Shown in pieces: positions 1 through 47,752 of a stretch of 47,752 nt of DNA (the first letter of the stretch is position 1; every line of letters begins with the position of its first letter). The notes below the pieces were generated by a model. That model saw only the letters and a program-made list of their open reading frames with translations. It was not told where the DNA came from and did no database searches. Origin of the DNA: Devosia sp. 66-14 (lineage in GTDB: Bacteria; Pseudomonadota; Alphaproteobacteria; Rhizobiales; Devosiaceae); NCBI GenBank assembly GCA_001899085.1, contig MKVB01000001.1:1084108-1131859 (forward strand), read 5' to 3'. A program made the translations under genes and the position numbers.

Positions 1-426
1 ATCGCCGCCACCGCCGGTGTCGCCGATTACCTCGAACGCGTCGCCGAACTCGCCGGCGATCGGGTCGAGGGCGCCAATGCCTTCCGCAAGGCGCATGCCG
101 CCATGCGCCTGCAGGAGGAGATCCTGCTGGCGCCGCTGATGGAGTTCCTGCGCCAGAAGAACAATGTCCGGCTGATCGGCCCCACCGACCCGAGCAAGCG
201 GGCGCCCACCGTCTCGCTGGCGCTGGGCGAACTGGCCGTCGAAGCCGCCGATCGCCTTGCCCGCCGCAAGATCATGGCGTCGGGCGGCCATTTCTATGCC
301 TACCGCCTGCTCGAAGCCCTCGGCCTCAACCCCGGCCATGGCGTGCTGCGCGTCTCGTTCACCCACTACACCTCGCCCGCCGAAGTGCAGCGCCTCATCG
401 AAGCGCTGGATGCCGAGCTGAAGTAG
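1..426 (+). CDS. Class V aminotransferase (cysteine desulfurase-like), C-terminal part
   Basis: The reading frame is open from the first base of the window, so the gene starts upstream; the last 141 codons are present. The segment matches the C-terminal small domain of PLP-dependent class V aminotransferases of the cysteine desulfurase-like group: a helix-rich stretch, then APTVSLALG, then the substrate-loop region (ASGGHFYAYRLLEALGL) and the closing VLRVSFTHYTSPAEVQRLIEAL signature typical of this fold. The PLP lysine and most of the large domain lie outside the window, so substrate cannot be judged. It ends 6 bp before the next gene on the same strand, suggesting co-transcription. Family assignment is fairly secure; the exact enzyme is unknown. 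Confidence 0.85.
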   Translation: MAATAGVADYLERVAELAGDRVEGANAFRKAHAAMRLQEEILLAPLMEFLRQKNNVRLIGPTDPSKRAPTVSLALGELAVEAADRLARRKIMASGGHFYAYRLLEALGLNPGHGVLRVSFTHYTSPAEVQRLIEALDAELK

Positions 427-432
427 GCAGCG

Positions 433-1257
433 ATGACGAGGCTGAACCCCAACGGCTACGGCATGGTGCCGGGCGGCTACACCGCGCGGCGCGCCACCGG
501 CCCGATCCACCCGGATGGCCGCGCGGCGAGCCCCGCCTGGGCCACGGCCGCGCGGACCCCGCGCTTTGTCGACATGCTGACCGGCGACCCGGCGCCGCTC
601 GGCACCAGCGCCGGCATCCTGTGGGATGACGAGGCGCTCTATATCGCCTTCTGGGCAGACGAGCCCAATCTCACCGCCACCCTGACCGAGCGCGACGCGC
701 TGCTGTTCTTCGAGAACGACCTCGAGATCTTCATCGATGGCGGCGACAGCTATTACGAGCTCGAGTTCAACGCCCTCGGCACGATCTACGAGGTGTTCTA
801 CATCTGGCGCGATGCCTATACCCGCGGCAGCAAGTGGGATGTGCCGCGCTTCGATGTCCATCACCCACGCGTGCACAGCTTTGGTGGCGACCACGTCCCC
901 GGCCCCAAAAGCTTCTGGACCGGCAACCACCCGCGTGGCACCCGCTGGACCTTCCTCGATTACGACCTGCCGGGCCTTGAGGTGCATATCCATGCCGACG
1001 GCACGCTCAACGACCCGGCGACGCTCGATCGCGGCTGGTCGGCCGAGATCGTCATCCCCTGGTCGGGCCTTGTCGATCTCGCCAATGGCCGTTCCCTGCC
1101 GCCCAGGCCCGGCGATACCTGGGGTATCTTCATGGGCCGTTTCCAGCAGTTGCGCACCCGCAGCGATGTCGCGACCGCCGGCTGGGCCGCTCACCGCTTC
1201 GGCGTTGCCGATACCCATGTCCCCGAATGCTTCACCCAGGTGACCTTCGCGGCGTGA
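433..1257 (+). CDS. Carbohydrate-binding family 9-like protein
   Basis: A 274-residue protein resembling the CBM9-like (DOMON-type beta-sandwich) domain: a probable strand LGTSAGILWDDEALYIAFWADEPN, the acidic stretch ENDLEIFIDGGDSYYELEFNALGTIYEVFYIW, and the C-terminal WSAEIVIPWSGL and GDTWGIFMGRF segments, all characteristic of this family. No signal peptide is visible, so it is probably cytoplasmic or attached otherwise. The ATG follows the upstream stop by 6 bp with an AGGCAG ribosome site, consistent with an operon with the aminotransferase-like gene. The family is linked to carbohydrate binding, but no ligand is predictable here. Confidence 0.8.
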   Translation: MTRLNPNGYGMVPGGYTARRATGPIHPDGRAASPAWATAARTPRFVDMLTGDPAPLGTSAGILWDDEALYIAFWADEPNLTATLTERDALLFFENDLEIFIDGGDSYYELEFNALGTIYEVFYIWRDAYTRGSKWDVPRFDVHHPRVHSFGGDHVPGPKSFWTGNHPRGTRWTFLDYDLPGLEVHIHADGTLNDPATLDRGWSAEIVIPWSGLVDLANGRSLPPRPGDTWGIFMGRFQQLRTRSDVATAGWAAHRFGVADTHVPECFTQVTFAA

Positions 1258-1322
1258 GGCGGCGGAGGCCGTCCCCCGCGTAACCCGGCGCCTCACCGAG
1301 GCACCGGGCACCCGAGGCGGGG

Positions 1323-2036
1323 CTAGCCTGCGGCCTGCAGGCTGATCTCGCCGTTGTTGAGGAACCAGCTCTTGCTGAACAGCTCGAGATCCACCGGGTT
1401 GGGCAACCGGATATCGCGCGCATCAGGATAGGGCTTTTCGGCCGGGTCGTACGAGCGGTCGATCTGCGAGATGAAGACGATCACCAGCCCGCGCGCCTCG
1501 GCGAACGCCTTCAGCGCCCGGACCTGCTCGGCCAGTGGCGGGTTCTCGCGTCGCTGGTCGAGCAGTTGCAGGTAATCGACGACGACAAGCGTGCCGCGCG
1601 GTGCCGTGGCCATCTTCTCGATGATGTAGGCGGCCGAGATGCGGTCCGAGCAGTCGAAACCGAAGCGGTCGCCCAGTTCGGCCGGCTCCCGGCCGATCGC
1701 CCGCAAGCGGTCCAGCACGTCCTTGTCGGTATACTCGAGCGTGAAGAACATGCCCTGCCCGCCGGATTTCGCCGCCTCTGCGGCAAGCTCGAGCGCCAGC
1801 AGCGTCTTGCCCTGCCCGGGTCGCGCCCCGACCAGCACCAGCTCGCCGGGCTGCAACCGCCCATAGAGTTTCGCCGCCGGAGAACTCTCGGCATAACGGG
1901 CGGCCAGCAGGCTCCACCCGGAAAATCCCTCTGCCGCCGCCACGCGATCGAGCGCCGCGCTGAGGGGAATCTTCCCTTCGCGTGCCAGCCGCTTGGCCTC
2001 ACGCTTCAACTGATAGATCGGAACAGACAGTTTCAT
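1323..2036 (-). CDS. DnaB-like RecA-fold ATPase (short DNA helicase homologue)
   Basis: A 237-residue protein with an N-terminal helical segment (MKLSVPIYQLKREAKRL) followed by a RecA-type core like the C-terminal domain of replicative helicase DnaB: Walker A GARPGQGKT, a TLEYT strand, Walker B TLVVVDYLQLLDQ and the sensor segment VIVFISQIDR. It lacks the N-terminal DnaG-interacting domain of true DnaB and is about half its length, so it is not the replicative helicase. The start at 2036 is preferred because AGGAGG lies 8 bp upstream; the frame could open further upstream without such a site. It is convergent with the CBM9-like gene. Its cellular role is unknown. Confidence 0.8.
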   Translation of the reverse strand: MKLSVPIYQLKREAKRLAREGKIPLSAALDRVAAAEGFSGWSLLAARYAESSPAAKLYGRLQPGELVLVGARPGQGKTLLALELAAEAAKSGGQGMFFTLEYTDKDVLDRLRAIGREPAELGDRFGFDCSDRISAAYIIEKMATAPRGTLVVVDYLQLLDQRRENPPLAEQVRALKAFAEARGLVIVFISQIDRSYDPAEKPYPDARDIRLPNPVDLELFSKSWFLNNGEISLQAAG

Positions 2037-2219
2037 TCGCAAACCTCCTGGTTCGGGTCCAGCAGCAATCCCTCCTTTTGCCTTCACCCGATCAGTCGGT
2101 TGGGTTGTTCAGTCAGCCCTGCATGCGGTCTACTTTCCCGTCGGAGGGGGGAGGCGCGGGCCGTGCGCCAGACCCTCATGCTAACCGATTCCCCCGCCGC
2201 CCTCCATCGGGCTCTGCGA

Positions 2220-2576
2220 TCAGGCGGGCAGCTCGCCATAACAGGCGGACGAACGGCAGATCTTTCCGGCCGCGTTGAACTCGACCGTCTCGGCAACCTG
2301 TTGTCCGCGCTGATTGCGGTAGAGGATGGTGAGGCACTGATGGCCGGACAACGCCGCTTCGAGCGTAAATCGCAGGTCCGGGATCGCCGCCAGCGCGGCG
2401 CTCCAGTACTCGCCGAGCGCCGCAATCCCGCTGACCCGGCCATCGCCCAGCCGTCTCGCCGCCACCGGCGACAGAAAGACGATGTCGGCGGCGTAGTGGC
2501 TCAGTATCCGCTCCAGGTCGCGCGCGTTCCACGCCTCGACCCAATCCTCGGCGAAACTCCTGCTATCGACGGTCAT
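2220..2576 (-). CDS. NTF2-like (SnoaL-type) protein
   Basis: A 118-residue protein with the NTF2-like cone fold pattern: SFAEDWVEAWNARDLERILSHYAADIVFLSP at the N terminus, then GIAALGEYWSAALAAIPDLRF and strands ending in a cysteine-containing tail. Such proteins act as small ligand-binding or isomerase-like domains; no catalytic pair can be assigned. The start at 2576 is preferred because GGAGGG lies 8 bp upstream; a start at 2591 (MEGLV...) is possible. Just upstream of the gene is a near-perfect inverted repeat (2603-2625) that could be a repressor operator. Confidence 0.75.
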   Translation of the reverse strand: MTVDSRSFAEDWVEAWNARDLERILSHYAADIVFLSPVAARRLGDGRVSGIAALGEYWSAALAAIPDLRFTLEAALSGHQCLTILYRNQRGQQVAETVEFNAAGKICRSSACYGELPA

Positions 2577-2602
2577 GACCAGTCCCTCCATGTGTCCGCC
2601 TA

Positions 2603-2625
2603 TTATGTCAGTATTGCTGACATAA
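2603..2625. promoter_or_regulatory. Inverted repeat, probable operator of the NTF2-like gene
   Basis: TTATGTCAG and CTGACATAA form perfect 9-bp arms around a 5-bp centre. The site sits 27-49 bp upstream of the preferred start of the leftward NTF2-like gene, where a dimeric TetR- or MarR-type repressor would act. No intact regulator gene is adjacent: the rightward sequence 2646-2733 opens with an ATG but soon runs into the DMT gene, so a regulator may have been lost or may be encoded elsewhere. Confidence 0.5.
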
Positions 2626-2733
2626 ATCCAGTGCCGTGCACATAATGCCCGGCTCGCCCCCATCACCCAGGCTGATCGACGCCATCGCCAAAATCCGTTC
2701 GACGCCTTACGCGGCTCCGGCTACACAGCGCCG

Positions 2734-3636
2734 ATGTCCCGCCCGCTCGCCGTCCTGCTGCTGCTCATCGCCACCGCCATCTGGGGTCTCGCCTTCGTCG
2801 CGCAGAAGGCCGCCATGGCCCATATGGGGCCGTTGACCTTCAGCGGTACGCGCTTCCTGCTGGGCGGCGTGGCGCTCCTGCCCTTCGCGCTCATCGAGCT
2901 GCGCCGCAAGGCGGTGCGCCCCAGCCAGTTCACCCCGCGCCTGTGGCTGCAGATCGCAGTGCTGTGCGCCGCATTCTTTTGCGGCTCGATCCTGCAGCAA
3001 TATGGTCTCGCCCAGACCAGCGTCACCAATTCCGGCTTCCTCACCGCGCTCTACGTGCTGTTCGTGCCGCTGATCGCCTTCGTGGTGATCCGCGCGAAAC
3101 CGCACCCGATCATCTATCTGGGCGCGCCGCTGGCGCTGGTCGGCATCTTCTATCTCAATGGCGGGCGCCTCGAAGCCTTCAACTTCGGCGATATGCTGGT
3201 GGTGGCCAGCGCGCTGTTCTGGGGTGGCCACGTCTTCATGCTCGGCCTGCTCACCCGCCAGACCGGCCTGCCGATCGCGCTCTCGGCCATCACCGTGCTC
3301 AGCGTCGGCGTCGTCTGCCTCGCCGCCGCCTTCGCCTTCGAGGTCCCCGACCTGCAGGGCATCCTGGATGGCTGGGTGCAGATTCTCTATGTCGGGCTGA
3401 TGTCCACGGCCATCGCCTTCACCCTGCAGGCCATCGGTCAGCAGCACGTGCCCTCGGCCAATGCGGCGATCATCCTGTCGGCCGAAAGCCTGTTCGCCGC
3501 ACTGGGCGGCGCCCTGCTGCTGGGCGAGCGCCTGCCGCTCGTCGGCTATGCCGGCGCGGCGCTGATCTTTTGCGCCATCATCCTCGTGGAAGCAGTGCCG
3601 GCGCTGCGCCAGCGCCGGGCTGTCGGGACCGCCTGA
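2734..3636 (+). CDS. DMT family (EamA) transporter
   Basis: A 300-residue integral membrane protein with about ten hydrophobic segments arranged as two EamA repeats. The first begins VLLLLIATAIWGLAFVAQKAAM and contains the typical RFLLGG turn; the second begins near FNFGDMLVVASALFWGGHVFML and ends in the signature STAIAFTLQAIGQQHV and AESLFAALGGALLLGERL. The family exports metabolites or drugs across the inner membrane; substrate is not predictable. No strong Shine-Dalgarno sequence precedes the ATG. It is convergent with the DUF2147 gene, with 3 bp between stops. Confidence 0.85.
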   Translation: MSRPLAVLLLLIATAIWGLAFVAQKAAMAHMGPLTFSGTRFLLGGVALLPFALIELRRKAVRPSQFTPRLWLQIAVLCAAFFCGSILQQYGLAQTSVTNSGFLTALYVLFVPLIAFVVIRAKPHPIIYLGAPLALVGIFYLNGGRLEAFNFGDMLVVASALFWGGHVFMLGLLTRQTGLPIALSAITVLSVGVVCLAAAFAFEVPDLQGILDGWVQILYVGLMSTAIAFTLQAIGQQHVPSANAAIILSAESLFAALGGALLLGERLPLVGYAGAALIFCAIILVEAVPALRQRRAVGTA

Positions 3637-3639
3637 GGT

Positions 3640-4035
3640 CTACTGCACCCGCGTCAGGGTGATCTCGCGGCACACCACGATATAGGCGCACGCCTTGACG
3701 TTCATGGTGTTGGCGCCCTTGAGCGTCAGCGTCGCGTCGCCGGTCTGCCCGAACAGGCTGAGCTTGCCCTTCCAGCGTCCCTGCCCGCTCGGCTTCGCCT
3801 TGTCGATCAGGAAGGTGTTGAGATAGGGCCGGTTCTTGTCGGTATCCATCTTGTCGCGCAGCGCCACGACCTTGATGCAGAGCTGGGCATTGTCCTTGCC
3901 GCACATGCTCATCTCATAGTCGGAATTTTTGTCCGGCCGCCACATGCCGGTCACGTCGACGCCTTGCGCCAGGCTCGGCGCGGTCATCGCCAGCGCCGCA
4001 ACCACACCAAGTCCAGCCTTCCAGAAGGTCTTCAT
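3640..4035 (-). CDS. Secreted DUF2147 domain protein
   Basis: A 131-residue protein with an N-terminal signal peptide (MKTFWKAGLGVVAALAMTAP, cleavage probably after SLAQ). The mature part fits DUF2147: GMWRPDKNSDYEMSMCGKD near the start, a central YLNTF segment and a GQGRWKGKL...ATLTLKGANTMNVKAC C-terminal half. Paired cysteines (CGKDNAQLC and CAYIVVC) suggest periplasmic disulfides. The start at 4035 has GGAGAGG upstream and gives a clean signal peptide; longer in-frame starts do not. Function of the family is not established. Confidence 0.8.
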   Translation of the reverse strand: MKTFWKAGLGVVAALAMTAPSLAQGVDVTGMWRPDKNSDYEMSMCGKDNAQLCIKVVALRDKMDTDKNRPYLNTFLIDKAKPSGQGRWKGKLSLFGQTGDATLTLKGANTMNVKACAYIVVCREITLTRVQ

Positions 4036-4137
4036 ATGCCTCTCCAGCAGCCCTGCCCGCAGCTCTCCGCTACGGCGCGATAATGTCGCCAATATGAAAC
4101 CCGTCGTCATCTGCTTGTCACGTCCCCTCAATAGCTT

Positions 4138-4308
4138 GCGGGTGTTCCGGGGCGCTACCCCATTGCCCCGGCCTAGACCCGGCTGCACCCGCCACTTTGG
4201 CAGCTGGACGCCTCTTATGAGCAGGGCATCGCCGCCAACACGAATGTCCTGCGCCGAGCCCCAATTCGGCATTCTGATCGGCCGCCCCCGCCAGGCGGCC
4301 GATTTTTT
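4138..4308 (+). ncRNA. Candidate structured RNA or tdk leader ending in a terminator
   Basis: The gap between the DUF2147 gene and tdk is unusually rich in nested hairpins on the plus strand. GCGGGTG (4138-4144) pairs with CACCCGC (4186-4192), enclosing CCGGGGC (4147-4153) with GCCCCGG (4165-4171). GCAGGGCAT (4221-4229) pairs with ATGTCCTGC (4244-4252, one G-U). GCCGA (4253-4257) pairs with TCGGC (4266-4270). The series ends in a strong terminator (4278-4308), 57 bp before tdk. No coding gene explains these structures. It could be a small RNA or a cis-acting attenuator or riboswitch of tdk; it does not match any class I can recognise, including 6S or SRP RNA. No clear promoter was found. Confidence 0.4.
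4278..4308 (+). terminator. Rho-independent terminator upstream of tdk
   Basis: TCGGCCGCC (4278-4286) and GGCGGCCGA (4294-4302) form a perfect 9-bp GC-rich stem with a 7-nt loop, followed directly by six T (4303-4308). No plus-strand protein gene ends nearby, so it must terminate a non-coding transcript or attenuate tdk. Confidence 0.8.
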
Positions 4309-4364
4309 GTTGAGAGCGACCGATTGATCTCGCCGCCGCTCTCCGCCTGCGGCATGAACGGCGC

Positions 4365-4964
4365 ATGGCCAAGCTCTACTTCTCCTATTCGGCAATGAAC
4401 GCCGGCAAGTCGACCCTGCTGCTGCAGGCCTCGTACAACTATGTCGAGCGCGGCATGCGCACCCTGCTGTTCACCTCGTCGCTTTATGCCGAGGGCGATG
4501 TCGGCCGCATCACCTCGCGGCTCGGCATCTCTGCCGATGCCGAGATGTTCGACGGCGAGGACGACCTGTTCCAGCGCGTCAACGACCATATCCAGGAATC
4601 GAAGGTCGATTGCGTGTTCGTCGACGAGGCGCAGTTCCTCACCGCCGACCAGGTCTGGCAGCTTGCCCGCGTGGCGGACCGGCTCGACGTGCCGGTGATG
4701 TGCTACGGGCTGCGCACCGATTTCCAGGGCAAGCTCTTCCCCGGCTCCTCCGAGCTGCTGGCCGTCGCCGACGAGCTGCGCGAAGTGCGCACCATCTGCT
4801 TCTGCGGCCGCAAGGCCACCATGGTGGTGCGCCGCGACACCGATGGCGGTGCCCTCACCCAGGGCAACCAGGTGTCGATCGAGAAATCCGTCTATGTCTC
4901 GCTCTGCCGCCGGCACTGGGAAGAAGAAATCGGCCGCTGGCCGCCGAAAGGACCCCGCCCATGA
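4365..4964 (+). CDS. tdk: Thymidine kinase
   Basis: A 199-residue type II thymidine kinase, which phosphorylates thymidine (and deoxyuridine) with ATP in the pyrimidine salvage pathway. Visible motifs: P-loop YSAMNAGKST at residues 7-16, Walker B-like DCVFVDEAQFL with the catalytic Glu, the nucleoside-binding CYGLRTDFQGKLFPGS segment, and a zinc-binding C-terminal domain starting ICFCGRKATMVVRR and ending near CRRHW. The length matches the family. Its stop overlaps the start of the thioesterase gene (ATGA), indicating translational coupling. A hairpin-rich region ending in a terminator precedes it and may regulate it. Confidence 0.95.
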   Translation: MAKLYFSYSAMNAGKSTLLLQASYNYVERGMRTLLFTSSLYAEGDVGRITSRLGISADAEMFDGEDDLFQRVNDHIQESKVDCVFVDEAQFLTADQVWQLARVADRLDVPVMCYGLRTDFQGKLFPGSSELLAVADELREVRTICFCGRKATMVVRRDTDGGALTQGNQVSIEKSVYVSLCRRHWEEEIGRWPPKGPRP

Positions 4965-5365
4965 CTCCCGAAGCCATCACCGAAGCCTCGACCACCGAAC
5001 CCCATGGCGCGCTCACCATCCGCACGCTCGCCATGCCGGCCGATACCAACCCGGCCGGCGACATTTTCGGTGGCTGGGTGCTGAGCCAGATGGATATTGC
5101 CGGCTCGATCTGTGCGGTCGAGCGCGTGCAGGGCCGCGTCGCCACCGTCGCCGTCGAGGCCATGACCTTCATCGCACCGGTCAAGGTCGGCGATGTGCTG
5201 TGCGTCTACACCTCGATCGAGCGGGTCGGAAACACCTCGATCACCATCGCCATGGAAGCCTGGGCCCGCCGCAACCGCCTCGCCGACCGGGTGAAGGTCA
5301 CCGAGGGGCGCTTCGTCTATGTGGCGCTCGACGAGCACGGCCAAAAGCGCATCATACCGCGCTGA
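4961..5365 (+). CDS. yciA: Acyl-CoA thioesterase, YciA type
   Basis: A 134-residue hotdog-fold protein that hydrolyses acyl-CoA thioesters to free acid and CoA. The signature LAMPADTNPAGDIFGGWVLSQMD is nearly identical to that of YciA, including the active-site Asp, and is followed by AVEAMTFIAPVKVGDVLCVYT and the C-terminal KVTEGRFVYVALDEHG. The ATG at 4961 overlaps the tdk stop and has GAAAGGA upstream. Start and family are secure; the preferred acyl chain is not known. Confidence 0.93.
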   Translation: MTPEAITEASTTEPHGALTIRTLAMPADTNPAGDIFGGWVLSQMDIAGSICAVERVQGRVATVAVEAMTFIAPVKVGDVLCVYTSIERVGNTSITIAMEAWARRNRLADRVKVTEGRFVYVALDEHGQKRIIPR

Positions 5366-5391
5366 TCCCCCTCGCCTGCCTGAGCAGTCGG

Positions 5392-5407
5392 TTCAGCCGC
5401 CGTTCAG
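5392..5407 (+). promoter_or_regulatory. TTCAG-N6-TTCAG direct repeat, fourth copy
   Basis: Two TTCAG units start 11 bp apart (5392 and 5403), the same arrangement as before three of the SH3 genes at 30-32 kb. It lies about 550 bp upstream of the first SH3/I36 gene, with the MITE-like element in between. The stretch 5408-5573 otherwise holds no gene I can support. Confidence 0.35.
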
Positions 5408-5573
5408 GCCGCCAGTCGCATCTGTCTGTTCCATCACGTCCCGGGCTGGGTGGCCTCTTCCCGGGATGTTGGGGAGGCGCTGCGCGAGCAATCCGCGCGG
5501 CGCCTTTCGCCCTTTGGGTGCCCCCAGACTCGATGCCCACCTTGGCCTGGCCACAGGCGTGGCGCCCAGCTCC

Positions 5574-5803
5574 CCCTTTGACGCAGGGCAATCGCATATG
5601 GCTTTGTGCACCGTACTCTCGGTGGTCCTCCACCGTGAAACGGGGGAGGGGGACCGCCGAAGGCGGTGGAGGGGGCGGCGGGAAGCGCCGGTTTGTGTGG
5701 CCGCCCCCTCCACCAGCTTCGCTGGTCCCCCTCCCCCGCTATGCGGTGGAGGACCACCGAGAGACCGGTGACTGTCCATATGCGATAGCCCTGCCCTTTG
5801 ACG
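5574..5803. mobile_element. MITE-like palindromic element with terminal inverted repeats and direct flanking repeats
   Basis: A 210-bp element (5584-5793) is bounded by 18-bp terminal inverted repeats, CAGGGCAATCGCATATGG at 5584-5601 and its complement at 5776-5793, with one mismatch. Immediately outside both ends is the same 10-bp sequence CCCTTTGACG (5574-5583 and 5794-5803), as a target-site duplication would look. Inside, a perfect 20-bp inverted pair lies at 5616-5635 and 5744-5763, followed by further GC-rich complementary blocks. There is no transposase, so it would need a helper in trans. The rest of the gap, 5804-5953, shows nothing else. Confidence 0.75.
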
Positions 5804-5953
5804 GGGCAAGGCAAGCGAAGCCTGAGAGCGAGCCATACCTGCGGCCAGGGCGCGCCTGAGAACTTTCCCCCACCCTGTTGCCGCGACGCCCTTCCAACCG
5901 TCATGCACCGGCGCTACGCTCCGGCACTGATTACTTGGTACGGGGCATTTTCG

Positions 5954-6523
5954 ATGAAGCAGTTGCTTGCCTGCCTGTCTGCACTGGCGATCCTCGCCTT
6001 CGGCGCTTTCGCCGCCACGGCGGCTCCGGCGGGAACGCCCGCCTGGTCGGTTCGCCCGCTCGTGCTGTATGAGGGGCCGGGCAAGGCCTATGACGTCACC
6101 GGCGAGATCGACGCCGCGGTCCGTATCTATGTCGATCGCTGCTCCAAGCAGTGGTGCCGCGTGCATAGCGGGCGCCAGGCCGGCTGGACCAAGCTCTACG
6201 ACATCGCGTTCGGCAAGGTGCTCCGCCACCCCTGGCAGCTGGCGCCCATTCCCTACAAGTGGGGCGGCCCGGGTCTCGTCTGCCTTTACGAGGGCCACAA
6301 CTTCACCGGCGCCTCGTTCTGCGCCAAGGCCGGCGCCAGCGTTCGCGATTTCCTGCTGCTCGACACCGACGATCGCTATTCCTCGGTCCGCATCGAGGGC
6401 AACGTCTCGGTCGATCTCTGCCGCGATCGCGACTTCCACAGCTACTGCGAGCGCGTCAACGACAGCCAGCGCGCGCTCAACGGCTTCCTCGACAACAATG
6501 TGAGCTCGATGCGCGTCTACTGA
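5954..6523 (+). CDS. Secreted SH3-like and crystallin-like (I36) protein
   Basis: A 189-residue protein with a signal peptide (MKQLLACLSALAILAFGAFA, cleavage near TAAPA). An SH3_3-like domain follows (about residues 30-75: LYEGPGKAYDV, DRCSKQWCRVHSGRQAGWT). The C-terminal half resembles peptidase inhibitor I36 or beta/gamma-crystallin domains: VCLYEGHNFTGASFCAKAG, SSVRIEGN, VDLCRDRDF and NNVSSMRVY. It is the first of three tandem paralogues and is followed by its own terminator. Cysteines probably form periplasmic disulfides. The SH3 part lacks the PGPDGW signature of its paralogues. Ligand and role are unknown; cell-envelope binding is inferred from the fold. Confidence 0.82.
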   Translation: MKQLLACLSALAILAFGAFAATAAPAGTPAWSVRPLVLYEGPGKAYDVTGEIDAAVRIYVDRCSKQWCRVHSGRQAGWTKLYDIAFGKVLRHPWQLAPIPYKWGGPGLVCLYEGHNFTGASFCAKAGASVRDFLLLDTDDRYSSVRIEGNVSVDLCRDRDFHSYCERVNDSQRALNGFLDNNVSSMRVY

Positions 6524-6550
6524 TCAGCGCATCGCTCACGCCAGTAACAG

Positions 6551-6580
6551 CGGCCCGCAGCCTCCGGTTGCGGGCCGTTT
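6551..6580 (+). terminator. Rho-independent terminator
   Basis: CGGCCCGCA (6551-6559) and TGCGGGCCG (6569-6577) form a 9-bp stem followed by TTTCT. It lies 28 bp after the first SH3/I36 gene. Confidence 0.75.
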
Positions 6581-6713
6581 CTCTGTGGCAACGCAGTCGA
6601 TTTCGCCTCGAATCCCGAATATTGCTGGTGTCCGGCAGCATTCAGCGAAGACTCGAACCGGCTGATCTGCGCCGCGGTACCGGCCCCGGTCCCGCCAATC
6701 AGGGAACACCATC

Positions 6714-7358
6714 ATGAAGCGTCTCCACCTCGTTGCCGCAGCGCTGGCCGCGCTTGTCGGCCTTGCCGTCGCGCCCGCCTTCGCCGCGCCCAACGCCTAC
6801 GTGCTGCAGGACTCCAACATCCGCAAGAGCGCCAACCCGAACTCGCCGGTGGTCAACTCGGTCGGCGCCGGCCAGCTCGTCACCGTGCTCGATTGCCAGG
6901 CCACCGTCTGCCTCGTGCAGATCCCCGGCCCCGACGGCTGGATGCGCAAGAACCGCCTCGGCGGCCTGAACCCCAAGGGCAAGCCCGCTTCCAACGTGCC
7001 GTTCAGCTTCAGCTTCGGGGTCGGCGGTGACGGCAAGCCATCGATCTCCATCGGCATCGGCATCGGCAACCAGCCCAAGCCGAAGCCGCTGCCGGAACCG
7101 GTCGAGGACGATCAGGTCTGCTTCTACCGCAACGCCAACTTCAACGGCCCCAGCTTTTGCGTCGAGCCGGGCGACAGCGACAACGAGCTGAGCGGCAGCT
7201 GGGACGACTCGATCTCGTCGATCGAGGTGTTCGGCAATGCCGACGTGCTGGTCTGCCGCGACTACGATCTCGAGGGCATCTGCGCCGATATCAGCTCGTC
7301 CAAGGCATCGCTGCCCAACCAGCTGAACAACAACATCTCGTCCTACGAAGTTAACTGA
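6714..7358 (+). CDS. Secreted SH3-like and crystallin-like (I36) protein
   Basis: A 214-residue protein: signal peptide (MKRLHLVAAALAALVGLAVA, cleaved near AFAA), an SH3_3 domain (DSNIRKSANPNSPVVNSVGAG, then IPGPDGWMRKNRL), a glycine/serine-rich linker (FSFSFGVGGDGKPSISIGIG) with a PKPKPLPEP stretch, and a C-terminal I36-type domain (VCFYRNANFNGPSFCVEPGD, SSIEVFGN, NNNISSYEVN). It shares layout with its two neighbours, which indicates tandem duplication. Probably periplasmic or surface-exposed. A separate terminator follows it, so it appears to be transcribed alone. Confidence 0.85.
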   Translation: MKRLHLVAAALAALVGLAVAPAFAAPNAYVLQDSNIRKSANPNSPVVNSVGAGQLVTVLDCQATVCLVQIPGPDGWMRKNRLGGLNPKGKPASNVPFSFSFGVGGDGKPSISIGIGIGNQPKPKPLPEPVEDDQVCFYRNANFNGPSFCVEPGDSDNELSGSWDDSISSIEVFGNADVLVCRDYDLEGICADISSSKASLPNQLNNNISSYEVN

Positions 7359-7381
7359 CCATTCAGCATGGTCCGATCCGG

Positions 7382-7425
7382 AGCGCCGTCCCGAGCCCGA
7401 ACAGCCCGGGACGGCGCTTCGATTT
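7382..7425 (+). terminator. Rho-independent terminator
   Basis: AGCGCCGTCCCG (7382-7393) pairs perfectly with CGGGACGGCGCT (7407-7418), followed by TCGATTTA. It ends the second SH3/I36 transcript. Confidence 0.75.
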
Positions 7426-7534
7426 AGACGCAATCGCAACCAATCCATGGAACTCCCTTGCGACGCCGTCGTTTCGGCTCTGCGGCGACAACCGACACGA
7501 AAATACCCGTAGCGTCACAAAGAGAGGATTTCCC

Positions 7535-8197
7535 ATGAACCCGATGAAACTGGCTGGAGCCGCGGCAGTGCTGCTCGGCTCGCTGTTTGTTGCCAGCGCG
7601 GCCAATGCCGCGGTGGCCACCAGCACCGTCAACGTCCGCGCCGCGCCGGTGAACGGCGCCGTCGTCGACGTGCTCCGCGCCGGCCAGGAGGTCGAGATCG
7701 ATCGTTGCTCCGGCGGCTGGTGCTATGTGATCAAGCCCGGCCCGGATGGCTGGGTTTCCGCCAATTATCTTTCCGATGACGATTCCGGCGATATCGACAC
7801 CCGCGTGATCGTCCCCGATCGCCCCGGCCCGGTGCGTCCGAACCCCGGCCGTCCCGACGTCGATGTGAGCATCGGCTTCAACGTTCCCGGCTTCAGCTTC
7901 CAGATCGGTTCGGGCGGCTTCGATATCCGTCCCGGTCGTCCGGGCGGCAACCGCGACCGCGTCTGCTTCTACGAGGACACCAACTTCCGCGGCGACAGCT
8001 TCTGCGCCCGTCCGGGTGAGCGTCTCGCGCGCCTCGGCCGCTGGGACGATACGATCCGCTCGATCGAAGTCCGCGGCGATGCCCAGGCCCTCGTCTGCGA
8101 GCGCGCCAACTTCAACGGCCGCTGCATCGTGATCTCGCGCAGCGTCGGCAACCTGCGTGGCGCCAACGACAATATCAGCTCGATCCGCGTCCGCTGA
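7535..8197 (+). CDS. Secreted SH3-like and crystallin-like (I36) protein
   Basis: A 220-residue third paralogue. The signal peptide ends near ANAAVA; the SH3_3 domain carries STVNVRAAPVNGAVVDVL, DRCSGGWCYVIKPGPDGWVSANYL; a linker rich in Pro, Gly and Arg follows; the I36-type domain shows VCFYEDTNFRGDSFCARPGE, RSIEVRGD, LVCERANFNGRCIVISRSVG and DNISSIRVR. The start has GAGAGGA upstream. The Greek-key-like repeats and cysteines are better preserved than in the first paralogue. Inhibition of a protease is suggested by the family name only. Confidence 0.86.
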   Translation: MNPMKLAGAAAVLLGSLFVASAANAAVATSTVNVRAAPVNGAVVDVLRAGQEVEIDRCSGGWCYVIKPGPDGWVSANYLSDDDSGDIDTRVIVPDRPGPVRPNPGRPDVDVSIGFNVPGFSFQIGSGGFDIRPGRPGGNRDRVCFYEDTNFRGDSFCARPGERLARLGRWDDTIRSIEVRGDAQALVCERANFNGRCIVISRSVGNLRGANDNISSIRVR

Positions 8198-8237
8198 CGC
8201 GCCTCGAGCGCTTCGGCAGACCCTGCCGAGCCTTCCG

Positions 8238-8277
8238 AACGCCGCTCCCGGGGCAACCCGGGGGCGGCGTTTGGTTT
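8238..8277 (+). terminator. Rho-independent terminator
   Basis: AACGCCGC (8238-8245) pairs with GCGGCGTT (8264-8271), with additional CCCGGG pairing inside and TTGGTTT after it. It closes the third SH3/I36 gene. Confidence 0.7.
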
Positions 8278-8411
8278 ATGAACGGTTTCTGCAACCTGCA
8301 TTCAGCGCCCTGTCAGCCACGCTGTGCTCGACTGCCCGCTACGCTGCGAAAGCAGCACTGAGGGGGCGTTCTCAGTTCATTCCACCCATCGAGCTGCGAC
8401 GCTCGATACCG

Positions 8412-8479
8412 CGTGAGGCGGGGCGCCTCCCCTCCCTCACGAAGCGGACCCGGCCCGCCGCAACTCGAGCCGGGTCCGC
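8412..8479. repeat. Intergenic hairpins before the ArsR gene
   Basis: The gap 8279-8598 has no gene that I can support. It contains CGTGAGG...CCTCACG (8412-8441) and an 11-bp perfect stem GCGGACCCGGC (8444-8454) with GCCGGGTCCGC (8469-8479). There is no T-run, so these look like palindromic repeats rather than terminators. Confidence 0.4.
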
Positions 8480-8598
8480 GCCTCCTCCCGCGCAACAGTC
8501 CGGCTCGCCTGGCCAAACGCGGCAATATCCGAAACCGTCTCGTTACCGCTTGCCGGCCAGCACCGATCGCTCCGGCGTGCCCTGTCGCCCATCGTCGC

Positions 8599-8660
8599 TT
8601 GACAGCAGGCGCAGCGCAGCATATTCAACACGAACGTTGATCAACAAGGATGTTGAATAT
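8599..8660 (+). promoter_or_regulatory. Promoter with embedded inverted-repeat operator for the ArsR gene
   Basis: TTGACA (8599-8604) and TATTCA (8622-8627) are separated by exactly 17 bp. The -10 lies inside ATATTCAACA (8621-8630), whose exact complement TGTTGAATAT is at 8651-8660, reaching the start codon. Between them is a perfect 10-bp palindrome, GTTGATCAAC (8636-8645). This is the layout expected for autorepression by the ArsR-type protein encoded directly downstream. Confidence 0.7.
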
Positions 8661-9009
8661 GCAAACCGCCGACCCGCTGAGCGCCACGCTCTCGGCCCTT
8701 GCCGATCCGACCCGCCGCGCCCTGCTCGCCCGGCTCAGCGAAGGCGAGGCGACGGTCAACGAACTGGCCGAGCCGTTCGACATCACCCTGCAGGCCGTGT
8801 CGCGCCACCTCAAGGTGCTCGAGACCGCCGGGCTGATCAGCCGCGGCCGCGAGGCGCAATGGCGGCCCTGCAAGCTCGAAACGGCCCGACTGCAGGAGGT
8901 CGATGGCTGGCTCGCCCGCTACCGCATGTTCTGGGAAGGCAGCTTCGACAAGATGGGCGCCTATCTCACCGAGATCACCAAGGGAGATGAAAATGGCCCC
9001 AAGAACTGA
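8659..9009 (+). CDS. ArsR-family winged-helix regulator
   Basis: A compact winged-helix repressor of the ArsR/SdpR type, 116 residues from the chosen start. It begins with DPLSATLSALADPTRRALLARL, the family hallmark, followed by the recognition helix region TLQAVSRHLKVLETAGLI and the wing SRGREAQWRPCKL. There is no metal-binding cysteine set, so it is more like regulators paired with SRPBCC proteins. The ATG at 8659 has AGGA 8 bp upstream; the in-frame ATG at 8650 has no room for one. It overlaps the SRPBCC gene by 17 bp. Autoregulation through the overlapping operator is likely. Confidence 0.88.
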   Translation: MQTADPLSATLSALADPTRRALLARLSEGEATVNELAEPFDITLQAVSRHLKVLETAGLISRGREAQWRPCKLETARLQEVDGWLARYRMFWEGSFDKMGAYLTEITKGDENGPKN

Positions 9010-9499
9010 CGGACACACTGAAGCGCTGAAGCTGCGCGACGACGAACTGTTCATCAGCCGCAGCTTCGATGCGCCACTCTCCATCGTCTGGCGCATGTGG
9101 CAGGACCCCGAGCACATGATCCGCTGGTGGGGCCCCGAAGGCTTTACCGTCACCGACCTCGCCTCCGATTTCCGCCCCGGCGGCGCCTGGCGCGTCGGCA
9201 TGACCTCGTCGATGTTCCCCAAGAGCTGGTCGAGCGGCGAGTATATCGAGATCGAGCCGCACAAGCGCATCGTCCTGAGCTTCGCCTGGGACGACGATTC
9301 CGGCGAAACCGTCCCCACCACCATCACCGTGCAGTTCGAGGAACGCGCCGGGCGCACCACCCAGCACTTCCACCAGGCCCCGTTCACCTCCGTCGCCTCG
9401 CGCGACAGCCATGTCGGTGGCTGGAATTCGCTCTTCAACAAGGAAGAGAAATACGCTGCCGCCCTCGCCCAGGGCATCCAGCTGCCGCAGCTGACCTAA
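8993..9499 (+). CDS. SRPBCC (AHSA1-type) protein
   Basis: A 168-residue START-like/AHSA1-domain protein. Diagnostic segments are ISRSFDAPLSIVWRMWQDPEHMIRWWGP near the N terminus, DFRPGGAWRVGM, EYIEIEPHKRIVLSFAWDDD and the terminal GGWNSLFNKEEKYA helix that closes the hydrophobic cavity. These proteins bind hydrophobic ligands; those paired with ArsR-type regulators are common, but the ligand is rarely known. It overlaps the regulator gene and is followed 111 bp later by an SDR gene on the same strand, possibly the same transcript. Confidence 0.87.
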   Translation: MAPRTDGHTEALKLRDDELFISRSFDAPLSIVWRMWQDPEHMIRWWGPEGFTVTDLASDFRPGGAWRVGMTSSMFPKSWSSGEYIEIEPHKRIVLSFAWDDDSGETVPTTITVQFEERAGRTTQHFHQAPFTSVASRDSHVGGWNSLFNKEEKYAAALAQGIQLPQLT

Positions 9500-9610
9500 C
9501 CAGGGCCCACCTACAGAACAGCGCCGTCTGCTCCTGCGTCCCCTTCGGGTGGCGCAGGCAGGGTAGGAATTTGCCTTCCCACCGCTCCCTCAACGATACG
9601 AGAAACCCCC

Positions 9611-10399
9611 ATGCTGCTCGCCAACAAGATCGCCATCATCCACGGGGCCGCCGGCAAGATCGGTTCCACCACGGCCCGCCAGTTCGCTGCCGATGGCGCC
9701 CGCCTGTTCCTCGCCGGCCGCAACCTCGCCAAGGTCCAGGCCGTCGCCGAGGCGATCAATGCCGAGGGCGGCTCGGCCGAATCCGCCGAAGTCGACGCCC
9801 TCGACGAAGCCGCGGTCCGCGCCCATGCCGATGCCGTCGCCGCCCAGGCGGGCCGCATCGATATCAGCTTCAATGCCATCTCGATCTTCGGCCATTTGCA
9901 GGGCACGCGCCTCATCGACATGAACAGCGCCGACGTCCTCACGCCGATCACCGCCGGCGTCCGCACGCATCTGTTCACCGGCGTCGCAGCCGCCCGCCAC
10001 ATGGTCAGCCAGGGCTCCGGCGTCATCCTCACGCTCTCGTCCACCGGCGCCCATCTCTCGGGCCGCGATCAGATGGAGCACAGCGCCGGTGGCTTCGGCA
10101 TCGCCTGCACCGCCATCGAAGCGCTGTCGCGCACCCTCGCGGCGGAGCTGGGTCCCAAGGGGATCCGCGTCGTCTGCCTGCGCTCGGAGGCCATCCCCGA
10201 GACCTGGCCCGCCGCCCCCGAGCACGCCGAGCTTGTCCGCGAGATCAAGGCCTACATGACGGCCGGCACGATCCTGGGCCGCATGACCACCCTCGCCGAG
10301 GTCGCCAACGCCGCCGCCTTCGCCGCCTCCGACCGGGCCAGCGCCATCAGCGGCGCCATCATGAACCTCACCTGCGGCTCGGTGATGGACGCCGATTGA
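9611..10399 (+). CDS. SDR-family protein with atypical active site
   Basis: A 262-residue classical-length SDR fold. The nucleotide-binding segment is IIHGAAGKIGSTTARQFAADGA (about residues 9-30), then SFNAISIFG replaces the NNAG-type motif and VILTLSST supplies the serine strand. The usual catalytic YxxxK is not there: the aligned segment reads GFGIACTAIEAL, with Phe162 at the Tyr site and Cys166 at the Lys site. It may be a non-catalytic or altered SDR. The C terminus (GAIMNLTCGSVMDAD) is typical. It lies downstream of the ArsR/SRPBCC pair. Confidence 0.82.
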   Translation: MLLANKIAIIHGAAGKIGSTTARQFAADGARLFLAGRNLAKVQAVAEAINAEGGSAESAEVDALDEAAVRAHADAVAAQAGRIDISFNAISIFGHLQGTRLIDMNSADVLTPITAGVRTHLFTGVAAARHMVSQGSGVILTLSSTGAHLSGRDQMEHSAGGFGIACTAIEALSRTLAAELGPKGIRVVCLRSEAIPETWPAAPEHAELVREIKAYMTAGTILGRMTTLAEVANAAAFAASDRASAISGAIMNLTCGSVMDAD

Positions 10400-10434
10400 G
10401 GGGGGAGAACGACCAGGCCATCGTGCCTCCAAAA

Positions 10435-10629
10435 CCCCCTCTCTTGCAAAATCTAAGGCTTAGCCAAGCGGCTAAACCTAGGATTTTGCTTTCTCCCCCG
10501 CCAAGGGGGAGATGAGCGGTGGCTTCCATTCCTTCCGGTGTATCAGTCGGGACTCTCCCCCTTGGCGGGGGAGAAAGCGAAAACTTGGGCTTAGCGCAGC
10601 TAAGTCCTTAGTTTTCGCCAGAGAGGGGG
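10435..10629. repeat. Nested palindromic intergenic repeat (family F)
   Basis: The two halves of this 195-bp block are roughly complementary: CCCCCTCTC at the left end with GAGAGGGGG at the right; two TAAG/CTTA-rich internal hairpins (10451-10485 and 10588-10611); and CTCCCCCGCCAAGGGGGAG facing CTCCCCCTTGGCGGGGGAG near the middle. It has no coding potential and fills the gap before arfB. No second copy of exactly this type is in the window. Confidence 0.6.
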
Positions 10630-10753
10630 TGCTGGGAGCCACTCTGCTCGCTTCCGGGGGATGGGGGTGGCCACTCGCTTGGGCCTTTGTGCTATGCTCC
10701 GCTGTACCAGCCGGAGCCCAGCCATTCCCGACTCCCTCCACATCGGCGGCGCC

Positions 10754-11152
10754 GTGCATCTCCCCCTGTCGGAGATCTCGATCGACTACATCCGCAGCCC
10801 CGGCCCCGGTGGGCAGAACGTCAACAAGGTGTCGAGCGCCGCGCAGCTGCGCTTCGACCTCCTGGGTTCGCCCTCCCTGCCCGAGCCGCTCAAGCAGCGC
10901 GCCGTCGCCCTGGCCGGCAGCCGGCTGACCACCGACGGCGTCATCGTCATCACCGCCAATCGCCTGCGCAGCCAGCCGCTCAACCGCGACGACGCCATCG
11001 ACCGCCTGGTCGCCATCCTGCGCGAAGCGCTGGTGCCGCCAAAGCCCCGCCGCCCGACCCGGCCGACGCTCGGCTCCAAGCAGCGCCGGCTCGAGGGCAA
11101 AACCCAGCGCGGCGCCACCAAGAAGCTGCGCAGTTCGAAGAACTGGGACTGA
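10754..11152 (+). CDS. arfB: Alternative ribosome-rescue factor ArfB (YaeJ-like)
   Basis: A release-factor-like peptidyl-tRNA hydrolase that frees ribosomes stalled on truncated mRNA. The catalytic loop GPGGQNVNKVSS is intact, followed by the QLRFDL strand, DGVIVITANRLRSQPLNRDDAIDRL and the long basic tail (KPRRPTRPTLGSKQRRLEGK) that enters the empty mRNA channel. The length, 132 residues from GTG 10754, fits the family (140 in E. coli). The start is uncertain: aligned homologues would begin a few residues earlier, where no ATG exists, while an ATG at 10694 overlaps a -10-like TATGCT. Confidence 0.85.
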   Translation: MHLPLSEISIDYIRSPGPGGQNVNKVSSAAQLRFDLLGSPSLPEPLKQRAVALAGSRLTTDGVIVITANRLRSQPLNRDDAIDRLVAILREALVPPKPRRPTRPTLGSKQRRLEGKTQRGATKKLRSSKNWD

Positions 11153-11228
11153 GCAGCTGTAACGCGTCGGTTACGCCTGCAAAGGCCTGAGCCCGGCCAC
11201 AGACAAGCCGCAATTTGCAGCCCAATCT

Positions 11229-11245
11229 GGTTTGCATCACAAACC
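11229..11245. promoter_or_regulatory. Inverted repeat, probable operator
   Basis: GGTTTG-CATCA-CAAACC is a perfect 6-bp inverted repeat, 15 bp before the ATG of the membrane protein whose gene is coupled to a winged-helix regulator. A -35-like TTGCAG lies at 11215-11220. It is a likely autoregulatory site. Confidence 0.45.
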
Positions 11246-11259
11246 TGAGTCTGCGACCC

Positions 11260-11868
11260 ATGCCGGATCTCGACAAAGCCCTCGCCGACATCGTGGAAAT
11301 CAAGTCGCGCCTCGCCCAGTCGAGCCAGTTCCTCGGGCTCGGCCCGGCTGCCCTCGCCACCTCCGGCGTCCTCGCCTTCGCCGTCGCGGCGCTGCAGACG
11401 GTGCTGCCGGGCGCCGCCGAGCCCATCGCCTATTTCACCGGCTGGGTGCTCACCGCCCTCGTCGCCGTCGGCCTGATCGGCGCCGAGATGCTGCGCCGGG
11501 CGCAGCGCCACCATGCCGGGCTGGCCGACCAGATGATCCGCGAAGCGGTGCTGAACTTCGTGCCGGCAGGCGTCGCCGGCGCGGCGCTGCTCGCCTTCTT
11601 CGCCCGCTTCGCGCCGGCGCAGCTCTGGCTGGTTCCCGGGCTGTGGCTGATCCTCGTCAGCCTCGGCATCTTCGCCGCGGCCCGGTCGCTGCCGCGCGCC
11701 ATCGCCCTGGCGGGCGCCTGGTACCTGCTCGCCGGCTTCACCGTGCTGCTCCTTGCCGCCACCGACCAGAGCCTTTCGCCCTGGCATATGGGCCTGCCCT
11801 TCGCCGTGGGCCAGCTGCTGGTCGCGGCCATCGTCCACCGCGCCTCGGAGGCCACCAATGTCCGCTGA
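11260..11868 (+). CDS. Hypothetical six-helix membrane protein
   Basis: A 202-residue protein starting with an amphipathic helix (MPDLDKALADIVEIKSRLAQS) and then about six transmembrane segments, for example ALATSGVLAFAVAALQTVL, YFTGWVLTALVAVGLIGAEML and LWLVPGLWLILVSLGIFAAA. I do not recognise a named family. It overlaps the following winged-helix regulator gene by 11 bp; such membrane-protein/regulator pairs are often co-regulated, with the membrane partner acting as sensor or as anti-regulator. That role is inference here. Confidence 0.75.
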   Translation: MPDLDKALADIVEIKSRLAQSSQFLGLGPAALATSGVLAFAVAALQTVLPGAAEPIAYFTGWVLTALVAVGLIGAEMLRRAQRHHAGLADQMIREAVLNFVPAGVAGAALLAFFARFAPAQLWLVPGLWLILVSLGIFAAARSLPRAIALAGAWYLLAGFTVLLLAATDQSLSPWHMGLPFAVGQLLVAAIVHRASEATNVR

Positions 11869-12220
11869 GCCCGACGTCCCCTTTGCCTATGACGGGCTCG
11901 ATCGCGTCATCCACGAAAAGGCCCGTCTCGGCATCCTCACTTCGCTGGCCGGCCGCCCCGACGGCCTCGCATTCAACGACCTGCTGCGCCTGTGCGGCCT
12001 GACCCAGGGCAATCTCAGCCGCCACCTCGCGGTGCTGCAGGAGGCCGGCCTGGTCGACATCCACAAGGGCTATACCGGTAACCGACCGCTGACCGAAATC
12101 CACCTCACCCCCGCCGGCCGCCAGCGTTTTCTCGACTATCTCTCGGTGCTCGAACGCGTCGTCCGCGACGCCTCGGCGCGGGCTGAACAGGCGGCGCCGG
12201 GCAAGCCGCAGGTGGCGTAG
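11858..12220 (+). CDS. Winged-helix transcriptional regulator
   Basis: A 120-residue DNA-binding protein: LDRVIHEKARLGILTSLAG starts the winged helix, FNDLLRLCGLTQGNLSRHLAVLQEAGLVDIHKGYTGNRPLTEIHLTPAGRQRF contains the recognition helix and wing. This fits the HTH_34 group of one-domain regulators, related to MarR. CGGAG lies 7 bp before the ATG, within the preceding gene. It is translated together with the membrane protein gene. The inverted repeat at 11229-11245 is a good candidate target. Confidence 0.85.
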   Translation: MSAEPDVPFAYDGLDRVIHEKARLGILTSLAGRPDGLAFNDLLRLCGLTQGNLSRHLAVLQEAGLVDIHKGYTGNRPLTEIHLTPAGRQRFLDYLSVLERVVRDASARAEQAAPGKPQVA

Positions 12221-12234
12221 TGCGTACTGAAGCA

Positions 12235-12436
12235 GACGGCCCCCTCCCTAGCCATTCGAGCATAGCTCTCATGGCCTTCTCGCCTCAAATCGCTCCACTG
12301 GAGCGATTTGCCCTTCGGGACGGTTCGAAGTCCCCCATAAAGGGGGAGGTGCCGCGCCGGTGTGTTTGGCACGATCGAAGACAGAGCTTCGACTCTTCAC
12401 CTCCCCCTTTATGGGGGAGGCCGGGAGGGGGCCGTC
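12235..12436. repeat. Palindromic repeat, family B copy 1
   Basis: It opens with GACGGCCCCCTCCC and closes with GGGAGGGGGCCGTC. The inner right part (ATCGAAGACAGAGC, then CACCTCCCCC) is nearly identical to copy 2 at 44735-44858. Compared with copy 2, the left arm carries extra sequence of about 80 bp that includes a perfect 12-bp palindrome (12286-12310). It fills the gap before the UppS-like gene and has no coding potential. Confidence 0.7.
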
Positions 12437-12512
12437 TCTCTCGGTTGACCACCCTAAATCCGTAACCAAAGCCTGACCCATCAGCCGCATCACCACATCC
12501 ACGAGGTTTACA

Positions 12513-13196
12513 ATGCAAACCACTCCCGATCACAAACTCCACGTTGCCATCATCATGGACGGCAACGGGCGCTGGGCGGAGGCGCGTGGCCTGCCTCGTC
12601 CCGCCGGGCACCAGGTCGGCGCCGATGCGGTGCGCGCCATCGTTCGCTCGGCCATAACGCGGGGCATCGGCGCGCTCTCGCTCTATGCCTTTTCCAGCTA
12701 CAACTGGCGCCGCTCCGAGGCCGAGGTTGCCGGCATGATGGCGCTGCTGCGGCACTTCCTGCTGGTCGAGGCCCGCCAGCTGCGCGACGCCAATGTCCGC
12801 ATCTCCATCCTCGGGCGCCGCGACCGCCTGCCGCTCGGCCTGGTGAAGGCCATCGCCGCCGCCGAGCGCAGCACCGCCGGGTGCACCGGCCTGCATCTGC
12901 GCGTCGCCATCGATTACTCGGCCCGCGACGCCATTCTCGCCGCCGCGGCGGCGGGCCCCGACGCCATTGCCGCCGAGCTGGGCACCGAGGATGTCGACTT
13001 CCTGATCCGCACCGGCGGCGACCAGCGCCTCTCCGATTTCATGCTGTGGGAATGCGCCCAGGCCGAACTCTATTTCACCCGGGTGAAATGGCCCGATTTC
13101 GGCCCCGCCGAGTTCGACACCGCGCTGGCGGAATATGCCGGGAGGGTCCGCAGTTTCGGGGGCAATGTCGAGCCGATGCGGGCGATGGCCGGGTAG
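12513..13196 (+). CDS. uppS: Undecaprenyl diphosphate synthase-like cis-prenyltransferase
   Basis: A 227-residue cis-prenyltransferase, which condenses isopentenyl diphosphate with an allylic diphosphate to make the long-chain carrier lipid. Motifs: IIMDGNGRWAEARG with the catalytic Asp, a LYAFSSYNWRRS segment (the usual version is FSTENW), and the C-terminal substrate site FLIRTGGDQRLSDFMLWECAQAELYF. It is a little shorter than typical UppS (about 240-250) and stands alone, not in the frr-uppS-cdsA cluster where the housekeeping copy normally lies. It may be a second, divergent copy. GAGG precedes the ATG. Confidence 0.85.
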   Translation: MQTTPDHKLHVAIIMDGNGRWAEARGLPRPAGHQVGADAVRAIVRSAITRGIGALSLYAFSSYNWRRSEAEVAGMMALLRHFLLVEARQLRDANVRISILGRRDRLPLGLVKAIAAAERSTAGCTGLHLRVAIDYSARDAILAAAAAGPDAIAAELGTEDVDFLIRTGGDQRLSDFMLWECAQAELYFTRVKWPDFGPAEFDTALAEYAGRVRSFGGNVEPMRAMAG

Positions 13197-13221
13197 TGGG
13201 GTCACCGGCGCAAGGGCTTGA

Positions 13222-13343
13222 GCGCCCCCTCTCCCTCTGGGGGAGAGGGTTGGGGTGAGGGGGCCTTGCCGCATACACCGAGCCCGTAGAAGGCCCCCTC
13301 ACCCGGCCCTTCGGGCCGACCTCTCCCCCAAGGGAGAGGTGGC
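13222..13343. repeat. Palindromic repeat (family C)
   Basis: GCGCCCCCTCTCCCTCTGGG...GAGGGGG on the left faces CCCCCTCACCC...CTCTCCCCCAAGGGAGAGG on the right, with a GGCCCTTCGGGCC hairpin at 13309-13320. It lies between converging genes (UppS-like and the DHFR-like protein) and might also stop transcription. Confidence 0.6.
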
Positions 13344-13958
13344 TCATGGCCGCTGGAACGTCTGGTATTTCGCCTCGCCCACCCGTTCGAACACCTGGAT
13401 GTTCAGCCCGCCTGGCGTCGTGTCGTTGCGCTTTGCGTGCATTGCCGTCGCCACGCCGCTGTCCTTGAACAGCTTGTGCCCGGCGCCGACGATCACCGGC
13501 GCCACGATCAGCCGCAGCTCATCGACCAGCCCGGCTGCCAGCAGCGCGCCGCCGAGGCTGCCGCTGCCATGCACCTGCAGCTCGCCGCCCGGACGCGCCT
13601 TCAGCGCTTCGATTTCCTTGAGCACGTCGCCGCGCAGCACCGTCGCCGGCCCCCAGCTGGTGGCGCCCAGCGTCGCCGAGGCCACGTATTTCGGCAGCCG
13701 GTTCATCATCAGCCCGATTGCGTCGTCCGGCTTGTTCATCTCCGGCCAGTCGCGCGAAAAACTCTCATAGGTCCGCCGCCCCAGCAGCAGCCCGCCGGCC
13801 TGCTCCAGCCAGTTCCGCGCCTGCGCCAGAAACGCCGCTTCCATGTATGGCACGAACCAGCCGCCGCGCGAGAACCCGTCGCTGCGGTCCTCGTCGGGAC
13901 CTCCCGGCCCCTGGTAGACATTGTCCAGCGACACGAATGTCGACACCACAAGCTTCAT
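13344..13958 (-). CDS. Dihydrofolate reductase-family (RibD C-terminal-like) protein
   Basis: A 204-residue protein of the RibD C-terminal/DHFR-like fold that binds NADPH. Visible features are MKLVVSTFVSLDNVYQGPGGPDED at the N terminus, LLLGRRTYESFSRDWP, a central YVASATL strand, GELQVHGSGSLGGALLAAGLVDELRLIVAPVIVGAG, and FKDSGVAT. This family commonly neighbours ArsR/SRPBCC pairs, as here, where it is divergent from the next ArsR gene; the operators at 14014-14068 lie between. The start at 13958 has AAGGAG upstream. It is not the housekeeping folA or ribD. Confidence 0.85.
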   Translation of the reverse strand: MKLVVSTFVSLDNVYQGPGGPDEDRSDGFSRGGWFVPYMEAAFLAQARNWLEQAGGLLLGRRTYESFSRDWPEMNKPDDAIGLMMNRLPKYVASATLGATSWGPATVLRGDVLKEIEALKARPGGELQVHGSGSLGGALLAAGLVDELRLIVAPVIVGAGHKLFKDSGVATAMHAKRNDTTPGGLNIQVFERVGEAKYQTFQRP

Positions 13959-14013
13959 TCTTCGAACTCCTTGATCGAAACACTTTGCCGATCGGCTAAC
14001 TATCAATCAAAAA

Positions 14014-14068
14014 CACTTAGCGCAATGGCTAAGTGATGGACATCGCAACACTTAGCCATTGCGCTAAG
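14014..14068. promoter_or_regulatory. Paired palindromic operators between the DHFR-like gene and ArsR gene
   Basis: Two sites face each other. The first, 14014-14035, is CACTTAG-N8-CTAAGTG with core CGCAATGG; the second, 14049-14068, contains the complementary core CCATTGCG between CTTAG and CTAAG, so it is almost the exact reverse complement of the first. Each site is itself an inverted repeat, and the pair forms a larger dyad. Two bound dimers could control both divergent genes. Confidence 0.65.
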
Positions 14069-14093
14069 CATTATGCGGTGCTAGGCGTCGCGT

Positions 14094-14423
14094 ATGCAGG
14101 CGGACACCACACAGCTCGATGCGATCTTCCAGGCCCTCGCCGATCCGACGCGGCGGGCGATCCTGGCCCGGCTCGGCGGCGGGCCGGCCGGCGTCGGCGA
14201 GTTGGCCAAGCCGTTCGACATGGCCCTGCCCTCGTTCATGAAGCACATCGCCGCGCTCGAGCAGAGCGGCCTCATCCGCACCGCGAAAGCCGGCCGGGTG
14301 CGCACCTGCACCATTGAAACGGGCACCTTCCAGCTGGTGGAAGGCTGGCTGGACCAGCAACGCCGGCTGTGGAACGCCCGCACCGACCGGCTCGAGGCCT
14401 TCGTCACGAGGGACAGGACATGA
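14094..14423 (+). CDS. ArsR-family winged-helix regulator
   Basis: A 109-residue repressor-like protein with LDAIFQALADPTRRAILARL, GVGELAKPFDMALPSFMKHIAALEQSGLI and the wing RTAKAGRVRTCTI, then a helix QLVEGWLDQQRRLWNARTDRLE. It is a paralogue of the ArsR protein at 8.7 kb. No good ribosome site precedes the ATG and the operator region is close, so the message may be leaderless or nearly so. Its stop overlaps the SRPBCC start (ATGA). Confidence 0.87.
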   Translation: MQADTTQLDAIFQALADPTRRAILARLGGGPAGVGELAKPFDMALPSFMKHIAALEQSGLIRTAKAGRVRTCTIETGTFQLVEGWLDQQRRLWNARTDRLEAFVTRDRT

Positions 14424-14893
14424 CATTCGATCCCGAACGCGACCTCAGCATCGCGCGCTTCATCCGCGCGCCTCGCGCCACCGTGTGGAGCGCCTGGACC
14501 GAGCCGCGGCAATTCGAGCAATGGTGGGTGCCGGCGCCCGCCATCTGCCGTGCCGTCCGCTTCGAACCGGTGCCCGGCGGCGCCATGCTCACCGAAATCA
14601 GCGAAGACGGAAAACCCTTCGCCCCGCACATGAATGCCTGCTTCCTGGTGGTCGAGCCGCAGCGCCGCCTGGTCTTCACCGACGCCCTGCACGGCGGCTG
14701 GCGCCCGGCCTCCACCAGCTTCATGTCGGCCGAAATCACCCTCGACGACGCTGAGGGCGGCACCCAGTACACCGCGCGCGTCATGCACTCCGACCGCGCG
14801 GCGCGTGACAGGCACGCCGAGCTCGGCTTCTATGACGGCTGGGGCACCGTCATCGAACAGCTGGCGCGGTTCGTCGAGCCGCCGACCAGCTGA
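14420..14893 (+). CDS. SRPBCC (AHSA1-type) protein
   Basis: A 157-residue START-like protein: DLSIARFIRAPRATVWSAWTEPRQFEQWWVPAPA, RFEPVPGGAMLTEISEDGKPF, HMNACFLVVEPQRRLVFTDAL and a terminal GFYDGWGTVIEQLARFVE helix. It is translationally coupled to the ArsR gene, mirroring the pair at 8659-9499. The hydrophobic cavity should bind a small ligand that is unknown. No metal or catalytic motif is visible. Confidence 0.87.
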   Translation: MTFDPERDLSIARFIRAPRATVWSAWTEPRQFEQWWVPAPAICRAVRFEPVPGGAMLTEISEDGKPFAPHMNACFLVVEPQRRLVFTDALHGGWRPASTSFMSAEITLDDAEGGTQYTARVMHSDRAARDRHAELGFYDGWGTVIEQLARFVEPPTS

Positions 14894-14925
14894 CCGGACA
14901 GACTGCCGGTTCGGGGGGAACCGAG

Positions 14926-15384
14926 ATGCGCGAGACGGCACCGGCCGCGCCGGTCTGGATCTATGTCGATGTGGTGTGCGACCTGTTCCACCACGGCCAT
15001 GTCGAGTTCTTCCGTCGCGCCCGGGCGCTCGGCGACCGCCTGGTGGTCGGCCTGGTGGGCGATGCCGATGTCGCCAGCTACAAGCCGCCGCCCATTCTCG
15101 GCTTCGACGAACGCCGCGCCGTGGTCGAGGCCTGCCGCCATGTCGACCGCGTGCTCGACACCCCGGCGCCGCTGCACTGCACCCGCGCCTTCCTCGATGC
15201 CATCGGCGCGCATTATGTCTGTCACGCCGACGACATGAGCGACGAGCAGCTGCTGTTCTGGTACGGCGACCTCGCCCGCACCGGCGGCCTGCTGAAAGTC
15301 CCCTACACCACGTCGATTTCCTCCCGCCAGATCGTCAGCCGCGTGGTCGAACGATACAAGGCCGGCACGCTGCGGGGTGGCTGA
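14926..15384 (+). CDS. Cytidylyltransferase-like protein
   Basis: A 152-residue nucleotidyltransferase of the HxGH family: VDVVCDLFHHGHVEFFRRARALGDRLVVGLVGD at the N terminus contains the HHGH nucleotide-binding motif (about residues 23-26), and TTSISSRQIVSRVVERY near the C terminus is the ISSTxI-like motif. It resembles phosphoethanolamine/phosphocholine or glycerol-3-phosphate cytidylyltransferases, which transfer CMP to a phosphoalcohol. The substrate cannot be assigned. GGGGGGAA precedes the ATG. Confidence 0.8.
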   Translation: MRETAPAAPVWIYVDVVCDLFHHGHVEFFRRARALGDRLVVGLVGDADVASYKPPPILGFDERRAVVEACRHVDRVLDTPAPLHCTRAFLDAIGAHYVCHADDMSDEQLLFWYGDLARTGGLLKVPYTTSISSRQIVSRVVERYKAGTLRGG

Positions 15385-15410
15385 GGCGATCACCTGGCCG
15401 AGCAGCCATC

Positions 15411-15584
15411 GTCCCCTCGCCCCCTTGGGGAGAGGGTCAGGGTGAGGGGCGCCAGGCAGACCAGATCAACAATCAGCCACCTCTTTTCTGGACCAATGCG
15501 GAGTCCGGTGCGCTTGGCGCCCCTCACCCCGCAGTGAGCCCTTCGGGCCCACTGCCGCCCTCTCCCCAGAGGGGCGAGGGGGCG
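15411..15584. repeat. Palindromic repeat, family D copy 1
   Basis: The left arm (CCCCTCGCCCCCTTGGGGAG, then AGGGTCAGGGTGAGGGGCGCC) faces GGCGCCCCTCACCCCGCAG and the terminal CTCCCCAGAGGGGCGAGGGG. A GGGCCC-type hairpin (GCCCTTCGGGCCC) lies in the right arm. Related copies are at 29381-29525 and 47169-47310. It separates the cytidylyltransferase-like and MFS genes, whose 3' ends converge on it. Confidence 0.7.
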
Positions 15585-15610
15585 GCGCGGCCCGGCCGGC
15601 GCAAGACACT

Positions 15611-16780
15611 TCACTCCCCCTCCCGCCGCTCGCCCGGCCCCGCCGGCACCGAGCGCCAGACGATCAGCGCCAGGCCGACCAGCGGCGCCCCGATCAGCGG
15701 CAGCGCCGTGGCGCCCCAGTTGTCGAGCACGATGCCGCCCAGCGCGGCGGCCACCGCCATGCCGATCATGAAGGCCGACATGTTGAGCGAGATCGCCACC
15801 GGCACGGCGCCCGGCGCGATCTGCGCCATGTGGCTGGCCACCGCGATCGAATAGGTGCGAACGACAAAGCCCTGCGCCCCGACTGTCAGCATCAACGCCG
15901 GCAGCGCGAAGGCCGGCGGCACGTAGGACAGCCCGAAGAACACCGCCATCACCACGATCACCGCCAGCCCGGCAATCGTCGCCGTGCGACCGCTGCCGAA
16001 CCGGTCCGACATGCGGCCGGCCGTGGCGCTGCAGGCAATGGCGCCGATCCCGCCGGCCAGCAGCACCAGCGGCAGCGCGTCGTAACCGACGCCGACTGCC
16101 GCCATCAGCGCGCCGATATAGACGATCAGCGGCGACGAGCCGATCATGAACAGCAGGGTCGAGAGCAGCGCCCGGCCGACGCCCGGGTTGCGCAGCACCT
16201 TGAGCCGGTCGCGGATGCTGAGCGTATCGCCGAGCATGCCGCGCGGCAGCCGCAGATACAGCGCCGTCGCCGCCAGCCCGGCCATGATCGCCAGCATCAC
16301 ATAGACCACGCGCCAGCCGAACTGCGCCGCGATCCAGGCGCCCAGCGGCACCCCGGCCAGGGCCGCGATCGCCTGGCCCATGCTGATCACCTGCATGTAG
16401 CGGCCGCGCTTGCCATAGGGCGCGATCATCGCCGCCGTCGCCATGGCGGTGCCGGTATAGGTGCCGGCCACCACCGCCAGCGCCGTCCGCACCACGACGA
16501 GGGTCTCGAAGCTGACGGAGAGCACGATCAGCAGCGCACAGACGGCAAAGCCGAATTCCGAGCCGGCGAGAATGCGCCGCCGCCCCACCCCGCCCAGCAG
16601 CAGCGCCAGCAGCGGCGGGCCGAAGGCATAGGCCAGCGAGTAGAACAGCACCACCAGGCCTGCCTGCCCCAGGCTCACCCCCAGGTCGGTGCCGATCAGC
16701 GGCAGCAATCCGGCGATCAGGCCCCCTTCGATCGCCCCGACAAATGCCGCCAGCGCCAGCCAGTACAGCCGCGAATCCAT
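15611..16780 (-). CDS. MFS transporter
   Basis: A 389-residue major facilitator with about 12 transmembrane helices, from YWLALAAFVGAIEGGLIAGLLPLI to the final ALPLIGAPLVGLALIVW. The cytoplasmic loop AYGKRGRYMQVISMGQAIAALAGVPLGAWIAAQFGWRVVYVM corresponds to the helix 4-5 region of drug/sugar exporters (DHA1-like), and AGRMSDRFGSGR is the second-half loop 8-9 motif. The substrate is unknown. The start at 16780 follows GGGAGAAAC. There is no regulator beside it. Confidence 0.85.
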   Translation of the reverse strand: MDSRLYWLALAAFVGAIEGGLIAGLLPLIGTDLGVSLGQAGLVVLFYSLAYAFGPPLLALLLGGVGRRRILAGSEFGFAVCALLIVLSVSFETLVVVRTALAVVAGTYTGTAMATAAMIAPYGKRGRYMQVISMGQAIAALAGVPLGAWIAAQFGWRVVYVMLAIMAGLAATALYLRLPRGMLGDTLSIRDRLKVLRNPGVGRALLSTLLFMIGSSPLIVYIGALMAAVGVGYDALPLVLLAGGIGAIACSATAGRMSDRFGSGRTATIAGLAVIVVMAVFFGLSYVPPAFALPALMLTVGAQGFVVRTYSIAVASHMAQIAPGAVPVAISLNMSAFMIGMAVAAALGGIVLDNWGATALPLIGAPLVGLALIVWRSVPAGPGERREGE

Positions 16781-16954
16781 GTTTCTCCCTCGGGAGTATT
16801 CTTGAAGGTGCGCGCCAGCGTGGGGAAGGAGAATCGTCAAACAGTCGGCAGCGACGCCGAGCCACAATTCGAGGCCACTTGGCCTAGTTCTCTGGACTAC
16901 CTCTATCGAGAGCGCAGGGAGCTATGCCGATCTCCGCTGTCGGTACGCCTTCCT

Positions 16955-18835
16955 TCATTTGTCGCCAGCCTCGGCACGCTCCGGCACCGGGCGCTCTCTT
17001 GCGCGCTCGACCATGTCTTTGAACCAGTCCGCGTCACGCAGTGCTATGAGATCGACATCAGACTCCAGATGCTCAGCAGTCGGCAACGTGCCATCCTTCT
17101 CGCAACGGAGGAGCTGTGCCTTCGCCCGATCGACGTCGTCGCGCACTGCCAGAACGCAACCGAGATTGTAGTTACTTTCCCCCAGAAGTTCCTGGGCACG
17201 CGTAGCCATGCGTTCGGCTTCCACAAGACGAGCATCATCTCGCGTAATGCGCCATATCTCCAAAAGCGCCCCGCCGCAGTTATTGTATACGATACCGTCG
17301 TCCGGCTTGATCTTGGATGCAATATAGTATGTATCTATTGCCTGCTCAAAATAACTCTCATCTCCTGTCAGCCTTGCAAGTCCACGAAACGCGCTGGCCA
17401 AATTTTTTAGTATGCCGTGGTCGTTCGGATTCAATTTTGACGCAAGTTTACATTTTTCAATACTCTTATGATAAAGATCAGCTTCGCCCTTTATATCGGC
17501 GAGTCGCTTAAGCGCAAGCCCCCAGTTTTTGAGTGTGCTTGCACCTTCTTTGATCTCATTGGATTGTCGGTACCGCTCGAACGCTTGTTCATAGTACCTA
17601 ACATCCCCGGTGCGCTCCCCAAGAGTGCCCAGCGCGCTTCCCCAATTGCTGAGCGCCTCCGGCCTGTCCGGGCGAAGTTCGGTAGCTCTCGAAAAATGTA
17701 TGATGGCCTCATGAAAGTCGGCGGGCTCGCGCCTGCCTCGGCCCCTCTCGAAGGCTGCAGTCCCAAGGGCAATAGCCGACCAGTAGGCCAAGTCGACCTG
17801 CTCAGGATCGGTAGGATCAAAGCGGCTAAGAACGGCCTGCCAGTTGCCCGCCCGAAATAGGTCGGAGGTGTTTTCGCCCTTCGCGAGCTTTTGACGCTGC
17901 GCCTCCTGAAGCTCTTCGCGTAGATCCAGCAGCAAATTGCTGTCGCTATGCTCATCTACAGGAAAGTCGGTGACCGGCACGAGTTCGTCCAATAAATGGC
18001 CATACGGATCGGTGAAGAGCTTCGGCATGCAGTCTAATTCACGAGCAATCGCAACGAGAAACCGGTCTGCGTCCGCCCCACCAACATACCTAGCCACCCG
18101 GTCAGCCTTGGCCAAGAAGCCCGAAACAGCAGCGCTGGGCTCCTCCGCATAGCCAGCCCAGATCAGGTCATGCCTTCCATAGTAGATCTCGCTAATCTCA
18201 GGAAAAATGGCGTCCGAGTCACCACTGTAGCCCATCACCAGGAACGGAAATCGATCGAAGCTATCCGCTAGCAGCGGGTGGAGTCGCTGCGCATGTTCCC
18301 GTGTCTTCTTCTCGGAGTTGAACATGGAGAAGCCATGCCCTTGACCGTGTAAGTGCACGATCGCATTGGCACCGATATGACTAGTCGTGTCCGATGGTGC
18401 TACCGCGAAGTCGTAGATGGGTGGATATAACCCACACAGCCCACAGGCCCGCGCCAGCACGTTGTCGAAATTGAACGTCAGCACCCGCGCGACAAAGCCG
18501 GCATTCATCATTCCTGCGATGGCGATGTGAGCCCAATTGACCTTCGAGGTGTCGAGGAACGGCTGGAGGATGAACTTCTGCTCGGCTTCGGGTAGGCACC
18601 CCATGCAATACCCGTAGCTTGCCCGCTTCTCCGCATCGACTCCTAGTAGTCGGTGCGGCAGCTTCTCCTCGATGGTCTTCATCAGTTCCGCCGCAAGTGG
18701 AATTCCTGCACCCTTCGAACACCCGGCGCCCGTCAGGAGCGCAAACGGCGTGCCGGTAGTATCTCTTGCACTCTTCATTACGGCAGCGACGGATTCCACG
18801 TCTGCTTGAGTATACTTCGCCAATACAGCCCCCAA
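16955..18835 (-). CDS. SIR2-domain protein with TPR repeats, candidate NADase defence protein
   Basis: A 626-residue protein. Residues about 28-265 form a SIR2-like Rossmann domain: LLTGAGCSKGAGIP (about 34-46), the catalytic-type FNFD (Asn122), HLHG (His163) and MGYSGDSDAIFPE (201-213). Asn-to-His spacing of 41 resembles that of known SIR2 NADase effectors. Residues about 320-600 hold five or so TPR-like repeats (EALSNWGSALGTLGER, STLKNWGLALKRLADI, GILKNLASAFRGLARL). No signal peptide or membrane segment is seen. SIR2 domains of this type deplete NAD+ in phage-infected cells, and the TPR part may sense a trigger; both are inference. The start is a TTG (18835 or 18823), so it is uncertain. 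Base composition is poorer in GC than neighbours, suggesting transfer. Confidence 0.85.
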   Translation of the reverse strand: MGAVLAKYTQADVESVAAVMKSARDTTGTPFALLTGAGCSKGAGIPLAAELMKTIEEKLPHRLLGVDAEKRASYGYCMGCLPEAEQKFILQPFLDTSKVNWAHIAIAGMMNAGFVARVLTFNFDNVLARACGLCGLYPPIYDFAVAPSDTTSHIGANAIVHLHGQGHGFSMFNSEKKTREHAQRLHPLLADSFDRFPFLVMGYSGDSDAIFPEISEIYYGRHDLIWAGYAEEPSAAVSGFLAKADRVARYVGGADADRFLVAIARELDCMPKLFTDPYGHLLDELVPVTDFPVDEHSDSNLLLDLREELQEAQRQKLAKGENTSDLFRAGNWQAVLSRFDPTDPEQVDLAYWSAIALGTAAFERGRGRREPADFHEAIIHFSRATELRPDRPEALSNWGSALGTLGERTGDVRYYEQAFERYRQSNEIKEGASTLKNWGLALKRLADIKGEADLYHKSIEKCKLASKLNPNDHGILKNLASAFRGLARLTGDESYFEQAIDTYYIASKIKPDDGIVYNNCGGALLEIWRITRDDARLVEAERMATRAQELLGESNYNLGCVLAVRDDVDRAKAQLLRCEKDGTLPTAEHLESDVDLIALRDADWFKDMVERARERPVPERAEAGDK

Positions 18836-18907
18836 ATCGGATCTCTAATCGCTAGCATGCAGTTCAACGTCCGCGAAGCCCCCCGCAGCTGCGGCTGTGG
18901 CTCCCCC

Positions 18908-18937
18908 GTTCACATTCCGTTCGCCACGCCCTATATT
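18908..18937 (+). promoter_or_regulatory. uvrB promoter with LexA (SOS) box
   Basis: GTTC-ACATTCC-GTTC at 18908-18922 exactly fits the alphaproteobacterial LexA box GTTC-N7-GTTC. It covers a -35-like TTCACA (18909-18914), followed after 17 bp by a good -10, TATATT (18932-18937). This predicts LexA repression of uvrB and induction by DNA damage. The divergent SIR2-TPR gene starts only about 70 bp away. Confidence 0.8.
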
Positions 18938-19055
18938 GCTGTCGAACCACGACAACACTGACAGATTCTGACAGCACACCTATCTATGGTGTCCGCTGCG
19001 CACTGCCCGCGCCGCTGCCGCCGGGCGCCAAGTGAACCAACGCCGAGAGTCCGCC

Positions 19056-21671
19056 ATGCCCCCGAAAAAGCCGGTTTCCGACTTCTCCATCGACGACTTC
19101 ATCGGCGAGATCGAAAAGGCCGAGGCCGAACAGCTGAACAAGCGGCTGCCGCAGGAGCGCCTGAAGAACAAGCGCGCCCTCGACAATGCCGCCCGCCGCG
19201 CCGCCGAAGCCGCCGGCACCGGCATCCAGCCGCTCGTCCCGCAGCCCCTGGAGAAGCCCAAGAAATCCGCCCGCTCCGCCGCGACCGGCATGCAGCTCAA
19301 GGCTCCCAAGTCGAAGGCCAACTCCGTCGACCGTCCGGATTTCGGTGGCATGGGTGAATCGGACCAGGCCGGCTTCGGTCACCTCCCTTCCGGCCGTGTG
19401 ACCGCCCGCGATATCTCGCGCCAGGCGGCGAAGGACCCCGAGGTGATGGAGCAGCTGCGCGAGGCGCTCGAGACCTCGAAGAAGAAGGTCAAGGCCAAGA
19501 ACATGCCCGGCCAGTCGCTGGCCGGCGCGCAGACCGTCGGCATCTCGGCGACGGTGAAGGCCCTCGAGGACATCATCCTGCACGGCCGCAAGGAGGTGGA
19601 GGGCAATACCGAGTGGAAGCCCCACCGCCCTGCCCCGCGCGAAAAATCCGAAGGCGGCGTGCCGTTCAAGCTGGTGACTGCCTATGAGCCGCGCGGCGAC
19701 CAACCGACGGCCATCGCCGACCTGGTCGAGGGTGTCGAGAACGGCGAGACCGACCAGGTGCTGCTCGGCGTCACCGGCTCCGGCAAGACCTTCACCGCGG
19801 CACAGACCATCATGCGCACCCAGCGCCCGGCGCTGATCCTCGCACCCAACAAGACGCTGGCGGCCCAGCTCTATGGCGAGATGAAGTCGTTCTTCCCCGA
19901 CAACGCCGTCGAGTATTTCGTCTCCTACTACGACTACTACCAGCCCGAGGCCTATGTGCCGCGGACCGACACCTATATCGAGAAGGAATCGACCATCAAC
20001 GAGCAGATCGACCGCATGCGCCACTCGGCGACGCGCGCCTTGCTCGAACGCGACGACGTCATCATCGTCGCCTCGGTCTCCTGCATCTACGGTATCGGCT
20101 CGGTGGAAGACTACACCGCCATGACCTTCGATCTCCGGAAGGGCCAGAAGGTCGACCACCAGGAGCTGCTGCGCTCGCTCAGCCAGCTGCAATACAAGCG
20201 CGGCGACACCGGCTTCGTCCGCGGCACGTTCCGGGTACGCGGCGACACGGTGGAACTGTTCCCGGCCCACTATGAGGATGCCGCCTGGCGCATCACCCTG
20301 TTCGGCAACGAGATCGAGTCGATCTCCGAGTTCGATCCGCTCACCGGAAAGAAATCTTCCGACCTGCTCAGCGTCCGCATCTTCGCCAACAGCCACTATG
20401 TGACGCCGCGCGCCACCCTCACCGGCGCCATCAAGGAGATCCGCAAGGAGCTCGCCGCCCGCCTGCAGGAGCTGAACGGCGCCGGCCGCTTCCTCGAAGC
20501 GCAGCGGCTCGAGCAGCGCACCCTGTTCGATCTTGAAATGATGGAAGCCACCGGCTCCTGCGCCGGCATCGAGAACTATTCGCGCTACTTCTCCGGCCGC
20601 AAGCCGGGCGAGCCGCCACCGACCCTGTTCGAATACCTGCCCGACAATGCCCTGGTGTTCATCGACGAAAGCCACGTCACCGTCGGCCAGCTCGGCGCCA
20701 TGTATCGCGGCGACCTGCGCCGCAAGGCGACGCTCGCCGAATACGGCTTCCGCCTGCCCTCGGCCATGGACAACCGCCCGCTCCGCTTCGAGGAGTGGAA
20801 CGCCATGCGCCCGCAGACCGTCTATGTCTCGGCCACCCCCGGCGCCTGGGAAATGGAGCAGTCCGGCGGCGTGTTCGCCGAGCAGGTCATCCGCCCCACC
20901 GGCCTGATCGACCCGCCGGTCGAGATCCGGCCCGCCAAAACCCAGGTCGACGACGTGGTCGACGAGATCCGCCAGGTGTCGAAGGCCGGCTACCGCACCC
21001 TGGTCACGGTGCTGACCAAGCGCATGGCCGAGGATCTCACCGAATACATGCACGAACAGGGCATTCGCGTCCGCTACATGCACTCCGATATCGACACCAT
21101 CGAGCGCATCGAGATCATCCGCGATCTCCGCCTCGGCGCCTTCGACGTGCTGGTCGGCATCAACCTCTTGCGTGAAGGCCTCGACATCCCCGAATGCGCC
21201 CTCGTCGCCATCCTCGATGCCGACAAGGAAGGGTTCCTGCGCTCCGAGACCTCACTGATCCAGACCATCGGCCGCGCCGCCCGTAACGTCGACGGCAAGG
21301 TCATCCTCTACGCCGACAACATCACCGGCTCCATGGAACGCGCCATGGCCGAAACCACCCGCCGCCGCGAAAAGCAGACCGCCTACAACGTCGCCAACGG
21401 CATCACACCGCAATCGGTGAAATCCAACATCAAGGAGATCGTCGACAGCATCTACGAACAGGACCACGTCACCGTCTCGATCGGCAAGGACAAGAGTGGC
21501 AAGGAGAAGGTCCAGGCCGGGGCGAACCTGGCGGCGGTCATCAAAGACCTGGAACGCGAGATGCGCGAGGCCGCGACGAACCTGGAGTTTGAGAAGGCGG
21601 CAAGGCTGCGCGACGAGGTGAAGCGGTTGAGGGAGATGGAGTTGGATGTGTTGGAGGGGGGAGTGGAGTAG
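19056..21671 (+). CDS. uvrB: Excinuclease ABC subunit B
   Basis: UvrB, the damage-verifying helicase of nucleotide excision repair, loaded by UvrA and partner of UvrC. About 200 Lys/Ala-rich residues precede the conserved core that begins [19 protein letters not shown]. coli UvrB has no such extension. The core shows Walker [14 protein letters not shown], the beta-hairpin [27 protein letters not shown], the DEAD-box-like FIDESHVTV, helicase motif [14 protein letters not shown] and QTIGRAARN, and a C-terminal UVR segment ([19 protein letters not shown]). The start at 19056 is preferred over a GTG at 19032. Total 871 residues, compared with 673 in E. coli. An SOS box precedes it. Confidence 0.97.
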
Positions 21672-21748
21672 CTTGGAAAATGCGCTCTCTCCCGCGGACC
21701 TTTTCTGGAATACCGGCGAGGCCTCTCTATGAAGGTGGCAACCGCTGG

Positions 21749-23614
21749 CTAGGCAGATAAAGTGGGGCCACTGTCCTCTCCTTCTGGTCGGCCTACCTTC
21801 TCGGCCTTCTTGGCTAAGGGGTTAAAGGCGCTCACGAGAAACGCGAGAGCCCCCAGCGGTCCTGCGAGAGAATAGACTAAATAAGCAACAGCTGCTTTGG
21901 CACTTCCCTGAACGATCTCTTTTGATGCCGCCTCAATACCGTCTAGCGCGCCTTTGCGCGACGACCGCAGAGCATCTCGACCAAAGTCAAGGGACATCGC
22001 TTGCGCAGACGAAATGGCTTTTGCGACGAAGTTCCGGACATCCAACAGCCGCAGTGCCACAAGCTTGCCACGGGCCGAGATTGCGGCTTGCACCGCAACC
22101 ACGTCATCCGTAGATACGGCGGCTTTGGACGCTACCTCAATGTCGGCATCTGTCTGCGTAAGGGCATCGGTGACCGATTTGTCGACGACCCGGGAAGCAC
22201 CTGCCAGCCTACTAATCTCCGTCGCCGCTGCGAGAGCGCCGTTAGCAACCGATGCATCCATCGACATAGCCAATCGGCTGGCTTCTATTTCCGCAATCTC
22301 TGGGATGCTGGCCCTAACATCGTCCAAGGTCGCCGCGACGTCCCGAAACATCGCCTGCACGTCAGCAGCGAACTCTTCTCGTGATTCAGCCGTGTCCATT
22401 ATGGCAACGATAGCGTCGATGGCGCGCGATCTACTTAGTAGTAGCCCTGCGTCAACGCTGTCACCCAACGCATCAATGAGTGCCGCTACAGACTCGCTAA
22501 AGTATGTTCTGGCCTGAGTTTGGAGCAGGCGATCCAAAAGCCTCCTTGCCTTCCCCTTCAACTCTTGAAGAAGGGTCTTCCCAAGAGCGTCGAGGTCAGT
22601 TCCCGATACGGGCTCGGCAGCAAATTGACCGCCATCCCAGACAAATCGATGGGGAGCGGGCAGTTGTTCAAGGGACCTGTCCCCTTCGGGACTAATTTCC
22701 CTTGGATCAATCCTATGATCACTCAGATACTGATCCAGATCTATTTCTTTCACAGACCAGTGGGTTCTATTCAATTCATCTGGCTGAATTCCAAGTAACA
22801 TTGAGTAGCGGATCATTTCATCTGCATTAATCGAAACCTCCGGGTCGTCGAGCCTGAACTGAATCTCAACGTTTCTTCCTCGAGCCGACACGTCGACGAT
22901 CCGCCCAAGCTTAGCGGGCTTATTGACCGCCGTCTCGTACGCGAAGAGCGTAGGGTAGGTTGTCAAGCGCATCAATGAATCAGTGGAAACATCCCCTATG
23001 GCGGCGATCAATGATCTGTCAGTATATTCAAATATACGGGACCCATCCATTTCATACTGCCCACTATCCCAAGCGCCTTCGCGCCCAGAAACGATTAGGT
23101 TGTACAATTTTGGGCCCAACATTGGCGGAGGATCATCGCCAGGGCCATTCAGTAACCAAAATTCCGGAACAGAAAGTGCGGAGGACAATCTCCCAATGGT
23201 CGAAGACATTATTGACATCGTATCAGAAGTAAGCACTCGGCGAACGGTGCTTAGGCTGATCTCCGACCGCCGAGCTAGTTCGCTTTGAGTTATTCCGGCC
23301 GACTGGATCGCATTAAACAGCCTTCGGCCAACACCTTGCGATGCAAAGAGTGGAAACTCCGCCAACTGGCCCAGCGGTAGTTCCCGAGTCAGCAAAAGCT
23401 GCAACAGAGTGTCGCCGCCAGCCTCGCCTAAAACTTGGGCCAACGCACTTGAGTTGCCCATTGATGGCTCGGAAAGTCCTCGCTCCCACTTGGAGATCGT
23501 CTGCCGATCGACCCCTATCCGGTCGGCCAAGTCAGCCTGCGATAGGCCTATCGCGCGCCGCGCATCAGCTATCTTACTTCCCAGCTTTGGCAAGTTCACA
23601 GAGCTAGCACTCAA
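21749..23614 (-). CDS. Large double-HTH protein of unknown function
   Basis: About 621 residues from the preferred TTG at 23614, which has GGAGG five bases upstream; a GTG at 23755 would add 47 residues of poor character. The N terminus has an XRE-type HTH (LGSKIADARRAIGLSQADLADRIGVDRQTISKWERG, residues about 9-45). A second HTH-like segment follows (AGITQSELARRSEISLSTVRRVL, about 95-130). The middle is a globular domain with TTYPTLFAYET and LDDPEVSINADEMIRY, then a long Ala/Asp-rich helical region. The last 50 residues contain a hydrophobic segment (YLVYSLAGPLGALAFLVSAF) and a charged tail. I recognise no family beyond the HTHs. Codon use is less GC-rich than neighbours. Confidence 0.75.
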   Translation of the reverse strand: MSASSVNLPKLGSKIADARRAIGLSQADLADRIGVDRQTISKWERGLSEPSMGNSSALAQVLGEAGGDTLLQLLLTRELPLGQLAEFPLFASQGVGRRLFNAIQSAGITQSELARRSEISLSTVRRVLTSDTMSIMSSTIGRLSSALSVPEFWLLNGPGDDPPPMLGPKLYNLIVSGREGAWDSGQYEMDGSRIFEYTDRSLIAAIGDVSTDSLMRLTTYPTLFAYETAVNKPAKLGRIVDVSARGRNVEIQFRLDDPEVSINADEMIRYSMLLGIQPDELNRTHWSVKEIDLDQYLSDHRIDPREISPEGDRSLEQLPAPHRFVWDGGQFAAEPVSGTDLDALGKTLLQELKGKARRLLDRLLQTQARTYFSESVAALIDALGDSVDAGLLLSRSRAIDAIVAIMDTAESREEFAADVQAMFRDVAATLDDVRASIPEIAEIEASRLAMSMDASVANGALAAATEISRLAGASRVVDKSVTDALTQTDADIEVASKAAVSTDDVVAVQAAISARGKLVALRLLDVRNFVAKAISSAQAMSLDFGRDALRSSRKGALDGIEAASKEIVQGSAKAAVAYLVYSLAGPLGALAFLVSAFNPLAKKAEKVGRPEGEDSGPTLSA

Positions 23615-23800
23615 CGACCCCTCCAACTGATTCCAACGGCAACAGCGATGCGATGGCGGCGCAAAGCGGGCCCGTGGAGTCTCCCTACAACTTCTTGACC
23701 CTGATTTCTTCGGTGGTCCAGCCGCGTCAACATTGATGTGCACTGGAACAGGCACTTACCGATCTGCCGCAGTAAGACATCATGGTCACCAAGCGCACTA

Positions 23801-23957
23801 ATGCTCAGCAAACGTCATGCCGCCGCGCTCGCCTCGATCGCCGCGCTCGTCGCGCCCGGCTCGTTCACCACCCCTGCTCTGGCTGGCGCAGGATCTCCCT
23901 GAAGTCACCGTGCTGCGTTCGACACCGATCTTCCGCAACCCCGGCCGCCGGCCGTCA
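23801..23957 (+). pseudogene. Frameshifted, truncated remnant of a secreted SH3-like protein gene
   Basis: An ATG at 23801 opens a typical signal peptide (MLSKRHAAALASIAALVA, ending TTPALA), but the frame stops at a TGA shortly after. In the next frame the sequence continues LAQDLPEVTVLRSTPIFRNPGRRP, which resembles the start of the mature SH3-like protein encoded at 24580 (FPETTAIRATDLLRAPP). A CTGG-type duplication near 23880 could explain the shift. Homology then disappears at the edge of the low-GC unknown gene, so the original gene appears to be interrupted there. The gap 23615-23800 shows nothing else. Confidence 0.45.
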
Positions 23958-24374
23958 CTAACCTCTTGGTCGGTCTTCAACTAACTCTGCGCGAAACTCA
24001 CCCGTCGTCTCATTGAGCTCGACGAGGCGCATAATCATTCGCTCCTGCGGCGCGCAGCTTGCGATCTTTCGGGGATCCGCGCTTATGTCTTCGGCCACGG
24101 TCACGACTACTCGGAACCTCCCGTTGCATCTATCCCGGGCCCAGATCAAGTTCTCGAGACGTTCTTTATTTCCTGGACGCGTAAGCCACAAATCTACCTT
24201 GTGCCCAAAGCTACTGTAGGAAACTGGTTTCGTCGTGTAGTCGAACTCATCGCGCCACAACGTGAGCACAACTATCGCACCATCCGAGCTCCGCGCAGAC
24301 CAACTCCAGCGTGGATTCTTTCCCGAAGCCCCGAAATGAGCAAACGCGGCAGCAAGCGACCACACCTTCGGCAT
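23958..24374 (-). CDS. Hypothetical protein, 138 residues
   Basis: I do not recognise this protein. It is soluble, with a Trp-rich start (MPKVWSLAAAFAHFGASG, then PRWSWSARSSDG), a strand AIVVLTLWRDEF, a basic/aromatic centre (HKVDLWLTRPGNKERLENLIWARDRC) and the segment FRVVVTVAEDISADPRKIASC before a short tail. Pattern suggests a compact alpha/beta domain. The ATG at 24374 has GGAGG 5 bp upstream, so translation is well supported. It has lower GC than neighbours, like the other genes around uvrB, and probably belongs to the same acquired segment. Confidence 0.65.
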   Translation of the reverse strand: MPKVWSLAAAFAHFGASGKNPRWSWSARSSDGAIVVLTLWRDEFDYTTKPVSYSSFGHKVDLWLTRPGNKERLENLIWARDRCNGRFRVVVTVAEDISADPRKIASCAPQERMIMRLVELNETTGEFRAELVEDRPRG

Positions 24375-24579
24375 CTGCACCTCCAAATTACCACACGACT
24401 TACAAAAATCCGCCCCCAGAGGCTATCCCCAGTCGCAACGACACTGGCTGCACCCTGCAGGTTGCTGGCTGCCCTCGTTGGGCCTCCGCCCTCGCACACC
24501 ACATCGGTTCATCCTCAATTCATCATATGACTTTCACATTCACCTCCGTTGCATCCCGCAACGCGAGGTAAAACATCAA

Positions 24580-24870
24580 ATGCTGCCAAAGCTTAGCGTC
24601 ACGGTCCTGGCCGTTGCGGCCGCCTGTTTGACTGCCCCGTCCTTCGCTCAAACCTTCCCCGAAACCACCGCCATTCGCGCCACCGACCTGCTGCGGGCGC
24701 CGCCGCCGGATGGGCGGCGCATCACCGGCATCGCCAAGGGCGAACGGCTAAGACTGTACGAATGCGTGGGCAAGCCGACCTGGTGCCGGGTCGGGCAACT
24801 CGCTGGGCCGCATCCCTATGTCGGCTGGGTCGCGGCCGATGCGCTCGACGGGGCTGTGTCCACCAGATGA
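24580..24870 (+). CDS. Secreted SH3-like domain protein, 96 residues
   Basis: A short member of the local SH3 family. The signal peptide is MLPKLSVTVLAVAAACLT with cleavage near SFAQ; the mature part has TTAIRATDLLRAPPPDGRRITGIAKGERLRLYEC, VGKPTWCRVGQLAG and YVGWVAADAL, the typical SH3_3 layout with two cysteines that could bond. It lacks the C-terminal extension of the paralogues. GAGG lies 10 bp before the ATG. Envelope localisation is inferred from the signal peptide; the ligand is unknown. Confidence 0.78.
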   Translation: MLPKLSVTVLAVAAACLTAPSFAQTFPETTAIRATDLLRAPPPDGRRITGIAKGERLRLYECVGKPTWCRVGQLAGPHPYVGWVAADALDGAVSTR

Positions 24871-24873
24871 CCG

Positions 24874-24901
24874 GCAGGGCCGGCCGCCGCGCCGGCCCTG
24901 C
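24874..24901 (+). terminator. Possible terminator hairpin
   Basis: GCAGGGCCGGC (24874-24884) pairs perfectly with GCCGGCCCTGC (24891-24901), immediately after the SH3 gene stop. There is no T-run, so its efficiency as an intrinsic terminator is doubtful. Confidence 0.4.
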
Positions 24902-24961
24902 TCCACACCGTAACGTCATCGCCGGCATATTGACGCTTCGAGCGCCGCTCACCAGAACAGA

Positions 24962-25315
24962 ATGGGAACGCCATCGAGTCCGCCTATGCCGCCGCCCGGC
25001 CACCTGCAGAAGAAGTATCCCGGCAAGACCCACCTGCTGAAGCATGCCGCCGAGTGGGGCCAGCTGGTGATCATCCGCTGCAATGGCTGCCGCCGCAGCG
25101 CCACCTATCTCGCCGCCGACCTCGCCGAACTGCTCGATCCCGAGCGGCCGGCGCTGTGGCCGCCCTTCCCCTGCCCGCGCTGCCTGACCGACGAATACAT
25201 CCGCGTCACCCTCAACTCGCCCTATGGCGAGGATTATGGCCGCCTGCTGATCCGCCGGCCCGGGCCGATCCGGGTGACGCAGACCTGGCGCACCGTGAAG
25301 CTCGGCGATCCCTGA
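24962..25315 (+). CDS. Hypothetical protein with zinc-ribbon-like cysteines
   Basis: A 117-residue protein with two cysteine pairs, IIRCNGCRRSATYLAADL (about residues 39-42) and FPCPRCLTDEYIRV (about 70-73), arranged like a zinc ribbon. The rest includes a basic N terminus (LQKKYPGKTHLLKHAAEWG) and a C-terminal strand region (RLLIRRPGPIRVTQTWRTVKL). I know no characterised homologue. Binding of zinc, and possibly of nucleic acid, is inference. No strong ribosome site; the start could also be the Met at residue 9. Confidence 0.6.
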   Translation: MGTPSSPPMPPPGHLQKKYPGKTHLLKHAAEWGQLVIIRCNGCRRSATYLAADLAELLDPERPALWPPFPCPRCLTDEYIRVTLNSPYGEDYGRLLIRRPGPIRVTQTWRTVKLGDP

Positions 25316-25385
25316 GTCGCGCCCCTATCCACCCGCCCGGTAACGGTTTACGCTGTCACATTTGCCGGTTTGGGGAGGCCGCACC

Positions 25386-25889
25386 ATGCATAATCCAGTG
25401 ACGCCCGCATCGTCTTACACCACTGTCCGCCTGGCGCCGGGCGAGGTGCTGATCACCCAGGGCGCGCCGGGCGGCAGCCTCTATGTGCTCGAGGAAGGTG
25501 AGCTGGGGGTGATCCGCGATGGCGTCGAGATCGCCACCGTGTCGCGGCCCTTCTCGGTGGTCGGCGAAATGTCGGTGGTGCTGGGCACCCCGACCAGCGC
25601 CACGGTGCGCGCCACCAAGGAGAGCCGGGTGCGGGTGTTTTCCGATGCGCGCAGCACGCTCTCCAACGATGCCGATTTCGCCTTCCGCATGGCCTACCTG
25701 ATGGCCAGCCGGCTCGACGCCACGTCGGCGCTGCTGGTCGAGCACAAGCGCAAACAGGGTGGCAAGGCCGAGAGCGACCTGATGAGCCGGTTGTTCAACG
25801 CCCTGCATCTGCCCAATGACGAGCCGCCTGCCCCGCCGGCCGACCGCCAGGAAATGTTCAGCAGCCCGCAAGGCGCCTTCCCGCGCTAG
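25386..25889 (+). CDS. Cyclic nucleotide-binding domain protein without HTH
   Basis: A 167-residue protein whose residues about 10-120 form a Crp-type cNMP-binding beta-roll: [37 protein letters not shown], then [32 protein letters not shown]. The phosphate-binding cassette appears as [15 protein letters not shown]. The DNA-binding domain of Crp/Fnr is missing; a helix with [18 protein letters not shown] follows, then a Pro-rich tail. A paralogue at 27847 shares the [10 protein letters not shown] stretch. It may act as a sensor subunit; partner unknown. GGGGAGG precedes the ATG. Confidence 0.82.
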
Positions 25890-25975
25890 ATCGCGAGCGC
25901 CGCAGACCTCGCCGGGGAAGCGAACGTTGCACCGCCCGGCCGCGACACCCTTCCGCCCAACTCACGGACACCCCC

Positions 25976-26326
25976 ATGCGCCCGATCGTCCGCGCCGCAC
26001 TCGCCGGTCTCCTCGCCTGCTCCGCGCTGCCGGCGGCCGCCGCCGAGCACGCCTTCACCCTGCACAACAACCTCACCAAGCCGATCACCAGCTTCAAGGT
26101 GAAGGGCGGGGACGTCAGCGGCTTCAAGACGATCGCGCCGGGCGCTCGTATCACCTTCACCGTGACGGTTCCCGGCAGCGACTGCGCCGCCGCGGTCAGC
26201 GCCCGGGTCGGCGACGCGCGGCGCGATGGCCGGGTCAACCTCTGCGACAAGGGCGGCTACGTTCTCACCCCGGCCGAAGGCGGCACGAAGTTCCTGCCGC
26301 TGTCGCAGGTGATGCTGGTTCGGTAG
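25976..26326 (+). CDS. Secreted hypothetical protein, 116 residues
   Basis: A protein with a clear signal peptide ([22 protein letters not shown], cleaved near AAAEHA). The mature part reads like a small beta-sandwich: [44 protein letters not shown], then [13 protein letters not shown]. Two cysteines could form a disulfide. I do not recognise a named family; it recalls small periplasmic proteins annotated as hypothetical. Family A repeat 1 follows it. Confidence 0.65.
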
Positions 26327-26396
26327 CGCCGCTTTCCGCATTCGCGCATGTGCGCCATGCAGTGGTCGCCGGCCATGGCGCCAGCATCGTGGCTTT

Positions 26397-26530
26397 CCCC
26401 TCATCCGGCGCTACGCGCCACCTTCTCCCCGACGGGGAGAAGAATCCGGAGAGCGCGGTGATCACCTCTGTTCCTCTCCCCGTCGGGGAGAGGGTGGCTC
26501 GGCCGCAGGCCGAGACGGGTGAGGGGTGGC
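26397..26530. repeat. Palindromic repeat, family A copy 1
   Basis: The left part CCCCTCATCCGGCGCTACG, then CCACCTTCTCCCC-GACGGGGAGAAG, faces CTCTCCCCGTCGGGGAGAGG and the closing GACGGGTGAGGGG. Copies 2 and 3 are at 40687-40826 and 43187-43322; copies 1 and 3 also share the flanking GGCTTTCCCC. The rest of the 26327-26676 gap contains no gene that I can support. Confidence 0.75.
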
Positions 26531-26676
26531 AACCACTGCACGCGCGATGGAGCGCTACGTCAATCCGATGGCTTGGCGACCATCATTCTTCGCTGCGAAT
26601 GATACCCGCACCCGCCCCCTGTCGAAATCGCCGCCGCTCGCCCGACATTGTCTCAGGCAAGCGAAAGGAGCCGATC

Positions 26677-26955
26677 ATGGCAGCCCACCTCCCCACCAGT
26701 TTCGAGGCCACCCTGGTACAGAGTTCCGCCGCGGGCGGCTGGACCTATCTGGTCTGGCCGGCATCCGTCGCCTTCTTCGGCACCCGGGGCCTGGTGAAGG
26801 TGGCCGGCACCATGGATGGGCAGCCGTTCCATTCCAGCTTCATGGCGCTCGGCGACGGCACGCACAAGCTGCCGGTGGCAGCAAAGCTCCGCCGGCAGCT
26901 CGGCAAGCACGTCGGCGAGACCATCGCCGTGACGCTGAGCGAACGGCGCAACTGA
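26677..26955 (+). CDS. DUF1905 domain protein
   Basis: A 92-residue protein covering the DUF1905 beta-barrel: [65 protein letters not shown], and the closing [13 protein letters not shown]. Such proteins often occur alone or fused to YdeI-like domains; the function is unknown. AAAGGAG lies 6 bp upstream of the ATG, so the start is secure. It converges with the small protein at 26960-27157. Confidence 0.85.
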
Positions 26956-26959
26956 GCCC

Positions 26960-27157
26960 TCACCCCTGCTCGATGGTTAGCGTGCCATGCGTCCGGTCCT
27001 CGATGGTCTGCAATGGCAGGCTGAGGCGGAACTCGTCGCCGGCGGGGTGGTAGATGGCGAAGCGAAAACCCTTCTGCAGCAGCGCTTCCACCTCGTCCTG
27101 GGTGAATTTCGGGTGCCGCGTGGTGCGGCCGTTGAGCGGAATGGTGTGTCTGGGCAT
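26960..27157 (-). CDS. Hypothetical small protein, 65 residues
   Basis: A 65-residue protein with a basic N terminus (MPRHTIPLNGRTTRHPKF), an amphipathic helix TQDEVEALLQKGFRFA and a short strand region (YHPAGDEFRLSLPLQTIED). The start at 27157 has GGAGA 7 bp upstream; the open frame extends further but that part has no sensible character. I recognise no family. A small soluble protein is the most that can be said. Confidence 0.5.
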   Translation of the reverse strand: MPRHTIPLNGRTTRHPKFTQDEVEALLQKGFRFAIYHPAGDEFRLSLPLQTIEDRTHGTLTIEQG

Positions 27158-27305
27158 GGCGCGTCTCCGGCATATGTTCTTGTTTCGTTCTAGGCATGAG
27201 GCTTTGGCCGTGTCCACTGGGTTTGCCGGGTGCATCGCGAACATCCGCGGCTCCCTTGGAGGGCACGACGGTCCGGCACCCAATGGCGCCCACCGTTCCC
27301 TGCGC

Positions 27306-27311
27306 TATACT
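27306..27311 (+). promoter_or_regulatory. Probable -10 element of the secreted 122-residue protein gene
   Basis: TATACT lies in GCGCTATACTCC, 26 bp before the ATG at 27337. A very similar GCGCTATCCTC precedes the gene at 27847, and both genes share the ribosome region CTGGGGGAT. No matching -35 is evident. Confidence 0.4.
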
Positions 27312-27336
27312 CCTGACAAACCTGGGGGATCAGATC

Positions 27337-27705
27337 ATGCTTCGTTTCATCGGCGCCGTCGCCGCCGCCGGCCTGCTGCTGCTCGGTCCGGCCATCGCCG
27401 AGACCGACTGGTCGAGCTATGGCAGCTTCAAGTCGACGCGCTGCGAGGACGCCAAGACCATCGCCGACATCAAGGAATCGATGCAGGGCCTCGAATTCAA
27501 CGATGGCGGCGGCCGGGCCTTCCGGATGGCGAGCAGCGTCAAGATCAGCAAGTCGCGCACCATCAAGGCGACGGCCAACATGCTGGTGTGCCAGCTCAGC
27601 CTGCGCACGGTCGAGGCCGGCCAGAACCATGTCTACAACGCGCGCCATACCGTCTGGCTCGAGCCGGGCGGCAAGTGGCGCACCCTGTTCCAGCCGAACT
27701 ATTAG
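27337..27705 (+). CDS. Secreted hypothetical protein, 122 residues
   Basis: The signal peptide is MLRFIGAVAAAGLLLLGPAIA, cleaved before ETDWSS. The mature domain contains two cysteines (STRCEDAKT and MLVCQLSL), a helix TIADIKESMQGLEF and alternating strands ending in VWLEPGGKWRTLFQPNY. I recognise no family. GGGGGA lies upstream of the start. It probably acts in the periplasm. Confidence 0.65.
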   Translation: MLRFIGAVAAAGLLLLGPAIAETDWSSYGSFKSTRCEDAKTIADIKESMQGLEFNDGGGRAFRMASSVKISKSRTIKATANMLVCQLSLRTVEAGQNHVYNARHTVWLEPGGKWRTLFQPNY

Positions 27706-27721
27706 AGTCCGGTCAGCAAAG

Positions 27722-27750
27722 TTGCAGACGTTACCGGCTCGAACGCGCGA
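27722..27750. repeat. Degenerate GCAGAC...CGAA-CGCGCGA repeat
   Basis: TTGCAGACGTTACCGGCTCG, then AACGCGCGA, closely follows the right half of the palindromic repeats at 31907-31953 and 32493-32562. The left half is not recognisable here, so it is a partial copy. Confidence 0.35.
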
Positions 27751-27846
27751 GGCCTCGCGGCCCGGTGACATGACCGCGCCGCGCAACCGCGCTATCCTCG
27801 TCACGCGGGGCGCGCGCTCCGGTACGAATCTGGGGGATTTCTGACC

Positions 27847-28284
27847 ATGGCCAATCTCTTGGCGCTGACCATTGCCTACCCGACGCTCAGCCTCGAGCGC
27901 GGCGAAGCGCTGATCGAAACCGGCGAGGCGCTCGGCGAACTCTATGTGCTGGTGTCGGGCCGCCTGGTGGTGGAGCGCGACGGCATCGAGATCGCCCGCA
28001 TCACCGAGCCCGGCACCCTGGTGGGCGAGATGAGCGTGCTGCTCGGCACCGACCACTCGGCCACCGTCACCGCCCTCACCCCGGTCGAGGTACGCCATAT
28101 CGAGGATGGCATCCGCTGGCTGGAACAGAGCCCGATCGCCGCGCTGCATGTGGCCACCCTCGCCTGCCAGCGGCTCGATGCCACCAGCGCCCTGCTGGTG
28201 CAGCTGCGCAAGGAGGGCAACCGCGAGCATGGCCTGCTCGAGCGGCTGTTCGGCGCCGTCACCGGGGCCGAGAACCGCGCCTGA
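27847..28284 (+). CDS. Cyclic nucleotide-binding domain protein without HTH
   Basis: A 145-residue paralogue of the protein at 25386. The beta-roll runs from LSLERGEALIETGEALGELYVLVSGRLVVERDGIEIARI through GTLVGEMSVLLGTDHSATVTALTPVEVRHIEDG, followed by the [18 protein letters not shown] helix and a short tail. There is no DNA-binding domain. It is smaller than Crp (about 210) and may be a sensory or adaptor subunit. Ligand (cAMP or other) is not proven. Confidence 0.82.
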   Translation: MANLLALTIAYPTLSLERGEALIETGEALGELYVLVSGRLVVERDGIEIARITEPGTLVGEMSVLLGTDHSATVTALTPVEVRHIEDGIRWLEQSPIAALHVATLACQRLDATSALLVQLRKEGNREHGLLERLFGAVTGAENRA

Positions 28285-28359
28285 GCCATCCGTGGCGTTG
28301 ATGGCTGCCATAACGCCGACTGCATTGATCTTGCGGGCGGGCTGCCGGAACATGGCGGC

Positions 28360-28686
28360 ATGCTCAAGCGACACGATCTCGCCGATCCCGCCTCCGACGC
28401 GCCGGCAGCCCCGCTCTCGAATGGCGGCCCGCCGCTCGACGATTCCCCGCGCCCCTGGGGCAATAACGGGATCGGCAACTATTTCGAGTGGAAGGCGGCG
28501 AGCGAAAAAGCCTTCAATGACGTGCCCTACGATATCGCGGTGATGCGGGCCCGCCGGGCCGAGGCGATGGGCCTCACCTATCGCGAGTACACCCTCGAAA
28601 TCCTCGAGCGCGGCCGATATCTGAGCGCCGAGGCCGATGCCGAGCGCATCGCCGAGATCAAGCGCCGCCGGTCGATCCGCTACTGA
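28360..28686 (+). CDS. Hypothetical protein, 108 residues
   Basis: A soluble protein with a Pro/Asp-rich N terminus (LADPASDAPAAPLSNGGPPLDD) and a helical C-terminal half: FEWKAASEKAFNDVPYDIAVMRARRAEAMGLTYREYTLEILERGRYLSAEADAERIAEIKRRR. The second part looks like a folded helical domain and the first like a disordered tail. No clear ribosome site. I do not recognise a family; the coding frame is supported by amino-acid composition only. Confidence 0.55.
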   Translation: MLKRHDLADPASDAPAAPLSNGGPPLDDSPRPWGNNGIGNYFEWKAASEKAFNDVPYDIAVMRARRAEAMGLTYREYTLEILERGRYLSAEADAERIAEIKRRRSIRY

Positions 28687-28759
28687 TCACTTCGCCGCCA
28701 GCCGGCAACCCCTGCTCCGCTCGCCCGTTGCCCAGACACAGCAACGACAGGAGCCGATC

Positions 28760-29299
28760 ATGGCCAATGAAGAACACCGCCTCAGCCCCGACGAACTGAC
28801 CGACAAGGCGTGGCATCTGGCGGAAAAGATCCGCATCGCCCTGCTGACCAGCTGGGATGGCGAGCAGCAGCGCATCCGACCGCTTTCCGCCAATGTCGAT
28901 CGCGACGCCGACGTCATCCAGTTCCTCATCGGCGCGCATGGCGGCACCACGCTGGCTGAGGCCACCGGCGCTCCGGCCCTCACCCTGGTCGAGCAGGTGA
29001 AGAAGTTCCCCACCGTCACGCTCGCCTTCGCCGATCAAAGCTCGCACGACTATGTCACCATCACCGGCCAAGCCGTGGTCAGCAATGATCGCGCCCGCAT
29101 CAAGGAGCTGTGGACGCCCTTCGCCAAGGCCTGGTGGGACGGCGCCGACGACCCGGAAATCCGCCTGCTGACGGTGACGCCGGAAAACGCCGAGATCGGG
29201 GAAGGCCCCAACCAGCTGATCGCCACCGCCATCATGCTCACCGCCGCTGTCACCGGCGCCAAGCCGGCCGTGGGCGACCACGGCGCGGTGCGGATGTAG
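28760..29299 (+). CDS. Pyridoxamine 5'-phosphate oxidase-like (general stress protein 26 type)
   Basis: A 179-residue split-barrel flavin-binding-fold protein. Segments that fit: LAEKIRIALLTSWDGEQQRIRPLSANVD at the start, VIQFLIGAHGGTTLAE, KKFPTVTLAFADQSSHDYVTITGQAVVSNDRARIKELW and AWWDGADDPEIRLLTVTPENAE. This matches the general stress protein 26 branch rather than PdxH. It likely binds FMN or a related cofactor, with unknown reaction. AGGAG precedes the ATG. Confidence 0.85.
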   Translation: MANEEHRLSPDELTDKAWHLAEKIRIALLTSWDGEQQRIRPLSANVDRDADVIQFLIGAHGGTTLAEATGAPALTLVEQVKKFPTVTLAFADQSSHDYVTITGQAVVSNDRARIKELWTPFAKAWWDGADDPEIRLLTVTPENAEIGEGPNQLIATAIMLTAAVTGAKPAVGDHGAVRM

Positions 29300-29380
29300 G
29301 GGCGGGGAAGCGACGATTGCAGTCAGGATGCCTTCCCTCCCGCGTAGAGGGACAGTGTGGTAGGGGGCGCGCAAAGTGCG

Positions 29381-29525
29381 TCCCCTCGCCCCTCTGGGGA
29401 GAGGGCCAGGGTGAGGGGCGCCAAGCGCGCTGGCTTTAGCAGTGGTTGCCCGAGGACCCGCGCCCAATGCGGCGTGCTTGGCGCCCCTCACCCGCAGTGA
29501 GCCCGTTGGCCTCACTGCCGCCCGG
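29381..29525. repeat. Palindromic repeat, family D copy 2
   Basis: The left arm is almost identical to copies 1 and 3 (TCCCCTCGCCCCTCTGGGGA and GGGTGAGGGGCGCCAAGCGC). The right arm (GGCGCCCCTCACCCGCAGTG) is followed by a truncated end: the final CTCTCCCC block is missing. It fills most of the 29300-29627 gap; nothing else is seen there. Confidence 0.7.
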
Positions 29526-29627
29526 GCGCGAAGGGCACATCCGGTGCAAAATCGCGTCCACCAAAGCTCGCCCCGATTTCGCCCGCTTTCCGGCGTTGCT
29601 CATCTCAACAATCATCGGAGTTCTTCG

Positions 29628-29999
29628 ATGCGCACCGCCCTGCTCGCCCTCAGCCTCGTCGCCGCATGCCTCGTGGCGCTGCCTGCCGAAGCCGCCTCGC
29701 GCGGCACGGCGCGCGCCTCGGCTGACCTTCCGGTGCGCGCCGGCCCCGGCGCCGGCTACCAGACCATCGGCACGCTGCCCAAGGGCACCGAGGTGCGGCT
29801 GCAGCGTTGCACCCGCAACTCCAACTGGTGCCTGTTCCTCAATGCCGGCGGCCAGCCGGCGGGCTGGGTGCGCGGCTCCTATCTCGTCGGCTCCGGCGCC
29901 AAGCTCGAAGTCACCCCCTACAAGTTCCAGGGCTTCGATCCGCTCGACCCGATCCGCACCTGCGACGATGACGATCACACCAGCATGTTCTGCTGGTGA
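29628..29999 (+). CDS. Secreted SH3-like domain protein, 123 residues
   Basis: The first of five tandem SH3 genes. The signal peptide is MRTALLALSLVAACLVALPA, cleaved near AEAAS. The SH3_3 domain has SADLPVRAGPGAGYQTIGTLPKGTEVRLQRC, NSNWCLFLNAGGQPAGWVRGSYL. A C-terminal tail carries CDDDDHTSMFCW, a variant of the two-cysteine tail of its neighbours. ATCGGAG lies upstream. An envelope role is likely; the target is unknown. Confidence 0.8.
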   Translation: MRTALLALSLVAACLVALPAEAASRGTARASADLPVRAGPGAGYQTIGTLPKGTEVRLQRCTRNSNWCLFLNAGGQPAGWVRGSYLVGSGAKLEVTPYKFQGFDPLDPIRTCDDDDHTSMFCW

Positions 30000-30073
30000 G
30001 GCGCCGGCTCGCTTCGCCACAAAGATGAACAGATTTCGCGTCGAGCGCGAAATCATTCTACCTTAACAAGGGT

Positions 30074-30106
30074 TTCAGCTTCAGTTCAGGCACTTCCTTC
30101 TAACTT
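30074..30106 (+). promoter_or_regulatory. TTCAG-N6-TTCAG direct repeat with -10, SH3 gene promoter
   Basis: TTCAG occurs at 30074 and 30085, 11 bp apart (with a third unit at 30080). Sixteen bases after the start of the second unit is a -10-like TAACTT (30101-30106). The repeat thus occupies the -35 region, as activator sites of OmpR/PhoB-type regulators do. The gene starts at 30153. Confidence 0.55.
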
Positions 30107-30152
30107 CACGGTCAAGGCACCAGTGCCAACCCTGAAACGAAGGAAACTGAAA

Positions 30153-30512
30153 ATGTCTTTCCGCACCCTCAAGACCGCCGCCCTCGCCACCCTCGTCGTC
30201 ATCGCCACCGCCGGTGTTTCGATGGCCGCCCAGTATGCCTGGGTCGACAACAACACCAAGGTGAAGGCGTTCCACAAGCAGAACTCGGCCAATGTGAACT
30301 GGGTCCAGGCCGGCCAGAAGGTCAAGGTCGTCGGCCAGTGGAACAACTGGTACAAGCTGCAGATCCCGGGCCCGGATGGCTGGGTGAAGGGCAACGTGCT
30401 GAGCTTTGGCCCGCAGTTCCCGGGCCCGTTCCCCGGCTACGGCTATGGCTACGGCGGCTCGTTCTGCGTCAACGGCCAGAACGCCTCGTTCTGCCTGAGC
30501 GGCGGTTATTAA
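30153..30512 (+). CDS. Secreted SH3-like domain protein, 119 residues
   Basis: The signal peptide is MSFRTLKTAALATLVVIATA, cleaved near SMAAQ. The SH3_3 domain shows YAWVDNNTKVKAFHKQNSANVNWV, VKVVGQWNNWYKLQIPGPDGWVKGNVL. After a Gly/Tyr/Pro-rich linker comes a C-terminal motif SFCVNGQNASFCLSGGY, nearly the same as in the next gene. AAGGAAAC precedes the ATG. The protein is probably exported; its ligand is unknown. It is the closest paralogue of the gene at 30708. Confidence 0.83.
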   Translation: MSFRTLKTAALATLVVIATAGVSMAAQYAWVDNNTKVKAFHKQNSANVNWVQAGQKVKVVGQWNNWYKLQIPGPDGWVKGNVLSFGPQFPGPFPGYGYGYGGSFCVNGQNASFCLSGGY

Positions 30513-30548
30513 GCGGCTCCGACCAGCCCCTCAATCAAGCCCACCACC

Positions 30549-30587
30549 GCGCCTCCGGGATCCCCCTCCCGGAGGCGCTTCGATTTT
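30549..30587 (+). terminator. Rho-independent terminator
   Basis: GCGCCTCCGGG (30549-30559) pairs with CCCGGAGGCGC (30568-30578), followed by TTCGATTTT. It closes the transcript of the gene at 30153. Confidence 0.75.
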
Positions 30588-30612
30588 CGGTTTACGCCAG
30601 ATTTACAGGGGT

Positions 30613-30645
30613 TTCAGGCTGCGTTCAGGTTGGCCTTGCTACACC
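30613..30645 (+). promoter_or_regulatory. TTCAG-N6-TTCAG direct repeat with -10, SH3 gene promoter
   Basis: TTCAG at 30613 and 30624 (11 bp apart) is followed 16 bases after the second start by TACACC (30640-30645). The spacing is identical to the site at 30074. The gene starts at 30708. Confidence 0.55.
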
Positions 30646-30707
30646 TCATGACAAGGCAGTGATGCCACCCGGCACTCACACAAACGACTCCAGAGAAAGA
30701 TCCGATC

Positions 30708-31079
30708 ATGTTCATCACCAGCATCAAGACCGCGGCTCTCGCCACCGCTATCGTCTTCGCCACCGCCGGCGCCTCCATGGCCGCCACCTGGGCCTATGTC
30801 GACCAGGATGCCAATGTCCGCAAGAACCACAGCAATGGTTCGCAGGTCATCAACAGCATCTACGAAGGCGACAAGGTGAAGGTCATCGGCCAGTGGAACA
30901 ACTGGTACAAGGTGCAGATCCCCGGCCCCGATGGCTGGGTGAAGGCCGGCGCCCTCGATTTCGACTATTACGATGGCCCGTCCTACCCGGTCTATCCGTC
31001 CAAGCCCGGCTTCGGCTTCGGCAGCAGCTTCTGCGTCGACGGCAAGAACGCCCAGTTCTGCCTCGGCACCAGCTACTAA
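30708..31079 (+). CDS. Secreted SH3-like domain protein, 123 residues
   Basis: The signal peptide is MFITSIKTAALATAIVFATA, cleaved near SMAAT. The SH3_3 domain: WAYVDQDANVRKNHSNGSQVINSIYEGDKVKVIGQWNNWYKVQIPGPDGWVKAGAL, with the QWNNWYK stretch shared with the previous gene. The C terminus, SFCVDGKNAQFCLGTSY, repeats the two-cysteine tail. It arose by local duplication. Probably periplasmic; function unknown. Confidence 0.83.
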   Translation: MFITSIKTAALATAIVFATAGASMAATWAYVDQDANVRKNHSNGSQVINSIYEGDKVKVIGQWNNWYKVQIPGPDGWVKAGALDFDYYDGPSYPVYPSKPGFGFGSSFCVDGKNAQFCLGTSY

Positions 31080-31084
31080 CCGGC

Positions 31085-31169
31085 CGGCTTCACCGCGCAG
31101 CGGTGAAACGGTCCGGCAGGGCGGCCCCCCGGGCGGCTTCACCGCCTTGGCGGTGAAACGCTCCGGCAG
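31085..31169. repeat. Two direct copies of a small hairpin repeat
   Basis: CGGCTTCACCGC...GCGGTGAAACG...TCCGGCAG occurs at 31085-31119 and again at 31134-31169. Each copy contains the hairpin TTCACCGC/GCGGTGAA. They lie between the SH3 gene and its terminator. Confidence 0.5.
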
Positions 31170-31198
31170 CCCAAGACCTCCTCCCGTCTCCCATGCAG

Positions 31199-31230
31199 CG
31201 CCCCCGGGTCCCCCGGGGGCGTCTTCGTTT
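31199..31230 (+). terminator. Rho-independent terminator
   Basis: CGCCCCCGGG (31199-31208) pairs with CCCGGGGGCG (31212-31221), followed by TCTTCGTTT. It ends the transcript of the gene at 30708. Confidence 0.7.
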
Positions 31231-31322
31231 ACCCGCCGTTAACAGCTCCAGCGCGTGCCACGCAGCGCTCAGGCGGTTCCGGCGTTAGCGGTGGTGCTTT
31301 CGGGAGCAAAAAGGAGCCCGAC

Positions 31323-31781
31323 ATGTCCCCTGCCCGCCTTCTGATCTGCGCCTTGGGCGCACTCGTCGCCTCCGGCTTCGGCATGGCCCCGGCGCTCGCC
31401 GACGGCGCCGTCGCATCGGGCTTCGTCAATGTCCGCGCCGGCCCGGGCGGCGGCCACCCGGTGGTCGCGGTGCTGGACCCGGGCCAGCGGGTGCGCATCG
31501 ATCACTGCCGCGGTCCCTGGTGCCTGATCCGCCAGGCCGGCCCCGATGGCTGGGTCGATGCCAACTACCTGACCACGCCGCGCCACTATGCCCGGCACGG
31601 CTTCGTCCCCAATGTCGCCCATGACAGCGGCAGCTATGCCGGCGGCTATTACGGCGGCGAGCGATTCTACGACGATTACGCCTATCTCGAGCACCCGCAC
31701 CAGCGCTACCGGATGCACGATTTCTACGGCGACATCATCTGCATCGAGGGCGACTATGCCCAGGTCTGCCCGCGCCGCTGA
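31323..31781 (+). CDS. Secreted SH3-like domain protein, 152 residues
   Basis: The signal peptide runs to about SGFGMAPALA. The SH3_3 domain has GFVNVRAGPGGGHPVVAVLDPGQRVRIDHCRGPWCLIRQAGPDGWVDANYL, the best match in this cluster to the SH3 family. A Tyr/Gly/His-rich region (SYAGGYYGGERFYDDYAYLEHPHQRYR) and a short tail IICIEGDYAQVCPRR follow. AAGGAG precedes the ATG. It lacks a clear TTCAG repeat, unlike the neighbours. Envelope localisation is inferred. Confidence 0.85.
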   Translation: MSPARLLICALGALVASGFGMAPALADGAVASGFVNVRAGPGGGHPVVAVLDPGQRVRIDHCRGPWCLIRQAGPDGWVDANYLTTPRHYARHGFVPNVAHDSGSYAGGYYGGERFYDDYAYLEHPHQRYRMHDFYGDIICIEGDYAQVCPRR

Positions 31782-31853
31782 GCGCACCGGAAAACCAACC
31801 GGATGGCCTGCCTGGGGCGTTTTCGCCCACAGCAGCCTCCGACCGGCCGGCCG

Positions 31854-31869
31854 TTCAGTTCCAGTTCAG
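31854..31869 (+). promoter_or_regulatory. TTCAG-N6-TTCAG direct repeat upstream of SH3 gene
   Basis: TTCAG units start at 31854 and 31865, 11 bp apart. The gene begins at 32034; the position expected for a -10 (31881) reads CAGTTT, which is weak. A palindromic repeat (31907-31953) lies between. Confidence 0.4.
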
Positions 31870-31906
31870 GAAACCCGGAGCAGTTTGGCCGCGTTTGGGG
31901 ATCAAG

Positions 31907-31953
31907 GCGCGCTTTCGGGAAAGGTCGCAGACTTTTCCGGCACGAAAGCGCGA
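31907..31953. repeat. GCGCTTTC/GAAAGCGC palindromic repeat, copy 1
   Basis: GCGCGCTTTCGGGAAA on the left and TTTTCCGGCACGAAAGCGCG on the right form a long imperfect palindrome. The right half, from GCAGACTTTTCCGG on, is repeated at 32534-32562 and in degenerate form at 27722. Confidence 0.55.
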
Positions 31954-32033
31954 CACATCAATCGGCGCGTTTCGTTTGAAATGGCGAAGCGCTCCGGTCG
32001 CGACGAAGTTTACCTCCTGAAAGGAGCCCCATC

Positions 32034-32453
32034 ATGTCCCTCCGCCGCTTCGCACTCGGCCTCGCTGGCGCCGTTGCCATCCTGACCGCCGGCATCGGCG
32101 CGGCCAGCGCCGCCACCGCCTATGCCAATTCCACCGTCAATGTCCGCGCCGGCGCGGGCACCAGCTACGCCGTGGTCGGCGTGCTCCGCCCCGGCCAGCG
32201 GGTCGAAATCGACTATTGCCGTGGCGCCTGGTGCCTGATCCAGCAGCGTGGCCCCGATGGCTGGGTGAACGCCAACTACCTGGATTCGGGCCGCTCCTAC
32301 GATCGCGGCCGCTATGACCGTTACGATCGCTACGACGATTACTACGATGACGGTTTCTACCTGGAGCGCCCGCGCTACCGGTATCCCTATCCGTTCTACC
32401 GCAGCCAGGCCTGCTTCGGTCGTCCCAACGTGTCGTTCTGCTTCAGCAACTGA
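32034..32453 (+). CDS. Secreted SH3-like domain protein, 139 residues
   Basis: The fifth tandem SH3 gene. The signal peptide ends near GAASAATA. The SH3_3 domain: NSTVNVRAGAGTSYAVVGVLRPGQRVEIDYCRGAWCLIQQRGPDGWVNANYL, very close to the previous protein. A Tyr/Arg/Asp-rich segment (YDRGRYDRYDRYDDYYDDGFYLE) and a tail ACFGRPNVSFCFSN follow. AAGGAGCC lies upstream. It is likely exported and disulfide-bonded. Confidence 0.86.
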   Translation: MSLRRFALGLAGAVAILTAGIGAASAATAYANSTVNVRAGAGTSYAVVGVLRPGQRVEIDYCRGAWCLIQQRGPDGWVNANYLDSGRSYDRGRYDRYDRYDDYYDDGFYLERPRYRYPYPFYRSQACFGRPNVSFCFSN

Positions 32454-32492
32454 CCGACTTGCCGGGCGCTGTGACGCGGCCTATCTAGGGGA

Positions 32493-32562
32493 GCGCTTTC
32501 AGGAAAAAGCCTGTCCCCGCGAAAGCGGGGATTGCAGACTTTTCCGGTTCGAAAGCGCGACA
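32493..32562. repeat. GCGCTTTC/GAAAGCGC palindromic repeat, copy 2 with insertion
   Basis: GCGCTTTCAGGAAAAAGCC on the left and TTTCCGGTTCGAAAGCGC on the right match copy 1 at 31907. Between the arms an extra hairpin, CCCCGCGAAAGCGGGG (32515-32530), is inserted; it is the core of the family G repeat at 32867. Confidence 0.55.
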
Positions 32563-32596
32563 AAGTTTGAGCCACCTCACAGCGCCCGGATGCCTC

Positions 32597-32818
32597 ATGG
32601 CCACACAGCAGATGAAGCCCTACGTGAAGCTCGCCTCCACGCTCGCCAGCGTGGGCCTGGGCATCTTCTTCATCGAACGCTTCGGGCTTTCCGAGCTGCA
32701 GAAGAACGGCACCATCCATCTCGACGGCACGATCCTGTCGATCATGGTGATCGCCCCGGTGCTGCTGGTCCTCGCCGGCGCCATCGTCTTCATGGTCGGC
32801 AAGATGCGGCGGCTGTAG
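32597..32818 (+). CDS. Small membrane protein, 73 residues
   Basis: Two transmembrane segments are visible: VKLASTLASVGLGIFFIERF (about residues 10-29) and ILSIMVIAPVLLVLAGAIVFMV (about 47-68), joined by a polar loop GLSELQKNGTIHLDG and followed by a basic end GKMRRL. I do not recognise the family. The ATG at 32597 has CCGGATGCCTC upstream, not a strong ribosome site. The function is unknown. Confidence 0.6.
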   Translation: MATQQMKPYVKLASTLASVGLGIFFIERFGLSELQKNGTIHLDGTILSIMVIAPVLLVLAGAIVFMVGKMRRL

Positions 32819-32866
32819 GCAGCGTGCAGCGGGCGGGCTACCCCACTGCGATCAACCCACCTGCGA

Positions 32867-32946
32867 TGTCATCCCTGCGAAAGCAGGGACCCAACTCACA
32901 GCCCGCGCAGGTGGATGCATGGGTCCCTGCTTTCGCAGGGATGACA
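32867..32946. repeat. Family G palindromic repeat (CATCCCTGCGAAAGCAGGGA type)
   Basis: TGTCATCCCTGCGAAAGCAG with GGACCCA at 32867-32893, and its exact complement TGGGTCCCTGCTTTCGCAGG with GATGACA ending at 32946. The arms are perfect over 27 bp. Sequences of this type are dispersed widely in alphaproteobacterial genomes. Confidence 0.75.
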
Positions 32947-33011
32947 CCGGTAGTTGGATTCGGCACTGAGCTCGGCTACCAGCGGCCCAACTTCCCTGGA
33001 ACGCTCGCCCC

Positions 33012-33449
33012 CTACTCCACGCGCAACCGCTCGACGTCGATGCCGCGGGCCACGAGCGGCTCGCGCATGCGGCGGCCCATGAACTCGTTGATGCCATAGA
33101 GCGCCAGCGCCGCCACCAGCAGCACGATGCCGAAGCCGCGCGTGCCTTCCTCGGTACCGATGGCGATGGCCGCCAGCACCGCGGCCGCGCCGCCGCCGAT
33201 CAGGATGTACCACTTGCGCTCGGCCTGCACCCGCAGGTTCCGCGCGCTCGACAGCAGCAGGTCCCTGAGCTCGAGATCGCCCATGGCGGCCAGCTCCGTG
33301 CCGCCTTCGCGCCGGATGGTCTGCATATAGGCTTCGACCCGCCGCTCGATCACGTCCTGCCGCTCGGTATCGCGCCGTCCGCGGAAGAAATAGCTGCCGA
33401 CAATGCCGACCAGCCCCAGCACCAGTGCGATTTCCAGCAGCACAACCAT
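33012..33449 (-). CDS. Hypothetical membrane protein, 145 residues
   Basis: An N-terminal membrane segment (VVLLEIALVLGLVGIVGSYFF), a cytoplasmic-looking helical stretch (RRDTERQDVIERRVEAYMQTIRREGG, then DLELRDLLLSSARNLRVQAERK), then two more hydrophobic segments (WYILIGGGAAAVLAAIAIG and GFGIVLLVAALALYGINEF) and a basic tail. Three-helix membrane topology with a helical hairpin is likely. No family is recognised. It is followed by the family G repeat. Confidence 0.6.
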   Translation of the reverse strand: MVVLLEIALVLGLVGIVGSYFFRGRRDTERQDVIERRVEAYMQTIRREGGTELAAMGDLELRDLLLSSARNLRVQAERKWYILIGGGAAAVLAAIAIGTEEGTRGFGIVLLVAALALYGINEFMGRRMREPLVARGIDVERLRVE

Positions 33450-33535
33450 CGGCCAATCCCTTCCTCGAGGCGTCAGCGCCCGTCGTGCATCAGATGTCCC
33501 TGATGGGGGTGGGATTCAAGATGCCAGGCGCCCCC

Positions 33536-34489
33536 TCAATGCGGCAGCGTCTCTTCCTCCGCCGCGGTCGCTGCCTCGCGGCGCCCGGCCCGGCTCAGGT
33601 GCCGCTCACGCGCCATTACCACGAGGCCCGCGCCGACGATGATGCCGCCGCCGATCAGCGCCACGGGGTCGATCAGGTGGCCGAAGAACTGGTAGCTGAG
33701 AAAGATGCCCCAGGGCAGCGCGAAATAGTTGAACGGCTGCAGCGTGCTGGCCGGGGCGCGCGACAGCGCCACCATCATCAGCCCATGCGACGCGGTGGAG
33801 GTGATCATCACCAGCCCCATCTGCAGCATGGCGCCCAGATCCATCGGCTCCCAGAAGAACACCCCTGTCGCCGTGGTCAGCAGCAACCCGCCCACCCCGA
33901 CATAGACCATGCTGGTCGCCGTGGTGTCGACGCTCGAGACCTTGCGGGTCAGCGCGATATAGACCGCGTAGCTCGCCGCCGAGAGGATGGCGAAGATCAC
34001 CCCGCCATCGATCGGCAGGCCGCCCGGCCGCACGATCACCAGCGCGCCGCAAAAGCCGACGAACACCGCCACCAGGCGGAACAGCCCGACCTTCTCGCCC
34101 AGGATCGGGATCGCCATCAGCGTCGCCATCAGCGGGTAGACCAGCACCACCGCCTGCAGCTCGGCCAGCGGCACGGTCTTCAGCGCCATGGCGAAGAACC
34201 AGATATCGACCACCAGCAGGATGGCCCTGAGCCATTGCAGCCACGGATATCGCGAGCGGAACGCCTGCTTCAGCGGCCCCTGCCGGCTCACCAGCACCAG
34301 CGAAAACGCGGCGAACGCCCAGAACCGCAGCATGGCGATCTGGAACGGCGAATGCGTCTGCACCAGCGATTTGGAAACCGCGTCCTGGATGCCGAAGATC
34401 ACGATGGCGAGGATTGTCAGGCCGATGCCGAGCGCGATGTTGTCGGCGCGGCGGCGCGGTTGCCCGGCTTGGGGCTCAGTCATGGACAT
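33536..34489 (-). CDS. DMT family (EamA) transporter
   Basis: About 317 residues with ten membrane segments in two EamA repeats. The first begins LGIGLTILAIVIFGIQDAVSKSLV, includes QIAMLRFWAFAAFSLVLV and ends ELQAVVLVYPLMATLMAIPILGEKVG; the second begins GGVIFAILSAASYAVYIAL and ends in LQPFNYFALPWGIFLSYQFFGHLIDPVALIGGGIIVGAGLVV. This arrangement resembles RhaT/YdcZ-like exporters of small metabolites. The start could be either of two nearby Met codons (34489, 34483). A second DMT gene is at 2734. Substrate unknown. Confidence 0.83.
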   Translation of the reverse strand: MSMTEPQAGQPRRRADNIALGIGLTILAIVIFGIQDAVSKSLVQTHSPFQIAMLRFWAFAAFSLVLVSRQGPLKQAFRSRYPWLQWLRAILLVVDIWFFAMALKTVPLAELQAVVLVYPLMATLMAIPILGEKVGLFRLVAVFVGFCGALVIVRPGGLPIDGGVIFAILSAASYAVYIALTRKVSSVDTTATSMVYVGVGGLLLTTATGVFFWEPMDLGAMLQMGLVMITSTASHGLMMVALSRAPASTLQPFNYFALPWGIFLSYQFFGHLIDPVALIGGGIIVGAGLVVMARERHLSRAGRREAATAAEEETLPH

Positions 34490-34499
34490 AACTCTATGC

Positions 34500-34529
34500 A
34501 GTCGAAAGCCCCGGGCGGCCGCCCGGGGC
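34500..34529 (-). terminator. Terminator-like palindrome
   Basis: GCCCCGGGCGG-CCGCCCGGGGC at 34508-34529 is a 22-bp perfect palindrome, followed on the minus strand by TTTCGACT. It lies 34 bp beyond the stop of the gene ending at 34563, so it could terminate that transcript before the DMT gene. Confidence 0.55.
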
Positions 34530-34562
34530 AAGTAACAGGGAAATAAACTCAGAGATCAGCGA

Positions 34563-34886
34563 TCAGCTGCTGCTCTTCATCGTGGCGTTCTTGATCAGCC
34601 CGGCAATGGTGGTCAGGATGCCGCCGCCGACGAGGCCGGTGAGACCCTGCCCGGCCAGCGCGCCGATGTCCATGCCCCCGGTGCCGGCTGCCGCCGCGGC
34701 GCTGCCGACCAGCCCGGAAAGCCCCGGGATCATGCCGGCCAGCCAGGTGCCCAGCCAGCCTCCGATGGCGCCGGCGATGGTGTTGCCCACCGGGCCGAGA
34801 TTGACCTGCTTGAGGACGGCCGCGATACCGTTGCCCCCGACGCCGCCGCCAATCAGTTGAACCAGAATCGGAATAATTGCTTCCAT
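34563..34886 (-). CDS. Glycine-rich hydrophobic protein, 107 residues
   Basis: A small protein made largely of Gly/Ala/Ile/Leu: IIPILVQLIGGGVGGNGIAAVL, GNTIAGAIGGWLGTWLAGMIPGLSGLVGSAAAAAGTGG and GLTGLVGGGILTTIAGLIKNATMKSSS. The many small-residue helices resemble glycine-zipper membrane-associated proteins. The start at 34886 has GAGGAGCG upstream. I do not recognise the family; membrane association is inferred. Confidence 0.65.
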   Translation of the reverse strand: MEAIIPILVQLIGGGVGGNGIAAVLKQVNLGPVGNTIAGAIGGWLGTWLAGMIPGLSGLVGSAAAAAGTGGMDIGALAGQGLTGLVGGGILTTIAGLIKNATMKSSS

Positions 34887-35156
34887 TGGACGCTCCTCAG
34901 ATCCAGCTCGTGGAAGCCGAGTGGCCCCCAACTCGCAACTGCGACGTTACGCCCGATTGCAGAGAGTCGGTAGCCACAAGCTTGCACGTACTTGACACAG
35001 CGGGGGAAATCCCGACGAACGCAAGTTTTCGTGCCCGGCTCTGCTTGCGATACGTACCTCGTCGCACGCACTGGCCGGTACGATGACTTGCGCGCCCCCT
35101 GGAGGCCGGCATCAATTGAACCCCCGAGCGCGAAGCCCTATCTTCCGGCTCGACTC

Positions 35157-35948
35157 ATGACATCCACACCCGAACATCTGCCGGCCGATCCCAGCCGCGT
35201 CGCCCTTGTCACCGGCGCCGCCGACCGCGTCGGCGCGGCCATCGCGCGCCGGCTGGCCGGCGATGGCTGGGCCGTGCTCGTCCATTACCGCGCCTCGGCC
35301 GACAAGGCCGAAGCGGTGGCAGCCGGCATCCGTGCTGCCGGTGGCAGGGCCGCCACCATCGGCGCCGACCTCGCCGATCGGGCCCAACGCGCCCGCCTCA
35401 TCGCCGATGCCGCAACGCCGTTCGGCCCGCTCACCCTGCTGGTCAACAATGCCTCGCTGTTCGAGCGCGATGCCGTCACCGATCTCGACGAGACGCTGTG
35501 GGACGCGCATTTCGCCGTGCATGCCGAAGCGCCGGCATTCCTCGCGCGCGATTTCGCGGCGCAGCTGCCGGCCGCTGCCAGGGGCAATATCGTCAACATC
35601 ATCGACGAGCGGGTGCTCGACCTGTCGCCGGCCTATTTCAGCTACACCCTCAGCAAGGCCGTGCTGTGGACCATGACGCGCACCCTGGCGCAGTCGCTGG
35701 CGCCGCGCATCCGGGTCAACGCCATCGGCCCCGGCCCAACCGTGCCGCCGCCGCATGTCTCGCCCGAGGCGCATGCGCGCCGCCTCACCGAACTGCCGCT
35801 CGGCCGCAGCGCCGATGCCGAAGGCATTGCCGATGGGGTGGTCGCCATTCTCGGGCTCGATGCGATGACCGGTCAGATGATCGTCCTCGATGGCGGCGAG
35901 CATATCGAATGGCCGACCCGCCGCGGCCCGACCCCGAGACGCCGATGA
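35157..35948 (+). CDS. SDR-family oxidoreductase, pteridine reductase (FolM)-like
   Basis: A 263-residue classical SDR. The N-terminal dinucleotide motif is [30 protein letters not shown] provides the NNA motif, and the catalytic pair is present in [17 protein letters not shown] (YxxxK). The RxxxGxP-type end [11 protein letters not shown] and [13 protein letters not shown] are typical. FolM-like SDRs reduce pterins (dihydromonapterin), and this gene stands directly before uvrC in several alphaproteobacteria. Its stop overlaps the uvrC start by ATGA. The substrate is inferred from context and resemblance. Confidence 0.8.
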
Positions 35949-37822
35949 CCGATACGCCTCCCATCCACGGCGCGGAGGTCATCAGGACCTTCGTCAAGAC
36001 CCTCCCCACCTCGCCCGGCGTCTACCGCATGTTCGACGAGGCCGGCGAGGTCGTCTATGTCGGCAAGGCGCGCAACCTCAAGGCGCGCGTCACCAACTAT
36101 ACCCGTCCCGAAGGCCTCGATATCCGCATCCGCCGGATGATCGAGGCGACGCGCAACATGGAGTTCGTGCGCACCGAGACGGAAGCCGAAGCGCTGCTGC
36201 TCGAAGCCAACCTGATCAAGCGCCTGAAGCCGCGCTTCAACGTGCTGCTGCGCGACGACAAGAGCTTCCCCTACATCCTGATCGCCACCGAGCACGAAGC
36301 CGCCGAGCTGAAGAAGCATCGCGGCTCGCGCCGCATCAAGGGCCACTATTTCGGCCCCTTCGCCTCGGCCCTGGCGGTGAAGCGCACCATCACCGCGCTG
36401 CAGCGCGCCTTCCTGCTCCGCACCTGTTCGGACAGTTTCTACAAGGCCCGCACCCGGCCCTGCATGCTGCACCAGATCAAGCGCTGCTCGGCCCCCTGCA
36501 CCGGCGAAATCTCGATGCCGGACTATAACGAGCTGGTCGAGGAAGCCCGCCAATTCCTCTCCGGCAAATCCAAATCGGTGCAGGATCACCTCGCCGCCGA
36601 TATGAACGTCGCCGCCGAGAACCTCGATTTCGAGCGCGCCGCGCTGTTGCGCGATCGTCTTTCGGCCCTCGCTTTGGTGCAGTCGCAGGGCGACGTCGCC
36701 TCGAAATCGGTCGAGGAAGCCGACGTCTTCGCCATCGGCCACGAAGCCGGGCAGTTCTGCGTGCAGGTGTTCTTCTTCCGCGCCTACCAGAACTGGGGCA
36801 ACCACGCCTTCCGGCCGCGCGCCGACGCCTCGCTGAGCGATGCCGAAGTGCTCGAGGCCTTTATCAGCCAGTTCTACGAGGATCGCACCCCGCCCAGGCA
36901 GATCCTGCTGTCGCATGAGCTGAGCGAGAAGGACCTGATGGAGGAGGCTTTGTCGGCCCGCGCCGGCTCGAAGGTCTCGATCCAGACGCCTCAGCGCGGC
37001 GAAAAGAAGGACCTGGTGCAGCACGCCCTCAACAATGCCCGCGAAGCGCTCGGCCGCCAGCTGGCGGAAGGCGCGACGCAGAAGACGCTGCTCGAGGGCG
37101 TCGCCACCCTGTTCGGCCTCGACGAACCGCCGCGCCGCATCGAGGTTTACGACAACTCGCACATTTCGGGCACCAACGCCGTCGGCGCCATGATCGTCGC
37201 CGGCGAAGAGGGGCTGAACAAGAAGTACTATCGCACCTTCAACATCCGCTCGACCGACATCACCCCGGGCGACGATTTCGGCATGATGCGCGAAGTGCTG
37301 ACCCGCCGCTTCACCCGCCTCGCCAATGAGAGCGAGCCGGAAGCCGAGGACGAAAATACCGGCATGCCGGATTGGCCCGATGTGGTGTTCATCGATGGCG
37401 GCGCCGGCCAGCTCAATGCCGTGCGCGAAGTAATCGCCGGCCTGAACCTCCAGAAGGAAGTGATCTTCATCGGCATCGCCAAGGGCGAGGAGCGCGACGC
37501 CGGCCGCGAGAAATTCTTCATGGAGGGCCGCGAAGCCTTCATGCTGCCGCACCGCGATCCGGTGCTCTATTACGTGCAGCGGCTGCGCGACGAAGCCCAC
37601 CGCTTCGCCATCGGCACGCATCGCGCCAAGCGCAAGAAGGATGTGATCAAGAACCCACTCGACGAAATCGAGGGCATCGGGCCAACACGAAAACGTGCGT
37701 TGCTGCAACGCTTTGGCTCGGCCAAAGCGGTTGGACGAGCGGCGCTCGCCGACCTGGCCTCGGTGCCCGGCGTGTCGACGCAACTCGCACAACAGATCTA
37801 CGACCACTTCAACGGCAGCTAG
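35945..37822 (+). CDS. uvrC: Excinuclease ABC subunit C
   Basis: UvrC makes the dual incisions around a lesion bound by UvrB in nucleotide excision repair. It has the N-terminal GIY-YIG nuclease segment ([26 protein letters not shown]), a Cys-containing region ([15 protein letters not shown]), a UVR motif ([20 protein letters not shown]), an RNase H-like C-terminal nuclease with [20 protein letters not shown] and [13 protein letters not shown], and a double helix-hairpin-helix end ([40 protein letters not shown]). It is 625 residues, normal length. It is coupled to the SDR gene upstream. Confidence 0.97.
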
Positions 37823-37884
37823 ACAGCGCAACACCAGCCGGATCCCAGCCCCGGCCGCGCAGATACTCTCTCAAGGACATTGCT

Positions 37885-38487
37885 ATGAAGATCATCGTCA
37901 TTGGCGCCACCGGCACCATCGGCAAAGCCGTCGTCGCCGCCCTGTCGCCCCGCCACGAGGTGATTTCCGCCTCGCGCAACGGCCCCAACAAGGCCGACAT
38001 CCAGGATACTGCCAGCCTCGAAGCGCTGCTCAAGGCGGTCGGCCCGGTCGACGCCATCATCAGCGCCGCGGGTGGCGCGGCCTACAAGCCGCTCGCCGAC
38101 CTGACGCCGGCCGATTTCCAGATGAGCTTCGACTACAAGCTGATGGGCCAGATCAACCTTGCCCGCATCGCCCCGGCCTATCTGCGCGACAATGGCTCGA
38201 TCACCCTCACCGCCGGCTGGTGGGCTCGCGAGCCGGTCCCCAATGTCGCGGCCATCGCCACGGTCAATGCCGGGCTCGAGGGCTTTACCCGCGCTGCGGC
38301 GCTCGAGCTGCCGCGCGGCATCCGCATCAACCTGGTCAGCCCGCCGCTGGTGGGTGCGCCGGAGTGGAACGCCGGCAAGGTCGCCCGCATGACCCCCGAA
38401 GACACCGCCAAGGGCTACCTCGAAGCGGTCGAAGGCACCGCCACCGGCCAGGTCATCGACACCCGCCCCTACGCCAAGGCGGCCTAG
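37885..38487 (+). CDS. Short SDR-family protein, atypical active site
   Basis: A 200-residue SDR. The cofactor motif is IIVIGATGTIGKAVVAAL, with SASRNGPNKADIQD after it and SAAGGAAYK in place of NNAG. The usual YxxxK is replaced by AIATVNAGLEG, where Asn stands near the Lys site and no Tyr is present; a related subfamily carries this Asn naturally. The C-terminal half has ALELPRGIRINLVSPPLVGAPEW. The reaction is unknown. AAGGA precedes the ATG. It is downstream of uvrC but about 60 bp away and not clearly coupled. Confidence 0.8.
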   Translation: MKIIVIGATGTIGKAVVAALSPRHEVISASRNGPNKADIQDTASLEALLKAVGPVDAIISAAGGAAYKPLADLTPADFQMSFDYKLMGQINLARIAPAYLRDNGSITLTAGWWAREPVPNVAAIATVNAGLEGFTRAAALELPRGIRINLVSPPLVGAPEWNAGKVARMTPEDTAKGYLEAVEGTATGQVIDTRPYAKAA

Positions 38488-38566
38488 GCCGCGGGCGCCG
38501 TCCCATCGTCCCCCGTCAAACTCATAGAGAATGGCGGGCACGCGCGGCCAGTAAAACGCACACACC

Positions 38567-38595
38567 AAAAACAAAAGGCGCCCACTGGGCGCCTT
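38567..38595 (-). terminator. Rho-independent terminator of the DUF1127 gene
   Basis: AAGGCGCCC (38575-38583) pairs with GGGCGCCTT (38587-38595) in a 9-bp stem with a 3-nt loop. On the minus strand it is followed by TTTTGTTTTT. It is just past the stop of the DUF1127 gene. Confidence 0.85.
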
Positions 38596-38622
38596 CGTTC
38601 ATCTCATCGCTGAGAAAGCTGC

Positions 38623-38766
38623 TTAGTTGACCGCAGTACGGGCGACCGACTTGATGTCGTCGCGGGTGATGCCGAGGTCGCGAAGCTGGGTGTTGCTCAG
38701 CTGCGAGAGCTCACGGACGGTGCGGTTATAGGCGGCGAACTGCGAGAGCTTCTGACGAATGTTCAT
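38623..38766 (-). CDS. DUF1127 small protein, 47 residues
   Basis: The characteristic DUF1127 layout: a helix MNIRQKLSQFAAYNRTVREL, then SQLSNTQLRDLGITRDDI (the LRDLGI signature) and a short tail SVARTAVN. Members in related alphaproteobacteria bind RNA or affect phosphate and C1 metabolism, but this one is not characterised. The message ends in a strong terminator. An ATG at 38766 is the only plausible start. Confidence 0.92.
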   Translation of the reverse strand: MNIRQKLSQFAAYNRTVRELSQLSNTQLRDLGITRDDIKSVARTAVN

Positions 38767-38987
38767 TTGGTTTCCCCTTCTGTTTGGTGACGCTGATATA
38801 AGGCCGCCAACCCGACCCAACCAGTAGGGTATTACGCACCCGAGCCATGCACACAGCGCATGACGCGCCGGACCGGATTAAGTTTGCGTTCAGGATTGCA
38901 GGGACTTGAAGCGGGCGCGGTCACTCAGCCATGCGTTTTCGTTCATAATACATTCACATGCGCGGCACGTTCGCGGCGGAGTTGTGG

Positions 38988-39785
38988 CTAGCCCTTGATG
39001 CCGCTCGACAGCATGATCGCCTCGGTCACCTTCTTCTGGAACACCAGGTAGACCAGCGCCACCGGCAGGCCGGCCAGCAGTGCGGCGGCCAGCCCGCCGA
39101 CGCCGAGATATTGCTCCACCTGGCCGATCGCCACGGTGACGTTCATCAGCGGCTCTTTCGTCACCACCAGGAACGGCCACAGGAAGGCATTCCAGGCACC
39201 GATGAACACGATGATCGCCAGCGCCGCCGTCACCCCCCAGTTGACCGGCAGGTAGATGCTCCACAGCAGGCGCGAATGGCTGGCACCGTCGACCTTCGCC
39301 GCCTCGCTGAGTTCCCTCGGAACGCTGTCGAAGAACTGCTTGTAGACGATCACCGCGATGGGCGCGATCAGCTGCGGCAGGATCACCCCGGCCCAGGTGT
39401 TGATCAGCTTCCAGCTGTTCATCAGGAGGAAGTGGTTCACGATCAGCGCCTGCACCGGGATCATGAAGCTCGCGAGGATCAGGTACCACAGCGCCTTCCT
39501 CCCCCAGAACTCGAGCTGCGAGATGGCGTAGCCGGCAGCGGCGCTGATGCCGATCACCACCAGCGTCACGGTGCCCGAGGTCACCAGCGAGTTGAGATAC
39601 CAGAGCCCGATCGGCGTGCCGAACAGCGCCCTGGCATAGACCGCCAGCCCGTCGAGCGGTGTTCCGTCGGCCTCTGGCGCCACCGTCGTCAGGATCGCCC
39701 AGACCAGCGGGAAGGCCCAGGCGACCGCCGCGACCACCGTCAGCAGCGCCAGCGCCAGCCCGGCGAAGTTCAGCCTGCGGATCAT
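38988..39785 (-). CDS. Carbohydrate ABC transporter permease (MalG-like)
   Basis: A 265-residue membrane protein with six helices. The EAA-loop segment, SEAAKVDGASHSRLLWSIYLPVNWG, is typical of MalG/UgpE-type permeases (consensus EAAxxDGAs), and the end VYLVFQKKVTEAIMLSSGIKG is the usual MalG-type C terminus. It works with a second permease, an ATPase and a binding protein to import sugars. The start overlaps the stop of the upstream permease (ATGA). No ATPase or binding protein gene is adjacent on this strand, so the set looks incomplete. Confidence 0.93.
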   Translation of the reverse strand: MIRRLNFAGLALALLTVVAAVAWAFPLVWAILTTVAPEADGTPLDGLAVYARALFGTPIGLWYLNSLVTSGTVTLVVIGISAAAGYAISQLEFWGRKALWYLILASFMIPVQALIVNHFLLMNSWKLINTWAGVILPQLIAPIAVIVYKQFFDSVPRELSEAAKVDGASHSRLLWSIYLPVNWGVTAALAIIVFIGAWNAFLWPFLVVTKEPLMNVTVAIGQVEQYLGVGGLAAALLAGLPVALVYLVFQKKVTEAIMLSSGIKG

Positions 39786-40633
39786 CGGCGCGCCCTGAGC
39801 AGCTGGAACTGCAGCACCGACACCGCGGCAACGATGACGAACAGCGCCACCGCCACCGTCGCGGCATAGCCGCCCTGGTTGCGCTGGAAAGCCAGCGTGT
39901 AGATGTACTGCACCAGCACCATCGAGGCATCGACCCGGCCGCCCTGCACCAGGAGGTACACCTGGTCGAACACCTTGATCTGCATGATCAGCTGGATGGT
40001 CAGCACCAGCGCCGTCACCGGCCAGATCAGCGGCCAGGTGATGGCGCGGAACTGGCTCCACCGCCCTGCCCCGTCGAGCCGTGCCGCCTCATAGAGCTCG
40101 GCCGGAATATTCTTCAGCCCCGCCATGAACAGCAGCACGTTGAAGCCGACCGTCCACCACACGGTAATGGTCGCGGCGATCGGCAGCACGAAGGGCGGCC
40201 GGCCGAGCACTCGGTCGGGCAGCACCAGCTGCCCCGGCCCATAGACGAACCAGGTCCAGATCGAGGTCACCGTGGTGACCGGCAGGATGTAGGGCAGGAA
40301 GAACACCGCCAGCACCACTGCCTGCCAGACCCCCTTGAGCCGCACCACCAGCATGGCGAAGCCGAGCCCCAGCAGCGTTCCCGGCACCACCGTCAGCGCC
40401 ACGAAGTATGCGGTGTTGGCCACCGAGTTACCGAAGCGCCAGTCGCGGAACAGCTTCAGGTAATTGCTGAGCCCCACCCACTCGCCGGGCAGGATCAACT
40501 GCCCATCGGTCAGGCTCATCGCCAGCATCTGCAGCGTCGGATAGAGGAACAACGCCGCATAGACGATGACGAACGGCGCCACCAAGGGCAGCGCCGCACG
40601 GTTATCGGGTCTGGTCTTGGGCGCCTTGCTCAT
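39782..40633 (-). CDS. Carbohydrate ABC transporter permease (MalF-like)
   Basis: A 283-residue permease of six membrane helices with ALPLVAPFVIVYAALFLYPTLQMLAMSL at the start, and the EAA loop ELYEAARLDGAGRWSQFRAITWPLIWP. It pairs with the MalG-like protein encoded immediately downstream. The start at 40633 is preferred; an open frame extends into the repeat upstream but is not coding. Binding protein and ATPase are not visible nearby. Substrate is unknown. Confidence 0.93.
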   Translation of the reverse strand: MSKAPKTRPDNRAALPLVAPFVIVYAALFLYPTLQMLAMSLTDGQLILPGEWVGLSNYLKLFRDWRFGNSVANTAYFVALTVVPGTLLGLGFAMLVVRLKGVWQAVVLAVFFLPYILPVTTVTSIWTWFVYGPGQLVLPDRVLGRPPFVLPIAATITVWWTVGFNVLLFMAGLKNIPAELYEAARLDGAGRWSQFRAITWPLIWPVTALVLTIQLIMQIKVFDQVYLLVQGGRVDASMVLVQYIYTLAFQRNQGGYAATVAVALFVIVAAVSVLQFQLLRARR

Positions 40634-40686
40634 CGCCCGCGGCTTATGCGGGTTGTGCGGGACGAGATCAACGGGGCGATCTGTGG

Positions 40687-40826
40687 CCCACCCCTCATCC
40701 GGCCCTTCGGGCCACCTTCTCCCCGACGGGGAGAAGAATCCACCGGCACCGGTGATCGGCACCATTCCTCTCCCCGTCGGGGAGAGGGTGGATCGCGCGT
40801 CAGCGCGAGACGGGTGAGGGGGTAAG
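40687..40826. repeat. Palindromic repeat, family A copy 2
   Basis: CCCCTCATCCGGCCCTTCGG, then CCTTCTCCCCGACGGGGAGA on the left; CTCTCCCCGTCGGGGAGAGG and GACGGGTGAGGGG on the right. This is the same arrangement as copies 1 and 3, but the outer loop is GCCCTTCGGGC rather than GCGCTACGCGC. It separates the permease gene and the DHA2 transporter gene. Confidence 0.75.
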
Positions 40827-40888
40827 CCACCGGCCACTGGCTCCCCTCAACGGGAGGGAAGCGAAAGGCCGGTGTCTCAATGAGCCCC

Positions 40889-42583
40889 TCAAGCCGCCTG
40901 CTCAACCCCTTCCCCCATCCGCTCCGGCGCCTTGCCGCCGGCCGAGCCGCCCAGCCACGAGGCCAGCGCCGCCAGCAGGTACAGCAGCAGCGAGATGGTG
41001 AAGGCGATCTTGATCCCCACCATGAACGGCGCCGCCAGGAGGTGCGGGAAGAACTCCTTGCCGGTAATCACCGCCTGCTGCGCCGCGCTCAGCGCATGCA
41101 GCGCCCCTGCCGGGATCAGCTCACCCATCGGATTGTAGCCGAGGAAGGCCGCGAACAGGCTCGCCACCGGCGGCGCTGCCGCGACCTGCGCCGCGATGTC
41201 GGGGCTCAGGCCTTCGGCGACGAGGTTGCTTTCCATGCTTTGCGGCAGGCTCAGCGACAACCCCAGAATCATCAGGGTGAAGAAGATGCCGATCGACAGG
41301 ACCTGCCCGGCATTCATCGCCGTGGCGCGGATACCCGCCGCCTGCCCGCGCTCGGCGGCCGGCACGGCATTCATCGTCTGGGTCGCGTTGGGCGCCGAGA
41401 ACAGCCCCGAGGCGACGCCGTTGAGGAACAGCAGCGTCGCAAAGATCGGGTAGTCGAAATCGGCGTTGAGCAGCATCAGCCCGAGGAAGGTCGCGGCACC
41501 CAGCAGCATGCCGAGGCTGGCGAAGGCCCGCTGGCCGAAGCGGTCGGCCAGCACGCCGGCCACCGGCCCCGAGATCAGCACGCCCAGCGTCAGAGGGATC
41601 ATGAAGATACCGGCCCAGAGCGGCGTCGATTCGAAACTGTAGCCGTGCAGCGGCAGCCAGATGCCCTGCAGCCAGATGATCAGCATGAACTGCAGCCCGC
41701 CGCGGCCGATCGAGGTCATCAGGTTGGCCGAGATGCCGGCGAAGAACGGTTTGATGCGGAACAGCTTCAGATCGATCATCGGCGGCTTCGCCCTGGTCTC
41801 GATGAAGAAGAAGAACGCGAGGAACACCAGCCCCAGCCCGAGTTCGGCCAGCACCTGCGGGCTGCCCCAGGCCATCAGGTCGTTATGGTAGGGCTGGATG
41901 CCGTCATTGACCCCGATCAGCAGCAGCACGAGGCCCACCGCGAACGTGATGTTGCCCCACCAGTCGATCTTCGAATGCCGGGTCGGCACATAGTCCTTCA
42001 TGCTGACATAGGCCCAGATGGTGCCCACCAGCCCGATCGGCACGTTGATCCAGAAGATCCAGCGCCAGTCGATATCGGCCAGCAGCCCGCCCAGAATCAG
42101 CCCGATGAACTGCCCGGCGATCGCCGCCATGGTGTTGATCCCCAGCGCCAGCCCGCGCTGCCGCGTCGGGAACACGTCGATCAGGATCGCCGTGGCAGTC
42201 GAGGTCAGCATCGCCCCGCCAATCCCCTGCACGATCCGTAGCCCGACGAGGTAATAGGCCGCCCCGTCGCCGGTCGGCATGAAGCTCAGGGCGATCGACG
42301 CCAGGGTGAAGATCAGGAAACCCAGGTTGTACACCTTGGCTCGCCCGAACATGTCGCCGAGCTTGCCGAAGGTCACCACCAGCACCGAGGTCACCACCAT
42401 GTAGCCCATGATGGTCCAGAGCAGGACATTGGTGTTGCCGGGGTCGAGCGGCTTCAGTCCGATGCCGCGGAAGATCGCCGGCAGGCTGATCAAGACGATC
42501 GAAGCGTTGATCGTGGCGGCCAGCATCCCCAGCGTGGTGTTGCTCAGCACCATCCATTTGTGGTTGTTCGGTTGCGAACTCAT
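40889..42583 (-). CDS. DHA2-type MFS transporter (EmrB/QacA-like)
   Basis: A 564-residue exporter with about 14 helices. Helix 1 starts NHKWMVLSNTTLGMLAATIN, where DHA2 transporters usually carry Asp (here INASIVLISLP). Loop 2-3 motif: GKLGDMFGRAKVYNLGF; helix 5 motif C-like segment: GLALGINTMAAIAGQFIGLILGGLL. The long periplasmic loop near the C terminus (MESNLVAEGLSPDIAAQVAA) is typical. It is divergent from a MarR gene whose operator lies between them, so regulated drug or metabolite export is likely. Starting point 42583 follows AAGGACG. Confidence 0.88.
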   Translation of the reverse strand: MSSQPNNHKWMVLSNTTLGMLAATINASIVLISLPAIFRGIGLKPLDPGNTNVLLWTIMGYMVVTSVLVVTFGKLGDMFGRAKVYNLGFLIFTLASIALSFMPTGDGAAYYLVGLRIVQGIGGAMLTSTATAILIDVFPTRQRGLALGINTMAAIAGQFIGLILGGLLADIDWRWIFWINVPIGLVGTIWAYVSMKDYVPTRHSKIDWWGNITFAVGLVLLLIGVNDGIQPYHNDLMAWGSPQVLAELGLGLVFLAFFFFIETRAKPPMIDLKLFRIKPFFAGISANLMTSIGRGGLQFMLIIWLQGIWLPLHGYSFESTPLWAGIFMIPLTLGVLISGPVAGVLADRFGQRAFASLGMLLGAATFLGLMLLNADFDYPIFATLLFLNGVASGLFSAPNATQTMNAVPAAERGQAAGIRATAMNAGQVLSIGIFFTLMILGLSLSLPQSMESNLVAEGLSPDIAAQVAAAPPVASLFAAFLGYNPMGELIPAGALHALSAAQQAVITGKEFFPHLLAAPFMVGIKIAFTISLLLYLLAALASWLGGSAGGKAPERMGEGVEQAA

Positions 42584-42650
42584 TCGTAGCGTCCTTGGGG
42601 CCCTGCCCCGGCGGCGCATGCCGACACCGGAGCTGTACAATTCGGCTTCG

Positions 42651-42667
42651 TATAATTAGGATACTAA
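42651..42667 (+). promoter_or_regulatory. -10 element and MarR-type operator
   Basis: A perfect -10, TATAAT (42651-42656), runs into an inverted repeat TTAG-GATA-CTAA (42656-42667), ending 3 bp before the ATG of the MarR gene. The 5' leader would be about 8 nt, so translation may begin nearly leaderless. A protein bound here could block the promoter and so autoregulate. Confidence 0.5.
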
Positions 42668-42670
42668 CTA

Positions 42671-43126
42671 ATGGCAACAAGCGATCCTGCACACCTGATG
42701 CGCGATCTGACCCGGGACCTGCTGCTCACCGGGCGGCTGTGGCGCAAGATGGCGCGGGCCGTCGCCGCCAAGCATGGTGTGTCCGAAGCCGCTTCGGCGC
42801 CGCTGATCTGGATCGACCGGTTGGGCGAAAATGTCCGGCAGAACGCCCTCGCTGACGCCATCGGCATCGAAGGCGCCTCGCTGGTTCGCCTCATCGACGA
42901 GTTGCAGGCCTCCGGCCTCGTCACCCGCGAGCCCGACCCCACCGACCGCCGCGCCAATGTCGTGTCGCTCACCGTACGCGGCCGCGAGGTCGTCGCCGAG
43001 GTCAACGAAGACGTGATGGCGCTTCGCCGCCAGGTGTTCGCCGGGCTCGATCCCCACGACTTCGAAGCCGCCCTGCGCGTCTTCGCCGCCATCAAGACCG
43101 CGGCCGCCAAGGATGGGGCGGACTAG
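42671..43126 (+). CDS. MarR-family regulator
   Basis: A 151-residue winged-helix regulator with LMRDLTRDLLLTGRLWRKMARA, the central HTH AASAPLIWIDRLGENVRQNALADAIGIEGASLVRLIDELQASGLVTREPDPTDRRANVVSLTVRGREVV (recognition helix and wing DxxDRR) and a C-terminal dimerisation helix. It is divergent from the DHA2 exporter, the classical arrangement for a drug- or ligand-responsive repressor. The inducer is not known. Confidence 0.9.
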   Translation: MATSDPAHLMRDLTRDLLLTGRLWRKMARAVAAKHGVSEAASAPLIWIDRLGENVRQNALADAIGIEGASLVRLIDELQASGLVTREPDPTDRRANVVSLTVRGREVVAEVNEDVMALRRQVFAGLDPHDFEAALRVFAAIKTAAAKDGAD

Positions 43127-43186
43127 ATCTTTTCGCGTTTCGCCTGTTCGGCATCGCGGTGGCGGACGACGGACGACCCCGGCTTT

Positions 43187-43322
43187 CCCCTCATCCGGCG
43201 CTACGCGCCACCTTCTCCCCGACGGGGAGAAGAATACCGAGAGTGCAGCGCTCCCCCTCTTGTTCCTCTCCCCGTCGGGGAGAGGGTGGATCGGCCGAAG
43301 GCCGAGACGGGTGAGGGGTGGC
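43187..43322. repeat. Palindromic repeat, family A copy 3
   Basis: CCCCTCATCCGGCGCTACG and CCACCTTCTCCCCGACGGGG on the left, CTCTCCCCGTCGGGGAGAGG and GACGGGTGAGGGG on the right. It is the closest relative of copy 1, including the preceding GGCTTTCCCC. The remaining intergenic region leads into the promoter of the DAHP synthase leader. Confidence 0.75.
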
Positions 43323-43441
43323 GGGCACAGGCCGTCCCTACCACCGGGCTCAGCGCCTGCTCACTTTCACGGGATGATATCGGGGTTGAGGCAACGCACA
43401 GGCGCTACAGTAGTATTCGACGAACGGATGAACCGAGCCGC

Positions 43442-43469
43442 GTGACAAGTCAGTAAAGCTCGGCTACAA
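43442..43469 (+). promoter_or_regulatory. Probable promoter of the DAHP synthase leader
   Basis: GTGACA (43442-43447) and TACAAC (43464-43469) are 16 bp apart. The expected transcription start, near 43476-43478, coincides with the ATG of the leader peptide, so the peptide would be translated from a leaderless or nearly leaderless mRNA. Confidence 0.45.
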
Positions 43470-43477
43470 CCCCGGCC

Positions 43478-43552
43478 ATGAACCTTCGCGCCGCCTATTC
43501 GTATTGGTATTTTACCACCGGAAGCCGCTGGCAGCCGAAGGGGCGCGTTTGA
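43478..43552 (+). CDS. Aromatic-rich leader peptide of the DAHP synthase gene
   Basis: A 24-codon frame with ATG at 43478 and TGA at 43550-43552. Residues 1-18 are MNLRAAYSYWYFTTGSRW: Tyr at 7, 9 and 11, Trp at 10 and 18, Phe at 12. Such clustering of all three aromatic amino acids in a short peptide just before a terminator and a DAHP synthase gene is the signature of transcription attenuation. When aromatic tRNAs are charged, translation is fast and the terminator at 43581 should form; stalling on the YSYWYF codons should prevent it. CTGGCAGC (43528-43535) can pair with the terminator arm GCCGCCAG (43584-43591) with one mismatch, offering an antiterminator. It is too short to be found by ordinary gene prediction. 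Confidence 0.7.
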   Translation: MNLRAAYSYWYFTTGSRWQPKGRV

Positions 43553-43580
43553 CGTAAAACACCAAACCGAAAATACCCAA

Positions 43581-43610
43581 AAAGCCGCCAGACCACCTGG
43601 CGGCTTTTTT
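43581..43610 (+). terminator. Attenuator terminator before the DAHP synthase gene
   Basis: AAAGCCGCCAG (43581-43591) and CTGGCGGCTTT (43597-43607) form an 11-bp stem with a 5-nt loop, followed by a T-run to 43610. It sits between the leader peptide stop and the DAHP synthase start at 43645. Confidence 0.85.
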
Positions 43611-43644
43611 GTCGCCGGTGCCCAGAACCCGAGGAACCGACGAA

Positions 43645-44721
43645 ATGCTGAAATCCACTGACGACCTGCGCATCAAACAGATCCGCGAACTCCGAACCCC
43701 CGAAGAGGTGATCCGCGAGTTCCCGCGCACCGATGCGGCGACCCGCACCGTGATCAGCTCACGCCACGCGCTGCACAATATCCTGCACGGCAGCGACGAC
43801 CGCCTCGCCGTCGTGGTGGGCCCCTGCTCCATCCACGACCCCAAGGCCGCACTCGACTACGCCCGCCGCCTCGCCCCGGTCCGTGAGCGCCTTGCCGGCA
43901 GCCTCGAGATCGTCATGCGCGTCTATTTCGAAAAGCCCCGGACCACCGTGGGCTGGAAGGGCCTGATCAACGACCCCAATCTCGATGGCAGCTTCGACAT
44001 CGACAATGGCCTGCGGCTCGCCCGCTCGCTGCTGCTCGAGATCAACAATCTCGGCCTGCCCGCCGGTTCCGAATTCCTCGATATGACCACCCCGCAATAT
44101 TTTGCAGATCTGATTTCCTGGGGCGCCATCGGCGCGCGCACCACCGAGAGCCAGGTGCACCGCGAGCTGGCCTCGGGGTTGAGCTGCCCGGTCGGCTTCA
44201 AGAACGGCACCGACGGCAATGTCCGCATCGCGCTGGACGCAGTGAAATCGGCGAGCCAGCCGCACCATTTCCTCGCCGTGACCAAATCCGGCCACTCCGC
44301 CATCGCGGCCACCACCGGCAATGACGATTGCCACATCATCCTCCGCGGCGGCAGCAAGGCGACCAACTACGACGCCCAGAGCGTCGATGCCGCCTGCAAG
44401 GAAGCCGAAAAGTCCGGCATCCGCCCGGCGGTGATGATCGACGCCAGCCACGCCAACTCATCGAAAAAGCCCGAGAACCAGCCGATGGTGCTGGCCGAAG
44501 TCGGCGCCCAGATCGCCGCCGGAGACCGGCGGATCATCGGCGTCATGGCAGAATCCAACCTCGTTGCCGGCCGCCAGGACCTGGTGCCCGGCAAGGAGCT
44601 GGTCTACGGCCAGTCGATCACCGACGGCTGCATCGACTGGGACTCGACGGTCGAAGTGCTGGAGAAGCTGGCCGAAGCGGTGGAAGAACGCCGCCGGGTG
44701 ACGGGGCAGTTGGTGGCGTAG
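43645..44721 (+). CDS. aroG: 3-deoxy-7-phosphoheptulonate (DAHP) synthase, type I
   Basis: A 358-residue type I (AroFGH) DAHP synthase that condenses phosphoenolpyruvate and erythrose 4-phosphate, the first step of the shikimate pathway to Phe, Tyr and Trp. Motifs: VVVGPCSIHDPKAALDYARR, EKPRTTVGWKGLINDPNLDGSFDI, SEFLDMTTPQYFADLISWGAIGARTTESQVHR, GFKNGTDGN, RGGSKATNYDA and MIDASHANSSKKPENQP; GPCSIHD and KNGTDGN are active-site segments. The N-terminal part probably carries the allosteric site, but which amino acid inhibits is not readable. The ATG has GAGGA upstream and lies after the attenuator. Confidence 0.96.
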   Translation: MLKSTDDLRIKQIRELRTPEEVIREFPRTDAATRTVISSRHALHNILHGSDDRLAVVVGPCSIHDPKAALDYARRLAPVRERLAGSLEIVMRVYFEKPRTTVGWKGLINDPNLDGSFDIDNGLRLARSLLLEINNLGLPAGSEFLDMTTPQYFADLISWGAIGARTTESQVHRELASGLSCPVGFKNGTDGNVRIALDAVKSASQPHHFLAVTKSGHSAIAATTGNDDCHIILRGGSKATNYDAQSVDAACKEAEKSGIRPAVMIDASHANSSKKPENQPMVLAEVGAQIAAGDRRIIGVMAESNLVAGRQDLVPGKELVYGQSITDGCIDWDSTVEVLEKLAEAVEERRRVTGQLVA

Positions 44722-44734
44722 GTTTACTGAAACA

Positions 44735-44858
44735 GACGGCCCCCTCCCATCCTCCCCCATGAAGGGGGAGGTGCCCTGCCGGTTCGCTTGGCACAATCGA
44801 AGACAGAGCCTCGACTCTTCACCTCCCCCTTCATGGGGGAGGCCGGGAGGGGGCCGTC
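44735..44858. repeat. Palindromic repeat, family B copy 2
   Basis: GACGGCCCCCTCCC at the left and GGGAGGGGGCCGTC at the right, with inner TGAAGGGGGAGG opposite CCTCCCCCTTCA. The segment GGCACAATCGAAGACAGAGC is almost the same as in copy 1 at 12235-12436, and both are preceded by a TACTGAA-CA sequence. Confidence 0.75.
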
Positions 44859-44934
44859 TCTATCAGTAACACTCAACCAACCCTCTCCCCCACCCCGCCT
44901 TGACCGCGCCACGGCGATAGCGTCTTCTTCCGGC

Positions 44935-45504
44935 ATGCAAATCCCGCCGCAATTGATGACGCTTCCCAACCAGCTGACCATCGGCCGCATCCTCGCGATT
45001 CCGGTGATCTGCCTGTTCCTCGTTTCCGGCTGGGAATGGCTGCGCTGGATCGCGCTGCTGCTCTATATCGCCGCCGCCGTCACCGACTGGCTCGATGGGT
45101 TCCTCGCCCGCCGGATGAACCTGAACTCGGCGCTCGGCAAGATGCTCGATCCGATCGCCGATAAGCTGCTGGTCGGCGCGCTGCTCATCACCTTCGCCTG
45201 GACCCGCGATCTAACCGGCTGGGACCTGATCCCGGCCATCGCGATCATGCTGCGCGAGATCTTCGTTTCGGGCCTGCGCGAGTATCTGGGCAACCGCTCG
45301 ATCAGCGTACCGGTCACCTTTCTCGCCAAGTGGAAGACCACCGTGCAACTCGTGGCGCTCGGCCTGATCATCGCCGCGCCGATGCTGCTCGGGCTCGGCT
45401 TCATCAGCCATGTGGTCCTGTGGATCGCCGGTGGCCTCACCGTCTGGACCGGCTGGGAATATCTCCGTTCCACCTGGCCGCATCTGTCGGGACCTGAACT
45501 ATGA
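44935..45504 (+). CDS. pgsA: CDP-diacylglycerol-glycerol-3-phosphate 3-phosphatidyltransferase
   Basis: A 189-residue membrane enzyme that makes phosphatidylglycerophosphate from CDP-diacylglycerol and glycerol 3-phosphate, the committed step to phosphatidylglycerol and cardiolipin. It opens with TLPNQLTIGRILAIPVICLFL, and the CDP-alcohol phosphotransferase motif is complete in DWLDGFLARRMNLNSALGKMLDPIADK, with all conserved Asp and Gly. Further segments are membrane helices. The start at 44935 is chosen; Met at 44956 is an alternative. The stop overlaps moaD by ATGA. In related genomes uvrC-pgsA-moaD-moaE form one cluster. Confidence 0.95.
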   Translation: MQIPPQLMTLPNQLTIGRILAIPVICLFLVSGWEWLRWIALLLYIAAAVTDWLDGFLARRMNLNSALGKMLDPIADKLLVGALLITFAWTRDLTGWDLIPAIAIMLREIFVSGLREYLGNRSISVPVTFLAKWKTTVQLVALGLIIAAPMLLGLGFISHVVLWIAGGLTVWTGWEYLRSTWPHLSGPEL

Positions 45505-45752
45505 AGATCCGCTATTTCGCCTGGCTCCGCGAGCGTCTCAACCGCGGTGAGGAAGATGTGTCTCCGCCCGCCGAGGTGGTGACCGTCGGCGACCTGATTC
45601 AGTGGCTGAGAGATCGCGACGAAGCCGCTGACCTGGCAATGCAGAAGCCCAGTCTGATCAAGGCGGCGCTCGACACCGAAATCGTCCCGCACTCGACTCC
45701 GATCGCCAATGCCAAGGTCATTGCCCTGTTCCCGCCGATGACCGGCGGCTGA
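45501..45752 (+). CDS. moaD: Molybdopterin synthase small subunit
   Basis: An 83-residue ubiquitin-fold protein that carries sulfur as a C-terminal thiocarboxylate for molybdopterin synthesis. MKIRYFAWLRERL begins the fold, TVGDLIQWLRDRDEAADL forms the helix, and it ends in ALFPPMTGG with the essential terminal Gly-Gly. It overlaps pgsA and is 2 bp before moaE, so the three genes are probably translated together. Confidence 0.95.
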   Translation: MKIRYFAWLRERLNRGEEDVSPPAEVVTVGDLIQWLRDRDEAADLAMQKPSLIKAALDTEIVPHSTPIANAKVIALFPPMTGG

Positions 45753-45754
45753 CC

Positions 45755-46207
45755 ATGTCGGTCCGCCTGCAGGAGGCGTCCTTCGATCCCGGCGCCGAAA
45801 CCAACGCCTTCCTCGCCGCGTCGGCCGGCGCCGGCGCTGCGGTCACCTTTACCGGCCTCGTCCGCTCGCGCCCCGACGATCCGGTCAGCACCCTGACGCT
45901 CGAAAGCTATCCCGAGCTCGCCGAAACCCAGATCGGCAAGGCCATCGCTGAGGCGGTGGTACGCTTCGGGCTGATCAAGGCCTCGGTGATCCATCGCCAT
46001 GGCCGCCTCGCCGTGGGCGAGCCGATCGTTCAGGTGATGACCCTGGCCCCCCACCGGCAGGCCGCCTTCGACGGCGCCTCCTTCCTGATGGATTACCTCA
46101 AAACCGACGCCCCCTTCTGGAAGAAGGAATCGACCCCTGAGGGGGAGCGCTGGGTGGAGGCCAAGCCCGCAGACGACGACGCCCGCGCCAAATGGAACAA
46201 GCCATGA
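45755..46207 (+). CDS. moaE: Molybdopterin synthase large subunit
   Basis: A 150-residue protein that together with MoaD inserts two sulfurs into precursor Z. Identified by GAAVTFTGLVRSRPDDPVSTLTLESYPELAETQI, VRFGLIKASVIHRHGRLAVGEPIVQVM and the active-site segment YLKTDAPFWKKES with the two lysines. Its length matches the family. The stop overlaps the start of the VOC gene by ATGA. Confidence 0.96.
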   Translation: MSVRLQEASFDPGAETNAFLAASAGAGAAVTFTGLVRSRPDDPVSTLTLESYPELAETQIGKAIAEAVVRFGLIKASVIHRHGRLAVGEPIVQVMTLAPHRQAAFDGASFLMDYLKTDAPFWKKESTPEGERWVEAKPADDDARAKWNKP

Positions 46208-46653
46208 CCGATAGCCGCCCGCCCTTCTCCCTCGTGGGCATCGACCACGTCGTCTTCATCGTCGACGACCTGAAGAAAGCCACGAAGTGGTATGCTGACG
46301 TGCTCGGCTGCCAGCCCGGCTATTCCTACCCGACCCTCGGCATGGAGCAGGTCTGGTGCGGCGCGGCGCTGATCGTCCTGTGGGACATCACCCATCCTGG
46401 CGCCGCCTCGGCGATCCCGCCGGTCAAAGGCGGCCGCAATGTCGACCATGTCTGCATTGCGCTCTCGCCGTTCGATGAAGCGGCGATGCGGGCCCATCTT
46501 GCCGCGCACGATGTCCGCATCGAGCGCGAAGCCCTGCATGGCGGGGCTCGCGGCATGGGCAACTCGTTCTATGTGCTCGATCCCTAGGGCAACAAACTCG
46601 AGCTGAAGGGCCCGGCGGTCTATCCGGACGGACGGGACTGGCCGAAGAACTGA
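46204..46653 (+). pseudogene. VOC-family (glyoxalase-like) protein with internal amber codon
   Basis: The frame encodes a glyoxalase/bleomycin-resistance-like protein: LVGIDHVVFIVDDLKKATKWYADVLGC, CGAALIVLWDITHPGAAS, RNVDHVCIALSPFDEAAMRAHLA and GMGNSFYVLDP. At 46585-46587 a TAG stop follows LDP, where the family has an acidic residue (DP-E/D-GN); after it the frame continues without shift as GNKLELKGPAVYPDGRDWPKN to a TGA at 46651. A single G-to-T change (GAG to TAG) explains it. The lost end contains the LEL strand with a metal-ligand Glu, so the protein is probably inactive, unless the stop is read through or is an error. Confidence 0.75.
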
Positions 46654-46667
46654 ACCGGAGAGGGCCG

Positions 46668-47150
46668 ATGAACGAGACGGACCACAAGCACCTGGTGCGC
46701 TGCGCCGAGCTCGCCGAGGCAGCGCTGAGTTCGAACAACGACCCGTTCGGCTCGATCCTCGTTTCGGCCTCCGGCGAAGTGCTGTTCGAGGAGCACAACT
46801 GGGAATCGACCGGCGATGCCACGCGGCATCCCGAGATCGATATCGCCAAGTGGGCCGCGGCCAACCTGAGTCCCGCCGACCGCGCCACCGCCACCGTCTA
46901 CACCTCCGGCGAGCACTGCCCGATGTGCGCCGCCGCCCATGCCTGGGTCGGCCTCGGCCGCATCGTCTACGCCGTCTCTTCGGCGCAACTGACCGCGTGG
47001 CGCACCGCCATGGGCGATGGCCCCTCGCCGGTCAACGGCCTGCCGATCAACGCGATCGCGCCGGGCTTGCCGGTCGAAGGTCCGGATCCGGCGTTGGAGG
47101 AGCGGATGCACGAGCTGCACCGGCGGCGGCATGCGATGCGGCGGGGTTAA
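46668..47150 (+). CDS. Nucleoside deaminase (cytidine/deoxycytidylate deaminase fold)
   Basis: A 160-residue zinc deaminase. The zinc motifs are ATRHPEIDIAKWAA (HPE, in the place of the usual HAE) and TSGEHCPMCAAAHAWVGLGRIVY (PMC-type CxxC), close to those of guanine, cytosine and tRNA-adenosine deaminases. It likely removes an amino group from a nucleobase or nucleoside; which one is unclear. It follows the broken VOC gene by 14 bp with GGAG upstream, on the same strand. Confidence 0.85.
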   Translation: MNETDHKHLVRCAELAEAALSSNNDPFGSILVSASGEVLFEEHNWESTGDATRHPEIDIAKWAAANLSPADRATATVYTSGEHCPMCAAAHAWVGLGRIVYAVSSAQLTAWRTAMGDGPSPVNGLPINAIAPGLPVEGPDPALEERMHELHRRRHAMRRG

Positions 47151-47168
47151 TAGCTGACCGTGCCACAG

Positions 47169-47310
47169 CGCCCCCTCGCCCCTCTGGGGAGAGGGCCGGG
47201 GTGAGGGGCGCCAAGCGCGCTGGCGTCAGATCATAGTAGAGGCAGCCGCTCGGCTGGTGTGCTTGGCTACCCTCACCCTAACCCTCCCCCCAGGGGGGAG
47301 AGGGGACACC
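47169..47310. repeat. Palindromic repeat, family D copy 3
   Basis: CGCCCCCTCGCCCCTCTGGG and GGGTGAGGGGCGCCAAGCGC match the left arm of copy 2 (29381-29525). The right arm, GCTTGGCTACCCTCACCCT with CCCTCCCCCCAGGGGGGAGA, is more degenerate. It lies between converging genes. Confidence 0.7.
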
Positions 47311-47311
47311 C

Positions 47312-47752
47312 TCACCCCACCCGCCCCCGCTCCGCCAGGAAATCCAGCAGCACCCGCACGCGGGCCGGCAGGTAGCCGCCCTGCCCGCTGAATACCGCGT
47401 GGAAATCCTCGAGATCCCCTGGGTTCTGCTGCTCCAGCACCGGCACCAGCCGCCCCGCCGCGAGATCGTCGCGCACGGTGAAGGCCGCGAGCCGGGTGAT
47501 GCCGACACCGGCCACCGCCATCTGCCGCAGCGCCTCGCCGTCGCTGGCTTGCAGGTTCCCCGCCACCGGCACCGTCACCAGCTTGTTCCCCTCCTTGAGT
47601 GGCCAGCCTTCGACCGTCCGCCGGTAGCAGAAGTTCAACCGGTTGTGCGCCTCCAGCTCGACGGCGCTTGCCGGCGTACCATGCCGGGCGAGATAGGCCG
47701 GCGAGGCCACGATCATCATCCGCGTCGTGCCGAGCTTTCGGGCCATCAGGCT
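47312..47752 (-). CDS. LysR-family regulator, substrate-binding part (5' end missing)
   Basis: The frame is open to the window edge, so the DNA-binding domain lies outside. The visible 146 codons form the second half of a LysR effector domain: KLGTTRMMIVASPAYLARHGTPASAVELEAHNRLNFCYRR, the strand PVAGNLQASDGEALRQMAVAGVGITRLAAFTVRDDLAAGRLVPVLEQ, and FHAVFSGQGGYLPARVRVLLDFLAER at the end. This is the common type of LysR protein with many paralogues per genome; effector and target cannot be told. Confidence 0.88.
   Translation of the reverse strand, partial: SLMARKLGTTRMMIVASPAYLARHGTPASAVELEAHNRLNFCYRRTVEGWPLKEGNKLVTVPVAGNLQASDGEALRQMAVAGVGITRLAAFTVRDDLAAGRLVPVLEQQNPGDLEDFHAVFSGQGGYLPARVRVLLDFLAERGRVG

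Follow-up and report, generated by a model that had tools for sequence, protein, structure and literature searches.

A candidate leaderless attenuator with Phe, Tyr and Trp codons ahead of aroG in Devosia and related bacteria

Introduction

Through DAHP synthase, carbon is committed to the shikimate pathway; the textbook regulation of this enzyme consists of feedback inhibition and, in Escherichia coli, of repression by TyrR and TrpR. Multi-amino-acid leader peptides are known as well, e.g., those of ilv and thr. The regulation of the E. coli DAHP synthases is covered in the accessible text of PMC5343134. In Corynebacterium, the aroR leader precedes aroF, and the stalling of the ribosome raises transcription (as given in the available parts of PMC11802643 and PMC4046766). 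The AroR peptide of C. glutamicum contains Phe-Tyr-Phe; according to the same portion of PMC11802643, Phe limitation induces the operon and the supply of Tyr has no effect. The presence of a Tyr codon without a Tyr effect means that codon content alone is no proof of sensing. Since an attenuator of a DAHP synthase gene is already known from aroR-aroF, the kind of regulation considered below is known too.

The window analysed here is a stretch of 47,752 nucleotides from Devosia sp. 66-14, in which an aromatic leader frame and a terminator precede the type I DAHP synthase gene aroG. As in C. glutamicum, an aromatic-codon leader peptide lies ahead of a DAHP synthase gene; compared by description, the aroR leader differs in being actinobacterial and Phe-responsive, with no Trp named in the text available. 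The uORFC-13-1 found before aroF in Acholeplasma likewise combines an upstream frame with Phe codon(s), a terminator and a DAHP synthase gene, but it has a ribosome binding site, belongs to another phylum, is represented by 24 sequences and is described in the accessible text with Phe as the only named residue (PMC8632094). In Vibrio, attenuation is likewise predicted for a type I DAHP synthase operon, aroAI-alpha-Y>tyrA, the leader peptides of the predicted attenuators not being stated in the part of the source available (PMC1173090, Table 7). The predicted layout resembles that of trpL/rnTrpL of Sinorhizobium, also an alphaproteobacterium, where a leaderless leader ORF and a terminator stand ahead of a biosynthetic gene (PMC10117765, PMC7298713, available parts); trpL carries Trp codons only and controls trpE, whereas the Devosia leader has a mixed Tyr/Trp/Phe core before aroG and lacks the consecutive Trp codons before trpE that mark the trpL type.

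The original prediction regarded an aromatic-mix leader for the first shikimate step as little described. In the literature searched this holds for the alphaproteobacteria, for which none was found; it does not hold in general, as a DAHP synthase leader peptide has been published for Corynebacterium. In the literature searched, as far as its texts were accessible, no leader before aroG is reported for alphaproteobacteria, Burkholderiales or Xanthomonadales, a mention in Vitreschak 2004 or Neshat 2014 being possible. The main texts of PMC5688073 and PMC4035088, both on sRNAs of Burkholderia, make no mention of aroG, and the supplement of PMC5688073 tabulates 82 short 5′UTR transcripts. Neither this family nor its breadth, nor its presumably leaderless form with three residues, was met with in the literature searched.

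The aroG Locus of Devosia sp. 66-14

The aroG gene begins with the ATG at 43645. In the profile search its product scores 533 bits with TIGR00034 (cut-off 173), has a PF00793 domain match, and reaches 560 with the narrower AroG model NF006723, slightly below the cut-off of 568. The closest named record found is the AroG of Devosia insulae, with 97% identity. The aroG of the window is the single type I DAHP synthase gene of its genome, which also encodes a class II enzyme elsewhere. The leader frame, the terminator and the DAHP synthase gene are arranged as the original prediction described them, and the promoter-like pair lies where it had been placed. The elements of the locus are as follows.

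43442..43470, + strand: promoter, a conserved pair of -35 GTGACA (43442-43447) and -10 TACAAC (43465-43470) separated by 17 nt
43478..43478, + strand: predicted transcript start, on the leader ATG or adjoining it, from the promoter position and the lack of an SD-like motif
43478..43552, + strand: leader ORF MNLRAAYSYWYFTTGSRWQPKGRV, 24 codons, from the reading frame; an aromatic leader frame is found in 101/103 alphaproteobacterial loci
43483..43495, + strand: putative strand 1 (CCTTCGCGCCGCC), partner of strand 2 (1:2 duplex, -19.5 kcal/mol)
43496..43513, + strand: presumptive sensor codons Tyr-Ser-Tyr-Trp-Tyr-Phe (TAT TCG TAT TGG TAT TTT), from the alphaproteobacterial leader alignment
43524..43547, + strand: putative strand 2 with the antiterminator segment CTGGCAGC (43528-43535), partner of strand 3 (2:3 duplex, -17.7 kcal/mol)
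43579..43591, + strand: strand 3, the 5′ terminator arm AAAAAGCCGCCAG, from hairpin scan and folding
43597..43610, + strand: strand 4 with the U-tract CTGGCGGCTTTTTT, from hairpin scan and folding
43645..44721, + strand: aroG, type I (AroFGH) DAHP synthase, the proposed regulated gene (TIGR00034, PF00793)

The surroundings contain a MarR-family regulator gene upstream of the leader (42671-43126), divergent from an MFS transporter gene (40889-42640, - strand), and, on the 3′ side of aroG (44788-46204), genes for a CDP-alcohol phosphatidyltransferase, a ThiS-family protein and MoaE. Two long palindromic repeats, at 43208-43289 and 44724-44869, bracket aroG together with its leader; their arms measure 27 nt (93% complementary) and 50 nt (92% complementary). 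Elsewhere in the same genome, the likely ATG of trpE (L172, about 1417) overlaps the stop codon of the upstream reading frame, which leaves no room for a trp attenuator. At a threshold of 4 aromatic residues in 7, no aromatic leader is found ahead of the trpE, prephenate dehydratase and class II DAHP synthase genes of this genome.

Distribution of the Leader

For the comparison, 103 alphaproteobacterial loci were pooled from sets of 30, 13 and 60; near-duplicates remain among them, and the non-redundant set numbers 46. Loci L032-L035, copies of L005, L013, L017 and L014, were left out of the analysis, as was L108 as spurious. An ORF scan detects an ATG-initiated aromatic leader in 101/103 loci, each of the 101 ending in a stop codon 82-111 nt ahead of aroG. 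Locus L168, in which the scan gives no leader, matches the RNA model (E 8e-16) and has the short sensor MNAARTLSARFYPRSIAGGIRGA, while L166 starts inside the element at a contig end, its first 18 nt matching the end of the model. This RNA model (R1) was trained on 53 alphaproteobacterial leaders only.

In 61 related genomes, training rows included, the model gives 31 strong full-length matches, each directly before one of 31 type I genes; the 31 genomes lacking such a gene have no strong match. Strong and weak matches are separated by a gap in E-value from 4e-14 to 4e-4, and no further strong leader copies were found in the 61 genomes with stricter filters and among the weak matches listed. 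Two type I DAHP synthase genes occur in one genome, G026 (L017 on C16; C10:3033-4280), each with a leader (E 2e-18 and 6e-21). Ten weak matches were read, of which one is trpL-like and the rest resemble gene ends or coding sequence or have no clear reading. The trpL-like leader, MIKSLNIAVWWWAR of genome G058 (L192 176-1001; E 0.009), has a GCCGCC-type terminator and precedes an ORF that encodes a PF04715 anthranilate synthase domain (E 1.5e-7); the same genome also has the aroG leader.

Outside the alphaproteobacterial list, this alpha-trained model finds 40 of 63 loci with E<=1e-10; they belong to Xanthomonas, Dyella, Bordetella, Burkholderia, Cupriavidus, Janthinobacterium and others. These 63 loci, drawn from a set of 80, are 62 not named as alphaproteobacteria and one of Rhodopila (L061), an alphaproteobacterium outside the list, and their E-values are rough. 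The Rhodopila leader matches with E 2e-13 and has 3 aromatic residues of 7 in its core. The Vibrionaceae loci L100 and L108 show no match up to E 1. The original prediction had staked itself on conservation in related genomes, and the frame, the terminator, the antiterminator segment and the distance from promoter to ATG are indeed kept in Hyphomicrobiales and beyond.

The type I enzyme is itself patchy, being present in 59/397 sampled genomes of the order and in 8/289 of the class sample, the genome of the window included in both. In a quick-method tree built from 106 AroG proteins, 105 of them labelled (L078, with 53 nt upstream, is unlabelled), the presence of the leader requires 5 changes versus 18.5 for shuffled labels, and 0/500 shuffles are as low; L080 counts as 'none' on the basis of its model E of 0.05, with an ORF and a hairpin present. 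So few changes mean that leader and enzyme travel together. The 52 AroG proteins of Xanthomonadales and alphaproteobacteria, each encoded behind a leader, form one branch with an SH-aLRT of 97. A transfer of the leader-aroG unit between classes would fit this picture. Two type I genes have one in-frame stop (L028, TGA in G029; L171, TAG in G456), and the leader is present in both.

Promoter and Predicted Leaderless Layout

In the window, 7 nt separate the end of the -10 element from the leader ATG at 43478. A TGACA-type -35 with a -10 starting with TA is found in 94/101 alphaproteobacterial leaders, with a spacing of 17 nt in 90 of these 94; in 86 of the 94, 6-8 nt lie between the end of the -10 and the ATG. 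By a stricter scan, the promoter stands 6-8 nt before the ATG in 87/100 leaders, compared with 8/20000 shuffles and 0/2566 other ATGs of the same loci; locus L018, at a contig edge, is left out of this control and of the folding counts below. A generic sigma-70 scan of 43120-43700 reports no promoter. None of the 101 leaders has an SD-like motif, L018 having just 10 nt upstream. The constancy of the promoter distance in 87/100 leaders suggests that a leaderless layout is conserved, with transcription presumably starting at or beside the leader ATG. By eye, a GCTATCA-like -10 lies at a similar distance in Xanthomonadales, and a TTATAAA element lies farther upstream in Burkholderiales, whose layout suggests a leader with a short 5′ UTR.

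The Aromatic Core of the Leader Peptide

The density of aromatic residues is far from that of chance sequences. Shuffling the 200 nt ahead of the window's aroG yields 5 or more aromatic residues out of 7 close to an ATG in 0/2000 cases, and among all loci with 200 nt upstream such a core is present in 121/162, versus 7/3240 shuffles and 0/2060 random windows of the same loci. The 101 alphaproteobacterial leaders have 6 aromatic residues per 7 in 51 cases, 5 in 38, 4 in 10 and 3 in 2, so that a low density (3 or 4) is seen in 12. The mixed content that the original prediction noticed in one leader holds for most alphaproteobacteria: counted over the core and up to three following residues, Phe, Tyr and Trp are all present in 94/100 alphaproteobacterial and 8/8 Xanthomonadales cores, and in 15/33 beta/other cores, the remaining 18 having Phe and Tyr only. 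In a minor subtype, the sensor is shortened and follows an Arg (RFYWYR, RFYRPY, RFYSYR, RFYPRS; L029, L061, L162, L163, L164, L168), and in 4 of these 6 loci the stretch is without Trp (RFYSYR in L162 and L164, RFYPRS in L168, RFYRPY in L061).

In the 53 aligned alphaproteobacterial leaders, the columns of the last three sensor codons contain Trp in 45, Tyr in 45 and Phe in 49, and the codon of the aligned Phe is TTT in 47/49. Over 100 alphaproteobacterial cores Phe is encoded by 159 TTT and 46 TTC, as opposed to 24 TTT and 252 TTC in the first 900 nt of 42 aroG genes of these loci, tallies which include related sequences. The use of such a poor codon in the sensor would sharpen the stalling of the ribosome.

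Outside the genus of the window, leader peptides of different classes share a tail resembling SYPxPLAExG.RSI. In 16/18 loci of that genus (L018 being counted by its peptide) the tail is frame-shifted with its nucleotides retained, as in CTGGCAGCCGGAGGGG, which reads SRWQPEG instead of PLAAGG; the other frame is kept in L012 and L019. The tail peptide thus seems to be expendable as long as the RNA is kept.

Terminator and Alternative Pairings

The terminator of the window has the arms GCCGCCAG (43584-43591) and CTGGCGGC (43597-43604), six T at 43605-43610 and an A-run at 43579-43583, with a hairpin energy of -19.2 kcal/mol. The terminator scan reports this hairpin solely on the - strand, with the A/T flanks counted as stem. 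The RNA 43470-43650 is more stable than 200/200 shuffles (z -3.1). A terminator-like hairpin between leader and aroG is found in 84/85 rows, and in 143/143 with a looser T-tract, the spurious L108 included. Between core and terminator, the scanned rows contain a TGGCGG-type or related segment that can pair with the terminator arm, with varying strength. In the window, CTGGCAGC pairs with the terminator arm GCCGCCAG, as the original prediction proposed for its antiterminator, with one A.C mismatch that went unmentioned there.

Column-wise folding of the 53 aligned leaders yields the terminator only, with 6 pairs, one of which shows two-sided changes in 7 sequences; folding restricted to parts recovers 2:3 as three pairs at -1.2 kcal/mol and a 1:2 helix not at all. 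As the column-based approach gave little beyond the terminator, the duplex energies of cognate and foreign strands were compared instead. Cognate pairing is better for 1:2 in 57/77 (p 6e-6) and for 2:3 in 55/77 (p 5e-5), versus 33/77 for the control pairing 1:3 (p 0.55). The lineages seem to use different pairing registers.

The effect of the ribosome was modelled by masking its footprint and folding the RNA as far as strand 3, the stall positions being averaged over the core. In this model, the mean sequestration of strand 3 in 100 alphaproteobacterial leaders is 0.63 with a stalled ribosome, 0.23 with a ribosome at the stop codon and 0.39 without a ribosome, and it is greater in the stalled state than at the stop in 92/100. 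The 46 non-redundant leaders give 0.59 and 0.26 for the stalled and stop states (40/46 higher when stalled), versus 0.35 and 0.34 with shuffled upstream sequence (96/184; p 3e-11). The effect is weaker in 41 other (beta/gamma) leaders, with 0.53 stalled, 0.34 at the stop and 0.30 without a ribosome (30/41), and it fails in L060 (0.67 stalled, 0.76 at the stop). The leader of the window has modelled values of 0.62 stalled, 0.25 at the stop and 0.61 without a ribosome, the last compared with an alphaproteobacterial mean of 0.39, so that its untranslated RNA would not clearly terminate.

Proposed Mechanism and Alternative Explanations

The leader combines an ORF rich in codons for the end products of the pathway, an intrinsic terminator, and exclusive 1:2 and 2:3 pairings with suitably placed stall codons; the exclusive pairing is hardly visible as column covariation. 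Judged by the conservation, the promoter position, the fit of the alternative pairings and their thermodynamic behaviour, it is very probably a ribosome-mediated transcription attenuator of aroG. Transcription would begin at the leader ATG or adjacent to it, and the leaderless mRNA would be translated while it emerges. With charged Phe-, Tyr- and Trp-tRNAs at hand, the ribosome would pass the Tyr-Trp-Tyr-Phe codons and reach the stop codon, where it would cover strand 2, allowing the 3:4 terminator to form and switching aroG off. When the charged tRNAs run low, the ribosome would stall on the core and cover strand 1, located immediately upstream; strand 2, being freed, would pair with strand 3, and aroG would be transcribed in the absence of the terminator. 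The transcript start, the stalling and the response to each amino acid are inferred. The same arrangement in many related bacteria makes it very probable that aroG is switched on at amino-acid shortage.

That the attenuator reads all three aromatic amino acids is a separate matter and somewhat more probable than not. An attenuator of the same build could instead be controlled by one residue, e.g., Phe, with the other aromatic codons as passengers. Such a single-residue control has a precedent in the Phe-Tyr-Phe of C. glutamicum AroR, which is induced through Phe and unaffected by Tyr (PMC11802643, accessible text), and it agrees with Phe being the most constant core column (49/53, TTT in 47/49) and with the absence of Trp from 6/100 alphaproteobacterial and 18/33 beta/other cores. 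However, the Trp and Tyr columns of the alphaproteobacteria are almost as constant (45/53 each), and in the model strand 3 is sequestered by stall positions averaged over the whole core, which leaves control by one residue a rather unlikely version of the attenuator. A nascent peptide that stalls the ribosome when a free aromatic amino acid acts as its ligand, and not because charged tRNA is short, would be of the type known from TnaC. The recurrence of the SYPxPLAExG.RSI-like tail across classes would suit it, but the frameshift that spares the DNA in 16/18 loci of the genus makes the tail peptide seem dispensable, and strand 2 explains the conservation; an arrest peptide is therefore very unlikely.

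The strong terminator and the empty generic promoter scan would also be expected of an unregulated, constitutive terminator beside an incidental ORF, an explanation that is exceedingly improbable in view of a conserved promoter aimed at the leader ATG, an aromatic core and fitting alternative pairings. Just as hard to credit is a riboswitch or protein-binding leader sensing an aromatic metabolite directly. The motif TTTTAGC in the leader core does show a constancy of primary sequence that such a sensor would share, but the conservation otherwise follows codons, and no conserved aptamer-like fold is present. No Rfam 15 family reaches its gathering score in the window or in 16 relatives; the best resemblance, over the same span, is to Phe_leader (RF01859), with 35.4 bits and a gathering score of 55. 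A further function might be added to the attenuator. The terminated leaderless RNA of about 130 nt and the aromatic peptide could both be made constantly and act in trans, as has been reported for rnTrpL and peTrpL of Sinorhizobium. The constancy of TTTTAGC beyond the needs of its codons would fit such an activity, which is nevertheless unlikely for the aroG leader. If it were true, one short RNA would report the joint state of Phe, Tyr and Trp to genes besides aroG.

Biological Significance

The leader of aroG represents regulation of a familiar type at an important step. In alphaproteobacteria, Xanthomonadales and Burkholderiales, a conserved RNA family appears to put the first step of the shikimate pathway under an attenuator that pools the aromatic amino acids. 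How one leader may integrate signals from three amino acids could be tested simply in this family. Its frame-shifted tails would show, in nature, an attenuator that outlived a frameshift, and its many apparently leaderless leader ORFs would serve studies of leaderless translation.
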